From Siphonobacter sp. BAB-5405 (lineage in GTDB: Bacteria; Bacteroidota; Bacteroidia; Cytophagales; Spirosomataceae), in the NCBI RefSeq assembly GCF_002872335.1, contig NZ_NJAG01000036.1, positions 372,001 to 436,000 of the forward strand: a stretch of 64,000 nucleotides of DNA. The letters are read 5' to 3'. The position numbers and the translations under genes were made by a program. Below, one piece after another: positions 1 through 64,000 of this stretch (position 1 is the first letter of the stretch; every line of letters begins with the position of its first letter). Below the pieces are notes generated by a model. It saw only the letters and a program-made list of their open reading frames with translations. It ran no database searches and was not told the DNA's origin.

Positions 1-291
1 TGGAATTCAATATGTGTTGCTCGGGATCAGGCAGGTTGACTTCCTGAAGATTACAAGTCGTGGTATGATCTGAGATGTGGATAAAGGATACCTTGCTGTG
101 TTCTGTCCAACACTTCAGTACCGCATCATATAGGGGATAAGGATTCTGCGAAAAACCGTTTCCCGTCAGAAACAGGCAATTCTTACAAGTATAATCTACC
201 CGGCTGATTTCCGCATCTGTTTCTAATAAATGGTTTAGCGTTGATGCTTTTATAGGGTTCGGCTGCCCTACCGTGGTCAGATACAAAAATG
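1..291 (-). CDS. Possible partial open frame running off the left edge, unknown
   Basis: One minus-strand frame is open from about position 291 to the window edge, giving roughly 97 residues without a stop. It contains a CxxC pair (TCKNC) and otherwise plausible soluble-protein composition. No ATG or GTG start is visible in the frame, and it reads back into the hairpin that follows susD. It may be the 3' part of a decayed gene, or chance. I do not recognise the family. Confidence 0.25.
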
Positions 292-293
292 AC

Positions 294-355
294 GATGCCC
301 TACTTTTTCCAAACAACTCATGTAGGAAAAGTAGGGCATCGGTTCGAACCGATGA
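294..355 (-). terminator. Hairpin downstream of the first susD
   Basis: Arms at 294-310 and 325-340 pair over about 16 bp with one extra base (GATGCCCTACTTTTTCC against its complement). On the minus strand the hairpin is followed by a short T run, which fits termination of the susC-susD transcript ending at 364. An 18-bp perfect palindrome at 338-355 (CATCGGTTCGAACCGATG) overlaps the right arm and contains a tRNA T-loop-like TTCGAA. Confidence 0.6.
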
Positions 356-363
356 AAGCAACC

Positions 364-2031
364 TTAGTATCCCGGATTCTGAGCAAAGGCTCCCTGGTTT
401 AGATCCAGAGCCCGTGTCGGAATGGGTCGCAGCAGTTTCGGCTGATTACCAGCCCCCATAAACGGATCGATGCCGTTATCAAACCACTTCCGTACGTCCT
501 TATTGTACATCCGGGCCCGGGTCATGAGGGTACCCGTCCGCTTGAGGTCGAACCAGCGGTGGTACTCACCCACCAGCTCGCGACCCCGTTCATCCAGAAT
601 AAAATCAAGGGTTACGTCCGAAGACTGAATTTGCATACTGGTTTCGGCTCCTGATTTAGCGGCCCGCTTGCGTACTACATTGATGCGATCCGCGGCCAGA
701 GCCAGATTACCCATTTTAAAGTACGCTTCCGCAGCCAGCAGGTACGTTTCTCCGAGACGGGCCACGAACAGATCCCGCGTGCTGGTATTGCTACCAAACT
801 GAGCCGAGGGATCGTCGAACTTTTTCACGGAAGGCGTGTAATTATCCAGTACAACCGTGCGGCTGGCTTCCCAGAGCGTTCCTGAATACGGATACACCAC
901 GGCGTTATTTCGGCGAGTAGGATCGGCGGCTTTCCAGGCCGCAATAGCGGCCGGACTGTTGGCCCATTTGGGTGGATAATAATACTTCACGTTCAATTGA
1001 TTACGTTCCGTTCGACGCGTATAGTAATCGTAATACCGCTGGTAAAACTGAATCATGAAGGTAGCGTCGAACCGAGCATCCGTTTCCGTAAACAGATCGA
1101 ACGTATACATCGTTGGACACAGGGTATAGGTTCGATACGGATAGCCCTCTACCCCACCCTGACCACCGAAGTACGGCCCAAAATAAGCCGCCTGCGTATT
1201 ACCGCCCGAGTTGGCCGTGGGCAGCGAAGCGGCATCCCATTGAATGGAGAAAAGAATTTCGGCATTCTTTTCGTTACCGGGGAAAAACACGTCCTCAAAG
1301 GAAAGCGTTAGTCCCTGACCCTGAATGGCCGCATCCGCGTAGGTCGCCGCCGTTTTAAAATCATCCGCCGTTCCAAAGCTTTCGTAGCCCCGCGTCAGGT
1401 GAATTTTAGCCAGCATGTGCCGAACCGCCCGCTTGGTGACGCGACCAAAATTGGGCGTCGTTTCGGGTACCAATTCCAGGGCTTCGGTCATTTCCTTGAT
1501 GATAAAAGCATACACCTCCTGAGCCGAGGCCCGCGAGAATGATTCCACGGGTTGCGTAAAACGGTCCGTTACCAGAGCTACGCCGCCAAAGGTTTGCACG
1601 AGCAGGAAGTAATCGTAAGCCCGCAGAAACTGAATTTCTCCCTTGCGGTTCGCCAGCGTTGACGTTGAAGCCGTTTTATCGTTGAAGTACAGAGCCGTAT
1701 TACACACCTGAATGGACTGGTAAACGTTGGTGTAAAAGTTCAGCACTTCGCCGTCATCCGGAATCAGGTTCTGGTATTCGCTCAGGCCCACGGGCTGCTG
1801 GCTGCGGCCTTCCACGTACATGTCCGTTCCCGCACAGAATACCCAGGGCTGGCTGTACACCGATCGCATGGACGAGTATGCCGCATTGATGAGTTTTTCG
1901 TATCCTTCCGAAGTAGCATAGTACTCGTCGGATACCATATTCGATTTGTTTTCTTCCTTCAGAAAATCATTACACCCGCCAGCCGTCAGCATCAGACCAA
2001 TCAGGAGGGCGGCTACTTTTATGGATTTCAT
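364..2031 (-). CDS. SusD/RagB-family outer-membrane glycan-binding lipoprotein
   Basis: A 555-residue surface lipoprotein that should bind oligosaccharide and sit as a lid on its SusC partner. A lipoprotein signal peptide ends in a lipobox (LTAGGC, Cys20). SusD-like features follow: helical TPR-type segments such as EIQFLRAYDYFLLVQTFGGV near residue 130, and a C-terminal part with the usual DERGRELVGEYHRWFDLKRT element. It lies 6 bp downstream of the susC gene on the same strand, the usual paired order. The neighbouring pectinases make pectic oligosaccharide the likely ligand; that is inferred from context, not from the binding residues. Confidence 0.93.
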   Translation of the reverse strand: MKSIKVAALLIGLMLTAGGCNDFLKEENKSNMVSDEYYATSEGYEKLINAAYSSMRSVYSQPWVFCAGTDMYVEGRSQQPVGLSEYQNLIPDDGEVLNFYTNVYQSIQVCNTALYFNDKTASTSTLANRKGEIQFLRAYDYFLLVQTFGGVALVTDRFTQPVESFSRASAQEVYAFIIKEMTEALELVPETTPNFGRVTKRAVRHMLAKIHLTRGYESFGTADDFKTAATYADAAIQGQGLTLSFEDVFFPGNEKNAEILFSIQWDAASLPTANSGGNTQAAYFGPYFGGQGGVEGYPYRTYTLCPTMYTFDLFTETDARFDATFMIQFYQRYYDYYTRRTERNQLNVKYYYPPKWANSPAAIAAWKAADPTRRNNAVVYPYSGTLWEASRTVVLDNYTPSVKKFDDPSAQFGSNTSTRDLFVARLGETYLLAAEAYFKMGNLALAADRINVVRKRAAKSGAETSMQIQSSDVTLDFILDERGRELVGEYHRWFDLKRTGTLMTRARMYNKDVRKWFDNGIDPFMGAGNQPKLLRPIPTRALDLNQGAFAQNPGY

Positions 2032-2037
2032 GGTCGT

Positions 2038-5000
2038 TTAAAATTTGAGGTTCAGACCAAATTGATACGTAATGGTGCTCGGACCCGTGTTATTGATATT
2101 GCCCGTGGTAGTATTCGACACGTTAGAAGTCGTGGTCGGATCAATACCGCTGGCGTATTCAGGATCAAAGCCGTTGTACTTCGTCCAGACAAAAGGATTC
2201 AGCACGTTGGCGTACACCCGCAGGCTTTTCACACCGATTTTATCCACCAGCGTTGTCGGTAACGTGTAGCCTAATACGATATTCTGAACTTTCACGAAGG
2301 ATACATCTTTGTAATAGCCGACGCCCGATACACCCGCCCAGTAAGGACCGATGTTATTCGGCATGGGATAGGTATTGGATACCCGGGAAGGCGTCACCTT
2401 ATTATCGGCCATGTAATAGTCTTCGTAGATTTTGTTCGTACCGCGATCGGAGTAGTTCAGGAAAATGCTGTGGAAGGCACTATACACCTGAGCTCCCTGG
2501 CGGGCAAACATCGAGGCCGACAGATCAAAGTTTTTATACGTAAACTGCGTCGAAAAGCCTCCCGTCCATTTCGGGTCTTTCTGACCAATGATGGCCCGGT
2601 CGTTCGCACTACTAATCTTGCCGTCATTATTCAAATCCTTGACGCGAGCCTGACCCGGTAACTGACCGTATTTAACGGCCTGTTCGCGTTCGCTCTCCTG
2701 CCAGATACCGTCAAATACGTAGGTGTAGTTCACATTGATGGGTCGGCCAATAAACCACCAGTTCCCCACCAAATCTTCTTTTTTATCCAGCAGATCGACG
2801 ATTTCGTTTTTATTCCGGGCAAAATTGAAGGAGGTTGACCATGTAAAGTTTTTCGTCGAGACGTTCACGGTCCGTAACGAGAACTCGATGCCCTTATTCC
2901 GTACCGATCCTACGTTGTCTTTAATTGAGGACCAGCCCGTTTCAATGGGAATATCACGATTCATCAAAATGCCCCGCGAAAGCTTGTTATAGACATCCAA
3001 CGTACCAGAAATCCGACCGTTAAAAAATCCGTAATCCAGACCAAAATCCAGCTCACGGGTACGTTCCCAGGTCAGACCGGGGTTGGGCAGTCGGCTGGGG
3101 CCGTAGCCCAGAGCAACCGTTCCACCATAATCGTAGAAGGTGGGATCGCTCAGGTTCATCTGGCTTTCGTACGCACTGATGTTGTTGTTGTTCCCCGCAA
3201 TACCGGCACTCACGCGGAGTTTCAGATCCGAAATAAAGTTGGCTGATTTCAGGAAGTTTTCTTCCGACAATTGCCAGCCCACCGCCAGTGAAGGGAACGT
3301 AGACCACTTGTGTCCTTCGGCCAGTTTGGAGGAACCATCCCAACGCGTGGCCAGCGTAGCGAAGTAACGATTCTTGAACACGTAGTTCAGGCGGGCCATG
3401 TAGGAAAGAATCGACACCTGCCGGAAGTAACTCGTACCCGACTGACGGTTGGTGGAAGACCCCAGGTTGTAGTACGAAGAGTTGAAGGGCAGATCGTTCA
3501 CCCGTAGGCCATCGCCTTCAAAGCGATCCTTCTGCATACTGAACAGACCCGTGAATGTAAAGCGGTGATCGCCGAGGTTTTTACGGATGGTCGCGATATT
3601 GTCGAAAATGTACGAAAGAGATTGAGCGTTAGAACGCTGAGCATCGGGTAAGAGACCATCGCCTACGCCGGTCAGGGAGCCCCAGTACCGACCGTTCCGC
3701 TCGAAATTTACACTCGGCGAAAACGTCGAGCGTAATTCCAGCCAGTCATTTAACGCATATTGTAAGTACAGATTTCCGACCCCGAACAAGCGGCGGTTGT
3801 TGTTCTCGGTATTGGGAATTTCCAGCAAAGGGTTTACCGTACTGGTAAAACTCGAAATGGTTGTGGAATTGGGTACCGGAATTTGTCCGGGCCGGAACAT
3901 CAGGTTGCCATTCGCATCGTAGGGACTGAAAATCGGAGCCATGTTGAAGGCATTCCGTACGGCATCATCGCTACCCCGCTCAATGTCGGAAAGCGAGAAG
4001 TTAACGCTCATGCCGGCCGACCAGTGGTCATTCATCCGGCCATCCACGCTGGCTTTGAAGTTGTACCGATCCAGACTTTCCTGCAAAAGATTACCTTTTT
4101 CTTTCTGGTAACCCGCACCAATCAAATACTGCACGGTATTTTTTTCACTCGCTCCTGAAATGGTCAGCCAGTGGTTCATTTGCGTACCCGTCCGCAGTAC
4201 TAAATCCCGCCAGTTGGTATAATCACCATTGGCTACCCGTTGTTGCACCACTGGGTTTCCCAGGCTACCGATGGTGTTATCGTAGTTAGTTCGTCCGGCA
4301 ATGAGTTCGGGAGAGATAAACGTGTTTTGGCGATACTCCCACCATTCGGGACCCGTCATGAAGTTCGGCATCCGGGCTACTTCCCGAATCCCCACGTAAC
4401 CGTCATAGGAAATCGTCGTGCGACCTTTGGCACTTGAACCGCCCTTGGTCGTCACCAGAATTACCCCATTGGAACCCCGTGAACCGTAAATAGCCGTTGA
4501 GGCGGCGTCTTTCAATACGTCCATTTTGGCAATGTCCTGCGGGTTGAGAAAGTTGATGTCGGGAACAATAACGCCGTCCACTACGTACAGCGGCTGACCA
4601 CCCGCCAAAGAGTTCTGACCCCGAATCTGCACGGAATAACTCGCCCCGGCCCGGCCCGAACCGGCGGAAATATCCACCCCCGCAATCTGACCCTGAGCCC
4701 CCTGTAAAGGACTTACCGTACCCCGATCGGCGATCGTTTTTCCTTCAATACTACCTACGGCGGTGGCTACCTCCGCTTTTTTCTGGGTGCCGTAACCTAC
4801 AACGACCACTTCCGAAAGAGCTTTGGAATCGGCTTTTAATACGACGTCCAACACCGATCCGGCTCCTACAGCGACTTCCTGTGGCGTATAACCTACGTAA
4901 GAAAAAATGAGGGTAGCTCCTGCTTCACTGAAGGTGAGTCGATACTTTCCTTCTTCGTTGGTGGTGGTTCCCTGCTGCGAGCCTTTTCGAAGAATGCTCA

Positions 5001-5157
5001 CGCCGGGTAAGGTGGCTCCGGTTTCATCCGTAACGGTACCCGTGAGGGTTCTGGAGGTCTGAGCCTGAACACTCAGGCCCAGCAACAGAAAAAAACCAAT
5101 GGTGCAAGCCAGCAGGTATTCGTACAACCTGCGGCGAGTAGGTACGTGTTTGTTCAT
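2038..5157 (-). CDS. SusC/RagA-family TonB-dependent outer-membrane transporter
   Basis: A 1039-residue TonB-dependent importer for glycan fragments. A signal peptide ends near residue 33 (LSVQAQ). It is followed by a carboxypeptidase-D regulatory-like domain (about 37-115), the SusC signature LSEVVVVGYGTQKK near 115, a plug domain with LQGAQGQIAGVDI and VVDGVIVPDI (about 130-240), and a large beta-barrel ending in an aromatic C-terminus (FGLNLKF). Length is normal for the family. Gene order susC-susD with a 6-bp gap indicates one transcript. No anti-sigma-binding N-terminal extension (STN domain) is seen, so regulation by an ECF sigma/anti-sigma pair is not suggested. Confidence 0.95.
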   Translation of the reverse strand: MNKHVPTRRRLYEYLLACTIGFFLLLGLSVQAQTSRTLTGTVTDETGATLPGVSILRKGSQQGTTTNEEGKYRLTFSEAGATLIFSYVGYTPQEVAVGAGSVLDVVLKADSKALSEVVVVGYGTQKKAEVATAVGSIEGKTIADRGTVSPLQGAQGQIAGVDISAGSGRAGASYSVQIRGQNSLAGGQPLYVVDGVIVPDINFLNPQDIAKMDVLKDAASTAIYGSRGSNGVILVTTKGGSSAKGRTTISYDGYVGIREVARMPNFMTGPEWWEYRQNTFISPELIAGRTNYDNTIGSLGNPVVQQRVANGDYTNWRDLVLRTGTQMNHWLTISGASEKNTVQYLIGAGYQKEKGNLLQESLDRYNFKASVDGRMNDHWSAGMSVNFSLSDIERGSDDAVRNAFNMAPIFSPYDANGNLMFRPGQIPVPNSTTISSFTSTVNPLLEIPNTENNNRRLFGVGNLYLQYALNDWLELRSTFSPSVNFERNGRYWGSLTGVGDGLLPDAQRSNAQSLSYIFDNIATIRKNLGDHRFTFTGLFSMQKDRFEGDGLRVNDLPFNSSYYNLGSSTNRQSGTSYFRQVSILSYMARLNYVFKNRYFATLATRWDGSSKLAEGHKWSTFPSLAVGWQLSEENFLKSANFISDLKLRVSAGIAGNNNNISAYESQMNLSDPTFYDYGGTVALGYGPSRLPNPGLTWERTRELDFGLDYGFFNGRISGTLDVYNKLSRGILMNRDIPIETGWSSIKDNVGSVRNKGIEFSLRTVNVSTKNFTWSTSFNFARNKNEIVDLLDKKEDLVGNWWFIGRPINVNYTYVFDGIWQESEREQAVKYGQLPGQARVKDLNNDGKISSANDRAIIGQKDPKWTGGFSTQFTYKNFDLSASMFARQGAQVYSAFHSIFLNYSDRGTNKIYEDYYMADNKVTPSRVSNTYPMPNNIGPYWAGVSGVGYYKDVSFVKVQNIVLGYTLPTTLVDKIGVKSLRVYANVLNPFVWTKYNGFDPEYASGIDPTTTSNVSNTTTGNINNTGPSTITYQFGLNLKF

Positions 5158-5385
5158 AATCAGCGTAGTTCTGAAGTCGTATTAGGAATACGTTGAGAAG
5201 GTGGGGATCGAAAGACCCTTCGATACACAAGACGTAATTCATGTGACTTATCCAGTAAAAAATTTATTTTTTTTTAGAATAATTTATTTTGTCTTGGTAC
5301 GACCTGCATGGTTCAAAGTGAGATATAGGCGGTTAAGCATCTGCTCAAAACCATCGTAGTACTTTATTCAAGGACAGTGCTGTTT

Positions 5386-5830
5386 TCGTCCCGATGAGAC
5401 GGTTGGTCATTTCGTAATCGAAGTTTGCTAGATTACTGGACCACAACTTCGTCCCGCTGAGGCGGCTGGTTTTTCAGTCCGTATGCATTCCATGCCGGCA
5501 CGCCCACCGCTGACTTCCTCTTACTCAAAGCCACCGCATTGCTGAGGGAGCCACCATGGAATGGTAGGCGGCTTGAGCCCGGCATGGAATGCGATAGGAC
5601 GGGGCCTGGATTTAAGTCGTCCATGAAGGTTTCGGCTGTCTTTTAACAACTACTAACCACAACTAATAACTTGAATAGATTACAGTTACAAGAAGAAAAC
5701 CTCTCCCGCCCCTGAGCAACGGAACGACCTACGACAGCCGCAACGCGGTGGCTTAGAGCAGGATGTCGTTAGTCGTGGAGGGGTCCAGCCTGGAAGGCTC
5801 AGGGGCTACCGAACAGCCAGTAAGGAGGAC
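5386..5830. repeat. Cluster of imperfect inverted repeats in a 1.1-kb intergenic region
   Basis: The region 5158-6283 has no convincing gene. It contains two related short hairpins around CGTCCCGATGAGACGG (about 5389) and CGTCCCGCTGAGGCGG (about 5451), in which a stem pair changes but pairing is kept. A 14-bp inverted repeat GCATTCCATGCCGG (5485-5498) pairs with 5579-5592. A larger foldback pairs CCCCTGAGC near 5712 with GCTCAGGGG near 5799, enclosing a CCGCAACGCGG hairpin. These look like REP/MITE-type structured repeats; the rest, up to the GH28 start, shows nothing definite. Confidence 0.5.
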
Positions 5831-6283
5831 CAAACTCAGTCTAGGTGAATAACAAATTTCCAAAAGGGTAGAGCTTACTCTGCCTTGGAATAGAAATAGA
5901 CTAATAGTCGGTCGTAGTGATGAGTAGAAAATTCCTTCTATTCAAGACGATATAAAAAGATCTTTTTTAGAAACACTTCCAAGCGACAACACCCAGAGAA
6001 GCTGAACTAGACGCTCTGGGCAGGCAATAAAGTAAGGGGCACCTATTCCCTCTAGCGTCTTTCTTTCAACTAAGGCATGTTTACGCTCACCAGTACCGAC
6101 AGGCATTAGCCATCATTTGCGTTATCTGCTCGGTCCGCCCGAGGTAAGCATCGCTGGTTTACCCATTTCGTATTTCCGTTCGAATTCTTTTGATATTGCT
6201 TGCGAGTACTACCCCTTACATAGACCCCTACAGCCGTTTATTTTCTGTACAGTCAAGATTGCCTAAAGGCTAATTTTTCAGCT

Positions 6284-7918
6284 ATGTTGCGAATCCCTTT
6301 TTTACTCCGGTTGGCCAGTTTAGGTTTACTGCTACAGCCATTCTTCGCTCAGGTTCAGCAGACCTATAGCTGGGAGAATCTACCCGTGATCGACCAGCCC
6401 CGCTTTCGGGCCGATACCTTTCTGGTTACTTCCTACGGAGCCAAAGGCGATGGTCTGACGCTGAATACGAAAGCCATCAACCGGGCCATTACCGAGTGTA
6501 GTCAGAAAGGCGGTGGGGTTGTCGTGATTCCAGCGGGTTTGTGGATGAGTGGTCCGGTCGTTCTGAAAAGTAACGTCAACCTGCACCTGAAAAAAGCTGC
6601 GACGTTGCTTTTCACGCCGGATAAATCACAATATGCTTTAACCGAAGGCTTTTACGAAGGTAAAGCGGCCGCCCGTAACCAGTCCCCCATCTCGGGTACG
6701 GATCTGGAAAATGTGGCCCTGACCGGTCAGGGTATCGTAGACGGTAACGGCGATGTCTGGCGAGCCGTCCATCAGCGTCAGCTAACCGATTCGCAATGGA
6801 AGGAAAAATTAGCTTCCGGCGGCGTGTTGAGCGATGACCAGAAAACCTGGTACCCGAGTGTCGCTTTTAAAACAGCCAGTCAGGAGAATAAAAGTATGCT
6901 CCTGACGTCGGGCAAATCCCTTTCCGACTTTGCTGACATGAAGGATTTTCTACGTCCCAATCTGGTCGTGTTGTTGCGATGCAAAAAGGTGTTACTCGAA
7001 GGACTCACCTTCCAGAATTCTCCGGCCTGGTGTCTGCATCCGCTCCTTTGCCAGCACCTGACGCTGCGTAAGCTGACCGTTAAAAATCCGGAATACGCTC
7101 ACAATGGAGACGGTATGGACATTGAATCCTGCAAAAACTTTCTCGTAGAAGACTGCTCGCTCGATGTAGGCGATGACGCCATTTGCATCAAATCGGGGAA
7201 AGACGAAGAAGGCCGTAAACGCGGCGTTCCGACCGAAAACGGAATCATTCGTAACAACATCGTTTATAATGGTCACGGCGGTTTTGTGGTAGGCAGTGAA
7301 ATGAGCGGCGGAGCCCGGTATCTGTTTGTATCCAACTGTACCTTCATGGGAACGGATAAAGGGCTGCGGTTCAAATCCGTACGGGGTCGGGGCGGCGTGG
7401 TTGAACATATCTACGCCCGTAACATTTTCATGAAAGACATTGCTCAGGAGGCCATCTTTTTTGATATGTACTACTTCGTAAAATTCGCGACCGACAGCCC
7501 CCGCGACGAGCGACCCATTGTCAATGAAGGCACACCCGTTTTTAGAAATATGGTCTTTGAAAATATCGTGTGTCAGGGAGCTAAAAAGGGGGTTTTCGTT
7601 CGTGGATTACCTGAAATGCCCATTCAGCAGGTGCGTATGAAAAACCTGATTCTGGAAACTGAACGGGGTGTAGAACTCATTGACGCCCGCGGGATTAGTC
7701 TCGATCAGGTACAACTGGTAACGAATACAGTTGAGCCGCTGGTCTTTATTGAAAATAGTCAGCACCTTACGTTTAATTCAGTCGAATACGCGGGTAAGAT
7801 GCCGATTCTATTTTCGGTAAACGGCGAACGCAGTCAGGATATTCACATACAAAAAACGGACGTTCAGACCAATCAGACCGTCTTTGCCAACGGAGCAAAG
7901 GCCTTTTCGTTAAAGTAG
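6284..7918 (+). CDS. GH28 polygalacturonase, secreted
   Basis: Hydrolyses alpha-1,4-galacturonosyl bonds of homogalacturonan or rhamnogalacturonan by inversion. A signal peptide (about 1-23) indicates periplasmic or surface location. The right-handed beta-helix carries the GH28 motifs in order: NSPAW (about 245), NGDGMDIES with the catalytic Asp (about 274), GDDAICIK with the paired Asp (about 295), GHGGFVVGSE (about 330) and RFKSVRGRGG, the RxK-type subsite element (about 362). 544 residues is on the long side but normal for Bacteroidota. It stands alone on the plus strand between susC and the minus-strand pectinase operon, so it has its own promoter. Confidence 0.93.
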   Translation: MLRIPFLLRLASLGLLLQPFFAQVQQTYSWENLPVIDQPRFRADTFLVTSYGAKGDGLTLNTKAINRAITECSQKGGGVVVIPAGLWMSGPVVLKSNVNLHLKKAATLLFTPDKSQYALTEGFYEGKAAARNQSPISGTDLENVALTGQGIVDGNGDVWRAVHQRQLTDSQWKEKLASGGVLSDDQKTWYPSVAFKTASQENKSMLLTSGKSLSDFADMKDFLRPNLVVLLRCKKVLLEGLTFQNSPAWCLHPLLCQHLTLRKLTVKNPEYAHNGDGMDIESCKNFLVEDCSLDVGDDAICIKSGKDEEGRKRGVPTENGIIRNNIVYNGHGGFVVGSEMSGGARYLFVSNCTFMGTDKGLRFKSVRGRGGVVEHIYARNIFMKDIAQEAIFFDMYYFVKFATDSPRDERPIVNEGTPVFRNMVFENIVCQGAKKGVFVRGLPEMPIQQVRMKNLILETERGVELIDARGISLDQVQLVTNTVEPLVFIENSQHLTFNSVEYAGKMPILFSVNGERSQDIHIQKTDVQTNQTVFANGAKAFSLK

Positions 7919-7952
7919 AAAAGTTTGTCATCCGAGCCTGGTTGTGCGGGTA

Positions 7953-8002
7953 TGCCAAACGATCCGTTCGCTTAATCTGATAAGCGAACGAATCGTTTGG
8001 CA
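7953..8002 (+). terminator. Long hairpin after the polygalacturonase
   Basis: Arms 7953-7974 and 7981-8002 pair over 22 positions with a single mismatch around a 6-base loop. It starts 34 bp after the GH28 stop. No T-run follows, so it may act as an mRNA 3'-end stabiliser instead of a classical intrinsic terminator. Confidence 0.5.
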
Positions 8003-8111
8003 TGCACTAACTCTTATATATATACGTCTATAAATTAAAACGTCTTTACCCATGAATCTTGCACTAGTTCGAACTCAACAGCCCGTATGAAATGCGGGGT
8101 GCGTCCAGTCC

Positions 8112-8455
8112 GGTAGGCACAGCCTACCAACGTTTGCGTCCGTAGCAAATGCTACGGACAACGCGTCCTGATAGTTTATACCGAGTTTCAGGGAGAAATT
8201 TGGAATGGGAAAGAGTGAATTTAAACTTCTGTTCTTTTCCCATACTCCTCTTCGAGCAAGTAGTTTAATTCTGGAGAGTTCAAATTAATATAACCCCGTA
8301 GCAAATGCTACGGACAACGCGTCCTGGTAGTTTTACCGAGTTTCAGGGAGAAATTTGGAATGGAAAAGAGTGAATTTAAACTTCTGTTCTTTTCCTATGA
8401 TCCCTCCAACCCCGAAGGGGTTCAACCTCAATAGCCCCGCATGCAATGCGGGGAA
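8112..8455. repeat. Tandem ~102-bp direct repeat with REP-like hairpins
   Basis: Two copies of a ~102-bp element, 8141-8243 and 8297-8398, are nearly identical. Each opens with the perfect hairpin CCGTAGC-AAAT-GCTACGG and ends near CTTCTGTTCTTTTCC. Flanking hairpins are GGTAGGC-ACA-GCCTACC (about 8112), AACCCC-GAA-GGGGTT (about 8408) and CCCCGCAT-GCA-ATGCGGGG (about 8434). No gene is present between 7918 and 8501. The short GC-rich hairpins resemble repetitive extragenic elements common in Bacteroidota genomes. Confidence 0.7.
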
Positions 8456-8500
8456 CCAATGCAGGAAACCGGGACCGTAGGATATCACGTCATCCCCCAA

Positions 8501-9487
8501 TCACCAGGGCTTCCACCCATCCCCGCCCGCCAGAATCCGTTCCGCTGTATAAGTCTTGGCCTGAGCTGCCGTTAACTGTTTCGACCATTTTGCCCGTTCT
8601 GTGGTTCGAGCTCCCGGTCCCCGGCTCTGGAATTCAGCGTATAGCACGGTTTGTTCATTTTCCGGGTTTCGCCAGTTATCCCAACCCACGGGCAAAATAT
8701 GGACTCCCATTTCCGTACGGATAAAGATCGTCTTCGCCTGCGGTCGCCAAGGACGACCCAGGTATACTTTCGTAGCCGACGGGTCGGCAGTTAGGGTACA
8801 ATCCAGAAACGTAAATCCGTACGTTTGATAGGCAGGTGTGGCAGCGGCAGTGATATACGAATCCGACAAACTTTTGATCGTACAATTCTGAAAAACGGCC
8901 ATGCACTTACCAAAAATGAAGTCCGTCGTTCCCTCAATCTGACAATTCAGATAATACTGGCGACTCCCTTCCCGAGCGGCATACAGCGTATCCTGATTTC
9001 CCAACAATACGCAGTTCTTGCACACAAAACGATCGCCCTCTACGTGCAGGGCCACGGCCTGTCCCACCCGACCAGCGGTATTACGAATCGTGAGATTTTC
9101 CAGGATAATGTCGGGAGCATCCACCAGCACCGTATAGGAAGTATAAGTACTGAATTTGTCCTTGCCCGTAGCGTCTTTACCGCCCGGATACGCTTTCCCT
9201 GAGAAATCATCGCCCGTAATAATCACCCCTTCCTTACTTTCACCCTGAATGTGAATGTTCGGTTTCCAGGAAGGAATGACGAGTTTTTCGGTATAAATAC
9301 CATTTTTAACGAATAGCCTGACCCGTACCTGCGAATGATCGCGAAAGGAATTGACGGCCTCCTGAATGGTTTTAAAATCTCCACTGCCGTCGGCGGCTAC
9401 GGTAAAAGAGCTTGGGTAGGTTACGGTTTGGGCCTGACTTACGTACGCCAGCAGGTACAGAAAGACAAAAATCAGAATTTGTTTCAT
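8501..9487 (-). CDS. Pectinesterase (CE8), secreted
   Basis: Removes methyl esters from homogalacturonan, making it accessible to the GH28 enzyme. The start at 9487 gives a clear signal peptide (MKQILIFVFLYLLAYVSQAQ); the longer frame to 9529 would add 14 non-signal residues. CE8 hallmarks are all present: GQAVALHV with the conserved Gln (about 140), GNQDTLYA with the acid/base Asp (about 163), TDFIFG with the nucleophile Asp (about 190) and YLGRPWR with the substrate Arg (about 243). It is the last gene of the operon and starts 4 bp after the stop of the upstream esterase frame. Confidence 0.92.
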   Translation of the reverse strand: MKQILIFVFLYLLAYVSQAQTVTYPSSFTVAADGSGDFKTIQEAVNSFRDHSQVRVRLFVKNGIYTEKLVIPSWKPNIHIQGESKEGVIITGDDFSGKAYPGGKDATGKDKFSTYTSYTVLVDAPDIILENLTIRNTAGRVGQAVALHVEGDRFVCKNCVLLGNQDTLYAAREGSRQYYLNCQIEGTTDFIFGKCMAVFQNCTIKSLSDSYITAAATPAYQTYGFTFLDCTLTADPSATKVYLGRPWRPQAKTIFIRTEMGVHILPVGWDNWRNPENEQTVLYAEFQSRGPGARTTERAKWSKQLTAAQAKTYTAERILAGGDGWKPW

Positions 9488-9491
9488 CAGA

Positions 9492-10462
9492 TTAGTTGGA
9501 AGAGGAAAATACCCGTCGCAGAAAGCCATCTATGTAAGCCAGCGTTGGCGTAAACCAGGGTTCAAAAAACAGAAAGGTATGCGGGGCATTTTCAAACGTA
9601 TGTACCTCGGAGTAAATGCCGTGCTGATTGAGAACGGCGATAAAGTCATCCCGTCCGGCGTGCATTCGGGCTACTGAACTATTCAGAAAGAGTGTCGGCG
9701 GGGTTGTAGGCCCCACGTATGTTAAAGCCGACCCCTGTTTCCATAAGTCCGGTTTTTCCGTTTTCGAATACCCAAACCAGTACGTAGCCGCCGAGGTAGA
9801 CTTCGAATCATCCCCTTCGCCCGACTCCGGATGAATGAAGCCCAGGATTCCATCCAGATCGGCAATAGCCTGAACGTTACTGGAATCCGAAGCACCTGAG
9901 GCATCAAAGGCGGCGTTACCGTTCGTAGTGCCGATCAACGCTGCCAGTTGCCCACCCGCCGAAAACCGAGTACGGCAAGTTTACGTGGATCAATCGCATA
10001 GCTTTTGGCGTTGCGGCGAATCCAGCGTATCGCTGCTTTCAAGTCATGAACGGCGGCAGGATACAAAGCTTCGGTCGATAAACGGTAGTCGGCCGTTACG
10101 GTTACGTACCCCCGAGCGGCCAGTTGTCCGGCCAGGGTATAGTTATGCGAACGGTCCCCCGACCGCCAGCCCCCCCCGTGAATCATCAGAATGGCTGGTC
10201 GGAGCTTCCTGGAGGTGGGGTGAAATACCTCAAGTTGCAGTTCCCGCCCCGCAGGGGTCCGGGTATACGTCTGTGCAGCTGTTTTACGAACGTTAACTGG
10301 TAAATCCGGAGGAGCTAATTGTAGTTCAGGATGGTATTTTAGCTCTCGGATGAAAGAACCCGCAATACTAAAGCTGGTATCCCGACCGCCCGTAGGCCCC
10401 AGCTGAGCCCAGCTCGTTCCAATGAAAAGATTACTCAACAGAAGCAACAAATACCGGCTCAT
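9492..10462 (-). pseudogene. Alpha/beta-hydrolase (acetylesterase-like) interrupted by a frameshift
   Basis: The frame from 10462 carries a signal peptide, the oxyanion-hole motif LMIHGGGWRSGD and the core up to VLGF, then runs into a stop at 9935. The frame from 9938 to 9492 continues the same fold from IGTTNGNAAF to the His region (FENAPHTF). Adding one base to the run of four A (plus strand 9962-9965) restores GFSAGGQLAALIG, so the lesion hits the catalytic-Ser nucleophile elbow. The intact product would be about 323 residues, resembling carbohydrate esterases that deacetylate pectin or xylan. It overlaps the upstream pectinesterase stop by 4 bp. It may be a real -1 mutation, a sequencing error in a homopolymer, or slippage. 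Confidence 0.85.
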
Positions 10463-11439
10463 CGTTTATCCGTGGTTAAGGGATTCCAATGATCCTCACC
10501 CGCCAGAATCGTTGGAATTTGGTAGGTTTCGGCTTCTGCTTTCGAAAGCTGCCTGGCCCAGGCAACGCGACGTTTCGGATTGGCTCCCGGTCCTTTGGAA
10601 GCGTATTCAGCGTAAACGACCGTCTGTCGGGCCTGCGGTTTATCCCAATCGTGCCAGCCTTCTGCCCGAATGTGTTTCCCTAATTTGCAGAACAGAAAAA
10701 CCGTTTTCGCGTAATCCCGCCAGGGCCTTCCCAGGTAGACGGTACCCGCCGGATCGTCACCCGTGAGTTCGCAATGCAGAAAAACCAGACCATAGGGCTT
10801 ACCTTCCGGCGTAGAGGCTGCCGTGACGTAAGGTCCGTTTTGTTTGCTGTGAATGGTACAGCGATCAAACACCGCTGTCGCCGAACCAAAAATGAAATCG
10901 ATGGTACCTTCGATGTAACAGTTCTGGTAATACTGCCGTCCGTACTGACCCGGCATACCCAGGTACAACGTATCCTGAAAACCCAGAAAACGGCAGTTGA
11001 TAAACGCCGCCCGGTCGCCGGGAACGAATACCGCCACGGCCTGACCTACGGGGCCGGAGCTGTTGGCAAAACTGAGATTCTCGGCCCGAAAATCGTTGGC
11101 TTTCACCGTAAAACTACTCGAATCGAAGGTTCGGAAGGGTTTCCCCGAAGGGCTGATCTTGCCGTTGTAATCATCGAACGTTAAAACCGTCGTTTGGGCA
11201 TTTTCGCCGATCAGGGTGACGTGATGCTGGGTTGAATCCAGCACTAATTTTTCTTTATAGACACCTTTTTTAATTCGAATGGTTACGGGTTCGGCATTGG
11301 GACTGGGTACGGAAGAAAGAGCTTCCTGTACGCGTCGAAAGTCGCCGCTTCCGTCCTGAGCCACGGTAATCACCCGACGCTGACACCAGCCCGACAGATT
11401 TAACAATACCAGAAAGATAATCAGTAGATAGCGGTTCAT
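10459..11439 (-). CDS. Pectinesterase (CE8), secreted, second copy
   Basis: Second homogalacturonan methylesterase of the operon, 326 residues, with a signal peptide ending near LSGWCQ. CE8 motifs are present in order: GQAVAVFVPGD, LGFQDTLYLG (acid/base Asp), TIDFIFGSA (nucleophile Asp) and YLGRPWRDYAKT (substrate Arg). It differs clearly in sequence from the CE8 at 8501-9487, so it is not a recent duplication; the two may favour different methylation patterns. It begins 8 bp after the GH43 stop and its last codons overlap the esterase start, indicating translational coupling. Confidence 0.92.
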   Translation of the reverse strand: MNRYLLIIFLVLLNLSGWCQRRVITVAQDGSGDFRRVQEALSSVPSPNAEPVTIRIKKGVYKEKLVLDSTQHHVTLIGENAQTTVLTFDDYNGKISPSGKPFRTFDSSSFTVKANDFRAENLSFANSSGPVGQAVAVFVPGDRAAFINCRFLGFQDTLYLGMPGQYGRQYYQNCYIEGTIDFIFGSATAVFDRCTIHSKQNGPYVTAASTPEGKPYGLVFLHCELTGDDPAGTVYLGRPWRDYAKTVFLFCKLGKHIRAEGWHDWDKPQARQTVVYAEYASKGPGANPKRRVAWARQLSKAEAETYQIPTILAGEDHWNPLTTDKR

Positions 11440-11447
11440 GGGCTTTG

Positions 11448-13097
11448 TTAAGGTAAGGGTTCAACACGAAACCAGTCCACATCGGCGTATCCGGAATCAT
11501 TGATCTGGGCGGTTCGTGTACAGAACAAACCCATTTTGGCTCCAATCCAGCGGCCTACTTCGGCCTTAAATTCGGCTCCGGCTTTTGTGTACTGCGTTCC
11601 GTTGAGACTGTAGCTAAACTGACAGCGGGCACCGGGGCGTACTTCCAGTCGCAAATAGACGGGTTGTCCGGTCTTCAGTGAGGTAAGATGTTTTTCGCTT
11701 TCCGGCTGATTGTCCGCCGCTTTTTCACAAACCGCTGATACGAGTTCAATATCCTGCTTCTGACTCTTCAAATACAGGCTGGCGTAACGCAAGCCCATCA
11801 CTACCAGTCCCGCTTTCTCGTTGTCGAGCCTGGTATTGGGCGTGAATGTCAATTTAGTGGTAACCTGAAATGTTTCCGCCGGAAATTTTTGCAGAAGTAC
11901 ATTGGGAACGTTCCACAGATTCCGGGCCTCGGCAGGAGCCTGGTAGGAATACAGTCGCAGAAAACCTTCCGGCTGTAGCATGTGCCAGATGCCCTGCGGG
12001 TTGGCCTGCCATTGCCACTGCCGCCCGAGGGTCAGCTGATTGAATTCATCCGATTCGGGTGGCGTCGCTTTGGGGTAAGTCTTGCCTACATTCGGTTTCC
12101 GGTGGGTTAGTACGGGCTCGCCCTTACCGTCCTTGTCCGCATCCATGCCAATGACTGGCCAGTCGTTTACCCACTGCATGGGTTGCAAATGCACGATTCG
12201 CCCGTAGGCTCCTTTGTCCTGAAAATGGATGAACCAATCCTCCGATTTACCCTTAACGGGAGGCGTAGTTACCCAAGCCCCCTGGTGCGGCCCATTGATG
12301 GGCGACTTTCCCTGATCCATGACCACCCGCCGTTCGTAGGGTCCGTAGACGTTTTTCGAGCGAAGCACCAGTTGCCAGCCTGTGGAAACACCTCCCGCCG
12401 GAGCAAAAATGTAGTAGTAGCCGTTTCGCTTGTAAAATTTAGGCCCTTCCACCGTCGGGTCCAGGGCATGTCCGTCGTAGACCAGCACGCCTTCATCCCG
12501 TACCTTCGTTCCGGCGGCGTTGAGTTTTTTAACGGTCAGGACACTCTTGATGCCGGCCCGACTTCCCGCCCAGCCGTGTACGAGATAAACCTGGCCATCG
12601 TCGTCCCAGAGCGGACAGGGGTCAATCAATCCCTTTCCGGCTTCCACCAGCACGGGTTCCGACCAGGGGCCCGCCGGATTTTTAGCTTTGGTCAGGTAAA
12701 TACCAAAATCAGGGTCCGGGTAATACAGGTAAAATTCATTTTGGTGAAAGCGTATTGCTGGAGCCCAAACGCCATTGCCGTGCTGAGTTTTGGAGAAATG
12801 ATCGAAAGGCGGCTGCCGTCGCAGGGCATGGCCAATCAGTGACCAGTTAACCAGGTCTTTCGAATGCAGAATGGGCAGGCCCGGAACGGCATCAAAACTC
12901 GAAGCCGTCAGGTAAAAATCAGCTCCCACACGGCAGACGTCCGGATCGGAATAATCGGCATGCAGTATCGGATTTTTGTAGGTTCCATTCCCCTGATCCG
13001 CTACCCAAACGGTTGAAAGTTCAGCCGAGGGTTTGACCTGTGCCAGGGCTGAGCAGCCTAGCGACAATCCGGCGGCTAGTAATGTAATTTTTTGCAT
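11448..13097 (-). CDS. GH43 family arabinosidase/xylosidase, secreted
   Basis: A retained or exported five-bladed-propeller glycosidase that probably trims arabinan or xylan side chains from pectin. Signal peptide MQKITLLAAGLSLGCSALAQ. The GH43 triad is visible: base Asp in ILHADYSDPDVCR (about 48), pKa-tuning Asp in GLIDPCPLWDDDG (about 160) and acid Glu in TVEGPKFYKR (about 215). From about residue 345 a C-terminal beta-sandwich (GH43 C2/concanavalin-like) begins with PPESDEFNQLTLGRQWQWQ. At 549 residues it matches the two-domain GH43 subgroups. It lies 32 bp after GH105 in the operon. Substrate choice between arabinose and xylose cannot be settled from sequence alone. Confidence 0.9.
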   Translation of the reverse strand: MQKITLLAAGLSLGCSALAQVKPSAELSTVWVADQGNGTYKNPILHADYSDPDVCRVGADFYLTASSFDAVPGLPILHSKDLVNWSLIGHALRRQPPFDHFSKTQHGNGVWAPAIRFHQNEFYLYYPDPDFGIYLTKAKNPAGPWSEPVLVEAGKGLIDPCPLWDDDGQVYLVHGWAGSRAGIKSVLTVKKLNAAGTKVRDEGVLVYDGHALDPTVEGPKFYKRNGYYYIFAPAGGVSTGWQLVLRSKNVYGPYERRVVMDQGKSPINGPHQGAWVTTPPVKGKSEDWFIHFQDKGAYGRIVHLQPMQWVNDWPVIGMDADKDGKGEPVLTHRKPNVGKTYPKATPPESDEFNQLTLGRQWQWQANPQGIWHMLQPEGFLRLYSYQAPAEARNLWNVPNVLLQKFPAETFQVTTKLTFTPNTRLDNEKAGLVVMGLRYASLYLKSQKQDIELVSAVCEKAADNQPESEKHLTSLKTGQPVYLRLEVRPGARCQFSYSLNGTQYTKAGAEFKAEVGRWIGAKMGLFCTRTAQINDSGYADVDWFRVEPLP

Positions 13098-13129
13098 AGA
13101 CCTAAAAATAGAGTACCGGGAGAAGATGC

Positions 13130-14332
13130 CTAACGGCTGGACCTGAGTTGATCCATTTCCAGAGCCAGCAGAATAAAAGGCCCTACGGATTTAGGATCGT
13201 TATCGCGTTTGGCTTCCTCAACGTAATATGTGAAAGTCCCCGAGCGGTAAGGTGTGCCGCCCAGTCCCGCTCCAGCACAGGCGTCGGTAATGGCCAAGGT
13301 TCCATCCGATTCCGTGCGTAGTTGATGCATAAGAATTCCCTGATAGGCTTTCCTGCCAGCCTTCAAAGCAACCTCGGGGGCATAGCCCTGCCGCCCCGCT
13401 TTCACGAGAAAATAAGCCAGCATGGTGGAGGCCGAAGATTCCAGGTAATTGCCTGGCTTGGCTCCGACGTCCATGACCTGATACCAAAGGCCCGTAGCGG
13501 GGTCCTGGTAGTGTTGCAGCGTTTCGGCCAGGGTTTTGGTAATACGGAGAATGTTCGCCCGTTTGGGATGGTTTTTCGGAAAATAATCCAGTACATCCAC
13601 CAGCGTCATAGCATACCAGCCCAAGCCCCGACCCCAGACGTGCGGTGAGCGACCCGTCAGAGAATCGGCCCAGGCCTGCGTACGGCTTTCATCCCAACCG
13701 TGTACGTAGAGATTCGTACCGGGCTGTTTATGATGCTGATCGATCAGCGTGATCTGTCGGGCTACTTCGTCGAAAAGCTCTGGTTCTCGGAAGGTTTGGG
13801 CGTATTGAGCCAGGAATGGCGTCGCCATATACAACCCATCGAGCCACATTTGGGAAGGATAGCGTTTTTTGTGCCAGAAGCCGCCCTCACTTGTTCGGGG
13901 ATGCGTCCGCATCTGGTCCCGTAACATCGCCAGAGCTTTTCTGTACTTTTCGTCACCCGTCTTTTCGTAGAGGGCAAAAACGAACTTGCCGGGATTGACC
14001 CAGTCAATGTTATAGGCTTCCAGGGAGTAGGTTTTGATGGTCCCATTGGGCTGAATCATGTCATCGGCGTACTCCTTGATGTAGGCGTAGTATTTGGCGT
14101 CGCCCTGTCGTTTCCAAAGTTTCTCCAGCGACGTACAAACGAGACCGTGACAGTAATTCCAGCGGGGTTCTTTCGAAAAATCCAGCATCCAGCCCTTCGG
14201 ATTTCGCTGCATGTCCGAATCAGCCATCCGAACGGCCCAGTCGAGCGGCGTTGAAGTTTGGGCGTTCAGTCCGGTAATAGCGGCCAAGGCAAGTAAACCA
14301 ATTCCCAGGGATCGAATGAATGCGGGCATCAT
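13130..14332 (-). CDS. GH105 unsaturated rhamnogalacturonyl/glucuronyl hydrolase
   Basis: Releases 4,5-unsaturated uronic acid from oligosaccharides made by pectate or rhamnogalacturonan lyases. A signal peptide (about 1-25, ending LNAQ) is present; the second Met is an equally possible start. The (alpha/alpha)6-barrel motifs of YteR-type enzymes are seen: QMWLDGLYMATPFLAQYAQ with the catalytic Asp (about 162), HGWDESRTQAWAD, and WGRGLGWYAMTLVDVLDY. It is the first gene of the five-gene operon (13130-8501). No lyase is encoded in the window, so its substrate must be made by enzymes elsewhere. Confidence 0.9.
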   Translation of the reverse strand: MMPAFIRSLGIGLLALAAITGLNAQTSTPLDWAVRMADSDMQRNPKGWMLDFSKEPRWNYCHGLVCTSLEKLWKRQGDAKYYAYIKEYADDMIQPNGTIKTYSLEAYNIDWVNPGKFVFALYEKTGDEKYRKALAMLRDQMRTHPRTSEGGFWHKKRYPSQMWLDGLYMATPFLAQYAQTFREPELFDEVARQITLIDQHHKQPGTNLYVHGWDESRTQAWADSLTGRSPHVWGRGLGWYAMTLVDVLDYFPKNHPKRANILRITKTLAETLQHYQDPATGLWYQVMDVGAKPGNYLESSASTMLAYFLVKAGRQGYAPEVALKAGRKAYQGILMHQLRTESDGTLAITDACAGAGLGGTPYRSGTFTYYVEEAKRDNDPKSVGPFILLALEMDQLRSSR

Positions 14333-14486
14333 CAGGCGTTTATCAGGTTCCTTACAACGTAGACGGAATCTGAAGGTCCTTTCCCTTTTTCAAGGTCCTG
14401 AATTATGATGGCTAAATGTGCTGAAGAAAGAGTTAGGGTAATAACCGTGCATGTTCGGAGTAACTTTTACTACTCCCCTTTGTCGA

Positions 14487-14834
14487 TTACTCTTTCAATT
14501 TAAAATTATCCGGATGAGGAGCGACTAGTACGTGCGTCGTATACAAATCCGGATGACCCAAATCTGTAATCGTATATTTAATTTGCCGGGTAGTTGCTTC
14601 CGTAATCTGGCACGTGTACCAATCCTGATGCGTTTCATCAAAAAAGCACCACCGCTCCATCAAGACTCGCAGACCATTGGTTTGCAGGAAGTTTTCGGCC
14701 TGTCGTTCGGTATCAAATATTTGTAAAGAGTATTTGAACAACGTGTAGGCCTCAAACGGGCCGGTTTCGGAATGAGCCCTTACAAAACCCATCAATTCAT
14801 CATCTTCTTCCCGTAGTACGGCTTTAAATTCCAT
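14487..14834 (-). CDS. Hypothetical protein, 115 residues
   Basis: A short soluble protein with no signal peptide or membrane segment. It has a mixed alpha/beta pattern with an aromatic stretch (MERWCFFDETHQDWYTCQ) in the middle. I do not recognise the family. It is separated from GH105 and from the acetyltransferase by about 150 and 40 bp respectively and may be co-transcribed with the latter. Codon use and composition look like the neighbours, so I consider it a real gene. Confidence 0.65.
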   Translation of the reverse strand: MEFKAVLREEDDELMGFVRAHSETGPFEAYTLFKYSLQIFDTERQAENFLQTNGLRVLMERWCFFDETHQDWYTCQITEATTRQIKYTITDLGHPDLYTTHVLVAPHPDNFKLKE

Positions 14835-14876
14835 GTCATCTATTGTTTACAAAAGCAATAAAACTAGTTAATGGAC

Positions 14877-15437
14877 CTAATACGTCAAATTTTCTTCGAA
14901 TTGCGAACGATTAATCCGGTACAATACGTGCTCCCGTAAAGGATGACCCACAGGCAGTTTGGGATGCTCAAAATTCTCCCCCGGTTGCATACCCAGCCGT
15001 TGCATCAGTCGGTACGAACGTACGTTCGCCGGAACGGTGAAGGAAACAATTTCCGGCAAATGCAGGCGTTCAAAACCATCCCACATGGCTGCCTGAGCGG
15101 CTTCGAAGGCGTATCCTTTCCCCCAATAGTCCCGGGCCAATCGCCAGCCAATTTCAACGGCTGGCGTGAAAGGAGTCTGAAAAGGTACGGTTGCTAACCC
15201 GCAGAAGCCTAACAGCTTTCCGGTCTTCCGTTCTTCCACCGCCCATCGGCCCCAGCCGTGCGTTTCGAAATGATTTACGAATCTATCCATTAACCCATCA
15301 CTCTCGGTACGGTTGAGGAGGGCTGGAAAATGGAGCATGACTTCCGGATCCGCGTTCATGGCCGCAAAAGCTTCCTGATCAGATTCCTGCCAGGGTCGTA
15401 GGCATAGGCGGGGCGTTTTTAAAGAAAATGCATTCAT
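14877..15437 (-). CDS. GNAT-family N-acetyltransferase (RimJ/RimL type)
   Basis: Acetyl-CoA-dependent N-acetyltransferase; the substrate is unknown. The start at 15437 gives MNAFSLKTPRLCLRPW, the classic RimJ-type N-terminus; the frame could begin 36 bp earlier. The acetyl-CoA pyrophosphate-binding region is the WRLARDYWGKGYAFEAAQAA stretch (about 95-115), followed by VSFTVPANVRSYRLMQRLG, where the conserved N-x-x-S/A element sits. About 186 residues, standard for the family. Confidence 0.88.
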   Translation of the reverse strand: MNAFSLKTPRLCLRPWQESDQEAFAAMNADPEVMLHFPALLNRTESDGLMDRFVNHFETHGWGRWAVEERKTGKLLGFCGLATVPFQTPFTPAVEIGWRLARDYWGKGYAFEAAQAAMWDGFERLHLPEIVSFTVPANVRSYRLMQRLGMQPGENFEHPKLPVGHPLREHVLYRINRSQFEENLTY

Positions 15438-15547
15438 TGTTTCACCATTAATTAAATCATGACCCACTAGCATGAAATTAGTGTTGCACGTAGATTCCTT
15501 ACTTTAAACTTTTTGGCTACTTAGTTGCCGGAGCATAAATTACCTTA

Positions 15548-15997
15548 TCAAACGGGTGGATTAAATAGCGTTTTAAAAGTAAAAGCAAAGGGCGTAGGGC
15601 CGTGCTGATTCAGACAATCAAGCCGCTGCCGGGCCTGTTCGACCGTGGGCAAAGAACCCGACTTAATCCACCATAAAGCTAGCGTTACGGACTTAATTTT
15701 AGCAAACCATTCCCACCGACGTTTCATGATCGTGGCGTGATCCGACCGGTACGTATACGCTTTCAGCGTTTCTATATCTTCCCAAACCGAAAGATTAATG
15801 AGAATCATCGGATCCTCGTATGCCTGAATAGACGTCGCATCTCCCGTATCGCTTTGCAACCGCCAGACAAAACCAGGACTGCCATCGGCTAAGGTATTAA
15901 GAGGCTCCACACGGGATGTATAGTCGGCCAACTCGGCACTGTCGAAGGGAGCTAGTAAGCGAACGATGTTTACTTGAGCTAATTGATGCGAAATCAT
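15548..15997 (-). CDS. DUF3291 domain protein
   Basis: A 149-residue cytoplasmic protein matching the DUF3291 pattern: N-terminal LAQVNIVRL, a central GFVWRLQSD, INLSVWEDIETLKAYTY, then HATIMKRRWEWF and ALWWIKSGSLPTVEQARQRL. The fold is ferredoxin-like and related to antibiotic-biosynthesis monooxygenases. Its function is not established. It starts about 110 bp upstream of the acetyltransferase gene on the same strand. Confidence 0.85.
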   Translation of the reverse strand: MISHQLAQVNIVRLLAPFDSAELADYTSRVEPLNTLADGSPGFVWRLQSDTGDATSIQAYEDPMILINLSVWEDIETLKAYTYRSDHATIMKRRWEWFAKIKSVTLALWWIKSGSLPTVEQARQRLDCLNQHGPTPFAFTFKTLFNPPV

Positions 15998-16147
15998 CTC
16001 TGTGCTACAAAGCGATTAAATAAAACGCCAAATTGTTTCAAAAAGCATCTCCTCTTCAAGTATTCTCGGAATGAACTGGTCAAAAACAGGAATGAATTGT
16101 AGGCAGGGTCGCCCTGAAATCGTAGAAATTACTTGTGCAACTGAACA

Positions 16148-16178
16148 TAAAAAACCGCCCTTAGAAGCTAAAGACGGT
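16148..16178 (-). terminator. Intrinsic terminator
   Basis: Arms 16154-16164 and 16168-16178 pair over 11 positions including G-T wobbles around a 3-base loop. On the minus strand the stem is followed by six T. It would stop transcripts coming from the AraC remnant region at 16.8-17.3 kb. The rest of 15998-16812 shows no gene. Confidence 0.7.
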
Positions 16179-16812
16179 TTAAATAATCACACCTAAACTA
16201 CCGCTAGGTAGTTGCTCTTGATTCATTACTGTTTTTTGATCGGGATACTCTTAAAACGTGGGTAGGTATAGACTTTCTTCCGCTCATTTTTTAAAAATAC
16301 GTTTCTATCACCTGATAAGAAAATAACGTATATGCTATGAGATATATAAATGATTGTATGGGATGACTAGCTAAACTAGACAAACGGACCTGGATTGAAA
16401 GTTGAACAGATTTGTTAAATATCGTTGAATTCCCAAGAGCGAACTGCGGGTAGAATAGTTGGAATGATAGCGGTCATTCATAAGGTGTAACAGATTAAGG
16501 TAGAACAAGTATTTGTAGGAGTAGGTGTTTTGTACTTGCAAAGGAATAGCTTTACTGTAGCTAGATCAATAGTACACATTGATAATTTTGTGTAGGATTA
16601 CTTGTACAGCTAATGGATTAATACTTAAAAGAAAATCAGGCATTTGCATGAAATAAGTGGAGGCGTGACTTCTTTTATACCGCCAAAGGGTTTAAACCGA
16701 ATTATTTTTTGAAAGCAAACGAAAAATGCGAAAAGTCCTTAAATTCCATGGCTTCGTAAACCTGCGTTGGTTTGTGTTTTTATCCCTTCAAAAGAAAGTA
16801 GTACGCATGCAG

Positions 16813-17300
16813 TCAATTCTGCCATAACCATTGGCCGGGCGGGCAGTGATAGAGCTTTTTAAAACCACGCCTGAAGGCCGAAATACTTCGCCCCGTCAGA
16901 TAGGCAAACGGTGTGAGGGAGAGGTTAAACCAGAAGTTTTGCTCCGTAAAGGAGGCCCGTTTTATTTTATGCAGTTTCGTAAACTCAAAGAGCAGGCTTT
17001 TACGTGCGGGCTGAATTTTCAGTAACACCAGCAATGCTTCTTTGAGCTTTCGTTTCCCCAACGCTTCGTCGGCCGTATCAGCCAGAGATGAATACGCCTG
17101 CAGAGATGCGATCAGGTTATGATACAGGAGGATAATCCTGTAGCGTCAACAGCGGGGACGCATCTACTCGTCGACCCGACCATATCTATACGCACTGCTA
17201 AATTCCTGAAGCAGTTCCTGGCTAAAGGTCAAAAAATGGCTTTGTATGTTTCGTTGGTGCGGCAAAATTCGGTACCCGCGGGTGAGGCTCTCGTATTGTA
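16813..17300 (-). pseudogene. AraC-family regulator remnant
   Basis: The minus-strand frame from 17061 encodes the C-terminal half of an AraC-type HTH domain: LKEALLVLLKI, then LSLTPFAYLTGRSISAFRRGFKKLYHCPPGQWL split over the second HTH. Reading further upstream, the same frame continues IILLYHNLIASLQAYSSL before an in-frame TGA near 17148. Still further, another frame gives QSHFLTFSQELLQEFSS, typical of the N-terminal cupin part. The gene therefore has at least one stop and one frameshift, and lacks a start. Confidence 0.6.
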
Positions 17301-17343
17301 TCGTCCCATTTTATTTGTTGTACAGCTCACTTTTCGTTTCTAT

Positions 17344-17380
17344 AAAAAATCAGGCATCCCTTGATTGAAAGAGATGCCTG
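17344..17380 (-). terminator. Intrinsic terminator of the SMP-30-like gene
   Basis: Twelve-bp stem 17351-17362 with 17369-17380 (CAGGCATC core), six-base loop, followed on the minus strand by ATTTTTTAT. It lies about 20 bp after the stop at 17403. Confidence 0.8.
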
Positions 17381-17402
17381 TAAGGATAATACGGCGAAGA
17401 AT

Positions 17403-18350
17403 CTACGGAATATTTACCCTTGAAACCGTAAACGGCAATACGGGTGGCGTTGAACCCATACGACGGTTCAGTTGCCCATTTACCACCAGGAAGTACGGTC
17501 CGGCTTTGGCCATGGTGGTATTAAAGAGCAGGTTTTGGCCAAAGCCCGCTCCTACCGTTCCTTGCAGGTAATCGCTACTGAGGGTGACTGGAAAGAGCTG
17601 ATTAACGGCGTTTCGTGATACATATAAGGTATGATGCTCCAGCCATAAACCATCGCCCGCCATGACCGGTGTGTTGAGCTGAATTTCCGAAATGGCCTTG
17701 GTAGCCGTGTCAATCCGGTACAGTTTACCCGAGGTAGAAACCACCAGAATGAGGTATTTCTGATCATCGGTTAATTCGATTCCGTTGGCATTGACACCCG
17801 TCGCAGCAAAAGGAATTTGATCCTGAGTGAACGTCAGCCATTTTTCCACGTCACCCGGCTGATTGGTCGAGACGTCGATGCGATAAAGGTGTTGGTTTTG
17901 AGAATCCGTGAAGTAGGCGTAGCGATCGCCAAGAATCATATCGTTGACAAAACCCGTAGCCGCAAAGGAAGCAAGATCCCAGTTTTTCAAGAGGCTGCCA
18001 TCGGGATTAAGCACCTGGATTTTGTTCTGGGTACCGCCACAGACCCATAAACGCCCTTTTGCATCCAGTTTCAGTCCATTACAGGTCGGACGGTTGGCCA
18101 CAGCTCCGCTGGAGAAGAGGCTGGTTGCTCCCGTTTGTACATTTACTTTTAGAATGTCGCCAGTGCCGATGCTTCCTACGTAAAAGAAGCCGGTGGTGGA
18201 GTCATAGGCAATACCTTCGGGGAAGAAGTTGTCTCCCGGAATGGGATACCGTTCCAGGCTGACCCGAATGGGCCCCTCGATGTGGTCTTTGACGCAGGCG
18301 GCTACGAGCACGACAAAGAAAATTCCTAACAGAGCAGAGTAACGATTCAT
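17403..18350 (-). CDS. SMP-30/gluconolactonase-like beta-propeller lipoprotein
   Basis: A 315-residue lipoprotein with the lipobox LVAACV (Cys19). Repeated propeller blades contain FFPEGIAYDSTTGFFYVGS, CNGLKLDAKGRLWVCGG, GFVNDMILGDRYAYFTDS and ANGIELTDDQKYLILV, the SMP-30/gluconolactonase pattern. The metal ligands are probably the Glu of PEGIAY, the Asn of FVNDM and the Asp of LTDDQ. It may hydrolyse a sugar lactone in the periplasm, or act only as a binding protein. It is single-gene, with its own terminator. Confidence 0.82.
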   Translation of the reverse strand: MNRYSALLGIFFVVLVAACVKDHIEGPIRVSLERYPIPGDNFFPEGIAYDSTTGFFYVGSIGTGDILKVNVQTGATSLFSSGAVANRPTCNGLKLDAKGRLWVCGGTQNKIQVLNPDGSLLKNWDLASFAATGFVNDMILGDRYAYFTDSQNQHLYRIDVSTNQPGDVEKWLTFTQDQIPFAATGVNANGIELTDDQKYLILVVSTSGKLYRIDTATKAISEIQLNTPVMAGDGLWLEHHTLYVSRNAVNQLFPVTLSSDYLQGTVGAGFGQNLLFNTTMAKAGPYFLVVNGQLNRRMGSTPPVLPFTVSRVNIP

Positions 18351-18744
18351 ACGCAGGAATTGAGTGGTTGTTTAGGATACCAGGAACTAAAAGAATCATG
18401 CTCAGGATTTTAAACCTAAATTACCCTTAGCTGAGCCCCCCGGCGTTCGCCTCAGAAGCCACTACACCCTACGTAACGGATGGTAAAGAAGCCAGCTTTC
18501 TTCTAAAGAGCTACGATCAGGAATTACACAACTCGTCTGATTTTTCAGGGCTACAGGCCAAAACATTTTACGGGTGAGGTTGTTATTTTACTTGAACTCC
18601 ACACACGAGTAGCTTCTAATCATTCAGCCCTTCCGATTACTTCAACCAGGCTATTTTAGTCAGATAGAGTCTTTATACTCAGCACGATAAGTATTTTTTT
18701 CAAGCCTTGTCAAACTAATACTACAGTTAATAACAAGTACTACT

Positions 18745-18776
18745 ATTGTACAGCTTTTTTCACTACTATACTTTTG
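18745..18776 (+). promoter_or_regulatory. Bacteroidota-type promoter upstream of a candidate RNA
   Basis: A -33-like ATTG at 18745-18748 and a -7 box TACTTTTG (consensus TAnnTTTG) at 18769-18776 are 20 bases apart. No plus-strand protein gene follows for several kilobases, but an intrinsic terminator lies 150 bp downstream. Confidence 0.45.
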
Positions 18777-18783
18777 TAGTATC

Positions 18784-18956
18784 ATTAAAGGCAACTATAA
18801 AGCAACGACACTTCTTAACTCCTTGCTTATACCTGCACAGCTTTAAAGATAGGCTCTCAATTTAGTATTGATAATTGAAAAGGTGTTCTGCATAAGACTT
18901 TGTCTTAACACAGAATCTTAAGGTTACTTGTTTGGCGGCAAGTAACCTTTTTTTAT
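18784..18956 (+). ncRNA. Candidate small RNA, about 170 nt
   Basis: Bounded by a consensus promoter and a strong terminator on the plus strand, in an 860-bp gap between two minus-strand genes. It contains no convincing open frame. Near the 3' end a hairpin AAGAC-TTT-GTCTT is nested within GTGTT/AACAC, followed by the terminator stem. I do not recognise an RNA family. No other gene is seen in 18351-19213. Confidence 0.4.
18920..18954 (+). terminator. Strong intrinsic terminator, plus strand
   Basis: AAGGTTACTTG (18920-18930) pairs perfectly with 18939-18949 around an 8-base loop and is followed by seven T. Confidence 0.85.
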
Positions 18957-19152
18957 TCCAGTACTAACCCGTAGTACGCTTCCATCCGCGTCTGTAGCAA
19001 ACTTTACTTTTAAATCGAATTATTATTTTGTCTCCGTAGGAATTAAAATCAATACTTGCCGCTTCTACCCATCATTCTATTTTCTGCTAGTAGATACAGA
19101 ACTTTATACGTCATCAGCTTAGTTTAATTAATCCTTTTTACTTAGCTATAAA

Positions 19153-19185
19153 AAATAAGATTACCCCAACTGGATAATCTTATTT
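19153..19185 (-). terminator. Terminator of the second susC-susD operon
   Basis: AAATAAGATTA (19153-19163) pairs with 19175-19185. On the minus strand the stem runs into TTTTTTA. It lies about 30 bp past the susD stop. Confidence 0.75.
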
Positions 19186-19213
19186 CTGTTGAATCTATAC
19201 TTTTAAAAGGACT

Positions 19214-20746
19214 TTAGTACCCTTTATTTTGGTACATCCCTTCCGGATTGAGTTTATTTTCATCGAAAGGAATGGGATAGTATTGATCCTTGGTACCAAA
19301 GTTGGAAAGACGGGCCGTACCGAAATTCGCCTGAGACTTACTTCGCATATAGGTCACCAGTTCGTCGATGGTAAAAAAGCGTAGCAGATCAAACCAGCGT
19401 TGGTGTTCAAAGGCCAGCTCTACCCGGCGTTCGTGCAAAAGAGCCAGTTTCAACGTCGGAAATTTAGTCCGGTAGCTTTCCTGCTCTTTCATCGCGGCGT
19501 ACTTCGGACGATTGGCCCGTTCGCGTACCATATCCAGATACGTAATGGCTGTCGCTTCATCCCCGAGATACACATGCACTTCGGAAAGCATCAGGATCAC
19601 ATCGGCGTAGCGGAGCAAAATCCAGTCATTGCCCCCGTAACCGTTTACGCCCGCCCCGGCACTCACATCCCGGAATTTGGTAATGAAGTAATCTTTAACG
19701 GCCGCATCATTGGCGAACTTGATCGAAAAATCCTTCCGCAGATCGCCTTCTTCGTATTCCAGCACCAGATCGCGGGTTACGTTACCGCCGATGCCCGTAC
19801 CGGGTTTCAGCGAATTGATCGTCTCGCCCTTGGCTTGCGTATTGGCCGCAATACTGGAAGAGAAATTGATGTCGCCCTGCCGGTTCACAATCTGGAAGAT
19901 GATTTCCGGATTGGTGGATTTCCTGGTCACGTCAAAGACATCGGCGTAGGGAATGTCTTTCAACTCCTTGAAGGTCCGACGATTATACGCTTCCATCAGA
20001 TTGGTCTTGGCCAGATTTAGGTTAGCCGTCCGATTAGTCGCGTCGAGCGTGGTCGCCATCGTCAGATACACTTTTCCCAGCAAAGCAAAAGCGGCTACTT
20101 TCGATACGTGACCTTTTCCCGACAGCGGCTGGTGATCGGGCAGCGTACTAGCAGTGGCTTCCTTTACATCGGCCACAATCTGTTCGTAAACCTTTTCTTT
20201 TTTCTCACGGAAGGTGTTGGCCGCTACTTCCTCCGTCAGCAGTAATTGCCGCGTTACCAGAGGTACATCGCCCCACTTCCGTACGAGCTGAAAATAGAGG
20301 AAGCCCCGAATGAACTTCACTTCAGCCTGGTAGTTCGCCTTCGTTTCCGGATTGGCGTAGCTAACCTTGTCCAGGTTGTCGAGCACCTGATTACAGCGGG
20401 TAATGGCTTGGTACAGGTTCAGCCAATGCCGTTTCAGGTAGGTATTACTCGGCAAAATTGAGAAGTCATTGAACTGAAAGGGTTCTCCGGCGTTCGACTG
20501 GTTGTCGTTTCGGCCCGTATCATCGGAGCGTTCGTCGGTATACAGGCCGCTGTTTTCGCCAACGGTCTCGGAACTTCGTAGATACTGGTACACGCCGTTT
20601 ACCGCCAGTTTCACATCATTTTCCGTCTGAAAAAATACGGCGGAAGGAATGGCATTCGGATCACTTTCTTCGAGAAAACTCTTCGAGCACGAACCTAGCC
20701 CCAGCAGGAGCGATAAGCTCAGAATAGAAAAATATGTTTTGTTCAT
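19214..20746 (-). CDS. SusD/RagB-family lipoprotein, second pair
   Basis: Glycan-binding surface lipoprotein of 510 residues. Lipobox GLGSC (Cys20). SusD elements include SNTYLKRHWLNLYQAITRCN near residue 100, AEVKFIRGFLYFQLVRKWGD near 140 and the C-terminal LLHERRVELAFEHQRWFDLL with MYQNKGY at the end. It follows its susC after an unusually long 295-bp spacer full of TCAAAC/GTTTGA repeats. Ligand unknown; the only nearby partner besides SusC is the secreted protein at 24.5-25.4 kb. Confidence 0.92.
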   Translation of the reverse strand: MNKTYFSILSLSLLLGLGSCSKSFLEESDPNAIPSAVFFQTENDVKLAVNGVYQYLRSSETVGENSGLYTDERSDDTGRNDNQSNAGEPFQFNDFSILPSNTYLKRHWLNLYQAITRCNQVLDNLDKVSYANPETKANYQAEVKFIRGFLYFQLVRKWGDVPLVTRQLLLTEEVAANTFREKKEKVYEQIVADVKEATASTLPDHQPLSGKGHVSKVAAFALLGKVYLTMATTLDATNRTANLNLAKTNLMEAYNRRTFKELKDIPYADVFDVTRKSTNPEIIFQIVNRQGDINFSSSIAANTQAKGETINSLKPGTGIGGNVTRDLVLEYEEGDLRKDFSIKFANDAAVKDYFITKFRDVSAGAGVNGYGGNDWILLRYADVILMLSEVHVYLGDEATAITYLDMVRERANRPKYAAMKEQESYRTKFPTLKLALLHERRVELAFEHQRWFDLLRFFTIDELVTYMRSKSQANFGTARLSNFGTKDQYYPIPFDENKLNPEGMYQNKGY

Positions 20747-20786
20747 CGTTGTATGTCTTGGAAATGGGAGGGAGTCTGGTTGGAGC

Positions 20787-21030
20787 AGTTTGAGGTTGGC
20801 ATGGGTTTGATCAGGTTTGAGTTTGAGTACATATAAAGTTTGAGCTGGTACAGGGTTTGACTGGATATACGGATCAAGACGTTCCGGTTAAAAGATGAAA
20901 CTCCCGTTCTGGTCCTTGACAACAATCCTCTCCCAACCTCTTTTTAAACACGTTCAAACCTTTCTCAAACCTCCTCAAACTCTTTTTTAAACTTGAAACT
21001 TTCTCAAACGCTTTCAAACCTCAAACCTCC
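20787..21030. repeat. Complementary GTTTGA / TCAAAC repeat arrays between susC and susD
   Basis: On the plus strand, GTTTGA-type words recur from about 20787 to 20863 and TCAAAC-type words from about 20945 to 21030. The two halves are complementary, so the transcript of the 295-bp spacer can fold into several alternative hairpins. No gene is present. Confidence 0.65.
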
Positions 21031-21041
21031 TCAAACCAGTT

Positions 21042-24000
21042 TTAAAAACTCAGTTTCACGCCTACATTGTAACCCCGAACCAGCGGGTATTTTCCGTAAT
21101 CCACACCGGGGGTGAGGTTTGCTCCGTTGTTGTAATCTACTTCGGGATTGTAGCCTTTGTATTTCGTGAGGGTAAAGGCATTGTCCACCGATACGTACAG
21201 ACGGGCGTTGCTTAAGCCTTTGTCACTGAGCCACTTCGAGGGCAGACTATACCCCAGCATTACGTTGGTGCAACGCAGGTAAGAGCCATCCTGCAAATAG
21301 AAAGTCGAGAGCCGCGTACTGTTACTTTGCGTACCGCCCCGGGAAGCCCGGAAAATTTTGCCATTGCCCGGCTCGGCCTCCGAGCGATACCGTTCCTTCA
21401 CGATGGAATACTGGTTGCCGGAGCCCTCCATGTTGAAGAGGTAATAGTCCTGTCCATCGAGTACTTCATTTCCGTAAGAACCGTTAAAGGAAGACGAGAA
21501 ATCAAAGTTTTTGTAGCTGGCCGTCAGGGCAAAGCCGTAGATAAACTTCGGATACGGCGAGCCAATCACCCGCTTGTCGGCATCATTCACTACGCCATCA
21601 CCGTTGACGTCTTCAAAGTACAAATCGCCCGGTTGCAGGGGGTTACTGGAAGCGGTAGAACGGGCCGGACCTTTCAGTTGATACCCGGCCGGGAACGACT
21701 GCGTGGCGGAATTGTAGTTAGCATTGTCGATGGCCAGATTTTCCATATCCGATTCACGGACCATGCCTTTCACCTTAAAGCCGTAGAACATCCCAATGGG
21801 TTGACCCTCCTGCGTGATGTGCGTCAGGTACGACCGCTCGGCACCATTGGTAATGATGGTACTGGCTCCACCCATGTTCAGTACCTTGTTGCGGTTCAAC
21901 GAGAAGTTTCCACTCAGGTTCAGTTTGAAATCAGGCGTTGAGATCAAACGACCATCGAGTTGCAGATCCAGGCCTTTGTTTTCTACGCGGGAATCGCGAA
22001 GGTTGGTCAGGATCGTTGAAGCTCCGGAAATCGCCGAAATGGGTTGATTGAACAACAGATTAAACGAGCGACTGATGTAGTAGTTGGCAATGACGAAAAG
22101 TCGGTTGTTGAACAGTCCCGCATCAACACCAAAGTTGAATTGCGAAGTCGATTCCCAGCCCAGTCGCTGATCCCGGATCCCGTTCGTCCACATCGCCGTT
22201 TCGATGGCATTACTCCCGAATACAGCCCCACCCGGACTTGCCATCACCTGCTGGTAGTTGTAATTACCAATGTTGTTATTGCCACTTAAACCCCAGCTAG
22301 CCCGTAGTTTGAGCGAAGAATTTTGTCCCAGAAAATCATTGTAGAAATTCTCTTTGGAAATATTCCAGCCCGCCGATACAGAAGGGAAAGTACCCCATTT
22401 GTTAAGCGGACCAAAACGAGAAGAACCATCCCGCCGGAAGGAAGCCGATAGGTAATACTTCTCATCGAAGTTATAACCGACCCGAGCCAGATACGAAAGC
22501 AGGGTCCAGGCGTTTTTCTGCGTACCCAGATCACCGCCGACGTTTAACAGAAAGTTGGTCGGATCAGCTCCCTTTCCAGTAATTTCCTTGATTCGGTCGT
22601 TCTGAAAACCCCGAGCCGAAACGCTGATGACATCCCCTTCAAACTTCTGAGCCGTATACCCCGCCAACGCGTCGAGGCTGTGTTTCCCAAACTGGCGGTT
22701 GTAATGTAGCGTGTATTCAGCCAGTCGATCTACCTGAGCGATGGTACGGGCCGTAGCCGTGGCGGCGGCAATGGCCTGGGCTGAACCTGGAGCGTTGTTG
22801 CCACTACTCAGGCTCGTGGGCAGGTAGTATTCGTACTTTTCGTTGTAAGACTGCATCCCCAGGTTGATCCGGGCCGATAAGCCCGGCAGCAGATCGTAGG
22901 TGGCGTTTCCGTTGTAAGTACTCCGCGAGCCCCGACGACGAATAATCGTTTCCATCGCTACCGCCACGGGATTTTCAACCGTCTGGTAGGCGTACAGGGG
23001 TCCCTGCGAAGAGGATTCAAATTTGGACAGCGTACCATCGTCGTTGTAGGCCCGGAAGTACGGAGCGTAAATCAAAGCACCCAGAATCGGTCCTTTATCA
23101 AAACGGCCTTCTTCCACTTCGCGGTTGGTATTGGAAGTCAGGGCCAGGTTTGCTCCGATCTTCAGGCGTTTGTTTACCTGAGCATCTAGATTGGCCCGCA
23201 GGTTCATCCGTTCCTGTCTGGTACTCACAATGATCCCTTCCTGATTCAGATACCCGCCACTCAGGGCGTAGCGAACATCCTTGGTACCGCCCGAAAAGCT
23301 CAGGTTATGCCGCTGTACGGAGGCCGTGCGGTAGAGTTCATCCTGCCAATCCGTATCGTACTTCGGTTTGATCATTTTCTGGTTAGCGAAGTCATAGATC
23401 TCCGCTGGAATACTCACGCTGCTGGCGTTACCCACCCGGGCAATCCGTGTCGCGTTGTTATCGGAAAACATGGCGTCGTTCCAGGTTTGCCCCGAATTGC
23501 GAACCAGATCACGGTACGAGTTATTGTGACCGTCGATGTGCAGCTGGGCGAATTCCTCGGCGTTCAGCAGATCTACCTTTTTGCTGAGTTGATTCAGGCC
23601 AAACTGGTAATCGTAATCCAGGCGGCCCTTGCCTTCTTTGCCTCGTTTGGTGGTAATCAGTACAACGCCACCGGCCGCCCGTGAACCATAAATGGCCGCC
23701 GAAGCCGCATCTTTCAGGATGTCAATCGACTCAATATCATTGGGATTGATGAAGACATCGGGTCCCGCCGGGTAACCATCAATGACATACAGCGGATCCG
23801 CACTGGCATTGATGGAGCCGACGCCCCGTACCCGAATTTTGGTACTGACGTAGGGAGCCCCACTCACCTGCGAAATCTGAACGCCGGCTACTTTCCCAAC
23901 CAAGGCTTGTCCAACCGTGGGCGTAGAAAGGTTCAGCTCCTTGGCTTTTACACTGGAAATGGCCCCGGTTACATCGCTTTTACGAACGGTTTGATAACCC

Positions 24001-24389
24001 ACGGCCACTACTTCGTTGAGCTGACTGGCGGATTCCTGTAACTGTACGTCAAGTACCTGCCGATTACCTACGACTACTTCCTGAGAGACGTAGCCGATGA
24101 AGGAGAACACCAGCGTACTGCCCTCTTCCACTTCGAGGGCATACTTTCCCGTAGCATCCGTAATGGTACCACGGGTGGTGCCTTTGCTGCTCACGGTTAC
24201 ACCCGAGAGGGATTCTCCTTTTTCATCACGAACAATCCCCGTGATTTTGACCAGAGCCCGCGAGGAGCTAAGCCGGGACTCGGGAGTTCGGGAGAGAGCA
24301 TCGCTGGTAGTTGCCAGAACCACCAACAGGCAAAGCGGACTCAGGAGCGTCGCCGCTTTACGCAAGGGAAAAGATACACGTTTCTGCAT
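21042..24389 (-). CDS. SusC/RagA-family TonB-dependent transporter, second pair
   Basis: A 1115-residue outer-membrane importer. After an N-terminal signal segment (about 1-33) comes a carboxypeptidase-regulatory-like domain (about 48-130, with VKITGIVRDEKGESLSGVTV), then the SusC signature LNEVVAVGYQTVRKSDV, the plug with GQALVGKVAGVQIS and YVIDGYPAGPDV, and a barrel ending YNVGVKLSF. It is about 75 residues longer than the SusC at 2038-5157 and only distantly similar, so the two systems probably import different substrates. The unknown secreted-protein gene at 24506-25366 lies 116 bp upstream on the same strand. Confidence 0.95.
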   Translation of the reverse strand: MQKRVSFPLRKAATLLSPLCLLVVLATTSDALSRTPESRLSSSRALVKITGIVRDEKGESLSGVTVSSKGTTRGTITDATGKYALEVEEGSTLVFSFIGYVSQEVVVGNRQVLDVQLQESASQLNEVVAVGYQTVRKSDVTGAISSVKAKELNLSTPTVGQALVGKVAGVQISQVSGAPYVSTKIRVRGVGSINASADPLYVIDGYPAGPDVFINPNDIESIDILKDAASAAIYGSRAAGGVVLITTKRGKEGKGRLDYDYQFGLNQLSKKVDLLNAEEFAQLHIDGHNNSYRDLVRNSGQTWNDAMFSDNNATRIARVGNASSVSIPAEIYDFANQKMIKPKYDTDWQDELYRTASVQRHNLSFSGGTKDVRYALSGGYLNQEGIIVSTRQERMNLRANLDAQVNKRLKIGANLALTSNTNREVEEGRFDKGPILGALIYAPYFRAYNDDGTLSKFESSSQGPLYAYQTVENPVAVAMETIIRRRGSRSTYNGNATYDLLPGLSARINLGMQSYNEKYEYYLPTSLSSGNNAPGSAQAIAAATATARTIAQVDRLAEYTLHYNRQFGKHSLDALAGYTAQKFEGDVISVSARGFQNDRIKEITGKGADPTNFLLNVGGDLGTQKNAWTLLSYLARVGYNFDEKYYLSASFRRDGSSRFGPLNKWGTFPSVSAGWNISKENFYNDFLGQNSSLKLRASWGLSGNNNIGNYNYQQVMASPGGAVFGSNAIETAMWTNGIRDQRLGWESTSQFNFGVDAGLFNNRLFVIANYYISRSFNLLFNQPISAISGASTILTNLRDSRVENKGLDLQLDGRLISTPDFKLNLSGNFSLNRNKVLNMGGASTIITNGAERSYLTHITQEGQPIGMFYGFKVKGMVRESDMENLAIDNANYNSATQSFPAGYQLKGPARSTASSNPLQPGDLYFEDVNGDGVVNDADKRVIGSPYPKFIYGFALTASYKNFDFSSSFNGSYGNEVLDGQDYYLFNMEGSGNQYSIVKERYRSEAEPGNGKIFRASRGGTQSNSTRLSTFYLQDGSYLRCTNVMLGYSLPSKWLSDKGLSNARLYVSVDNAFTLTKYKGYNPEVDYNNGANLTPGVDYGKYPLVRGYNVGVKLSF

Positions 24390-24505
24390 GTATAGTGTAG
24401 TAGTTGAATGTGCTGAAAACAGGCCATAGCCAGCGGTTCTGATTCGAGGGAACCAGAGGACTTTAGCTAGCTCAAAGGGTTGGTTAGTAAGAAAAATGGC
24501 GGATA

Positions 24506-25366
24506 CTAGTAGTCGAACGCTACCCAGTGAACGTTCTCTTGTTTGGATGAAGTCACCAGAATTCCCTCTCCGTTACGCGTGAGGGTAAATCCTTCGAGTT
24601 CATCGGTTTTATCAAAGTCTATTACTTTCAACACGTGTTCTTTGCTCTGAGCAATGGATTGATTCAAATCCAGAAAAGTCAGTCGCCAGCGGCGGCCCTC
24701 GATCTGATTTTGAATCAGTACCAGAATATTTTTATCCGGGATAAAATGGAGATTTTGTACCCAGGGCGAACAGATAAACTTTTTGTAAAGAACGCCCGGA
24801 TCGGAAGTTTTTATGGCCTTTGTCAACGCCTGCGGATCATACAACCGGACTTCGTTGGCCTTATTCCCGTAATCAGCCGTGGCTACGTACCAGCGGCCCT
24901 CATACTGTACGTACTCCGGACGAGTCCCCTGAATGCAGGCATCATCTTCAATGGTACGGATGAGATTTCCCTGGAGGGTTCCGCTCTGGAGTAAGCCGGC
25001 CCAGTTTACCTGATAGATAACGGCTTTCCACTGCGTTCCTTCGGGATTAAGTCGAATGCTGTTTCCGATGAATACCGGTTTTCCGGGCTTATGAGCGATC
25101 CCCGTTGGGTGGTTGATAATGTCTTTGGAATCAATGCTTAGCTGTACTTCTTTTTGCGTATACTGAAGTTCGTGGTCTTTCAATATATACTCCCGAATGA
25201 TTCCTACTTCCCGATCGCCGTAGAGGTACACGTTTCCATCGATATAACTTACCCCCTGCCCTGCTCCCAGCGAATCAATGGTCATTGATTTTTGGACCTG
25301 CACCGACTGACCGTAGGCCGCGAATGCTCCCTGTATCATCAAAACCAAACTCAATACCTTCTTCAT
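24506..25366 (-). CDS. Secreted protein, propeller-like, unknown function
   Basis: A 286-residue exported protein with signal peptide MKKVLSLVLMIQGAFAAYG. The body has repeated short blades (GVSYIDGNVYLYGDREVG, HPTGIAHKPGKPVFIGNS, WYVATADYGNKANEVRLYD, NLHFIPDKNILVLIQNQ, ELEGFTLTRNGEGILVTSS) that suggest a beta-propeller of the SdiA-regulated/esterase-like-phytase kind. I cannot assign a reaction. It precedes susC-susD on the same strand, so it may help capture or process the imported compound. Confidence 0.7.
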   Translation of the reverse strand: MKKVLSLVLMIQGAFAAYGQSVQVQKSMTIDSLGAGQGVSYIDGNVYLYGDREVGIIREYILKDHELQYTQKEVQLSIDSKDIINHPTGIAHKPGKPVFIGNSIRLNPEGTQWKAVIYQVNWAGLLQSGTLQGNLIRTIEDDACIQGTRPEYVQYEGRWYVATADYGNKANEVRLYDPQALTKAIKTSDPGVLYKKFICSPWVQNLHFIPDKNILVLIQNQIEGRRWRLTFLDLNQSIAQSKEHVLKVIDFDKTDELEGFTLTRNGEGILVTSSKQENVHWVAFDY

Positions 25367-25521
25367 TCCTGCAAAATAAAGGTCGCTAGATTACCCTAAA
25401 ACCACGCGAATGTTATCTAATTATGAAGCTAAGAGCTGATTAAAACCGATATTGAATTATCCGTACGATCTTTTGTTTTTTTATTTCTATACGTACTAAA
25501 GATGATGGCATTTATACAAAA

Positions 25522-25561
25522 CAGGGCAGGCTCCGGACGATTGATTTTCCGAGCTGCCCTG
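25522..25561 (-). terminator. Hairpin downstream of the SDR gene
   Basis: CAGGGCAG (25522-25529) pairs with CTGCCCTG (25554-25561), and the inner bases CTC-GGA/TCC-GAG also pair. A short T run follows on the minus strand. It lies 20 bp after the SDR stop. Confidence 0.65.
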
Positions 25562-25579
25562 ATAAAAATAGAATGTACC

Positions 25580-26338
25580 TTAAATCAATTGTAAGTGCGG
25601 ACGGATCTGGATGGAAACCACGTCGCAGCGAAGCGGTTGGGTCAGGATATAATGCACGGAAACCGCAATGTCTTCTGCTCTCAACATTTCTCCCGTTTTC
25701 TGTTTTTCGCGTTCTTCTTCGGGCGTAGTCGGCTGCATGTCCGAGCCTACCGCTCCGGGTTCAACCAGACTTACTTTGATGCCGAGTTTATTGACTTCTT
25801 TTCGTAAACTTTCGGCAAACCCCTGGAGGGCTGATTTGGTAGCCACGTACACCGAACTACCTTCCTCCCGTACATCCGCACTCATCGAGCCAATCAATAC
25901 GATGTGGCCTTTTTGCTGAGGCTTCATGCGGTTTAGAGCTTCTTTCGTCGTAGCCAGATAGCCCATTAGATTGGTTTCGATGACATACCGCCACTCTTCA
26001 TCGGGCATTTCATCAATAGAACCCGCTGCCAGAGCCGCCGAGTTAATCAGAATATCAAGTCCGCCCAGCTGCTGATCTACCTGCTCAAACACCTTTTTGA
26101 TGTCATCCGGCTTCGCTGCGTCGGCGATGATGCCTTCGGCTTTTCCGCCGGCTTCCCGAATGGCCGTTAGGGTTTCGTCCAATTGTTCCTGATGGCGTCC
26201 AAAGGTGAAAAGCGTAGCTCCGTAGGAACCGAGTAAAATTCCAATTGCCCGACCGATACCCGTTGTACCGCCCGTTAGCAGAATACGTTTTCCTTCCAGG
26301 CTTTCTACCCGGGTGTGTGCTTGCGTAGCTTGTTGCAT
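25580..26338 (-). CDS. Short-chain dehydrogenase/reductase (SDR)
   Basis: NAD(P)-dependent oxidoreductase of classical SDR type, 252 residues, cytoplasmic. Motifs in order: nucleotide-binding TGGTTGIG (about 22-29), INSAALAAG (NNAG equivalent, about 99), catalytic Ser in IGSMSADV (about 150) and YVATK (catalytic Tyr/Lys, about 164-168). It belongs to the YdfG-like group acting on small alcohols or serine, but the substrate is unknown. It starts 39 bp after the 750-residue gene upstream and is probably co-transcribed with it. Confidence 0.9.
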   Translation of the reverse strand: MQQATQAHTRVESLEGKRILLTGGTTGIGRAIGILLGSYGATLFTFGRHQEQLDETLTAIREAGGKAEGIIADAAKPDDIKKVFEQVDQQLGGLDILINSAALAAGSIDEMPDEEWRYVIETNLMGYLATTKEALNRMKPQQKGHIVLIGSMSADVREEGSSVYVATKSALQGFAESLRKEVNKLGIKVSLVEPGAVGSDMQPTTPEEEREKQKTGEMLRAEDIAVSVHYILTQPLRCDVVSIQIRPHLQLI

Positions 26339-26377
26339 TGTTGAAAATTATCTAACGTGAGTAAATAGAATTTGACC

Positions 26378-28630
26378 TTACGAACGTGACCACTCCAGCC
26401 GTATTTGCTGGTCGCCCTGTACTATAAATTCCTGATACTGGCGGGTTTCGTCCTGTGGCTGCATGGGTTCCTCCGTTACCGAATCAAAAAGCTGGATAAG
26501 TGGAAACGACCTACCCAGAGCGATTACCCGAAACCGACACGTAAACCCGGTTACCCCGCCCAGCCGGAATAATGCGTATCCCTGGTGTGGACTTACGACG
26601 TCGTATTCGGCGTGGTAGATGGGATATTCGCAAAACACCATCACCGGCATCGGGTCGAAACGTTTATACGCATACGTAGTCAGGATGTACGGCAAAGCTC
26701 CTCCGTATACTTCCTGGCCTACCGAACCCGCCTTTTGTAGTCCGGTGGGAATGTCCTCCAGCGGAATGGGCAATTTCGGAGCAATGTGCCCCTCCCGCGG
26801 TTCTTCACTGATCATGTCGGGAGGTAATTCCGTTGGGAAATAATACTTTCCACGATGCAACAGATACTTGAAGTACTCACTAAAAATCTGCCGGATGGGA
26901 GCCGGGACATCGCTGCCCAATTCCTTCAGGTAATTGAGTACGGTAGCAAAAATTTCGGCTTCTTCGTAAGCGGCCAGGTATTCGGCATCCCGCAAGGGAG
27001 CCACGCCCAAAAAGGTACTTCGGTATTTACCCAGGCCAATGCTACATTCCCAAACCCACATGCGGGCAATGAGGTTAGCAATGCTGAGTTTACTTAACTT
27101 ATAGTACAAGTGATTACCGGTTAGTTTCCACAACTTCACCAGGGTCAAAGCACTCATCATGGTAATGTTGGACTGGTACAGCAGGTCGAAGCCTTTGCCG
27201 ATTAGTTGTTCGGCTGAACGAATTGCTTCGTCCAGATACATCGTATCCCGGGTCATTTCATAAGCCTGAAGCATGATGTGGCAATAGAGTCCGGGCGTAT
27301 CCAGCTCACCTCCCCTACCTTCACTGGTTTCTGCTTTGAGTACTTTCAGGCTCTCGGCGTGGTAAAATACGGGCCACTCGTACTTGAAATGATGAGCCGC
27401 ATTCCTAACGTACTGGAGCGATTTCAGGAACAGGTCTTTCGCCTGCATATCGCCATGCTCGGCCAGCCGTGCCAGATTCATGAGGATATGAACGAGGTAC
27501 CAGGAATCGATTTTATCCGGGTCTTCCTCTTCACTCAATTCCTCCTTTTTAAAGGTTTCGCCGGGCAACCAGCGAACAATCGTTTCCTTTTGTTCATCGT
27601 AAAAAGAAGGAATGCTTTGTCGCAGCCTTTCTACTAATTCCACCGGCTCGCCCAGCCACTGCTGGTACTCCCAAAGCGGTACCAGAATCGCCAGTTGCAC
27701 CATACTTTCGGGAGGCTTTTCCGTGGAACCTACGTAGGCATTAACGTAGAATTTATTATGGATCTGACGGCCGCATTCACCATCTTTGGTTAACGCTTCA
27801 ACGGTTCGCTGGGAGGCCTTGGGCCAGTCGTAATACGCCGTTTCGGGTTTCTGTACGTGAGGATAGATGAGTCCAATCGCCTCTAAAAACTGTTCCGCTC
27901 CCTCAAATTCATCCGTAGGAATGACTTCATTCAAATACAGAAACGCATCGCTTAGCGTAATTTCCTTCTCCGCGGGTAAAGGCTGTTCGGCCGCTGGTAA
28001 GCTAAAACCCAGCTCCGGCCATTGGGCCGATACACAGCCATTGGGTTCAGTTTGCGTTACATCTCCATATTCGTTTAAAGAAGTCAGGTTCTGAAAGTAA
28101 AAAAAACTACCTTCCAGCGGTTCCGTGACCGAAGCATACACCAGACCCGCCGTAGGTCCGCTTTGTTTGATGTACATCTTACCCGCAGTTTCCATGGGAT
28201 CATTGTCGGCGTTGAGAAAATAAATATCCCGGGGAAAACCCTGTACGGTAAACGCTTGCCAGGGTGTCAGTCGGGTGGTATACCGTAACAAGCCGGACTC
28301 GTAGATTTCCAGGTTAATACGGAAAAGTCCCAGAGACCCTTCTACTTCCCATTCAGCCGATTGTTTGTTCTTCCTGAGGTTGCGTACGTTGCCCGTCAGG
28401 TGCTGATCATAACAGGTACGAATGGCCAGTTTTCCTTTATTGGGAAATTCATAGAATAACCAGAACGAGTGGTCATCCAGGGCCGTCTGTAGCTTTCCCT
28501 GGGCCCAACGAAAAGTGGTGGCTTCTATGCTCGCTTGCTTCAGTTGTTCTTTCACCCCTAACGCCCACTGTGAAACCTGTTCGGTACGAACGAAGGGCTG
28601 CCCAAAAGCATTTTTGTCAGTAGTCAGCAT
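26378..28630 (-). CDS. Large cytoplasmic protein of unknown function, possibly (alpha/alpha)-barrel
   Basis: A 750-residue protein without signal peptide or membrane segment. The N-terminal third is beta-rich (for example SFWLFYEFPNKGKLAIRTC). From about residue 370 regular helical pairs follow (DSWYLVHILMNLARLAEHGD, LDTPGLYCHIMLQAYEMTRD, NITMMSALTLVKLWKLTGN), resembling (alpha/alpha)6 toroids of glycosidases and polysaccharide lyases. A C-terminal beta segment ends the chain. I do not recognise a family or catalytic residues. Its pairing with an SDR gene suggests a metabolic role. Confidence 0.7.
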   Translation of the reverse strand: MLTTDKNAFGQPFVRTEQVSQWALGVKEQLKQASIEATTFRWAQGKLQTALDDHSFWLFYEFPNKGKLAIRTCYDQHLTGNVRNLRKNKQSAEWEVEGSLGLFRINLEIYESGLLRYTTRLTPWQAFTVQGFPRDIYFLNADNDPMETAGKMYIKQSGPTAGLVYASVTEPLEGSFFYFQNLTSLNEYGDVTQTEPNGCVSAQWPELGFSLPAAEQPLPAEKEITLSDAFLYLNEVIPTDEFEGAEQFLEAIGLIYPHVQKPETAYYDWPKASQRTVEALTKDGECGRQIHNKFYVNAYVGSTEKPPESMVQLAILVPLWEYQQWLGEPVELVERLRQSIPSFYDEQKETIVRWLPGETFKKEELSEEEDPDKIDSWYLVHILMNLARLAEHGDMQAKDLFLKSLQYVRNAAHHFKYEWPVFYHAESLKVLKAETSEGRGGELDTPGLYCHIMLQAYEMTRDTMYLDEAIRSAEQLIGKGFDLLYQSNITMMSALTLVKLWKLTGNHLYYKLSKLSIANLIARMWVWECSIGLGKYRSTFLGVAPLRDAEYLAAYEEAEIFATVLNYLKELGSDVPAPIRQIFSEYFKYLLHRGKYYFPTELPPDMISEEPREGHIAPKLPIPLEDIPTGLQKAGSVGQEVYGGALPYILTTYAYKRFDPMPVMVFCEYPIYHAEYDVVSPHQGYALFRLGGVTGFTCRFRVIALGRSFPLIQLFDSVTEEPMQPQDETRQYQEFIVQGDQQIRLEWSRS

Positions 28631-28690
28631 AGCTTGTATACTTGCTTATGTAATTACAAAAAGTGGGGATCGATGCAAACGTTAAAAAAA

Positions 28691-28726
28691 ACATTCCCTG
28701 AAAAAGCGTGACTTCTTCAGGGAATG
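28691..28726 (-). terminator. Strong terminator after the propeller histidine kinase
   Basis: CATTCCCTGAA (28692-28702) pairs with 28716-28726. On the minus strand eight T follow. About 170 bp of non-coding sequence separates it from the kinase stop. Confidence 0.8.
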
Positions 28727-28895
28727 GATAACCATTTGATGCTGAATGTGACGGCGAAAAAATATAGTCGCTCAAGAGTACCTTACTATCGTATACGTTA
28801 AAATGGCAATGAGCTGTTTTGGGCTAAACTATCCACAATCTACAGGTACTTATACCCTGAATCAGGCGGGTAGGAACGAAGGTCTGTTCGTAGCT

Positions 28896-31800
28896 TTAAA
28901 AACTGAACTGGGGGTCCACGAGAAAATCTTCCACCGCCTGCTTTCGAAACATCAGCAATACTTCGGTACCCACCTTTTCTTTAGAAACCACGACGAGCCG
29001 AATTTTCAATAACTGGCTTAAATCCTTGATGATGATTAACCCCAAGCCCAGTTGTGGGGGCAGTGCCTTACCCGCCTCTTCCAGACTACGGGATTGCGGT
29101 TGGTTGAACCATTTCACTAACTCCAGAGGCATTCCCGGACCCGTATCCCGAATGGACAAATGAATTTCTGATTCCATCTCCAAGGCTTTTAGGGTGACGT
29201 GGCCATTTTTTGTGCTGCGGATGGCATTGTCCAGCAAATTATGAATAATGATGGCCAATAATTCCGGATTGCTCGTGACGCTCACCTTATTTTTTACCTG
29301 GTTTACGACGACTGTACCATTCCTTCGGGCACTGTCCTGAAAAAATGAAATTTTATTGGTCAGAAGATCACGAAGATTAACCGCCTGCAACGATACACTC
29401 CCTGACTGCTTCATCTGGGGTTTTACGTATTCCAGCAAATTGTTGATCAACTGCTGAATTCGATACGTCGAATCATAAATTCCCTTGGTCATTTCCAGCA
29501 TGGTTGCCGAAGTACCTTCTTTCTGGAAATGCTGGTATACTAACTGATTTAAATCGACAACGTATCTTAACGGTGCTTTTACATCATGACTGATGGCCGC
29601 AATGATATGGTCCTGAATGAATTTTCGCCAGAGCAGCTCCTGTTGGGAGTTCTGTACGAGGGCGAGCATTTGCTTAATTTCGCTGGTTCGTTCGGAAATC
29701 ACCGCCTCCAGGTTACGATTTTTCCTTTTCAGATACGAGGATCGAAATTCAATGATTCCATAAATGAATAGGATTGAGGCTATTCCCAGACCTATCCAAA
29801 ATCCTATTTGCAGATACCAGGGCTTCTGGATGATAACGGTAAGGTGGCAAACGGAATAATTATCCCTACCAAAACCATTGATGAGTTTAACGGAGAGCTT
29901 GTAAGTACCCGGACTTAAATGGTTAATCTGAAAGGTTTTATCCCCCCCGTGCAACGTATTCCAGGTTTGGGGTTGTTCATGGTTATCGGTAAATGCATAA
30001 GCAAGGCGAAGGTTATTGGCATTGCCGAAGTACGGCGTAGTCACGTGAACCGTCAAGGGCGTATGATTTGGGGGAAGAGTTATCGTGTCCGAAGCCAGGA
30101 ATTGCGTTGTACCATCCCTACTGATGCGATCGATAAGTATTTGACGTTTTGGCAATTCGGGTTGGATCTTCTCCGGTTCAAACCAAACCAGGCCATTCAA
30201 AGTAGGTAAAGAAAAGAAACGATCCTGAACCCTTAGGCCGCAGGGTTCACACCCTCCGTTAAATTCATTGATTCGAAATCCGTGTTCTTTGGTATAATGA
30301 TGATAATAGATTTCTCCATTAGTCTGTCCTTGGGCAAAATCGAGTAAGTCCTGTTTAGCAGCCTGAAACAAGCCTTTATTAGTCGTAATCCAAAGATACC
30401 CCTTGCGGTCCTCCATGATACAATGGGCCTGGGCCAAATGTTGCCGGGGACCTAATGGAAGATTCGTGACTTTTCTTTCCTGGATTAAATAGATTCCATT
30501 CTCAGCCGTGCTTACCCACACTTCTCTGGCTTTGGAGCAGTGTAAACTTCGAACGTAGATGTCTTTGAATGCAGGTACCCAGTTGACCTTCCGGGAAGGA
30601 AGATCAACATTGAAAAGGCCCGCGTACGTACCTACCCATAATTTATGCGTTTTTTCATGAAGAAAATAGGACACGCGAACATTCGGCATGTTGAGGTAAA
30701 GCTGGGGTACCTCCTGCTGTTGCTCCAGTTGAAAGACCCCATGCCCATCGACCCCAATCCAGAGTGGACCTGTTTTGCCCTGATATATACAGGAAATGTG
30801 GCCGGGAAGTTGCCACTGCTTCAGGAGACGATCTCCGGTTGCGTTAAATTTATAAAGTTTATTTTCATAGGTAGTCCAGATGTTCTGATGGTGATCCTGG
30901 GCCATCATATACCGATCGGATTGGCTTTGAGCCAGAGCGGTTAACTGCCGGATTACGGTACTTCGGCCATTGGTTCGCATGGCCACCCCCTTGCTGGTTA
31001 CTACGCTGGAATCCTGGAATAAAGACTGAGCATAGAACACATTCCTTTGACCGCCTTCTTTCACATGCAGGGTTTGAAAATCCATTCGGGTGCATACATA
31101 AAGCCCCTGACTTAAACTTCCCAGAAAAACCCGTTTATGAGCTGAATCGTAGTATAAACTGGAAATGTTGATTAACGAGAAGTCAAAGTCTTTCAGAATC
31201 AGCTGGGTCTTTAATGCATTGGTCGTTTTACTCAGTTCGTACAAACAACCATTGAGGTATAAAAAGGCCTGATCCGCTGCGTTGTTCCAATACAGTTGAA
31301 TAGCCTGCTTTTGCGTTCGGTAAGCTGAATTGTGGAGAATATCTCCAGTTAACGGAAAGATCCGGGGTTGTTCTTCACTGACCAGCAACGTTTTCCCCTC
31401 AGGTTGAAATTCGAACAAACTGGTCCCCAGCCTGAATACGTGTTTGAAGTCCTTGAATTGTTTTTTTAGACTATACGCTTTTTTCCAGTGTACATACGCA
31501 TCCAGAGAGGTATGCGTACATAGAAAAAAGTTGCCATTTTTCATGGGAATTAGATACTTGCGGACAGTATCTAACATGAAATAATTATCGGGTAAACCGG
31601 TAGAAATGCTTAAAGGGAAAGAGGCTAACTGGGGCTTAAGATGCGGACGATAATACGTTTGTTTGGCGTACGTTTTGCCGTTTTCAATTTTTATAAACTC
31701 ACTTTTTGCATTGATGGCAAACAAACTTTTCCCATCGGATGCCAGGTCCGGATATAATGACTTAAAACGCTGACTACGAGTATGAAAGGAGGTATAAAAC

Positions 31801-32003
31801 TGTTGCCCGTCAAACCGTACCACGCCCGCTTCCGTTGTCATCCAGAGAAATCCTTCTGCATCACGGGCAATACTCTTCACACTGTTTTGGGGTAAGCCAT
31901 TATCATCCGTATAATGATCGATGTGAAATGTTTGTGCACACCCCGGTATACGCACCAGTACGCCCCAGCCAATCAGCCAAACAATAAATATTCGAAATAA
32001 CAT
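28896..32003 (-). CDS. Two-component histidine kinase with periplasmic propeller sensor
   Basis: A 1035-residue membrane sensor. Signal/anchor at 1-24, then two seven-bladed-propeller-type regions built of blades such as GLPQNSVKSIARDAEGFLWM (about 35-630), a Y_Y_Y domain (about 650-735), one transmembrane helix WIGLGIASILFIYGIIEF (about 740-760), a coiled linker, phospho-acceptor His in AAISHDVKAPLRYV (about 800), and a HATPase domain with NLLDNAIRS, RDTGPGMP and GLGLIIIKDL. No receiver or AraC domain is fused, unlike many hybrid sensors of this type. It is read after the NarL regulator, 74 bp apart, which is its probable partner. The ligand is unknown. Confidence 0.92.
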   Translation of the reverse strand: MLFRIFIVWLIGWGVLVRIPGCAQTFHIDHYTDDNGLPQNSVKSIARDAEGFLWMTTEAGVVRFDGQQFYTSFHTRSQRFKSLYPDLASDGKSLFAINAKSEFIKIENGKTYAKQTYYRPHLKPQLASFPLSISTGLPDNYFMLDTVRKYLIPMKNGNFFLCTHTSLDAYVHWKKAYSLKKQFKDFKHVFRLGTSLFEFQPEGKTLLVSEEQPRIFPLTGDILHNSAYRTQKQAIQLYWNNAADQAFLYLNGCLYELSKTTNALKTQLILKDFDFSLINISSLYYDSAHKRVFLGSLSQGLYVCTRMDFQTLHVKEGGQRNVFYAQSLFQDSSVVTSKGVAMRTNGRSTVIRQLTALAQSQSDRYMMAQDHHQNIWTTYENKLYKFNATGDRLLKQWQLPGHISCIYQGKTGPLWIGVDGHGVFQLEQQQEVPQLYLNMPNVRVSYFLHEKTHKLWVGTYAGLFNVDLPSRKVNWVPAFKDIYVRSLHCSKAREVWVSTAENGIYLIQERKVTNLPLGPRQHLAQAHCIMEDRKGYLWITTNKGLFQAAKQDLLDFAQGQTNGEIYYHHYTKEHGFRINEFNGGCEPCGLRVQDRFFSLPTLNGLVWFEPEKIQPELPKRQILIDRISRDGTTQFLASDTITLPPNHTPLTVHVTTPYFGNANNLRLAYAFTDNHEQPQTWNTLHGGDKTFQINHLSPGTYKLSVKLINGFGRDNYSVCHLTVIIQKPWYLQIGFWIGLGIASILFIYGIIEFRSSYLKRKNRNLEAVISERTSEIKQMLALVQNSQQELLWRKFIQDHIIAAISHDVKAPLRYVVDLNQLVYQHFQKEGTSATMLEMTKGIYDSTYRIQQLINNLLEYVKPQMKQSGSVSLQAVNLRDLLTNKISFFQDSARRNGTVVVNQVKNKVSVTSNPELLAIIIHNLLDNAIRSTKNGHVTLKALEMESEIHLSIRDTGPGMPLELVKWFNQPQSRSLEEAGKALPPQLGLGLIIIKDLSQLLKIRLVVVSKEKVGTEVLLMFRKQAVEDFLVDPQFSF

Positions 32004-32077
32004 GATACCAGAAAAAAAGCTGGAGCAACTACGCTGTTTATAGTAGCGTAGCTGCCCAAGCTTTGTAGAAAAAAGGA

Positions 32078-32731
32078 CTATACAGCGACCGGAGGCGTCC
32101 CCTGAAGCACACGCATGGTTTCAATCAAAGAGACGATACTGTTCACTCCTAATTTATTGAAAACCCGGTTTTTAACCGTACTGATCGTAGAAATATGCAG
32201 GTTGAGCTGACGCCCGATATCAGCCGGACCATAGCCCTTAACCAGATAGTGTAAAACTTCTTTTTCCCGGTCCGAAAGGTTTTCTAAAGGATTATCGTGC
32301 ATTTCCTCAGCCTGATGTAACAGCTTATCAATACTAACCTGCCGCATCTGAGGACTTAAATACTTCTCATTATTGAAAACCGTTTTTACTGCCAGTAGCA
32401 CCTCTTCCTGGGCAGAATGTTTAGAGATATAACCTTTAGCACCAGCTTTCAGGCAAGGTAAAGCGTAGACTTTTTCGTCATAGGCAGAAAAAACGAGGAT
32501 ACGAGATTGTTGTTGTTTATAGAGAAAGGTTTCCAGCATTTTAATTGAGTTACCCCCCGGAACATTCAGATCCAGTATTAGCATATAGATGGGCACTGTG
32601 CTATAGTAATGCAGTGCCTGTTCATAGTCATTGCACAGGTAAACGTTTAGTTTAGGAAAGTTAGATTCTAACAAATACTTAATCCCTAAGCCTACAACGG
32701 GGTGGTCTTCACAAATGAGGACATTTTTCAT
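32078..32731 (-). CDS. NarL/FixJ-family response regulator
   Basis: A receiver domain (MKNVLICEDHPVVGLG, phospho-Asp in LILDLNVPGG at about 55) is joined to a LuxR-type HTH (LSDREKEVLHYLVKGY to VKNRVFNKLGVNS, about 148-200). The start at 32731 fits the receiver start; the frame could begin 15 bp earlier. It is transcribed immediately before the propeller histidine kinase and should be its output. Confidence 0.92.
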   Translation of the reverse strand: MKNVLICEDHPVVGLGIKYLLESNFPKLNVYLCNDYEQALHYYSTVPIYMLILDLNVPGGNSIKMLETFLYKQQQSRILVFSAYDEKVYALPCLKAGAKGYISKHSAQEEVLLAVKTVFNNEKYLSPQMRQVSIDKLLHQAEEMHDNPLENLSDREKEVLHYLVKGYGPADIGRQLNLHISTISTVKNRVFNKLGVNSIVSLIETMRVLQGTPPVAV

Positions 32732-32912
32732 AAAGGAATTGGACACGAAAAGTTAAGTGGTGATAAATATATCAAGATAGATACGTCTCCATTCTTGAAG
32801 ACCAGGGTGTGGGGTAGTTTCGTACAATGCCTGCCGGACTGTGCAGATCTTGGCGTATATAGCTTTTTCATAAACAGTTTACCTTAATTTTTTAGGGTAA
32901 GTACTATTTAGA

Positions 32913-33090
32913 GAGCATAATCAGATCAATGCAATGTATGTAAATGATATCTTCCTCAATTCCGTAGGAAAATACCATTATAAGCGAGAATATATCGCCT
33001 TTTTATCAAATGACAACAAATTTGATAAAGAAAAAGTCTTTGGATGGTACGGAGCAGAAAACGGCTCAAGAGGCGTACTGGCGGCATGAT
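32913..33090 (+). pseudogene. Possible transposase fragment
   Basis: A short plus-strand frame ending at about 33090 contains YKREYIAFLSNDNKFDKEKV followed by FGWYG, reminiscent of the end of the DDE domain of IS4-type transposases (usually LSTD-x-x-LS-x-EEI-x-x-IYGKRW). The Lys-Arg-Trp and the rest of the enzyme are missing. It lies in a 520-bp gap between regulators (32747-33267) that also holds the inverted repeat TTATCAAAT/ATTTGATAA near 33011-33036. The assignment is tentative. Confidence 0.3.
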
Positions 33091-33267
33091 AATTGATCGT
33101 TAACCTTGTTGAAAATTTGCTTGAGACTAGTGGCAGATAGACCTCTGATGAGCAATTCTACGTAACGAAGTTAACTAAGCAATTGTTAATAGTACTCTAT
33201 AAATTATCAAAGTGGGCAAAATAGTGACTGAAAAGGACACTTAAAAAGGATTCTTCTATGAGTACTC

Positions 33268-33996
33268 CTAATCTTTAAGCCATTGTAAAAATTCGGATGC
33301 TCTCGCTTTACTAACGATGATGGGCTGAGGGCTGGATACCGTCAGGATAACTGTTAATTTCCGGGTAAAGCTACGTTCCACATGTTGTACTTTTTGTCGC
33401 GGAATGATATACTGCCGATTAGCACGAAAAAAATCACGCTCCGACAATAGGTCAAGAAGCTCATCTAGTGTCTCACGAATTTCATACTGCTGACAATCTG
33501 TATGAATGTGAGCGACATGATTTCTTGTGTATATAAAATTGATTGCAGAAGGCTCGATGGGAATCAGCCGATCACGGAAATGTACAAATATAGTCTTCGA
33601 GCGGCTCATGTCCTCAAGAAAGGACTGTTGAGAAAAGACACTTTTCAGCGTCTCCACCTTTTCCAGACTCTTCCCTAGCTTTTCTTCTTCTATGGGCTTT
33701 AACAGATAATCGATGCCATTGGTCTCAAAGGCCTCCAAAGCAAACTCATCGTAAGCGGTACAAAAGATAATAGGTGCTTTTATCAATAATTCTTTGAGTA
33801 GATGAAAAACCTTACCATCAGACAGGATAATATCAGCAAAAATGAGATCCGGAAGCTCATGCGTGGCAAACCACACGCGAGCTTCTTCAATAGACTCCAG
33901 AATAGCACAAACGTGAATATCACTCCGTAGATTCTCCAGGGATTGTTTCAGTTCATTCGCTGCTTTCCGTTCATCTTCTAAAATCAATACATTCAT
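33268..33996 (-). CDS. LytTR-family response regulator
   Basis: A receiver domain (MNVLILEDERKAANEL; phospho-Asp in LIFADIILSDG at about 54; FCTAYDEFALEAFE; Lys in YLLKPIEEEKL) is followed from about residue 135 by a LytTR DNA-binding domain (KTIFVHFRDRLIPIEPSAIN, FFRANRQYIIPRQKVQHVER). The start at 33996 was preferred over the one 9 bp upstream because it begins the receiver directly. No partner histidine kinase (LytS/YehU type) is adjacent, so it is an orphan in this window. Confidence 0.92.
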   Translation of the reverse strand: MNVLILEDERKAANELKQSLENLRSDIHVCAILESIEEARVWFATHELPDLIFADIILSDGKVFHLLKELLIKAPIIFCTAYDEFALEAFETNGIDYLLKPIEEEKLGKSLEKVETLKSVFSQQSFLEDMSRSKTIFVHFRDRLIPIEPSAINFIYTRNHVAHIHTDCQQYEIRETLDELLDLLSERDFFRANRQYIIPRQKVQHVERSFTRKLTVILTVSSPQPIIVSKARASEFLQWLKD

Positions 33997-34414
33997 GGTG
34001 CTCAATCAGGACTAGTAAGATAACTAAAGTTGCCATTATTGCTTAATTATGTATCAGCGAATAGATGGTAACCGTAATTTTCTATACATTTTGATTCAAT
34101 TATTCGAAAACAGACCCTCGAATTCTGATAAACCCAATTCAGAAATTTTTGATCAGATGATCGCATAATAGAAAGCGAAGTACTACTATATGTAAATTTT
34201 GATATTTTTCAAACTGACAAAACTACGATTTACTGAGCAATTATCGTACAAACTTATAGGTATGTACGAAATAGCTTTACTATAATAATAAACATTCAAT
34301 GACACGAATGCAAAGTATTTTACGTGACACATAGTAGTAATTATTGTGTTTAATATCATATAGCAATTATTAAATATCATTAAATGAGTCTTAATAATTA
34401 ATTACAAAACATAA

Positions 34415-34434
34415 TTGTAGTATTAATACTACAA
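34415..34434. other. Perfect 20-bp palindrome in an AT-rich gene-free stretch
   Basis: TTGTAGTATTAATACTACAA is a perfect palindrome. It lies in 34006-35040, which is much richer in A and T than the rest of the window and contains no credible gene. A regulator-binding site is possible. Confidence 0.4.
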
Positions 34435-34640
34435 AATAAATCAATAATTACTACAACACAATTATACATTAAACTATTGGATGGATTCTAGGCATATTTT
34501 TGATCAAAGCTACAGGCATCGTGTTAGTCACTATATCGTACATTTCTTACGCATTGAGCCTTATTCAGGTATCTTGATCATTCGTTTAACCATTTACTTT
34601 AGAGCAATACTATTCTTGATTACAGTCATTAAGTGAATAG

Positions 34641-34677
34641 AAAAAAAGAGTTGCCTGTAAAACAACAGGCAACTCTT
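34641..34677 (-). terminator. Intrinsic terminator at the end of the rsr-RlaP-RNA transcript
   Basis: AAGAGTTGCCTGT (34646-34658) pairs perfectly with 34665-34677 around a six-base loop, followed by seven T on the minus strand. It is the first good minus-strand terminator downstream of the tRNA-like RNA cluster. The words TTGCCTGTTG also occur at the 3' edge of the first tRNA-like RNA (near 35041-35050). Confidence 0.85.
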
Positions 34678-35049
34678 CAAAAGATTAATGAAAACATTAT
34701 CTTATTTGAAAACTTTTATCAAAAAACATGATTAATACCTAGTCCAGTTAAATAATATTTATGTATTAAGTTGTTTAATTACTTGACTAATGATTAAATT
34801 TTAAATCACCTATTTTACTATGAATTAGATGATTTAATAAAGTAGCTACTGAAGCTTTTAAATAAATATTATTTACTAATACAATTATGAATAGTACCCC
34901 TGACTTATACTCGAATGAGGCTTAAATATTCTTTGATCTTAATTTTACTTTGAACTCGTTCATGTTTTGTACTATAGTTTTAAGCGTTTAAAATAAGTAT
35001 AGATTAGCGTATGAATCCAATGCTACACAAATAATAAAGGGCAACAGGC

Positions 35050-35144
35050 AAACAGTGCTTTATTAACTGAACTACAAGGCAGGGCTCGAACCTGCGACCT
35101 TCCGGCCTGTCGGCTCGGATGTTCTAACCGAAGGATCACTGTTT
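35050..35144 (-). ncRNA. tRNA-like RNA 1 (Y-RNA-like, permuted)
   Basis: On the minus strand the ends pair as AAACAGTG (35144-35137) with CACTGTTT (35057-35050), 8 bp. Inside lie, in order, GGTTAGAAC (second half of a D-arm), an imperfect anticodon-like hairpin (35119-35101), a perfect T-arm GCAGG-TTCGAGC-CCTGC (35095-35079), then TAGTTCAGTTAAT (first half of a D-arm, 35074-35062). The D-stem halves GTTC and GAAC are complementary but in reversed order, so the tRNA-like sequence is opened within the D-loop, and only four bases replace the acceptor stem. No CCA end or normal acceptor stem exists. It follows RlaP and belongs to the same strand as rsr. Confidence 0.7.
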
Positions 35145-35164
35145 TACGGCACCTTTAAGGGTAG

Positions 35165-35276
35165 AGAAGGGTAATAAGCTCGGGGCAAAAATCTGCTCTA
35201 CCTACTGAGCTACCTGGCTGGCCAGAGCCGGATTCGAACCGGCGACACGAAGCAACGCCGCGATACGACACCTTCT
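35165..35276 (-). ncRNA. tRNA-like RNA 2 (YrlA-type circularly permuted tRNA mimic)
   Basis: Best-formed of the four. Minus-strand order: 5' outer stem AGAAGG (35276-35271), linker, perfect T-arm GCCGG-TTCGAAT-CCGGC (35243-35227), a closed mini-hairpin TCTGG-CCAG-CCAGG (35226-35213) in place of an open acceptor stem, a perfect D-arm TAGCTCAGTAGGTAGAGCA (35212-35194), linker, 3' outer stem CCTTCT (35170-35165). T before D with a closed acceptor and the ends emerging where the anticodon arm would be is a circular permutation of tRNA. Bacterial YrlA Y RNAs are known tRNA mimics that bind Ro60 through the end-paired stem; the nearby rsr gene supports this identity. Confidence 0.8.
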
Positions 35277-35285
35277 TTTCTTTTT

Positions 35286-35414
35286 AACGGGTGGGTTGTA
35301 ATGATTCAGGAGTAACCAGCGATTCGGGTGGGTGACCTTTCGGAGGATTCGAACCTACCTACTGACTTGGTCAATAGGTTCACCCTCACCAGACTCTATA
35401 CGAAGTAACCCGTT
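35286..35414 (-). ncRNA. tRNA-like RNA 3 (T-arm only, Y-RNA-like)
   Basis: Minus strand: outer stem AACGGGT/ACCCGTT (35414-35408 with 35292-35286), then TTACTTCG, an inner stem GGGTGA/TCACCC (35385-35380 with 35335-35330), a hairpin of 8-10 bp (35379-35357, loop CAA) and a T-arm GTAGG-TTCGAAT-CCTCC with one mismatch (35358-35342). No D-arm is recognisable. It shares overall architecture and the AWCGGGWTACTTCG start with RNA 4. Confidence 0.6.
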
Positions 35415-35503
35415 TCTACGATATCCTTAGAACTAACGTTTGCTACCATTCAGTAAGACATCAAGCTTGGCAAAGCTTTATTTCAATACTAGGCGGTATC
35501 CCC

Positions 35504-36262
35504 TCAGGCATAAAACATGGATTTTACTTGAATACTATAATTCGTTAAGACTTTATCTAATTTTGCCTGAGTCGAACTACCTCCTGGCGTACTGCCCTCA
35601 AAACGATACAGACACGCTTTGATGACTTGTACGATCTTTTGTTTATCTGCTTCCCTTACTTCTTCTTTTTCCGTTTGCTGTCTTTTTATTTCCAGACTAG
35701 CCTTTGCAAGTTTGATCACCTCAGATTCAATACCAAACTGCTTGAAGAGATCGTCGATCCAAAGCTCTGGCACTACTTGCTGGCTAGCTAATTCCGCGGA
35801 TAGCAGTCCCCGAATGCAGTAAAACGCTACTTTATACGTAAACTTCTGATCGCTTTCCAGCTTGTAAAAGTGACTCTTGGCCAACGAGAGGTAATGATAG
35901 TAGAGAGCTTTAAAATTGATATTTTCGGTAACTTCCCTACGGAATGTAGTCCAATCGGGTAGTTCATTCCAATACATCAGATCGGCTCGCACCCACTCAA
36001 AAACTGTAGGGTTACTTTTTTGTAATAATCCAAACATCTTATCCAGACCATACGAGACAAAATCCAGTTCTCCATCCATTACCTCCCATACATCCCGCTG
36101 TTTCTTAAAATCAAAATAGTTTGTTTTGGCCGGAAGGTGGAAACCTCGCACATCAAAGTCACTATCAGGGCTGGCAATTCCCCAAAGCCGGCTTCCACTT
36201 TCAATGTAAAAAAGCGGAATTTCGCTTTTGTCCATAAAAAGGCTAGCGATTCTATTTTTCAT
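35504..36262 (-). CDS. RlaP-family nucleotidyltransferase (RNA-repair associated)
   Basis: A 252-residue DNA-polymerase-beta-fold nucleotidyltransferase of the RlaP/YcgL family. The catalytic motif is GSRLWGIASPDSDFDVRGF (about 22-40), with the GS pair and two Asp metal ligands; a third carboxylate is likely in GELDFVSYGLDKMF (about 65-80). A helical C-terminal part follows (YYHYLSLAKSHFYKLESDQK, TYKVAFYCIRGLLSAELAS). RlaP proteins were predicted from genomic context to act in RNA repair, probably adding nucleotides to damaged RNA ends. Here it sits between tRNA-like RNAs downstream of a Ro60 gene, which fits that role. No ligase (RtcB, Rnl) is present in the window. Confidence 0.85.
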   Translation of the reverse strand: MKNRIASLFMDKSEIPLFYIESGSRLWGIASPDSDFDVRGFHLPAKTNYFDFKKQRDVWEVMDGELDFVSYGLDKMFGLLQKSNPTVFEWVRADLMYWNELPDWTTFRREVTENINFKALYYHYLSLAKSHFYKLESDQKFTYKVAFYCIRGLLSAELASQQVVPELWIDDLFKQFGIESEVIKLAKASLEIKRQQTEKEEVREADKQKIVQVIKACLYRFEGSTPGGSSTQAKLDKVLTNYSIQVKSMFYA

Positions 36263-36310
36263 ACAAAGTCATTTAGAAAAGTAACGAACGGAATAAGGAG
36301 CAACGGGCGA

Positions 36311-36399
36311 ATCGGGAGCGGGGTATCGCTAAGAGGACTCGAACCTCCATCCTGACCGAAGTCATAATGCCCCCCCTACATGCTGCGAAGTATCCCGAT
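36311..36399 (-). ncRNA. tRNA-like RNA 4 (between rsr and RlaP)
   Basis: Minus strand: outer stem ATCGGGA/TCCCGAT (36399-36393 with 36317-36311), TACTTCG, a GGGG/CCCC inner stem, a 9-bp hairpin with one mismatch capped by a cUUCGg tetraloop (36369-36348), and a T-arm GGAGG-TTCGAGT-CCTCT (36348-36332). No D-arm. Upstream bases GATGC-CGTA-GCATC (36405-36392 region) form a competing hairpin that shares ATC with the outer stem. The remaining 36400-36494 adjoining rsr contains a GGGCT/AGCCC hairpin. Confidence 0.6.
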
Positions 36400-36494
36400 G
36401 CTACGGCATCCTTTGGGCTGGGCTTCTAAAACTTAGCCCGTACCGTACTAAGCACAGTTACGTGTAAAAACCTTACCGTTACGCGTTATTAAAA

Positions 36495-38057
36495 TCAATA
36501 ATTCCTAATCATTTCCAGAATTGACTCACCCTTTTCAAGGGCTTCCAGTACCCCGAAGATTTTATCACTCCAGCCCGCAATCAGGTATACATCCTTCCGG
36601 AGGACTTGTAGGGGCGTTTTGCCGTAACCACTTAAGTCAAACAAATACAGACGGGCTGAAGGGTGAATCTCCTGTTTATACTTCCCCCACAGGTTACTTA
36701 GCTGATTGCTCCCTGAGCCGCTGTTCCAGAGCTGCAAATCCGTGAAAAACATGATTTTATCCATTTTCTCGCGGCGGTCTATCAGTTCTTTTAATACCAG
36801 ATAGCCATTAGTAGCATAGCCTACCTCTCCTTCCCGTTTGTAGAATTCATGCACATTGGCGAGTATTCGATTTCTAGGAACCTGGATTCGCTTCCAGCTA
36901 TCGCCGAACATTCCAACCTGTACATTCCTGCAACGGGATTGTAACAGCATAGCTAGCATCAAACCAATATCGTAAAGTAAGATACTCGACTGCGGTGAAA
37001 CAGGCTTCTGCATCGAACCCGATACGTCGCAGGCTAGCAGTACGCGGGTATGCTCCTCAAAACCCTGAATCCGACGGGCACTTTGAACTACGGCCTTTTC
37101 CAATCCGTCCAAAACTTCTCCTACGTACCCTTGACCACTGAAGACTTTTTCAATCCAGTTTTCCTGCTTATGACGCTTCATTTCCGTTCCCTGTAACTCA
37201 CGATAAGCGGCTAAATAGCGGAAGGGAAACTGCTTCGACCGGGCGACCTGTTCAGGCGAGGCTAAAGTATTGACGGCTTTTTTCAGATGTTCATACGAGA
37301 CCCCGGCTTGGATCACATTTCGCAGGTTTCGCAACAAAGCCATATATGCCAGTTTGTTACTATCGATCAGTTCTTCCCACTTTTGTTGAAAAGCCGCTTC
37401 TTTATCCGTGGCTGATTTAAACTTTTGCTGCCCCAACGCTGACAATTCGGTTTCCCAGGTATAGGGTACAGGTAATGTGTTGGTTACTATTTGATTGAAA
37501 ATTTCCTGTTGAGCTGGATTTTTAGCTTTGGGATGAACTAAAAACAAGGCATCCCGCAGTTTAATAGCCGTATTTCGATTGTATTTAGCAAATTGATACG
37601 CATCAAATTGATTGAACGCCGAAGCCAGCCCTTTTTGCAGTTGCTTCGATAACCGATTGAGTTTTTTCAAACCGGTCCGTTCGTTTAGAGCCTGATAGCA
37701 GGCCAGCAGCTCCGTGATTTCATCGGCACGGGCAATGACCCGCTCCGTCGTTCGGGCGACGAGGTCATCCCCGGAGTGAATGCGGGCCAATTCTGCCAGT
37801 AGTACCAGAGGAGCCGAACGCAGATACATCTGATGCCGGGCGTAAATGGCTAGTTTTGCTACAAAACCCGGATCATTCTGAGCAATCAGATTGCGTATCC
37901 GAATGAGTCGCTCATCATTGGGCTCGTAAAAGGTATCATTCAAAGACCAGGTTACTACGGTTGAATACAACTCCAGAGCTGGATTCATGCGGTAGGCTTT
38001 CGCTCCTTCATGGTTCAGGATCGGCTGACTTTGTTGAGGCGTTGTATTGAATTTCAT
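36495..38057 (-). CDS. rsr: Ro60-like TROVE-domain RNA-binding protein
   Basis: A 520-residue ring-shaped RNA chaperone homologue (Ro60 orthologue, bacterial Rsr). The TROVE/HEAT-repeat part spans about 1-330 (NPALELYSTVVTWSLNDTFY, GFVAKLAIYARHQMYLRSAP, RNTAIKLRDALFLVHPK). A von Willebrand A domain with an intact MIDAS follows: DVSGSMQKP (about 345), a Thr/Asn element around YATNGYLVLKEL (about 420) and FFTDLQLWN (about 440). Known Rsr proteins bind Y RNAs and misfolded or damaged RNA and cooperate with exonucleases. Here it heads an operon-like array with RlaP and four tRNA-like RNAs and is divergent from a WYL regulator. Confidence 0.93.
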   Translation of the reverse strand: MKFNTTPQQSQPILNHEGAKAYRMNPALELYSTVVTWSLNDTFYEPNDERLIRIRNLIAQNDPGFVAKLAIYARHQMYLRSAPLVLLAELARIHSGDDLVARTTERVIARADEITELLACYQALNERTGLKKLNRLSKQLQKGLASAFNQFDAYQFAKYNRNTAIKLRDALFLVHPKAKNPAQQEIFNQIVTNTLPVPYTWETELSALGQQKFKSATDKEAAFQQKWEELIDSNKLAYMALLRNLRNVIQAGVSYEHLKKAVNTLASPEQVARSKQFPFRYLAAYRELQGTEMKRHKQENWIEKVFSGQGYVGEVLDGLEKAVVQSARRIQGFEEHTRVLLACDVSGSMQKPVSPQSSILLYDIGLMLAMLLQSRCRNVQVGMFGDSWKRIQVPRNRILANVHEFYKREGEVGYATNGYLVLKELIDRREKMDKIMFFTDLQLWNSGSGSNQLSNLWGKYKQEIHPSARLYLFDLSGYGKTPLQVLRKDVYLIAGWSDKIFGVLEALEKGESILEMIRNY

Positions 38058-38096
38058 AACTGTCTTTGTTTTCGTTGACGATACAAAGGTTCAAGG

Positions 38097-38123
38097 CTAC
38101 TACGCAGTCTTTGTGCGTAGTAG
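38097..38123. promoter_or_regulatory. Inverted-repeat operator between rsr and the WYL regulator
   Basis: CTACTACGCA (38097-38106) and TGCGTAGTAG (38114-38123) are perfect inverted arms with a 7-base spacer GTCTTTG. They lie in the 100-bp divergent promoter region, about 40 bp upstream of rsr and 35 bp upstream of the WYL gene, the position expected for an autoregulated divergent operator. Confidence 0.65.
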
Positions 38124-38157
38124 AAAATAATTTCTAATTTTCTGAAAATTTTTTCTC

Positions 38158-39225
38158 ATGCCGCTCAATCGCAACGCCCTCATTCGCTACCGAACCATTG
38201 ATCAATGTCTGCAGAATCGATACCGCACGTGGACTCTGGAGGATTTGATGGAAGCCTGTTCACAAGCCCTGTACGAGTATCAGGGCCTTGAAAAGGGGGT
38301 AAGCCGTCGAACCGTTCAGTCCGATCTGGAGATGATGCGAAGTTCGAAACTGGGCTATGAAGCTCCCATTGTCGTAGTGGACCGTAAGTACTATATCTAC
38401 GCCGATAAGCATTTCAGTATCACCAACATTCCTTTGAATGCTCAGGATATGCAACTTCTGGGGGAAGTGGCGGGTTTATTACAACAATTCAAAGGACTGA
38501 ACCACTTTGCGGACTTGCGGGAAATGGTTAGTAAACTGCAGGACAAGATCTACACCCAGCAAACGAGTAGTTTACCCGTAGTGGATTTTGAAAAGAATGA
38601 GCATTTACTGGGATTGAATTACATCGAAACTATTCGGAAGGCCATTGTTTCAAAAACAACGCTTTGTATGACGTACCAATCCTTCCGGGCCCGGCAGTCG
38701 GCTACGTTCTGTTTTAGTCCGTATCTGTTAAAAGAGTACCGCAACCGCTGGTTTGTACTCGGGCAATCGCATCAGAAACGTAAGCCAATTCTTACATTAG
38801 CCTTAGACCGGATTCATGCTTTGCAGGAAGATTTGCATGAAGCCTATCGCCCCAACGAGATCCTGGATTTACAAACCTTTTATTCCGATGTAATCGGCGT
38901 AACCAAGACCCCTGGTCAGAAAAACTGTGAAGTAGTTTTCTGGGTAGCTGCCTCCAATGCCCCCTATGTGGTTACGAAACCCCTGCATGCGTCGCAGGAG
39001 TTGCTCTCCAAAGATTCTTCCGGTTCAGTATTTCGCATCCGGGTTATTGTTAACTTTGAACTGGAACGGGAGCTCCTTGGCTTTGGCGGGAAGGTAAAAG
39101 TGCTACGGCCCCGCATGCTAAGAGATCGCATGAAGAAGAACGTTCAGGCCGCCCTGGAACATTACCAGGAGGACTGTTCATCCCGGGTAATTGAGCAGCC
39201 TTCCAGCCAAAATGAACTGCTATAA
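38158..39225 (+). CDS. WYL-domain transcriptional regulator
   Basis: A 355-residue cytoplasmic regulator with an N-terminal winged HTH (NALIRYRTIDQCLQNRYRTW to GVSRRTVQSDLEMMR, about 5-62) and a WYL domain around 170-235 whose signature reads RNRWFVLGQS, followed by TLALDRIHAL and a C-terminal WCX-like extension. WYL domains are thought to sense nucleic-acid ligands and often control phage-defence and RNA-repair genes. Divergent transcription from rsr across a short palindromic promoter makes it the likely switch for the Ro60/RlaP/tRNA-like RNA operon, possibly responding to damaged RNA. Confidence 0.9.
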   Translation: MPLNRNALIRYRTIDQCLQNRYRTWTLEDLMEACSQALYEYQGLEKGVSRRTVQSDLEMMRSSKLGYEAPIVVVDRKYYIYADKHFSITNIPLNAQDMQLLGEVAGLLQQFKGLNHFADLREMVSKLQDKIYTQQTSSLPVVDFEKNEHLLGLNYIETIRKAIVSKTTLCMTYQSFRARQSATFCFSPYLLKEYRNRWFVLGQSHQKRKPILTLALDRIHALQEDLHEAYRPNEILDLQTFYSDVIGVTKTPGQKNCEVVFWVAASNAPYVVTKPLHASQELLSKDSSGSVFRIRVIVNFELERELLGFGGKVKVLRPRMLRDRMKKNVQAALEHYQEDCSSRVIEQPSSQNELL

Positions 39226-39301
39226 TTGGGGTGAATGTAGAACCAGAAACACGGCTTGAAAGTGTATCTTGAACTTGTAACAAAAAGTTAACATTTTCGC
39301 T

Positions 39302-39310
39302 TTATCTTCG
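39302..39310 (+). promoter_or_regulatory. Probable -7 box for the Nudix-type regulator
   Basis: TATCTTCGG at about 39302-39310 resembles the Bacteroidota -7 element (TAnnTTYG), preceded by an AT-rich stretch. It is about 50 bp before the start codon at 39361. Confidence 0.35.
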
Positions 39311-39360
39311 GACAAATTACTTTCCCTTTTTAAGTGTGGTCCATTCCTGAGTGAGCGTAC

Positions 39361-40062
39361 ATGTTAGATCAATACCAACAACAGCATCCCTATTTACTGG
39401 CTTTAGATTCCATCATTTTCGGCTTTGACGGCGAAGGCCTAAAAGTATTACTCGTGAAGCGGGGTATCGAGGCCGAAACCTGGTCGTTGATGGGGGGATG
39501 GCTGCAACCGAACGAAAGCCTGGAGGACGCTGCATGCCGCATTGTTTTTGATCTGACAGGCCTTACCAATGTGTATCTGGAGCAACTGTATGCCTTTGGG
39601 AATCCTACTCGCGACCCTATTACGCGTACCGTATCCGTTGCTTACTTTTCGTTAATTAAAATCGATGAGTTTGAAGGAACCTTGTCCAGTACGTTCCAGG
39701 CTCGCTGGTTTTCCATTTATGAGTTACCTCCCCTGCTCTTCGACCACGGAGATATGGTAGATCTCGCCCTGAAGCGACTTCGCTACAAAGCTGCTCAACA
39801 CCCCATCGGTTTTGAGCTCTTACCCGAAAAATTTACAATTCCCCAATTGCAAAAACTGTACGAAGCGATTTATAATACGGAATTTGACAAACGCAACTTC
39901 AGTCGTAAAATCCTGTCTACAAATCTGTTAACCAAATTAGACGAAAAACAGAAGGGATATTCCCGGCGAGGGGCTTACTTATATCAGGTCAATTCCAACA
40001 AATATCAGCTTACGCATAATGCGTTTCTAAACTTTATTCCCAGTCCGGAGCTAAGCCTTTAA
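39361..40062 (+). CDS. NrtR/AraR-like Nudix-domain transcriptional regulator
   Basis: A 233-residue regulator: a Nudix-fold sensor (about 10-150) and a C-terminal winged helix (FTIPQLQKLYEAIYNTEFDK and NFSRKILSTN, about 160-225). The Nudix box reads GGWLQPNESLEDAACRIVFD, keeping the first Gly and Glu but lacking the REVxEE catalytic glutamates, so it should bind and not hydrolyse its ligand. In Bacteroidota such proteins (AraR type) sense pentoses and control hemicellulose genes. The GH67 gene next door makes a xylan-derived sugar a reasonable ligand. Confidence 0.88.
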   Translation: MLDQYQQQHPYLLALDSIIFGFDGEGLKVLLVKRGIEAETWSLMGGWLQPNESLEDAACRIVFDLTGLTNVYLEQLYAFGNPTRDPITRTVSVAYFSLIKIDEFEGTLSSTFQARWFSIYELPPLLFDHGDMVDLALKRLRYKAAQHPIGFELLPEKFTIPQLQKLYEAIYNTEFDKRNFSRKILSTNLLTKLDEKQKGYSRRGAYLYQVNSNKYQLTHNAFLNFIPSPELSL

Positions 40063-40142
40063 CGAATCTATTTTTAACTATTCGTATATTTTTTTTCAAA
40101 AAAGTACGAGTAGTTCGTTGTGCTTTTCAAAATAAGTGTCAT

Positions 40143-40156
40143 TTTTACACGTAAAA
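40143..40156. promoter_or_regulatory. Candidate operator upstream of the alpha-glucuronidase
   Basis: TTTTAC-AC-GTAAAA is a perfect inverted repeat with a 2-bp centre in the 294-bp gap between the Nudix-type regulator and the GH67 gene. Binding by that regulator is an inference from position and symmetry. Confidence 0.35.
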
Positions 40157-40356
40157 TTTACGCCCCGTTTTTATCCCCCTATTTACTATAGATACAGGTA
40201 AAAGAGTTTCAGGGTCGCTTTGCGGATGATGAACTGCCAAACCCGGTAAAACAGATATACGCCTGGTCACTGACGTTTATTCTGCGAAGCGATAATCCGG
40301 TTGCTCTTAAGCCTTCATTCGTTTGTATAACACACGTATAACTCTCTGTTCTTTTA

Positions 40357-42462
40357 ATGAAGCGATTATTATTCCTGTACCTGCTGCTATTGGCTCCTTT
40401 GGCTAAAGGCGACGATGGGTACCAACTCTGGCTCAAATACGACCGGATTTCAAATGCTTCCCTGCGGACGTCTTACACCCGATCCATGCAGTTCATCGCA
40501 ACGGAAGGTTCATCTCCCATCCTGAATACGGCAACGGACGAATTACGGCAAGGTTTGAAGGGACTATTAGGACAATCCATACCGTCCGTAAAGGCTTCTG
40601 GCAATCGGACTGGCGGAATACTGCTACGGATTACGCCGATGGGTGCGGATGTAAAGGATCTTACTGCTGAAGGCTACCGTATTGTCAAACGGCAGGGTAA
40701 CCTTCAGATTGTCAGCCAAACAGATGCGGGTGTCTTGTACGGTGTCTTTGCCCTGCTGCGTCAGTTACAGGTGAATCGGCCCCTGGATTCACTAGTCGCT
40801 GTTAGCCGTCCGAAAGTAAAATTTCGGATGCTTAATCACTGGGATAATCCCAACGCAACCATTGAGCGGGGCTATGCGGGGGAATCGATGTGGAAATGGT
40901 ATGAATTACCCGAAACCATCAGTCCTCGGTACCGAGATTACGCCCGGGCGAATGCTTCCATAGGCATTAATGGAACGGTGCTTAATAATGTCAATGCGAG
41001 TCCTCGCCTGCTGACGGGCGAATATCTGAAAAAGGTAGCCGCTCTGGCCGACGTATTCCGACCTTATGGTATCAAGGTCTATCTATCGGTGAACTTTGCA
41101 GCCCCCAAAATACTCGGCGGTTTAAAGACGTCGGATCCTCTGGATCCGCAGGTTCGCCAGTGGTGGGCTAACAAGGTGAAAGAAATTTACCAGACCATTC
41201 CAGATTTTGGTGGTTTTCTGGTGAAAGCCAATTCGGAAGGCGAGCCCGGTCCGCAGGATTATGGTCGTACGCACGCAGATGGAGCCAATATGCTGGATGA
41301 AGCCATGAAACCGTACCCGGGTGTAGTCATCTGGCGAGCTTTCGTGTACAAAGCCGACCCCAACGCCGATCGCTTCAAGGCTGCGTTCGAAGAGTTTGTA
41401 CCGTTTGATGGCAAATTTGGCTCCAAGGTGATCGTACAGGTAAAAAACGGTCCGATTGATTTTCAGCCCCGCGAACCTTTTTCACCCATCTTTGGTCGGA
41501 TGCCCCATACGCCCCTGGGCATGGAGTTTCAACTTACGCAAGAATACCTGGGTTTTGCTACCCATCTGGTATACGAAGCTCCCCTGTTTAAAGAGTGCTT
41601 GGACGCTGATACCTACGTTTCAGGGAAAGGATCGACGGTAGCCAAAGTAATTGATGGCAGCTTACACGGGTATGAACGAACGCTAATGGCGGGCGTAGCT
41701 AATACGGGCTCGGATCGCAACTGGACGGGTCATCCGCTGGCTCAGGCGAACTGGTATGCCTTTGGAAGACTGGCCTGGGACCATTCCCTGACTTCCGAGC
41801 AAATCGCTGACGAATGGATTAGGATGACGCTGACCCATGAACCCGTAGCCGTCCGCCGGATTCGTCATATGCTGCTCCGTTCGCGGGATATTTACGTCAA
41901 TTACAACACGCCGATGGGCCTTTCCCGGCCCTGGACAGGAGTACACTTTGCTCCCGAACCCTGGCAAAACAAAAGTCCCCGTCCGGACTGGACCGCCGTT
42001 TATTACCACCGGGCAGATTCCCTAGGCCTGGGTTTTGACCGTACCGCTACGGGTAGTAATGCACTTTCCCAATATTACCCCGAGGTTCAAAAAGGCTGGG
42101 AGAATGCAGAAACCTGTCCTCTCCCCTACTTGCTCTGGTTTCATCATGTTCCCTGGGATAAACCCCTCTCCTCGGGTCGCAACCTCTGGGATGAACTTTG
42201 TACGCATTTCTATACGGGTGCGGATTCCGTACAATGGTTGCAGCGGGAATGGGCTCAGGTTAAACCAGCCGTTGACCCTGTCTTGCATGCCGACGTAGCA
42301 GGGCGACTTCGTACGCAATATGAGGAGGCCATCTGGTGGCGGGATGCCTGGGTACTTTATTTACAGGAATACGCCCGACGTCCTATTCCGACTCCGTTTC
42401 AAAAACCCAAACGTACCTTAGTAGACGTGAAGGAATCGGTAAACGTTTATTTATTACGGTAA
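40357..42462 (+). CDS. GH67 alpha-glucuronidase, secreted
   Basis: Removes (4-O-methyl-)glucuronic acid from the non-reducing end of xylo-oligosaccharides. 701 residues with signal peptide MKRLLFLYLLLLAPLAKG. GH67 landmarks: N-terminal helper domain, LNHWDNPNATIERGYAGESM (about 165), ASIGINGTVLNNVNA, GFLVKANSEGEPGPQDYGRT with the catalytic Glu region (about 285), HADGANMLDEA and a C-terminal helical domain with NLWDELCTHFYTGADSVQWL. Length and order match family enzymes. It follows the Nudix-type regulator and has its own terminator. Confidence 0.93.
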   Translation: MKRLLFLYLLLLAPLAKGDDGYQLWLKYDRISNASLRTSYTRSMQFIATEGSSPILNTATDELRQGLKGLLGQSIPSVKASGNRTGGILLRITPMGADVKDLTAEGYRIVKRQGNLQIVSQTDAGVLYGVFALLRQLQVNRPLDSLVAVSRPKVKFRMLNHWDNPNATIERGYAGESMWKWYELPETISPRYRDYARANASIGINGTVLNNVNASPRLLTGEYLKKVAALADVFRPYGIKVYLSVNFAAPKILGGLKTSDPLDPQVRQWWANKVKEIYQTIPDFGGFLVKANSEGEPGPQDYGRTHADGANMLDEAMKPYPGVVIWRAFVYKADPNADRFKAAFEEFVPFDGKFGSKVIVQVKNGPIDFQPREPFSPIFGRMPHTPLGMEFQLTQEYLGFATHLVYEAPLFKECLDADTYVSGKGSTVAKVIDGSLHGYERTLMAGVANTGSDRNWTGHPLAQANWYAFGRLAWDHSLTSEQIADEWIRMTLTHEPVAVRRIRHMLLRSRDIYVNYNTPMGLSRPWTGVHFAPEPWQNKSPRPDWTAVYYHRADSLGLGFDRTATGSNALSQYYPEVQKGWENAETCPLPYLLWFHHVPWDKPLSSGRNLWDELCTHFYTGADSVQWLQREWAQVKPAVDPVLHADVAGRLRTQYEEAIWWRDAWVLYLQEYARRPIPTPFQKPKRTLVDVKESVNVYLLR

Positions 42463-42528
42463 TAAATTCTTCGTTGAAACCCAGTTCAAAGAAGTATATA
42501 ATTCGACGTTTTACACTCTTTTGAAAGC

Positions 42529-42598
42529 CCTGAGATTTCGATATGCGTCCGTTCCCTCGAACTAAAGCATTGTATCGAAATCTCAGGACTCATTTTTT
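42529..42598 (+). terminator. Terminator after the GH67 gene
   Basis: CCTGAGATTTCGATA (42529-42543) pairs perfectly with 42573-42587, with a 29-base loop, and is followed by ACTCATTTTTT. Confidence 0.75.
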
Positions 42599-42687
42599 AT
42601 GATTTTACCCTAGAAAATAAGCCTTTCTCAGGCCATCAATGGCGATTTTTCGGTGGGAAGAGAACTGCAGGAAAGAATACGTAAAAA

Positions 42688-42723
42688 AGAACCCGAACCC
42701 ACTTTGTCAGCGGATCCGGGTTA
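42688..42723 (-). terminator. Terminator of the PQQ-type dehydrogenase gene
   Basis: AACCCG arms flank a weaker internal stem. On the minus strand CTTTTTT follows, directly after the gene end at 42731. Confidence 0.5.
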
Positions 42724-42730
42724 CTAGGGT

Positions 42731-43963
42731 TTACTTTTTATAAATCCGGTAAAGTCTTCCCTGATCAGTGATCGCGTACAGGGCTCCATCTTTGCCCTGG
42801 GTTACGTCACGGAAGCGTTGCCCTTCTTTATCCAGCAGGCGTTCTTCACCTACTACTTTATTGTCTTCAATCACTAGTCTGACAATGTGCGTGCTACTCA
42901 ATCCTCCGATGAACAGGTTGTTTTTCCATTCGGGAATACTGTCACTGTTGTAGAACGTCATACCGCTGGGAGATACCACCGGATCCCAGTAGTACACGGG
43001 CTGTTCCAGTCCTTCCTTCTGCTGAATGGCCGCTCCTACTTTTTTACCGCTGTATTCGATACCGTAGGTGATGGTAGGCCAGCCGTAGTTTTTGCCCGGT
43101 TCAATCCGGTTTACTTCATCGCCACCCCGGGGTCCGAATTCATCCTCCCACAGATCGCCCGTAACGGGGTGAAATGCCAAACCCTGTACATTTCGGTGAC
43201 CGTAGGAATACAATTCTGGTTTGGCTCCAGCTTTCCCTTCGAAAGGATTTCCTGCCACGGCTTTTCCTTCTTTTGTAATCCGAATGATTTTACCGAGGCT
43301 TGAATTAAGCTGCTGAGCCTGCGGCCGGGTAATGGTATCCGAACGTTCGCCTGTACTGATGATCAGGTTTTCCTGTTTGTCGAATAAAATGCGGCCCCCA
43401 TAGTGTAAGTCCCCTTTATACGCTGGTGTGGCCCGGTAAATGACGGTCGCACCTTCAATTTTCTTTTCGTCAGCGGAAAGCTTTCCTTTAGCTACTGCCG
43501 TTAGGTTTCCTTCGGGTAGTTTTTCCGAAAACACCCAGTATACCATCCGGTTTTGCTCAAAGGCAGGGTCTACCCGTACACCCAGTAAGCCACCCTGCCC
43601 ATCCGAATTGACGGTTGGAATACCCGTAATGGGTGCACTCAATTCACCACTAAGTTTGGCAATTCGCATCGTACCTCCTTTTTCGGTGATCAGCAAACGG
43701 CCATCGGGCAAACTGGTAACTCCCCAGGGATTTTTAAGTCCTTCTGCAAGTACTTTGCCTTCGTAAGCGGTTTTTGATTTAACACCGGCGATTCGCGTCT
43801 GACCCGGGAAAGCTGGTTTGTAATCAGAGTTGGGAGCATTGGTTTCAACTGGAGCCAGGGTACTATCGGCCGTTGCGGTCTCCGCATTTTTACTATTGCT
43901 TTGCGAGCAGGCGGCTAGAGTCACCCCTGCACTAGCAATAAGAGCCAGAAAAGGTTTAGTCAT
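42731..43963 (-). CDS. PQQ-type soluble sugar dehydrogenase-like lipoprotein
   Basis: A six-bladed propeller of the GdhB/Hedgehog-interacting-protein-like family that typically oxidises aldoses with PQQ. Starting at 43963 gives the lipoprotein signal MTKPFLALIASAGVTLAAC; the frame to 44017 would add 18 residues in front. Family motifs: GLKNPWGVTSLPDGRLLITE, HYGGRILFD (active-site His), GHRNVQGLAFHP, LWEDEFGPRGGDEVN, NYGWPTITYG and VSPSGMTFY. About 410 residues. No PQQ synthesis genes are present in the window. It stands alone on the minus strand. Confidence 0.88.
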   Translation of the reverse strand: MTKPFLALIASAGVTLAACSQSNSKNAETATADSTLAPVETNAPNSDYKPAFPGQTRIAGVKSKTAYEGKVLAEGLKNPWGVTSLPDGRLLITEKGGTMRIAKLSGELSAPITGIPTVNSDGQGGLLGVRVDPAFEQNRMVYWVFSEKLPEGNLTAVAKGKLSADEKKIEGATVIYRATPAYKGDLHYGGRILFDKQENLIISTGERSDTITRPQAQQLNSSLGKIIRITKEGKAVAGNPFEGKAGAKPELYSYGHRNVQGLAFHPVTGDLWEDEFGPRGGDEVNRIEPGKNYGWPTITYGIEYSGKKVGAAIQQKEGLEQPVYYWDPVVSPSGMTFYNSDSIPEWKNNLFIGGLSSTHIVRLVIEDNKVVGEERLLDKEGQRFRDVTQGKDGALYAITDQGRLYRIYKK

Positions 43964-44245
43964 TGGTTTATGTTGTTCTACGGGTGTAATGGAATTTGAA
44001 GGATGAGCTTCCGACACGTTCTGTCTACAAAAATGGTAGGAAGATCCTGAAATCTAACCTTCACGGGATGGATTGACTTGAAAATTTATCAAAGCGGATT
44101 CTGTACGTACCCTAACGATGAATCAGAAGCAAAACATTCTTATTAAAATTCTGTCTTCTAAAATGGATCTGATTTTGACAGGGTCATTACCAAACCTGTC
44201 TATTTATTACTCGAAAAGGGATGGGGTATATTGATAAACGACCCC

Positions 44246-44749
44246 CTCTCCAAACCTCATCTTTCCGTTTTCCCTGCTCATTTTCTGTTCAGAGTACTAC
44301 AAAAGCAGTGCTTTTCACTCGTCTTCTCGTTAAGTCGCTGACTACTAGACATTGCCTGGGTGAACGCACATTTTTAAAAGTTTAGTCTAAAACTCACCTT
44401 TCGAAGATTTCATTTTTCGGAATACTTCCGGGCGTTTTTAAGTCGCTGTACTGGTCAGGTGTTGGGCTTATTAAGGGATAAGGTTTTCTGTTTTAGATGC
44501 AAAAGTCTTAGTCCAAAACTCACCTTTATGAGAGAATGGGGTTCTACCTGTGTCCGAAAAAGGCGACAAATCTTTAAAAATAAGATAAAATGTTGCTAGT
44601 CCAAACCTCACCTTTATCTTAGTCTAAACCTCACTTTTAAATACTTCACTTTAGTCCAAGCCTCACTTTATACCTAGTCCATCCCTCACTTTTATAAACC
44701 CTGAATTAGTCCATCACTCACCTTTACTTAGTCCAAACCTCACTTTTTA
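44246..44749 (+). repeat. Iteron array, probable replication origin
   Basis: Eight direct repeats of consensus TAGTCCAAACCTCACYTTT start at 44382, 44508, 44596, 44619, 44651, 44674, 44706 and 44729, and a degenerate copy lies at 44246. The last six form three pairs: 23 bp between members and exactly 55 bp between pairs. The region 44018-45014 has no gene and is AT-rich on the parA side. This is the layout of an iteron origin bound by a Rep_3-type initiator, which is encoded 3 kb downstream. Confidence 0.88.
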
Positions 44750-45014
44750 GCTCATAACTTTCTGTATAACAGATACTTATGAAGTCTAAAATCAATCAGA
44801 AATATTTGATAATAAGAATATATCAAAGACTGATCGTATCATTTAAAGTGGCTCATCTTCCCTTTTCTCACCATGCGACACAGAAAAAGAAGACCGACAA
44901 CTAAAAAATTAGTTTTTAGCTAGCAATGCTTTTTTAAAATTCCGTCCAATTACAATGACACATGGAAATAAAAAGCTTAGTATTGTCTTTTAATTTTGAC
45001 AAACCTCCTTACCC

Positions 45015-45968
45015 ATGTTATCACACGACGAGGTCCTTCACTTTTTCAAGAAGAAAACGGCCCTATCCATGTCAGTCATTGAAAAAGAAGCTGGCCTTCC
45101 CGTTAGTACTTTACCCAAGGCATTAGCGGGTCAGCGTACGCTGAATCAAAAACACCTCAAAGCTCTGGAACCCGTTTTGCTACAATATGGCCTCGAAGAG
45201 TTTAGGGATCGGAAAGCTCGGGTGATCAGTATTGTCAATCACAAAGGCGGCGTTGGTAAAACGACCACTACCATTAATTTGGGGAGTGCTCTGGTACTGG
45301 CAGGTTATCGGGTACTGGTTATTGACATTGATTCCCAAGGTAACCTTTCTCAAAGTCTAGGACTTGATAATCCGGAAGTGCAGCTTTACGAAGCTCTCTT
45401 GCAGGGCAAATCCTTACCTATTGTTCCCATCGTTCCTAATTTTGATCTGGTTCCCAGTAGTCTGGAGCTAGCTAAATACGAACGTGAACTTACGCACTCT
45501 CCTAGCGGTGCTCTACGCCTGCGTACGGCCTTAAATGCTGTACTCCCACAATATGACTATATTCTCATTGATTGCCCGCCTGCGTTGAACGTATTTACGA
45601 ATTCAGCCCTGATTGCCTCTAACGCTGCTCTGGTCACGCTGGAACCCGAAACGTCGGCCATCAAAGGAATCAACAACCTTTTTGAATTAATTAATGAAAT
45701 TCGTCAGTTCTTCAACGAGTTTTTGAGTATTGAAGGTATTCTTTTCACCCGCGTAGACCGTCGTCTTGTCCTTCACAAGGAACTTATCCAAACCATTCGG
45801 CAGGATTTACAGGATTTTCGCGTATTTGATACTGAAATTCGTCTGAACGCAGCTTTGAAAGAATCTCAGTATGCACAGGTTGATATTTTCCGCTACGCTG
45901 CCGGCTCTCCCGGTGCTCAGGATTACAAACAGTTAGCCCAGGAACTTCTCACGCCCGTAACGAAATAA
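45015..45968 (+). CDS. parA: ParA-type partition ATPase with N-terminal HTH
   Basis: A 317-residue Walker-type ATPase that moves plasmid copies and, in this type Ia layout, usually also represses its own operon. N-terminal HTH-like segment about 1-60 (SVIEKEAGLPVSTLPKALAG), deviant Walker A IVNHKGGVGKTTTTINLGS (about 75-93), Walker A' VIDIDSQGNLSQSLG and Walker B YDYILIDCPP (about 175). parB starts 5 bp after its stop, so the two form one operon, next to the iteron origin. Confidence 0.93.
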   Translation: MLSHDEVLHFFKKKTALSMSVIEKEAGLPVSTLPKALAGQRTLNQKHLKALEPVLLQYGLEEFRDRKARVISIVNHKGGVGKTTTTINLGSALVLAGYRVLVIDIDSQGNLSQSLGLDNPEVQLYEALLQGKSLPIVPIVPNFDLVPSSLELAKYERELTHSPSGALRLRTALNAVLPQYDYILIDCPPALNVFTNSALIASNAALVTLEPETSAIKGINNLFELINEIRQFFNEFLSIEGILFTRVDRRLVLHKELIQTIRQDLQDFRVFDTEIRLNAALKESQYAQVDIFRYAAGSPGAQDYKQLAQELLTPVTK

Positions 45969-45973
45969 TCCGT

Positions 45974-46825
45974 ATGAAGAAAATTGTCAATCAATTCGGT
46001 ACAAAGGATCTCATCAAAAAAGACAGTGGGTCGCTGGTTCAGCAGGAGTTAATCAAAAACCAGATCACAATCATTCCTGAACTGGAAACACTAATTCCGC
46101 CCCTGCTAGACGATGAATACAAGCAACTTGAAGCTAATATTTTACGGGAAGGTTGTCGAGAACCCTTACTGGTTTGGGAAACTCCCGCCAGTAGCGTTCG
46201 GAATACGGATGATACTCATTCTTTGTTTGTACTCGTGGATGGTCACAACCGCTATCGAATCTGTAGCAACCACGGTATTAATTTCCGGATTCTTCTCAAA
46301 GAATTCCCTGGGTTAGAGGAAGTTCGAGCCTACATGATCGACAATCAGCTCGGTCGCCGGAACCTGACACCTGAGCAAACCTCGTACTTACGCGGACAAA
46401 AATACCTGTCCCTCAAGAAAGACAGCGGTCGTCCCGTGGGAGAAACCGCTGGAAAACGCACGGAAGAAATTCTAGCGGAGCAGTTCAACGTCAGTCCCAA
46501 AACCATTCGAACGGATGCTGAATTTGCCAAAGGATTAGATAAAACTTCGACGGACCTGAAAAAGGAAATTCTTTCACGGAAGTCAAAGGTAAACAAGGGA
46601 GATATTGTCAAACTAGCTGATACGCCAGCGTCTGATCAGCCCATTGCTTCTATAGAAGAGCTACAGCAGGTACTCAGTAAGAAGAAAAAGCCCGTAAAGG
46701 CTTCGCAACCGCAGAATGAATTGGTTCGACTTAAGCACCTAGTCGAGCAATTAGAAACAGGTTCTAGTAAAGCAACCTATCAGGAAATCATCGATCTGGC
46801 TCAATCGCTGCTGGAAAAACTTTAA
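45974..46825 (+). CDS. parB: ParB-like partition protein
   Basis: A 283-residue DNA-binding partner of ParA. The N-terminal ParB/Srx-type domain has EYKQLEANILREGCREPLLV and LVDGHNRYRIC (about 95), which replaces the GERR box of chromosomal ParB, as in many plasmid ParB-like proteins. An HTH region follows: LTPEQTSYLRGQKYLSLKK, then EILAEQFNVSPKTIRTDAEF (about 165-190). A charged linker and a C-terminal coiled segment (LVRLKHLVEQLETG) could dimerise. Four identical-type palindromes just downstream are its probable targets. Confidence 0.9.
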   Translation: MKKIVNQFGTKDLIKKDSGSLVQQELIKNQITIIPELETLIPPLLDDEYKQLEANILREGCREPLLVWETPASSVRNTDDTHSLFVLVDGHNRYRICSNHGINFRILLKEFPGLEEVRAYMIDNQLGRRNLTPEQTSYLRGQKYLSLKKDSGRPVGETAGKRTEEILAEQFNVSPKTIRTDAEFAKGLDKTSTDLKKEILSRKSKVNKGDIVKLADTPASDQPIASIEELQQVLSKKKKPVKASQPQNELVRLKHLVEQLETGSSKATYQEIIDLAQSLLEKL

Positions 46826-46860
46826 AATTGAAATGTGGTAAAATCTACCACATTTCAATT
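46826..46860. other. Candidate parS site 1
   Basis: A 35-bp palindrome: AATTGAAATGTGGTA, centre AAATC, then the perfect complement. It begins right at the parB stop, so it may also end the parAB transcript. The core TGTGGTA-N5-TACCACA is shared with sites 2-4. Confidence 0.75.
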
Positions 46861-46935
46861 TTAGAATATTTGATTCATTGAAGAACGCTGATAAAGCATT
46901 CCACACAAGTCGTTTTATGGGCGAACCTAGTTACG

Positions 46936-46960
46936 TAATGTGGTAGATTTTACCACATTA
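46936..46960. other. Candidate parS site 2
   Basis: TAATGTGGTA-GATTT-TACCACATTA, perfect arms, 105 bp centre-to-centre from site 1 (about ten helical turns). Confidence 0.75.
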
Positions 46961-47012
46961 TTTTTTTGTCTATATCTGACTTAAAGTCCAGAGTCAGCAC
47001 TTCGAAAAAGCC

Positions 47013-47033
47013 TTCGTCCAAACCTCACCTTTT
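47013..47033 (+). repeat. Isolated iteron between parS sites 2 and 3
   Basis: CGTCCAAACCTCACCTTTT matches the iteron consensus at nearly every position and lies about 550 bp upstream of rep. Confidence 0.7.
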
Positions 47034-47043
47034 GAGATTCTCA

Positions 47044-47070
47044 CTAATGTGGTAAAATTTACCACATTAG
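47044..47070. other. Candidate parS site 3
   Basis: CTAATGTGGTA-AAATT-TACCACATTAG, perfect 11-bp arms, 109 bp centre-to-centre from site 2. Confidence 0.75.
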
Positions 47071-47410
47071 TAGTCGAGTAGTAAAAACTAAGCTTTCTAC
47101 TATTCCCAACATTCAGTCTGTTAATAAACTGACACTACTTGAGCCGTTCTATAGATAGGTGAGGTCCGTAGCTGGAAAGAACCTGCTTCTGTTTAATCAA
47201 AACAGTAAGGTTAGCGACCGTTTGAACTGCAAGGATGAAAGCATTCAGACCATGTCTCTTACTTATTCCTTCTTTTGCAATCAAGATTCCAGATTTGATT
47301 AGGATAAACATTTTGAAAACGATTCGAGTTAACTAGAACTTCCTATCGCTCGGAATGAAGCCTGTACTGCTCTACAGAAACAAATAAATGATTCCAGCAT
47401 AGAACCCCTT

Positions 47411-47439
47411 ATTAATGTGGTAAATTTTACCACATTAAT
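47411..47439. other. Candidate parS site 4
   Basis: ATTAATGTGGTA-AATTT-TACCACATTAAT, perfect 12-bp arms, 368 bp from site 3 and about 60 bp before the rep operator. Apart from these sites and the iteron, 46861-47497 contains no gene. Confidence 0.75.
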
Positions 47440-47497
47440 CTAAGTCCTTGTCATACAAACCTCTACCTAAGTGTATGACGCGAAATAAATTCTTGCA

Positions 47498-47547
47498 ATT
47501 AAAAGTGAGAAAAAAAGGAGAGGTCTCACTTTTAATCCGTACTTTTC
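47498..47547 (+). promoter_or_regulatory. rep promoter and inverted half-iteron operator
   Basis: ATTAAAAGTGAGA (47498-47510) and TCTCACTTTTAAT (47524-47536) form a perfect inverted repeat. Its CTCACTTTTA half matches the right half of the iterons. A -7-like TACTTTTC follows at 47540-47547, 20 bp before the rep start. Rep_3 initiators commonly repress their own gene as dimers at such inverted half-iterons. Confidence 0.75.
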
Positions 47548-47567
47548 CGTCTGAGAGGGAATAACCT

Positions 47568-48560
47568 ATGGATAATTCGGTAAGTTTTCAGAAACGCCTT
47601 AATAACTTTCAGCCTAATTTCATTACGGAATCAAAGCAACAATTCTCGGAATTGGAGAAGCGGATTGTGGTTATGATTATCAATCAAATTCGTAATGTCA
47701 AAGATTACCAGGAAGGGCAGAACTTACGTTTTACCATCCCCATTACGGAATTAGCCAAGTCCAATAATTACCGAAAGCTGTATCAGGCGGCTAAATCACT
47801 AACGGATAAAAAGATTCTGTACGAAGACTTCTCCAATCCCAAAGCTCCCAGTTTTGCCTCGCTGGTCCCTTTTCCGTTGGTACGGACGGTTAATGAAGAC
47901 GGTCGAAATTTGCTTGAGATTACCATGCTGGCAAACGTAGTGCCGCAATTCATTGAATTAGGTAGTCGATACACCAAATACAGTATTGACGTGATGCTTT
48001 CGCTGGAGTCGGTGTATTCCCAGCGAATTTATGAGTTGATGATGATGTACTACAACCGCGGACAACGCGTGTTTACGTATTCCGTAGACAAACTCAAATT
48101 CATGCTCAATTGCCCCGATAGCTACAATTTCAAGGAAATTCAACGCTGGGCACTGAAAGTAGCACAGGCCGAATTGTTCAACAAGGCCAATATCATCTTC
48201 GAATACGTTCCCAGTAAGAAAGACCGTAAGAAAATTCTCGAACTGGAATTCACCATCAAATCATTCATGGATGTAGCTACCGAGGCCGTTGAAGAGGAGA
48301 TGGACAGTTTTTACCAGGCTTCGGAAACCAACAAGTACCTCGTAGCCCGCAACCTTCTCGAAACGCAATACACGTTTACCCAGCAGCAGATCGAAGAAAT
48401 TCTTTCTTTCCCGGAAAAGCTTGAGAAGTTTGTCAAAGTCAATTCTGAGATTGAAAATGGAAAGATTGTGGTGAAGACTTCCAAGACTCAGTACATGGCT
48501 ACCGTCCTCGGGTACAAAACGCAGAAAGGTGAGGTTCGGACTAAGTCCAAAAAGCATTGA
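47568..48560 (+). CDS. repA: Rep_3-family replication initiator
   Basis: A 330-residue plasmid initiator with two winged-helix domains, as in RepE and Pi. First WH about 15-130 (KQQFSELEKRIVVMIINQI, TIPITELAKSNNYRKLYQAA, ILYEDFSN); second WH about 145-225 (LESVYSQRIYELMMMYYNRG, YSVDKLKFMLNCPDSYNFKE, WALKVAQAELFNKANIIFEY). A lysine-rich C-terminus ends the chain. Upstream lie the iteron array and an inverted half-iteron operator. A further iteron in reverse orientation is embedded in the last codons. Confidence 0.93.
   Translation: MDNSVSFQKRLNNFQPNFITESKQQFSELEKRIVVMIINQIRNVKDYQEGQNLRFTIPITELAKSNNYRKLYQAAKSLTDKKILYEDFSNPKAPSFASLVPFPLVRTVNEDGRNLLEITMLANVVPQFIELGSRYTKYSIDVMLSLESVYSQRIYELMMMYYNRGQRVFTYSVDKLKFMLNCPDSYNFKEIQRWALKVAQAELFNKANIIFEYVPSKKDRKKILELEFTIKSFMDVATEAVEEEMDSFYQASETNKYLVARNLLETQYTFTQQQIEEILSFPEKLEKFVKVNSEIENGKIVVKTSKTQYMATVLGYKTQKGEVRTKSKKH
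48524..48544 (-). repeat. Reverse-orientation iteron inside the rep 3' end
   Basis: Read on the minus strand it gives TAGTCCGAACCTCACCTTT, one base from the array consensus. It overlaps the codons for the C-terminal basic tail of the initiator. Confidence 0.65.
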
Positions 48561-48719
48561 TGAAAGCGGATCTCAGGACGAAGAGGTATGTAAGTAATTT
48601 ACTCAGGCACAGTTTTTTACAGAGAAATACTCGTGTACTACTTGAGGCTTAAGCCATCTTCGTAACTTTCATTCACTTTATGTAAATAGAATTTAACTCA
48701 TCTGCCCGGTAAGCCTGTA

Positions 48720-49910
48720 CTAAAGGAATAGTGTAAAAGGCAGTGTACATTTTTCTTTCCCATTGACGATGATCGAAAGCTGGTGCTCCCCGGCATAGTA
48801 TATTCGCGTGGTGATAGGTCGGAACGCATGACGTCGTATTACGGTACTCGATTCGTTCGCAGGATACAAGCGTTCACTAATTTTAAATACTTTACGACTC
48901 AACTGTCCATTTGCTTTACGGAAATAAATGCCGTATTCCAATCGCACCGTATGAGGTCGTGTTTTTTGATTCGTCAATACGAATGAAAAGGTTAGTGATT
49001 CACCCATACGCACTTCTTTTGTTAAAAGTTGCACATCCGTTAAAGTCAAATCTTCACTTTGCAGTCCATAATAGGCTAATGCTTCCGGATAACCCCGTTT
49101 CAAAAGCGTACGACAGGCGTGTTTAATCAGTGCATCGGTCTGAGAACTATGGCCCGCCCACTGACGGGCTACTTGCATAACCACTTCCGGGTGATCTTTG
49201 GCGATGTCGTTGAGATGATTCGCTACACTGCGACGAACCGAATCAGAAGAATCGTTTTTCAGGTTTTCCAGGATCGGTAGCGTAGGCGAGGGGTCTTTTT
49301 TAAGGGCCGGAATACCAATCCCCCAGGGTAAACGCGGACGACTGCCCTCGCTAGCCAGTCGCCGAACCTGTGGCGAAGGATGCTGCGACCAGCGAAACAT
49401 TTGCTGAATCATGGCTTCTGGGTACGTCAAAAGGAAAGGACGCACGGCAAATTCAGCACTGATTAGCTGCGTTGTTCGTTCAAACAAGGCTACAGAGGTA
49501 GGAAAGTCGGAAAGCCCGTAAGTAGCAATATACTCGGGAAGAAAGATATACACCAGACTATCCCAGCTAGTTTGCTGCTTCAGTAATTTTTCTACGATGG
49601 TTAGTAGATAAGGAGCCGCTGTTTCGAAGTTTTCGGGTAAGAATTCATGCAATACGTGGCTCGTATGCTGCATCCGCTCTTTCCAGGCCATAGCGGCGAA
49701 CGCAGGAGTGAAAATGCGTTGTAAGAAGAGCTCTTTCGTAAAGTCAGGCAATGTTTCCTGCAGAAGCTCCGTAAAGTGATCAAAGAACTCAGGCGAGTAA
49801 ATATCTTTTACTAAACTCATCAGTAAATCGTGGATAGGTTTGTTGACTAGGGGAGTTGCCTTGTACGTATTAACAAAAGGCAAGTGGTCGTACATAGGAG
49901 TATAGGACAC
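48720..49910 (-). CDS. AlkC-like DNA alkylation repair protein
   Basis: A 396-residue HEAT-repeat protein resembling the AlkC branch of alkylpurine DNA glycosylases. Helical repeats run from about 20 to 285; diagnostic stretches are FLQRIFTPAFAAMAWKERMQ, VRRLASEGSRPRLPWG and SSDSVRRSVANHLNDIAKDH. The last ~100 residues (GESLTFSFVLTNQKTRPHTV to KCTLPFTLFL) form a beta-rich domain like the Ig-like domain reported in some AlkC proteins. It excises 3-methyl-type adducts without base flipping in studied members. It is convergent with rep and has its own upstream region. Confidence 0.85.
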   Translation of the reverse strand: MSYTPMYDHLPFVNTYKATPLVNKPIHDLLMSLVKDIYSPEFFDHFTELLQETLPDFTKELFLQRIFTPAFAAMAWKERMQHTSHVLHEFLPENFETAAPYLLTIVEKLLKQQTSWDSLVYIFLPEYIATYGLSDFPTSVALFERTTQLISAEFAVRPFLLTYPEAMIQQMFRWSQHPSPQVRRLASEGSRPRLPWGIGIPALKKDPSPTLPILENLKNDSSDSVRRSVANHLNDIAKDHPEVVMQVARQWAGHSSQTDALIKHACRTLLKRGYPEALAYYGLQSEDLTLTDVQLLTKEVRMGESLTFSFVLTNQKTRPHTVRLEYGIYFRKANGQLSRKVFKISERLYPANESSTVIRRHAFRPITTRIYYAGEHQLSIIVNGKEKCTLPFTLFL

Positions 49911-50162
49911 GTTGGAAAACTAACGATTAATCCCCAGATATGACGTATGGCGACCAACGTGTATGCGTAAAATTGGAGAGAAGTTACCTTACCTATTCAA
50001 ATACTTGTTTTTTCTTGCCGCAATAAAGCTTCAAAAAAGAGCTAAACTTTTTTTAGTAGCCTGCAACATTTTCATTTTTTCCGGCTCTTTAGCCTGAAAT
50101 CAACCAATCATTTCCAAAGATCCAGGCCAATCCTGGTACGATCACCTTCACACCCTCCTCCT

Positions 50163-52595
50163 ATGAAATACGTTTTAACCATAGCCACACTGGCTCTATG
50201 GCTGGGGCAAGCTTTGTCCCAATCCAGCCACAGCCACCCCGGTACGTTGAGCGGTACGCTCCTGGATTCCACGACGCGGCAAGCCATTCCCTTTGCGAAC
50301 ATCGCTCTGTATGAGCAATCCCGCTTGATCAGCGGTACCACTACGGATGGAGTGGGGACTTTCAAGATTACCAATGTCCCCTTGGGTACGTATACGCTCA
50401 CAGTGACATCCGTCGGCTATCGTAAACACAGTCAGTCGATTCGCCTAACCGCCCAGCACCCGCATTTAACAGGTGCTAGTTTAAACTTAATTCCGGAAAA
50501 TCGAACGCTCAATGAGGTAACCGTATCGGCTCAGAAAGCCTTAATTGAGGATAAAGGAGATCGATTGGTCTATAATGCCGAAAAAGACATTTCCAACGCT
50601 GGGGGCTCCGCAGCTGACGTACTGCGTAAAGTACCTTCGCTCAGTGTGGATCTGGACGGTACCGTGCAAATGCGGGGTAACAGCAACATTCGTGTACTAA
50701 TCAACGGTAAACCTTCGGCTATGATGGCCCGTAACCTGGCCGATGCCCTCCGCCAGATGCCCGCTGATAACATTCGTTCCGTAGAGGTGATTACCAGTCC
50801 CGGTGCCAAATACGACGCAGAAGGAGCGGCCGGAGTAATCAACATCATTACCAAAAAAGCTCTGCAGGGATTCAATGGTTCGGTCATGGCTTCCGTGGGA
50901 ACGCTAAACCGCAGCGTCAATGGAAAATTGTCCCTTAAGACACCCAAAATCGGTTTTTCGTTGTCAGCCAATGGATACCAGTTCCGTAATATCCGGGAAG
51001 CCGAGCTAGTACGTACCACTTTAGCCGATGGAAATCCGTTAAATATCCTTCGACAAAGCAGCCGAGCCGACAACACGGGTACGGGAGGAAACGGCGAATT
51101 AAGTTTGGATTACGACCCGGATTCGACTAATCATATCAATTTTTCGGCCAATGGCTGGGGCGGTTATTATCCCAACAACAGTCAGGTCATTAATCAGCTT
51201 AGCGATGGGGCCAGTCGACCCTTGCAGGCCTTTCGCAACGATATTCGGATGCGGAATCCGTACGGGAACAGTCAGTTCGACCTTGGTTATACCAAAACCT
51301 TTCGCAAGCCAAATCAGGAATTCTCCCTGCTAACGCAATTTAGCCGTATGCCCGACAATTATTTCTACGATACGGACCGCTATTCGCTGGAAGAGCAACT
51401 GCTATCACGGGAACGGAGTACCAACTATAGCCGTAACAAAGAATACACGTTACAGGCCGATTATACGCAACCGTTTCAGGTACATACCCGGCGGGATACG
51501 TTTGATTTGAAACTGGAAGTCGGGGTAAGAGCCATTCAACGAAATATTGGTAGTGAATTTCGCGTTGAGCAGTCGGCAGATGAACAGTCGCCCTGGGAAG
51601 TGGATCTGAGTCAATCCAATGATTTTACCTATCTGCAACGCGTCTACGCGGGTTATTTGGCAGTGCGGGCAGAAACCAAGTCCAAGCTAAGTTTTAACCT
51701 GGGTACACGACTAGAGCATACTGCCATCTTAGGTGATTTTTTAAGTACAAAGACGAGCATAGCCAATGCGTATACAAATCTGATTCCAAGCTTTACCGTT
51801 TCAAAAACCTTCCGTACGCACACGTTTAAGGCCAGTTATACGCAACGCATTCAACGTCCGCAGCTTTGGAATCTGAATCCCTGGGTTAATTCCAGTGACC
51901 CGAGAAACCTGCAAACAGGTAATCCGTATTTGCAACCCGAACTCAACCACGGCGTTGAATTAGGACACAGCAAAACAAACTCATCAGGTTTATCGATCAA
52001 TTCAGCCCTGTACGGACGGCTGACGAACAATGCCATCGAGTATATACGAAGGGTAGATAAGGCGGGCATTTCAGTGAGTAAACCCGAAAATATTGCCCAG
52101 CGAAAGTCCTTGGGATTAAACGTAAACTTGTCGGGACAAGTCAATAAGAGTTGGACGTTAAACGGAGGAACAGACCTGCGATACGTCGATTTGTACAGCC
52201 CCAGTCTTCAACAGGGTAATTCCGGCACGGTAGTGAATATCAATGTTAATAGTACGTATAAATTACCTAAGAATTATACCTTTCAGGCCAACGGTAATTT
52301 TAATTCGGGCTGGATCAATATTCAGGGAACCGGTTCGAGCTTTTTTTGGTACGGCTTCGCTCTCAAACGGGAATTCTGGGAGAAAAAAGCCAGCTTAACG
52401 CTGGGAGTAAATAATCCTTTCAATCAGGGAATGCGGCAAACGTATCGGCAGATTTCACCCACGTTTGTATCAACGTCACAATCCTTTTTTGTGAACCGTT
52501 CGGCCCGACTAGCCTTTGAATGGCGGTTTGGTCAGATGACTGCCGTAGGCAAACAAGGTCGTAAAATTCGTAATGACGATGCCGGAGGGCGTTGA
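50163..52595 (+). CDS. TonB-dependent outer-membrane receptor, non-SusC type
   Basis: An 810-residue receptor with signal peptide MKYVLTIATLALWLGQALSQ, a carboxypeptidase-regulatory-like domain (about 28-115, SGTLLDSTTRQAIPFANIAL), a plug (about 120-230, with ADVLRKVPSLSVDLDG and VEVITSPGAKYDAEGAAGV) and an outer-membrane beta-barrel of the OMP_b-brl family. The barrel contains YTQRIQRPQLWNLNPW and FNLGTRLEH. There is no SusD partner, so it probably transports an unrelated small ligand or is a scaffold-type receptor. Substrate cannot be read from the sequence. Confidence 0.9.
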   Translation: MKYVLTIATLALWLGQALSQSSHSHPGTLSGTLLDSTTRQAIPFANIALYEQSRLISGTTTDGVGTFKITNVPLGTYTLTVTSVGYRKHSQSIRLTAQHPHLTGASLNLIPENRTLNEVTVSAQKALIEDKGDRLVYNAEKDISNAGGSAADVLRKVPSLSVDLDGTVQMRGNSNIRVLINGKPSAMMARNLADALRQMPADNIRSVEVITSPGAKYDAEGAAGVINIITKKALQGFNGSVMASVGTLNRSVNGKLSLKTPKIGFSLSANGYQFRNIREAELVRTTLADGNPLNILRQSSRADNTGTGGNGELSLDYDPDSTNHINFSANGWGGYYPNNSQVINQLSDGASRPLQAFRNDIRMRNPYGNSQFDLGYTKTFRKPNQEFSLLTQFSRMPDNYFYDTDRYSLEEQLLSRERSTNYSRNKEYTLQADYTQPFQVHTRRDTFDLKLEVGVRAIQRNIGSEFRVEQSADEQSPWEVDLSQSNDFTYLQRVYAGYLAVRAETKSKLSFNLGTRLEHTAILGDFLSTKTSIANAYTNLIPSFTVSKTFRTHTFKASYTQRIQRPQLWNLNPWVNSSDPRNLQTGNPYLQPELNHGVELGHSKTNSSGLSINSALYGRLTNNAIEYIRRVDKAGISVSKPENIAQRKSLGLNVNLSGQVNKSWTLNGGTDLRYVDLYSPSLQQGNSGTVVNINVNSTYKLPKNYTFQANGNFNSGWINIQGTGSSFFWYGFALKREFWEKKASLTLGVNNPFNQGMRQTYRQISPTFVSTSQSFFVNRSARLAFEWRFGQMTAVGKQGRKIRNDDAGGR

Positions 52596-52663
52596 TTAAC
52601 GATCAAACTCTTCTAGGAAAGGCTCTTGATTTACGTGTGAACAATATAAAAATTTTACAAAGC

Positions 52664-52701
52664 ATTTCCAGAGTACGTACAGCCATACATACTCTGGAAA
52701 T
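52664..52701 (+). terminator. Hairpin downstream of the TonB receptor
   Basis: ATTTCCAGAGTA (52664-52675) pairs perfectly with 52690-52701, followed by TTAACTATTTATT. It is a modest intrinsic terminator. The rest of 52596-53141 shows no gene. Confidence 0.6.
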
Positions 52702-53141
52702 TTAACTATTTATTCATAGTTTAAGTACTTATATATGCCGTTAGGTTGTAAGTATATTTTTAAGGTGTATTGGAAGCTATTCTTCTCAGAACTCTTACGT
52801 AACTGCCTGTAATGCACAAGTCAGCCTGGTGAAGTAAAGGGTAGGAGAGTTGATTTTGTTAATGATGAAATCCAGTAAGCTTAGGCAATCCATTAATAGT
52901 CAATAGCTTCTTTTTATTTATCTGCTGTACGAATGAAATGGCTTCGATCAAGCAGGCCTGTTTTGTTAAGTACCATCCATTTTAATAGGGAGCTTACAGT
53001 TGAAGGTGGTAACTGATTTTCCAGAAGAAATCAGGGGCCATTTGATTTTTCGAAGCAAGGATGCCAATTTGCAGCTCAGCTCCAGGGGTGGTCTACCATT
53101 CCAGAAGCTGAGATCCTGTATGAACTAATCATCCTTCAAGC

Positions 53142-53858
53142 GTGAGTATACAAGCCTGGACCGTAGCCGGTTTTTTAGTTGTGGGTATGTGGCTGAGCGT
53201 CAAAGCCGGCAAATTAACGATTCTTGGGGCTTTGACCGGGGGCATACTGGGCTGGGCCATTTATTCGGGAGCCGGTTTGATGGGGCTGAGTATGCTGGGA
53301 GCTTTTTTCGTACTGGGATCGCTGGTAAGCTCATTCCGGTTTTCTGATAAAGCCGCCCTGGGATTGGCGGAAGCAAATAAGGGGCGACGGAAAGCCAGTC
53401 AGGCCCTGGCCAACGGTGGAGTAGCTGGTCTCATGGGCCTGTTGAGTTGGGCCTATCCCGCCCGGACGGAACTCTTTCAACTCATGCTGGCCGCCAGTTT
53501 TGCCTCGGCTACGGCGGATACCTTTGCTTCTGAACTCGGTAATATATATGGTCGAAGCTATTACAATATTCTTACCTTAAAACCCGATACCCGGGGACTG
53601 GACGGCGTCATAAGCCTGGAAGGCACACTGGCAGGCATCGGAGGGAGTTCCATCATAACGGCTCTGTACATCATAGGACAGGGCTGGAGCCCGCTGGCGG
53701 TAGTCGTCTGGGGAGCGGGTATACTGGGCAATCTGGCGGATTCGGTGCTGGGAGCCGCCTGGGAGCGAAAAGCCTATCTCTCCAACGATGCTGTAAATTT
53801 TTTAAATACGCTCATTGCTGCCTTGATTGCCGGAGCCCTATATCTGCTTCTGGTTTAG
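53142..53858 (+). CDS. DUF92 family membrane protein
   Basis: A 238-residue integral membrane protein with about six hydrophobic helices and GTG as start. The DUF92 pattern is clear: an N-terminal GALTGGILGWAIYSGAGLMG, RRKASQALANGGVAGLMGLL, FASATADTFASELGNIYGRS and a C-terminal GAGILGNLADSVLGAAWERK. Relatives include the plant phytyl-phosphate kinase VTE6 and TMEM19; the activity of bacterial members is largely undefined, with prenyl-phosphate metabolism a possibility. Confidence 0.88.
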   Translation: MSIQAWTVAGFLVVGMWLSVKAGKLTILGALTGGILGWAIYSGAGLMGLSMLGAFFVLGSLVSSFRFSDKAALGLAEANKGRRKASQALANGGVAGLMGLLSWAYPARTELFQLMLAASFASATADTFASELGNIYGRSYYNILTLKPDTRGLDGVISLEGTLAGIGGSSIITALYIIGQGWSPLAVVVWGAGILGNLADSVLGAAWERKAYLSNDAVNFLNTLIAALIAGALYLLLV

Positions 53859-54178
53859 CGTAGGCTCTATTCCAGCGTCTTTACGGAGCTAAGTACCGTC
53901 ACTTACCACTGGACCATAAATTCCCCCGGATCTTCACGAAAAGTAGCCGTATGGCCCATAAGGCAAGATAAGTATACGACTTACCCTGTATCTTCGCCCC
54001 GAATCTTTCGGTAATTCAGCAGACAAGCTGCGGCTCATTTTGTGGAAAGAGGGGCGTTTTTGAAACAGGCTCATTCTTTTAAGCGGAAGCAGTAAAACCA
54101 TCAAAAGAGTACAGAGACGCGAGTCAACAAGATCTCCTGAACGAAGCCGGAAAATTCATCACCCTTAAACCATCACTA

Positions 54179-55096
54179 ATGGCAACTGGATTGCTAGCCC
54201 TTTTAGATGACGTTGCCGCCCTGGTGAAAGCCAGTGCCGCCAGCTTAGACGACGTTCCTACTCAAGTCGCTAAAAGTACGGGGAAAGTTTCGGGTGTCGT
54301 CATTGACGATACCGCCGTGACCCCCAAATACGTGGTAGGACTAGATCCCTCCCGTGAAGTGTCGATCATTTATCAGATCGCCAAAAAATCATTAATTAAT
54401 AAGGTGCTCATCCTTACGCCGGTGGCCCTGTTGCTGGGTTTCTTTGCTCCCTGGATCATTACGCCCATTCTGATGTTGGGCGGAGCGTATCTGTGTTTTG
54501 AGGGCTACGAGAAGGTGCATAGTATGTTTAGCTCGCATGGCAATGCACACGGGGATTCGGAGGATGAACTCAACGTCATTACGCCCGAAGAGCTGGAGAA
54601 AACCCGAATCAAGGGGGCCGTACAAACCGACTTTATCCTGTCATCAGAAATCGTTGCTATTACGTATGGAACCGTATCCGATCAGCCCCTGGTGACGCAG
54701 ATTGCGGTTATGTTTTCCGTAGCAATTTTCATTACCGTAGCCGTATACGGATTCGTAGCCTTACTGGTTAAAGCGGATGACCTGGGCGTATACCTGGCTC
54801 GCGAAAACCGACCTCCTGCGATTCGTAAGATAGGCGTGGGGCTGGTTCGCTTTATGCCCCGTTTTCTAACCGTTCTGGGATACGTTGGTACTGCGGCCAT
54901 GTTGTGGGTGGGTGCGGAAATCATTTCGCACGGTATCCCCGTATTGCATCATGGTCTGGAGGCTATTGAGCACGCACTGGCTGACGTACCGGCATTAGCC
55001 TGGGTGGCGAAAGTGGTGGCTAGTGCCCTGGGTGGTTTGGTTATCGGAGCGATTATTGAAAAAATCGTAACGCTGGTTCGTAAGATTCGTAAGTAA
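54179..55096 (+). CDS. DUF808 family inner-membrane protein (YedI-like)
   Basis: A 305-residue membrane protein opening with LLALLDDVAALVKASAASLD and continuing KVSGVVIDDTAVTPKYVVG, both characteristic of DUF808. Several membrane segments follow (LILTPVALLLGFFAPWII, IAVMFSVAIFITVAVYGFVA, VVASALGGLVIGAIIE). Function unknown. A -7-like TATCTTCG occurs near 53990 and an inverted repeat CAGCCCGAAAGT/ACTTTCGGGCTG just after the gene. Confidence 0.9.
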   Translation: MATGLLALLDDVAALVKASAASLDDVPTQVAKSTGKVSGVVIDDTAVTPKYVVGLDPSREVSIIYQIAKKSLINKVLILTPVALLLGFFAPWIITPILMLGGAYLCFEGYEKVHSMFSSHGNAHGDSEDELNVITPEELEKTRIKGAVQTDFILSSEIVAITYGTVSDQPLVTQIAVMFSVAIFITVAVYGFVALLVKADDLGVYLARENRPPAIRKIGVGLVRFMPRFLTVLGYVGTAAMLWVGAEIISHGIPVLHHGLEAIEHALADVPALAWVAKVVASALGGLVIGAIIEKIVTLVRKIRK

Positions 55097-55117
55097 GGAT
55101 TCTAAGACTTCCTTATA

Positions 55118-55147
55118 CAGCCCGAAAGTGATGAACTTTCGGGCTGC
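55118..55147 (+). terminator. Hairpin after the DUF808 gene
   Basis: Perfect 12-bp stem CAGCCCGAAAGT with its complement around a 5-base loop, 22 bp past the stop. There is no T run. No gene is visible between 55097 and 55663. Confidence 0.5.
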
Positions 55148-55610
55148 CTGGTTGCTAGAAGAATGAGTTTCGTCCTGCAATAGGGCTGGTAGGCGGGCGG
55201 GATTTTGAGCTTCTGACCACAGCTGACAGTTACTGATTTGAGGAAGTTGCTGCCTGGAATCCATACGGACTGGAGGAACAACCGTTGTATCGGGACGAAA
55301 TTAGATTAGTTAATTCGGCCATTAAAAAAGCATCAGGTACGTCATCTGGAGCACCTTTCGTATAGCCAACGACGCAGAGCATAGTTTTCAATGATGCTTT
55401 AAAGCGTATACTAGTGTACGTTATGAATACTGAATCTGTGACGATTTACGTATGTAATCGAAAGCAAATACGCGTCTTCAGGGTAAGTATACAGCAATAA
55501 CGAATAGACGCTGAAATTAACTCAATTAGGTATTGATGGGTTACTAAACTAAACTTTGAAAGCGTAAGGCAAACGGGATGTACACCAGAGTTTCATAAGT
55601 ATCGCAAACC

Positions 55611-55650
55611 ACAGGGGCAGGAATGATCAATCATTCCTGCCCCTGTGGCG
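55611..55650. terminator. Long perfect palindrome downstream of the desaturase
   Basis: Arms of about 19 bp (CCACAGGGGCAGGAATGAT and its complement) meet almost directly at the centre. It lies 15-20 bp past the desaturase stop on the minus strand. No strong T run follows, so a transcript-end hairpin or a protein-binding site are both possible. Confidence 0.5.
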
Positions 55651-55663
55651 TAATAAACATTCC

Positions 55664-56461
55664 TTACGAAGCTTTCGCCAGCTGTTTCTTCTTCATGAAT
55701 TTCTGCGTGCGTCCTTTTTCCTGGGGTAACTGGATGATGCCCACAGCATTAAGGAGTTTCATAATCTGATAAGAAGGATCAATTTCAAACCACTTGTAGG
55801 CGAAATTAGGACGATTCCCGTAGGTGTGGTGATTATTATGGAATCCTTCACCCATCATCAGAAAATCAACGGGCATGAGGTTGCGAGACGTATCGTTGAC
55901 CTTGAACGTGGTATAACCAATTTTATGGGCAAACCAGTTGATAATCGCTCCGTGAATGGGCGACATGAGGAAATGGACCGGCAACAGTAAAAACCAGCCC
56001 CAACTCGGAGCAAAATAGATGTAAAAGAGCGTATACAGCGTTCCCCAGGCCAGACGGGTGTAACGATGCGAAGCGAAGTCATCAAACGATCTCCAGTCGG
56101 GCACACCCGCCGTGAATTTAGGGTCTACTTCCATGCTACGCGTACGGATAGCCGAATAGAACCGATATGTTTTCAGCATCATATCAAAAATGCCCGTACT
56201 GAAGCTTGGTGAATGCGGGTCGTTTTCCGTATCGGCATAGGCATGGTGCATGCGGTGCATAACGCCGTAGGCATAAGCACTTAGGTAGTTCGATCCCTGG
56301 AAGATAAAGGTTCCCATAAAAAATACCCGTTCCCAGGTTTTTGACATTTTAAAGGCCTGATGAGAGGCATATCGGTGCAGAAAAACGGTTTGGAAGAACA
56401 AGGCTCCGTACCAGTGCACGGCAAAGAAAATCAGTAGAGCAGCCATAACTTTTTTGAACAA
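55664..56461 (-). CDS. Acyl-CoA/acyl-lipid fatty-acid desaturase
   Basis: A 265-residue di-iron membrane desaturase that inserts a double bond in acyl chains. The three His boxes are HRYASH (about 29), HRMHH (about 69) and GFHNNHH (about 200). Hydrophobic segments flank them (VMAALLIFFAVHWYGALFF, GTLYTLFYIYFAPSWGWFLL). At 265 residues it is compact but normal for Bacteroidota stearoyl-type desaturases. It is single-gene and may adjust membrane fluidity. Confidence 0.92.
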   Translation of the reverse strand: MFKKVMAALLIFFAVHWYGALFFQTVFLHRYASHQAFKMSKTWERVFFMGTFIFQGSNYLSAYAYGVMHRMHHAYADTENDPHSPSFSTGIFDMMLKTYRFYSAIRTRSMEVDPKFTAGVPDWRSFDDFASHRYTRLAWGTLYTLFYIYFAPSWGWFLLLPVHFLMSPIHGAIINWFAHKIGYTTFKVNDTSRNLMPVDFLMMGEGFHNNHHTYGNRPNFAYKWFEIDPSYQIMKLLNAVGIIQLPQEKGRTQKFMKKKQLAKAS

Positions 56462-56845
56462 AGATTCCAGCCCCTGCTACGAAAACCAGTACCCCCCCGA
56501 CGAATGGTTGAATAAAGCGACCGAGTGGCCGAATATCTTTGCTCATTCACCGAACGAAGGAACGGGCCGAATGAAAACCAGGTAGTGTTTGAAAGGGGTT
56601 GGACGTAGTAATTCGCAGCTTTTTCTTCGTTGTATACCGGTGTTTTGAATGAAATATCGCCAGTGATTTACCCGCCGGGTGCAATGGCCTGAATTCTATT
56701 GAACGATAGAACCGCATGACCTAGCCTGACGAGTACGAAAACTTGTCTTCTGCTGCTAGTATCCGATAACTTAACAAATGCTTTATCCAGGTCCATAGGT
56801 TCTTCAGCAGAGCGTGAGTAATTAGCGGCGGTATTCTCTACCTTC

Positions 56846-57274
56846 ATGAAAAAGATTATCTGTACGTTAGCAGTAGTGATCGGAGCCTGTCAGAAACCGG
56901 GCGGTGATGATGATACGATTAATCCTACGAAGCTCTATACTCCCTCCGAGCTGAACGCCAAAAGTAATGGGGCGTGTGACCAGGCTAAAGCCTGGGAAGG
57001 TCAGATGGTTCAGGTCCGTGGGCGGATTGACCAGCCTGTTCTTACGGAAACTCAGAACGGTGGCAAATTCTGGCTCCGCGACGAAAAAGGGTTCATTGAA
57101 GTATATGTGGAAGGAGCTTCCGCAGAAGATCTTCAAAGCCTGCATCACCGCGTAGTCAAGGGACGAGCCGTGACTGTGACCGGAAAAGCCGTCGCGGGTG
57201 AGAGGCAAACTCAATTCAAGTGCAAAAAGAGTTTGCACGTCGAAATCAGTAAAGCTGATGCTGTTGTTTTTTAG
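56846..57274 (+). CDS. OB-fold (tRNA_anti-like) lipoprotein
   Basis: A 142-residue lipoprotein: lipobox VIGAC (Cys15), a charged linker, then an OB-fold core (AWEGQMVQVRGRIDQPVLTE, KFWLRDEKGFIEVYVEG, VKGRAVTVTGKAVAGERQ). Similar small OB-fold lipoproteins occur in Bacteroidota without known roles. A Cys pair (CDQ and CKK) may form a disulfide. It is convergent with the serine hydrolase gene, 19 bp apart. Confidence 0.78.
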   Translation: MKKIICTLAVVIGACQKPGGDDDTINPTKLYTPSELNAKSNGACDQAKAWEGQMVQVRGRIDQPVLTETQNGGKFWLRDEKGFIEVYVEGASAEDLQSLHHRVVKGRAVTVTGKAVAGERQTQFKCKKSLHVEISKADAVVF

Positions 57275-57293
57275 GTGTGGATGGTCTACCCGT

Positions 57294-58940
57294 TTATTTT
57301 AGCACGGCTGGTAGTACATACTCCTGCATCAGCCGATCGATCTGCGTGTGGGCGTAGGAAGTATTATAGGCTGTAGCCGTAACCACCACCACCAGCGGTT
57401 GATCCGTAAAAACGAAAATTTTATTGCCCCCATTGCCGGTACAGTAGTAGGTTTCAAGGCGTTTGTCACGCACTGTATAGGTCTTATTCCAAAATAAATA
57501 ACCGTAATATTCCTGCGTACGACCGGGAATGGCTTTGTGCTTGGTAAAGGTTTTCGCTACCCAGGTCTCCGGAATCAGTGGTTGTCCGTTCCACTTACCC
57601 TTATTTTGATACAGCTGTCCGTACTTGGCCAAATCCAGTGCCTGAAGTTGAATACCTCCGGCGGTACTTACCACATTTTGGGGCGTATAGGGCCAGCGGT
57701 AATGACGAATTCCAAGGGGTTCAAAAAGCTTGTTTCTGGAGTATACATCCAGATTCTGGGGTACTCGCTTGTTAAGAATGTCGCCCAGCAAAACCACGCC
57801 CGCCGTAAAGTAATGCCATTCCCCCTGGTACTTGGCCGGTAGCACGGGAAGATTCAACGTAAAGCGTACCCAGTCAGGTTCAGGGTACATGTGCTCTTCA
57901 TTGCCGGGGGAATCCAGATGGTCATCATCTCCGTCAAAAGCGGAACTCATCGTGAGTAAGTCCCGCACCGTAGTAGCCGCTTTTGCTGCTGATTGAAAAG
58001 CGTAAGCGTTCAGGTCATAAAATTCCCGCAAGGATTGCTTCTCGTTCAGATATCCCTCGTTTTGGGCAATACCCGTTAAGGTTGAAGCAAAGGACTTGCC
58101 TACCGAGCGGACATCGTGCAAGGTGTTTCGGTCGGCTCCATTAAAATATTCCTCCAGAAGGATCCGGCCCTTTTTAAGGACTACGATACTGGTGATGTGT
58201 TTAAACACACCCGCTTCAATGTTGCCCTTTAGTGCTTGGATGGCAGGTCGGTCGAAGGAATCGGACGAGACGTTAAGACCCGGATATGGTTTAGGAGTCG
58301 TCAGTTTTATCGTATCCGGATTAAACGTGGGTTTTCGCTTTACGTCCAGATGAATTTCACCCCGGGCCAGAGTTGGACCAACGAGCACGTGTGAAAGCTT
58401 CAGGTAGGGTCTGATTTCCAGGGTAAACAGGTGTTTTCCCTCCGTCAGGGCCTGATCTCCGCCCTGATTCATGAATCGGTTCCACGCCGACTGGCTCCAC
58501 CAGCGTCCCTCGTGCTGGTTGTCAATCAGCGGTTTACGAATGACCGTCTCTTCATTTTTGATCCGGGCGTAAGGAGCTCCGGGATGAAGATTACTCTGGT
58601 AAATGAGTTGCTGATCGACGTAAAAGGAAAACTGATAATTACCCACCTTCGTCAGACTATCTGCGGACAACGTAGGAGCCAGAGCATGCAGATAGTTAGT
58701 CAGTGAATTGCCCAGAAAGGCCGTCAGGAAGAGGTTGCTGTGGTTGGTCAGTGAGTAACTGGTTAAAAAGTCACCGGTTTTCAGTTCATCCGGAGGAATT
58801 TCACGGGAGGTAAAAAGAATTTTTCCCTGGTTGGCCTGATGCAGGGGAGAGGTGATGCCCTGCGTTTGGACAAGCTGAGCCTGAAGGGGGAAGTAACAGA
58901 ACATCAGGAACAGTCCGGTCAGTACATTTAAGCGTATCAT
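57294..58940 (-). CDS. Secreted serine hydrolase of the beta-lactamase (class C/esterase) family
   Basis: A 548-residue exported hydrolase (signal peptide about 1-22, ending PLQAQ). The N-terminal ~230 residues are a beta-rich extension of unknown role. The penicillin-binding-type catalytic domain follows with the SxxK motif in RSVGKSFASTLTG (about 282) and later YRWPYTPQNVVSTAGGIQLQ and a C-terminal GNGGNKIFVFTD that fills the KTG position. Such proteins are esterases or peptidases more often than true beta-lactamases. Confidence 0.85.
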   Translation of the reverse strand: MIRLNVLTGLFLMFCYFPLQAQLVQTQGITSPLHQANQGKILFTSREIPPDELKTGDFLTSYSLTNHSNLFLTAFLGNSLTNYLHALAPTLSADSLTKVGNYQFSFYVDQQLIYQSNLHPGAPYARIKNEETVIRKPLIDNQHEGRWWSQSAWNRFMNQGGDQALTEGKHLFTLEIRPYLKLSHVLVGPTLARGEIHLDVKRKPTFNPDTIKLTTPKPYPGLNVSSDSFDRPAIQALKGNIEAGVFKHITSIVVLKKGRILLEEYFNGADRNTLHDVRSVGKSFASTLTGIAQNEGYLNEKQSLREFYDLNAYAFQSAAKAATTVRDLLTMSSAFDGDDDHLDSPGNEEHMYPEPDWVRFTLNLPVLPAKYQGEWHYFTAGVVLLGDILNKRVPQNLDVYSRNKLFEPLGIRHYRWPYTPQNVVSTAGGIQLQALDLAKYGQLYQNKGKWNGQPLIPETWVAKTFTKHKAIPGRTQEYYGYLFWNKTYTVRDKRLETYYCTGNGGNKIFVFTDQPLVVVVTATAYNTSYAHTQIDRLMQEYVLPAVLK

Positions 58941-59010
58941 TTTCCCATAGGAGAGGGGTGAGGTACAAACCTACACACGGGATGAGGCCGGAAATAGAAC
59001 AGGATTAACC

Positions 59011-59814
59011 TTAGCCTACAAAAAGTTTTCGGTATGCAAACGGCGTGAGGGCATACTGAGCCCGAAACGAACGAATAAAATGACTCTGATCGGCAAAACC
59101 GCATGCCAGGGCAATTTGCGTTAACGACTGACCCTGGCTTATCAATAGCGGTAAGGCCTTCTGAAGCCGTATCATTCGCAGGTACTCTCCGAAGTGGCAG
59201 TTAAAGTAACGGGGCATCTCCCGGCAGAGGTAAACCGGATGAAGAGCGAGTTGCCCGGCTAACTGGTTGAGCGTCCAGGGTTCTTCCGGAGCATCGTGTA
59301 AGAGATCCCGCAGTTGTTTCACCCAGGAAGGCTGCCTCAGATACGGGTGGTCAAACGCCTGCGTAAGTTCAGAAAATAACGAAACGAGTAAGGCGTCAAT
59401 GGCCAGGGGCGTATAGCATTCGTGGCGTTTGGCTTCTCTGACGAGATTGTACATGAGTCGTTTGGCCTGTGGATGCTGAAGGTCGATACTGCCCTGCAAC
59501 GCTTGTACTTCATAGGCTTGAAACCAGTCCGCGTTGATTTCAACGTGGAAGCCCCGGGTATAACCTTCGGGTTTCTGGTTGTAATGAGCTTCCTGCCAAT
59601 GGTGAAACAGCAGGCTGCCCGGGGTACAGGTGTACGTTTGTTTCCGGTTCCCTTCTACTACGTTTCCCTGTAAAATGAAAGTAAAGTAGGCGTTTTCGTG
59701 GTAATGCCAGTCCACCCAGGGGTGAGTGTATTCCGTATCCGTAAGGGTCAGATGACCCAACTGAAGTTTTTGATTGGTCTGGCCATAAAATTGACCGGTT
59801 TGCAGAGCGTTCAT
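59011..59814 (-). CDS. AraC-family transcriptional regulator with cupin domain
   Basis: An N-terminal cupin sensor (YTHPWVDWHYHENAYFTFIL, GSLLFHHWQEAHYN) and a C-terminal double HTH (LNQLAGQLALHPVYLCREMP, LTQIALACGFADQSHFIRSF). The start at 59814 (MNALQTGQFYGQTNQ) gives the usual N-terminus; 27 further residues upstream are possible. It is intact, in contrast to the AraC remnant at 17 kb. Target genes are not evident; the serine hydrolase on the same strand, 70 bp downstream, is one candidate. Confidence 0.9.
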   Translation of the reverse strand: MNALQTGQFYGQTNQKLQLGHLTLTDTEYTHPWVDWHYHENAYFTFILQGNVVEGNRKQTYTCTPGSLLFHHWQEAHYNQKPEGYTRGFHVEINADWFQAYEVQALQGSIDLQHPQAKRLMYNLVREAKRHECYTPLAIDALLVSLFSELTQAFDHPYLRQPSWVKQLRDLLHDAPEEPWTLNQLAGQLALHPVYLCREMPRYFNCHFGEYLRMIRLQKALPLLISQGQSLTQIALACGFADQSHFIRSFRAQYALTPFAYRKLFVG

Positions 59815-60023
59815 ACCAGGAAAAGGGGGTAGGATGTAGAATGACTCTATTATTTCTCCACGAATGGGAAACTTCAGTGATGGTTTATGAAACACAACAC
59901 AACCCAGTAACGAAAGGTACGAATATTCAGCTTCTAAAACCTGAGAAAGAAACTAGGTATAATTAGATGATAGAAGATACAGTCAGATGGCTACACTAAA
60001 ATAATTACGTTCGTGCGTAAGCC

Positions 60024-63000
60024 TTAAGATTGATACGTATTGAGCAGATGAATCAATGCGTCCAAATCCAGGGGTTTGGTTAAATGCTCATTGAAGCCCA
60101 CTTCTTTTGCTTTCTGTTTGTCTTCAATCAGACCGTAACCCGATACCGCCACGATGAACATCTTCTGACTCCAGGGCTGCTGGCGAATGTGTCGGCAAGT
60201 TTCATACCCATCCAGATCAGGCATGCCAATATCCAGCAAAATGACATCCGGACGAAGCTGCTCCGCCGCTTCCAGGGCCAAACGACCACTGTTGCGGGTG
60301 TGCACCTGATAGCCTTTGAGCTCCAGAAGCATGCTGAGTGTTAGCGTAGCATCCAGATTGTCGTCGACTACTAAAATTTGTAAGGGCTCAGAAGCGGGGA
60401 GGGTATCCGTCTGACTCGCTTCTGAAGCGAGGCTCGTAGTCAGGGTTGGCAGATGCACGGTAAACGTACTCCCCTGCTTCAGGCCTTTACTCTGAGCTTC
60501 TACCTGTCCGCCGTGCAGTTCTACAATCTGTTTTACCAGCGTCAGGCCCAGTCCCAGTCCTCCCTGTGAGCGGGCCAAGGAATTATCCACCTGCACAAAA
60601 AGCTCAAAAATAGCAGTAAGCTGATCCGAAGCCAGGCCAATACCATTGTCCCGGATGCGGAGAATTGCTTCCTGACCCTGATGCTCCAACTGTAGATCTA
60701 CCACGCCTGTTTCGCCCGTGTAGCGGGCAGCGTTCGTGAGTAGATTCGTAACCACCTGTACCAGTCGGGTTGCGTCACCTTCGATTTCAATGGGATGTTT
60801 GGGAAGACTTACGTGCAACTGCTGCTGCTTTTGCTCATACAGAAGTGTTACGGATTCCACGGACTGCCGGACTAATTCCACCAGATTGACCGTTTCCTGA
60901 TGCAGCTCAATCTTGCCCCGACTGATACGGCTCACATCCAACAGGTCGTCTACCATGCGTACGAGATGTTCCGTTTGGCGACTCATCATACTAATGACGC
61001 CCCGGGTTTGTGACGGACTCGTTCCGGTCATGGAAAGAATCTGCAGGCCATTGCGTAAGGTAGCCATGGGGTTGCGAAGTTCGTGAGCCAGCATGGCTAT
61101 AAAATCATCCTTTTTCCGATCCGCCTGTTTCAGAATTTCGCCCGCCCGTTTCGTTTCAGTAATGTCCAGAACGAACTCTACGAATTCTCCTTCACTTAGT
61201 TGTTTTCCCGCAAACAGTCCCCACCAACGGCTACCATCCGGGCGAATGTATTGCTTTTCGTAAGGCGTATTCTCCCCCTTGCGACGGTATTCCTGCACCG
61301 CGATTTGAGTATACTGCGTAAACTCCGGAGCCGTAAGGGTATCCCATCGGACCTGCCCCAGGGCAAAGGCCTCAACCGGATACCCACTCATCCGCTGAAA
61401 GGCTTCATTCACTTTATGAATCCCTCCTTCCAGATCAAAATAGATGACCCCTACCGTGCTGATGGACAGAACCCGCTGTAGCCGCTCTTCCGATTTTCGG
61501 ATTTCTTCTTCCGCCTGTTTGCGATCCGTAATATCCAGCATGGCCCCGCTCATCTGGGTGGGTTGGCCTTCTTCTTCCCCCGTCACGCGTCCGTAGCCGC
61601 TCATCCAGCGAACCACACCATCCTCGCGTATAATTCGAAATTCAACGTCAAATAGACTTTGTTCATCAATGGCTCGCTGTAATTCTGCCAAAACCCACGT
61701 TCGATCCTGCGGATGGAGATGACGGGTAAACGCCTCCGACGGTTGCGGACTCGTTTCAATGGTCATGCCCAGTAGTTTGAAATGCTGTTCATTCCAGTAT
61801 ACTTTATCGGTCACCAGATGCCATTCCCAGGTGGCCATTTCGGCGGCCTCCACAGCCAGACGCGTACGCTGCTCCAGTTGTAGCTGCAAGGCTTGCCCCC
61901 GTTTGTGTCGGGTAATGTCACGGCTAATTTTCGTAAAGCCCGTTAACTGGCCGTGGGTATCGTGAATGGCCGTCGCTATTTCATTGACCCAGAAGCGTTC
62001 GCCACTCTTACTGATTCGAATCGACTCCCGTTCGACACGGCCTGTTTGGGCTGCTTCCCGCAGGTCTTTGGCGGGCTGACCCGCCGCTACGGCTTCCGGC
62101 GTGTAACAAATGGAGGCATGCTTTCCAATCATTTCCTGAGCCGAGTAGCCTTTCATGCGTTGGGCTCCTTCGTTCCATTCGGTAATGATGCCCGCTGAAT
62201 CCATTCGGTAAATGGCATAATCAGGCAGGTTCTGTAACAGCGAACGATACCTCGCTTCGCTTTCCCGTAAGGCTTCTTCGGTATGGGCTCGTTCGATGGC
62301 TACCCAGGTACGTTCAACGGTTTCCTCGATGAGTGACAGGTCCAGCAGGTTCCATTCCCGCGGCTCCCGCTGGTGAATCCAAAGGCTTGCCACCCAATGC
62401 CCGTTTTTCAGGAGTGGGAAAAGAACCAGGGCAGCGATACCGGCCCTGATAAATGCCTTTTGCTCGGCCGAAGAAAACTCGGTTGCCGTGGTGATTTCCG
62501 GAATGATGACCGGGTTTCCTGATCCTAATAAGCGGGTAAGGAAAACTTCAAAATCTTGCGATCGGAACCATACGGAAAGCTCTGATTCATCGGAAATGCC
62601 AAAGCGGTCAGCACCCCGAAGCTCAGTCTGCTCTGGTGAATGCTCCCGGTAAAAAACGTGCGTTACCCCCAGCCGTTTTTCCAAAAGATCCGTGGCTACC
62701 CGCTTGAGTTCATTGGGATTTGCCAAGGGCCGAAGGGCGTCGCTCAGCTTCAGCAGATGTTCCTGGCGTTGCTGATTTCGTCGGCGTAAGGTGATGTCGT
62801 TGAAAAGAACGGCTACCTGGCAATCGCCAGGCGGGCCAAAAGGCAAGGCGAAGACTTCGTACCACACGCCTCCAACCAGGTAGGCAGCTTCGTTTTCAAA
62901 GTGTACGGCCTTGCCGGTTTTAACTACCTCGCCATAGCTTTGAAACCAATGCTCTTCCAGCAACGGCTGAAGTTCACGCATCTTTTTGCCCGTAGCGTTG

Positions 63001-63995
63001 CGTAAACCGGTTTGTCTTTCAAAGACCGGGTTTACTTCCAGAAAGAGATAATCAACGGGATTTTCCGATTCATCAAAGAGTACCTGAATGATACAAAAAC
63101 CCTGCTCCATGTGATTGAAAAGTGTCAGGTATTTGTCCGTCGCTTTTTGGGCAACTTCGTCTTTCAGGCGGAGGAGTTTGGCTTCGGCAATTTGACGTTC
63201 GGTGATGTTTTCGTACATCATAACCAGCCCATCCTGAAGTTTCATGTATTGGGTACGCAGGTACATGGGCCTGGTCCCGTAGGTGAAATGCAGGATTTTA
63301 TCGGTAGGCAGGTTCGTTTCCACCACTTCAACCATAGTAGTGAAGTTGGATTCATCGAGGTACGAAGGTGTGATGGTGCGTAAGGTTTTACCCTGGGTGG
63401 AAACGCCCATGTAACGGTCGGCGACGCCGTTGGAGAAAATAAAACGAAAATCCACAATTTTACCTGACTCATCGCGGACTGCCTCAAAGACCGTGATGGC
63501 ATGGCGAACGGTTCGAAAAACCGCGTCGTGCAATTGCCGGGCTTGTTGTAGTTCCTGCTCGGCTTCTTTGGAAGAAGTAATATCCCGGGTGGTCAGGATG
63601 ATACCATCATCCTGTTTTGCCAACGACAGGAAAAACCAGTGGCTCGGTTCAGGGCGAATCTCCTGCTGGTAGGGAAGGCCCGTTTGAACCACGGCGATCA
63701 TCGACGCGAAAATACCGGCAGCAAGTAGATCGGGTCGTTGCGTGACAAGGCTTTTGCCAAGGACTTCACCGCAAACTTTATCAGCGGCTTCATTGAGTAA
63801 AATCCATTGAAAATCAATGATCTGGTTTTGTTCGTCCCGAACGGCCTTGAAAACTTCAATCTGGTCCGGTGAGCTGTTTAGCGTAGCCCGAAGTAGTTCC
63901 TGACTAGCCCGCAACTGGTCCGTACGCTGGGCGATTTGCCCTTCTAAATGCGTTTGCTGGGCGTCTTTATCCGCTCGGTAGGCTGAAATATCCAC
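60024..63995 (-). CDS. Hybrid sensor histidine kinase with multiple PAS domains and a GAF domain (5' end at window edge)
   Basis: At least 1323 residues. A coiled start is followed by PAS-type domains (about 30-140, 150-265, 285-400), a GAF domain (about 410-575), three more PAS/PAC units (about 590-960, with GYSAQEMIGKHASICYTPEA), a HisKA domain with phospho-His in MLAHELRNPMATL (about 970), HATPase motifs NLLTNAARYTGE, RDNGIGLASDQL and GGLGLGLTLVKQI, then a receiver with phospho-Asp in VILLDIGMPDLDGYE (about 1250). No transmembrane helix is seen, so it is probably a cytoplasmic sensor. The listed start is a GTG five bases from the edge, with no stop before it, so the gene may begin outside the window. 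Confidence 0.9.
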   Translation of the reverse strand: MDISAYRADKDAQQTHLEGQIAQRTDQLRASQELLRATLNSSPDQIEVFKAVRDEQNQIIDFQWILLNEAADKVCGEVLGKSLVTQRPDLLAAGIFASMIAVVQTGLPYQQEIRPEPSHWFFLSLAKQDDGIILTTRDITSSKEAEQELQQARQLHDAVFRTVRHAITVFEAVRDESGKIVDFRFIFSNGVADRYMGVSTQGKTLRTITPSYLDESNFTTMVEVVETNLPTDKILHFTYGTRPMYLRTQYMKLQDGLVMMYENITERQIAEAKLLRLKDEVAQKATDKYLTLFNHMEQGFCIIQVLFDESENPVDYLFLEVNPVFERQTGLRNATGKKMRELQPLLEEHWFQSYGEVVKTGKAVHFENEAAYLVGGVWYEVFALPFGPPGDCQVAVLFNDITLRRRNQQRQEHLLKLSDALRPLANPNELKRVATDLLEKRLGVTHVFYREHSPEQTELRGADRFGISDESELSVWFRSQDFEVFLTRLLGSGNPVIIPEITTATEFSSAEQKAFIRAGIAALVLFPLLKNGHWVASLWIHQREPREWNLLDLSLIEETVERTWVAIERAHTEEALRESEARYRSLLQNLPDYAIYRMDSAGIITEWNEGAQRMKGYSAQEMIGKHASICYTPEAVAAGQPAKDLREAAQTGRVERESIRISKSGERFWVNEIATAIHDTHGQLTGFTKISRDITRHKRGQALQLQLEQRTRLAVEAAEMATWEWHLVTDKVYWNEQHFKLLGMTIETSPQPSEAFTRHLHPQDRTWVLAELQRAIDEQSLFDVEFRIIREDGVVRWMSGYGRVTGEEEGQPTQMSGAMLDITDRKQAEEEIRKSEERLQRVLSISTVGVIYFDLEGGIHKVNEAFQRMSGYPVEAFALGQVRWDTLTAPEFTQYTQIAVQEYRRKGENTPYEKQYIRPDGSRWWGLFAGKQLSEGEFVEFVLDITETKRAGEILKQADRKKDDFIAMLAHELRNPMATLRNGLQILSMTGTSPSQTRGVISMMSRQTEHLVRMVDDLLDVSRISRGKIELHQETVNLVELVRQSVESVTLLYEQKQQQLHVSLPKHPIEIEGDATRLVQVVTNLLTNAARYTGETGVVDLQLEHQGQEAILRIRDNGIGLASDQLTAIFELFVQVDNSLARSQGGLGLGLTLVKQIVELHGGQVEAQSKGLKQGSTFTVHLPTLTTSLASEASQTDTLPASEPLQILVVDDNLDATLTLSMLLELKGYQVHTRNSGRLALEAAEQLRPDVILLDIGMPDLDGYETCRHIRQQPWSQKMFIVAVSGYGLIEDKQKAKEVGFNEHLTKPLDLDALIHLLNTYQS

Positions 63996-64000
63996 GCTGA

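What the first reader, a model, noticed from the sequence alone, without database searches (positions are those of the whole stretch)
34641..39225. RNA-repair/quality-control island: Ro60 + RlaP nucleotidyltransferase + four tRNA-like RNAs + WYL regulator
Directly seen: a TROVE/vWA Ro60 gene, an RlaP-family nucleotidyltransferase and four elements with tRNA T-arms, all on one strand and ending at one terminator; a WYL regulator is divergent. Known: bacterial Rsr works with Y RNAs that mimic tRNA, and RlaP and WYL families were linked to RNA repair by gene context. Inferred: the RNAs tether or present substrates to RlaP and Ro60. Four divergent Y-like RNAs interleaved with a nucleotidyltransferase, without RtcB, is a layout I do not recall as characterised.
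Basis: partly seen in the sequence, partly recalled or inferred. Interest (0 to 1): 0.92.

Follow-up and report, generated by a model that had tools for sequence, protein, structure and literature searches.

The report
Ro60 operon with tRNA-mimic RNAs
A bacterium of the Bacteroidota carries a gene cluster in which the ring protein Ro60 sits with an RNA-repair-type enzyme and four small RNAs that share one likely Ro60-binding stem but carry differently connected imitations of transfer RNA, and related clusters recur with variations in its relatives.

Summary
The locus holds a WYL-WCX regulator (38158-39225, +), a divergent Ro60 orthologue rsr (36495-38057, -), an RlaP nucleotidyltransferase (35504-36262, -) and four Y-RNA-like elements on the rsr strand. 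They share a "handle" (TGYCGTA-N9-TWCTTCG, head, pairing strand, linker ending GTTRC, lower stem) that I found 237 times (score 13 or more) in 67 Bacteroidota rsr loci, with strong covariation. Several such RNAs beside rsr are the rule in this set (three or more in 52 of 61 loci); RlaP near rsr is uncommon (7 of 66). What looks new is the heads: tRNA-like bodies joined to the handle at different points, namely the acceptor end (E1, E2), the anticodon arm (E3, YrlA type) and the D-loop (E4). Some anticodon-grafted heads outside the window keep an anticodon loop (17 of 73 exact). A palindrome upstream of rsr is conserved in 51 of 65 loci. Best reading: a WYL-controlled Ro60-RNA operon whose heads dock tRNA-acting enzymes. 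The mechanism is inferred; no expression or binding data exist here. It is a new variant of a known kind; the central prior papers could not be read.

The parts
38158..39225 (+). WYL-WCX transcriptional regulator, divergent from rsr
   Evidence: WYL E=5.7e-12, WCX E=3.7e-13; homologues on the opposite strand to rsr wherever found in related loci (an ORF of this cluster in 37 of 67 loci)
38100..38120 (.). palindromic putative operator CTACGCA-N7-TGCGTAG, 43 to 63 nt before the rsr start
   Evidence: the exact form TACGCA-N7-TGCGTA is found at one place in this genome (the TGCGCA variant was not searched there); CTRCGCA-N7-TGCGYAG with <=2 mismatches within 300 nt upstream of rsr in 51 of 65 loci (33 exact), 0 of 65 in a control stretch inside rsr (the 65 include the probable duplicate pair L063/L090); coordinates
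36495..38057 (-). rsr, Ro60 orthologue (TROVE + vWA)
   Evidence: NCBIfam Rsr model E=4.1e-8 but 32.1 bits, far below its cut-off of 900; PDB 9l5y/9kop TROVE protein E=1.7e-27
36295..36413 (-). Y RNA E1 (119 nt), between rsr and rlaP; head read as acceptor-grafted: GGGG/CCCC stem, long hairpin with UUCG loop, T-arm
   Evidence: homologues; pairing read by eye; covariation counted only in the related GGGGARGAAT subclass, to which E1 does not belong; tRNA profile sees its T-arm side only, 11 bits
35504..36262 (-). rlaP, Pol-beta-fold nucleotidyltransferase; GS, DxD and a third Asp present
   Evidence: alignment (G23, S24, D35, D37, D67 invariant in 9 sequences; that these are the catalytic residues is recalled)
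35307..35428 (-). Y RNA E2 (122 nt); head read as acceptor-grafted with 10-bp hairpin and T-arm
   Evidence: predicted fold; T-arm side only in the tRNA profile, 7 bits
35166..35275 (-). Y RNA E3 (110 nt); anticodon-arm-grafted permuted tRNA (T-arm, closed acceptor, D-arm), YrlA type, no anticodon loop
   Evidence: Rfam YrlA 46.8 bits E=1.5e-8; head joined to itself matches tRNA profile positions 4-74 with the anticodon arm missing, 18.9 bits, against 10.0 unjoined
35036..35156 (-). Y RNA E4 (121 nt); D-loop-grafted permuted tRNA (D-stem encloses anticodon-like arm and T-arm)
   Evidence: RNAalifold consensus of E4 and 6 relatives; (profile sees the T-arm side only, 13.9 bits)
34645..34678 (-). 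14-bp terminator-like hairpin with T tract
   Evidence: a like hairpin about 350 nt after E4 in L007

Best explanation
Shown by sequence: this is a WYL-associated Ro60 gene cluster with rsr, an RlaP whose active-site residues are present, and four Y RNAs. Each Y RNA has the same two-helix handle and a different tRNA-like head. The handle is joined to the tRNA body at three alternative places (acceptor end, anticodon arm, D-loop; firmest for the anticodon arm, from homologues for the D-loop, from folding and homologues for the acceptor end), so each RNA leaves a different set of tRNA arms exposed. Inferred: under RNA damage the WYL protein releases the palindromic site; Rsr is made and loaded with the Y RNAs through the handle; the heads then dock enzymes that recognise tRNA (RlaP here; RtcB or a T4-type RNA ligase with PNKP in sister loci; host PNPase and tRNA-modifying enzymes) next to the damaged or misfolded RNA held by the Rsr ring. 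Grafting at different points would let one ring protein recruit enzymes that read different faces of tRNA.
For: Handle: 257 elements in 67 loci against 9 on the opposite strand and 7 in reversed sequence; swap test, pairing score >=15 in 90 of 147 own and 18 of 1470 swapped downstream regions; the Y-R pair, placed without using it, is C-G 77, T-A 37, T-G 2 of 121. Heads: joined end to end with themselves they match a tRNA profile at >=20 bits in 50 of 199, against 7 of 199 unjoined and 0 of 199 shuffled. Junctions: 85 of 192 heads score >=12 bits and 70 span the join: 61 anticodon arm, 6 variable region, 2 D-loop, 1 acceptor; E3 with corrected ends spans it too. D-loop class: E4 and 6 relatives, anticodon stem covaries. 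Operator in 51 of 65 loci, control 0 of 65. RtcB, RlaP or T4-type ligase in the fetched flank in 34 of 66 loci (families checked on examples).
Against: No expression, binding or enzyme data. 32 of 66 loci have no such repair gene in the fetched flank (flanks differ in length), so a nearby enzyme is not obligatory. RlaP of this type is in the flank in only 7 of 66. 38 of 237 elements have heads under 30 nt, which a docking role for tRNA arms does not explain. 107 of 192 heads of 30-125 nt stay under 12 bits against the tRNA profile. E1, E2 and E4 do not themselves give a junction-spanning match. WYL is found in the flank of 37 of 67 loci.
Confidence: 0.5

Rival explanations
1. Decoy panel: the heads imitate RNase targets (tRNA anticodon loops, in some loci a 23S rRNA segment) so that anticodon nucleases or toxins are titrated or sensed on Rsr.
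For: Of 73 T-then-D heads, the 7-mer 17 nt before the T-stem equals an anticodon loop of a tRNA seen here in 17 (0 to 3 at the other 14 offsets); 8 of 20 related loci scanned carry arrays of 7-15 tRNA genes; four heads hold 19-25 nt at 96-100% identity to the own genome's 23S rRNA. PMC7790460 (passages seen) itself suggests YrlA as a competitive inhibitor of an anticodon nuclease.
Against: None of the four window heads carries an anticodon loop that I recognise (E3: arm missing; E1, E2, E4 by eye, E4's arm having an unusual loop). That paper reports that YrlA is not a substrate of the nuclease.
Confidence: 0.25
2. RYPER-like decay: the heads tether PNPase to Rsr for structured-RNA degradation, as described for Deinococcus; RlaP is a passenger.
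For: Known mechanism for Rsr and Y RNA (passages in PMC7790460, and PMC8394870).
Against: Does not explain why heads differ in connection or why ligases and nucleotidyltransferases recur nearby. PNPase binding was not testable.
Confidence: 0.2
3. Permuted tRNA genes: the anticodon-grafted RNAs are precursors that are spliced in the handle to make working tRNAs.
For: Circular permutation is real; RtcB in the flank in 24 of 66 loci.
Against: E3 lacks the anticodon arm; E1, E2, E4 have non-tRNA arms; the handle is conserved also on heads too short to hold a tRNA.
Confidence: 0.03
4. E1 is mainly a cis-acting leader of rlaP rather than a trans-acting Y RNA.
For: E1 ends 32 nt before the rlaP start.
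Against: Elements of the same class follow rsr in loci without RlaP in the flank, with the same handle.
Confidence: 0.05

Closest known systems
YrlA Y RNA (Rfam RF02553; Salmonella rsr-yrlBA-rtcBA)
   Same: E3 and other anticodon-grafted elements: basal stem, T, acceptor and D arms; Rfam hits of 36-47 bits in the window and in 4 of 4 further loci searched in E-value mode.
   Different: All those hits are under the gathering score of 69, and 12 other loci gave no YrlA hit at gathering. In these five loci elements of the other classes are not hit. Some Bacteroidota heads keep an anticodon loop, for which the Rfam consensus printed has no room.
rsr-yrl-rtcBA RNA repair operon
   Same: Ro60 orthologue, Y RNAs and an RNA-repair-type enzyme in one run (PMC7790460 passages).
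   Different: WYL instead of RtcR, RlaP instead of RtcBA at the locus, four Y RNAs.
Deinococcus Rsr / Y RNA / PNPase (RYPER)
   Same: Rsr with Y RNA.
   Different: PNPase link untested here; Deinococcus Y RNAs were not compared.
RlaP (PF10127), RNA-ligase-associated nucleotidyltransferase
   Same: Family match and conserved motif residues.
   Different: No RNA ligase at this locus; some other Bacteroidota loci have a second, longer RlaP gene that is absent here.
Circularly permuted tRNA genes (PMC3978253, search listing only)
   Same: tRNA halves in swapped order.
   Different: Here fused to a handle beside rsr and with more than one graft point.

Membership tests
Ro60/Rsr | TROVE ring domain plus vWA domain | tested here: met
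   PDB TROVE match
Ro60/Rsr | reaches the curated NCBIfam Rsr equivalog cut-off | tested here: not met
   32.1 bits against 900: a divergent homologue, not the modelled equivalog
Ro60/Rsr | binds Y RNA through the basal stem | not testable with these tools
   handle conservation is indirect support
Bacterial Y RNA (in the wide sense) | encoded next to rsr, 5' and 3' ends paired in a conserved stem | tested here: met
YrlA (RF02553) | reaches the Rfam gathering score | tested here: not met
   E3 46.8 of 69 bits; E1, E2, E4 no match
YrlA (RF02553) | T-arm, acceptor-like stem and D-arm on the basal stem | tested here: met
   E3 only; not E1, E2, E4
RlaP PF10127 | profile match and nucleotidyltransferase motif | tested here: met
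rtcBA-type RNA repair operon | RtcB and RtcA in the operon | tested here: not met
   no RtcB among the genes of the locus; RtcB on another contig; RtcA was not searched for in the genome
RYPER | PNPase tethered by the Y RNA | not testable with these tools
   needs pull-down
Permuted tRNA gene | gives a mature tRNA with anticodon | tested here: not met
   E3 has no anticodon arm; processing itself not testable

The most novel reading that the evidence does not exclude
Bacteroidota Ro60 carries a panel of RNA mimics: one conserved handle grafted onto tRNA bodies at the acceptor end, the D-loop or the anticodon arm, with anticodon loops of several identities and in some loci a 23S rRNA segment. 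Together they display the RNA faces that RNases break and repair enzymes read, so that Ro60 acts as a programmable platform for sensing or repairing damaged tRNA and rRNA.
Probability: 0.25. Interest if true: 0.85.

Novelty: new variant of a known kind. Interest (0 to 1): 0.62.

Why it matters
What bacterial Y RNAs do with their tRNA-like heads is open. The three graft points, the anticodon loops of several identities and the recurring repair enzymes give specific, testable predictions about which enzymes each head should bind. The handle motif with its covarying pair can seed a covariance model (the Rfam YrlA model missed these loci at its gathering score), and the conserved palindrome gives a direct way to ask what signal the WYL regulator reads.

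Tried and rejected
Rejected: chance T-arms (opposite-strand and reversed controls); ordinary tRNA genes in the window (none). Single-sequence folding gave no signal. RNAalifold on 20 acceptor-grafted heads misaligned and gave a poor consensus; a motif-anchored pair count on the GGGGARGAAT subclass replaced it (18 heads, 17 or 18 of 18 paired at each of 5 positions), and the window's E1 and E2 are not in that subclass. My detector first placed the 3' strand of E3 wrongly, running into E4, so the E3 junction rests on a wrong end; redone with the right end, it spans the join with more bits. The same chaining affects a few other heads (for example L071_6120 and L072_6108, which also enter the 73, and L073_6123). 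The detector also misses elements: L099 shows a clear 5' motif but no element of score 13 or more. In one search, 44 of 73 fit the loose form YTNNNRN, but some of these come from the handle's own CTTCG, so I rely on the 17 exact matches. Of the 40 family genomes with an rsr match, G160 was not fetched. One search failed on a script error and was redone. Rfam E-value search of a long 23S-like head found nothing useful. The Rsr scan of viral contigs gave 2 loci with weak handle candidates. The family-wide pattern search matched 98 of 222 genomes, more than have rsr, so by itself it is not specific. Key papers are not in the library: Sim 2020, Chen 2014, Wang 2018, Sim 2018, Burroughs 2016, Greiling 2018, Wolin 2013, so I cannot exclude that parts of this are in print; the paper searches made were made, seen as listings, and passages only of five papers.
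Full report
WHAT IS THERE. On the minus strand, in order: rsr (38057-36495), Y RNA E1 (36413-36295), rlaP (36262-35504), Y RNAs E2 (35428-35307), E3 (35275-35166) and E4 (35156-35036), then a terminator-like hairpin (34678-34645). A WYL-WCX regulator (38158-39225) is divergent. Pfam confirms RlaP, TROVE plus vWA_Ro60, and WYL plus WCX. Rsr is divergent: 32.1 bits against a cut-off of 900 in the NCBIfam equivalog, but a solved TROVE protein matches at 1.7e-27. RlaP keeps the GS, DxD and a third Asp across 9 sequences.

THE FOUR RNAS ARE REAL ELEMENTS. Rfam at gathering scores finds nothing; in E-value mode E3 is YrlA-like (46.8 bits, E=1.5e-8; gathering 69) and E1, E2, E4 have no match. All four share a 5' motif, TGYCGTA, nine nucleotides, TWCTTCG (E1 exact; E2, E3, E4 with one mismatch each), and a 3' strand that pairs with the nine nucleotides, followed by a nine-nucleotide linker ending in GTTRC (ATTAC in E3) and a lower stem; lower stem 5, 4, 5, 5 of 5 pairs, upper 8, 7, 7, 8 of 9. 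In the own genome the relaxed pattern has 6 matches, 4 of them here, against 1 for the backwards control. E2's automatic score is 12.8, under the cut of 13 used below.

CONSERVATION. I took rsr relatives from the genus (3 of 6 genomes with TROVE), the family (40 of 222 genomes, some only fragments; 39 used, G160 not fetched) and named genomes (28 loci), giving 67 loci with the window; L063 and L090 are probably the same genome (equal contig length). A detector for the handle found 257 elements, against 9 on the opposite strand and 7 in reversed sequence; 237 score 13 or more, 209 of them downstream and 27 upstream of rsr. Of 61 loci with at least 2.5 kb downstream (L090 dropped), 52 have three or more, 5 have two, 2 have one and 2 have none. 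Because the detector selects for pairing, I also ran a selection-free test: for 147 distinct exact 5' motifs, pairing with their own downstream region scores 15 or more in 90, against 18 of 1470 when regions are swapped between loci. The internal pair between Y of TGYCGTA and R of GTTRC, placed without using it, is C-G 77, T-A 37, T-G 2, other 5, of 121. This shows a conserved RNA structure.

THE HEADS ARE tRNA-LIKE, CONNECTED IN DIFFERENT WAYS. I built a profile from 112 distinct real tRNAs of these genomes and searched the heads as they are, joined end to end with themselves, and joined after shuffling. At 20 bits or more: 7, 50 and 0 of 199. Of 192 heads of 30-125 nt, 85 reach 12 bits and 70 of these span the join: 61 in the anticodon arm, 6 in the variable region, 2 in the D-loop and 1 at the acceptor; 107 stay under 12 bits. 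So the heads that the profile recognises are mostly circularly permuted tRNAs with the handle in place of the anticodon arm, the known YrlA plan (review passages in PMC8394870). E3, with its ends corrected, matches profile positions 4-74 across the join with the anticodon arm missing: 18.9 bits joined, 10.0 unjoined. E4 and six relatives (two from its genus, the others from Mucilaginibacter and three Bacteroidota MAGs) give a consensus in which the D-stem encloses the anticodon-like arm and the T-arm, with covariation in the anticodon stem: the handle sits in the D-loop; two of the relatives, L054_7013 and L057_6878, also show the D-loop join in the profile test. E1 and E2 have, by eye and by the predicted fold of E2, a stem on the handle, one long hairpin and a T-arm, so the handle sits at the acceptor end; the related GGGGARGAAT subclass shows covarying pairs in the hairpin (18 heads, 17 or 18 of 18 paired at each of 5 positions). 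One relative, L085_2318, reads as a linear tRNA body with a Thr-like (UGU) anticodon loop and the handle as acceptor. E1, E2 and E4 themselves do not give junction-spanning profile matches.

ANTICODON LOOPS. In 73 heads with T-arm then D-arm, the 7-mer 17 nt before the T-stem is identical to an anticodon loop of a tRNA from these genomes in 17, against 0 to 3 at the other 14 offsets tested: loops read as Asn, Lys, Asp, Ile, Met, Glu, His and Thr among them. The Rfam YrlA consensus printed has no room for such a loop. The window's E3 also lacks it. A Xanthomonas phage TROVE locus (L149) has three handle candidates at up to 3 mismatches, one with an Asn-like loop, so the plan may not be confined to Bacteroidota; two gut phage loci (L148, L150) gave none.

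NEIGHBOURS AND REGULATION. Of 66 loci (L090 dropped), RtcB is in the fetched flank in 24, the RlaP of this type in 7 (3 in the genus), a second, longer RlaP in 7 and a T4-type RNA ligase in 4, with 34 having at least one (families checked on examples). RtcB is elsewhere in this genome. The order rsr, E1, rlaP, then the rest holds in the three genus loci, though in L008 E2 is poorly preserved and rsr is interrupted. A palindrome CTRCGCA-N7-TGCGYAG lies within 300 nt upstream of rsr with 2 or fewer mismatches in 51 of 65 loci (33 exact; 0 of 65 in a control stretch), usually 60-110 nt before the start. Its exact TACGCA form occurs at one place in this genome, which suggests a regulator with few targets. 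That WYL is the protein that binds it is inference; a WYL gene is in the flank in 37 of 67 loci.

MECHANISM. Shown: gene content, handle, head topologies (to the degrees stated), palindrome conservation. From the literature seen (passages in PMC7790460, and PMC8394870): Rsr binds the basal stem of Y RNAs, Y RNA heads can tether PNPase, YrlA is modified by tRNA enzymes, and the Salmonella operon answers to tRNA fragments. RlaP is predicted to restore lost nucleotides before ligation (PMC7824862, passages). Inferred: WYL senses a damage signal and controls the operon; heads dock tRNA-acting enzymes beside RNA held by Rsr, and different graft points expose different faces. I give this 0.5. The main rivals are a decoy role (0.25) and PNPase tethering (0.2).

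NOVELTY. Y RNAs near rsr that mimic tRNA are known (Chen 2014: title seen in a reference list; content recalled; paper not held). In the listings and the passages of five papers I saw no mention of alternative graft points, anticodon-bearing heads or the palindrome, but the central papers could not be read. I file it as a new variant of a known kind.

Noticed in passing
L042:9455-9669, L045:4920-5134, L065:8211-8427, and L088 (reverse complement 3391-3614): Y RNA elements with heads of 164-173 nt that begin with 19-25 nt at 96-100% identity to the own genome's 23S rRNA (AACGGTCCTAAGGTAGCG; recognised as 23S from recall, on the contig with tRNA-Ile and tRNA-Ala), in Chryseobacterium and in a member of the window's family: a Y RNA that may imitate rRNA.
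   Followed up: partly
L054, L057, L060, L083, L085, L086, L088, L091: rsr loci (8 of 20 scanned) with 7 to 15 real tRNA genes beside handle-bearing Y RNAs, alternating in L083; in L083, L085 and L086 the palindrome lies just before the first Y RNA, about 2 kb upstream of rsr, and in L083 some tRNA genes lie before it.
   Followed up: partly
about L083:2668-2840, L085 (reverse complement 2517-2679), L086 (reverse complement from 2987): A long Y RNA head (112 nt in L085) sharing a segment like TGAAAGATGAGCCCATAGCAGACT that is neither tRNA nor known to me.
   Followed up: no
L008, L098, L100, L101, L102: rsr copies that are interrupted or fragmentary, in L008, L098, L100 and L101 with handle elements still present: the locus is patchy (40 of 222 genomes in the family) and seems to decay.
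   Followed up: no
L149:2504-2957 (Xanthomonas phage Olaya): Upstream of the phage TROVE gene, three handle candidates with TGGTGTA instead of TGYCGTA and GTTCC instead of GTTRC, so that the covarying pair would be G-C (read by eye).
   Followed up: partly
window 39361-40062: Nudix plus NrtR-type winged-helix regulator next to the WYL gene.
   Followed up: no
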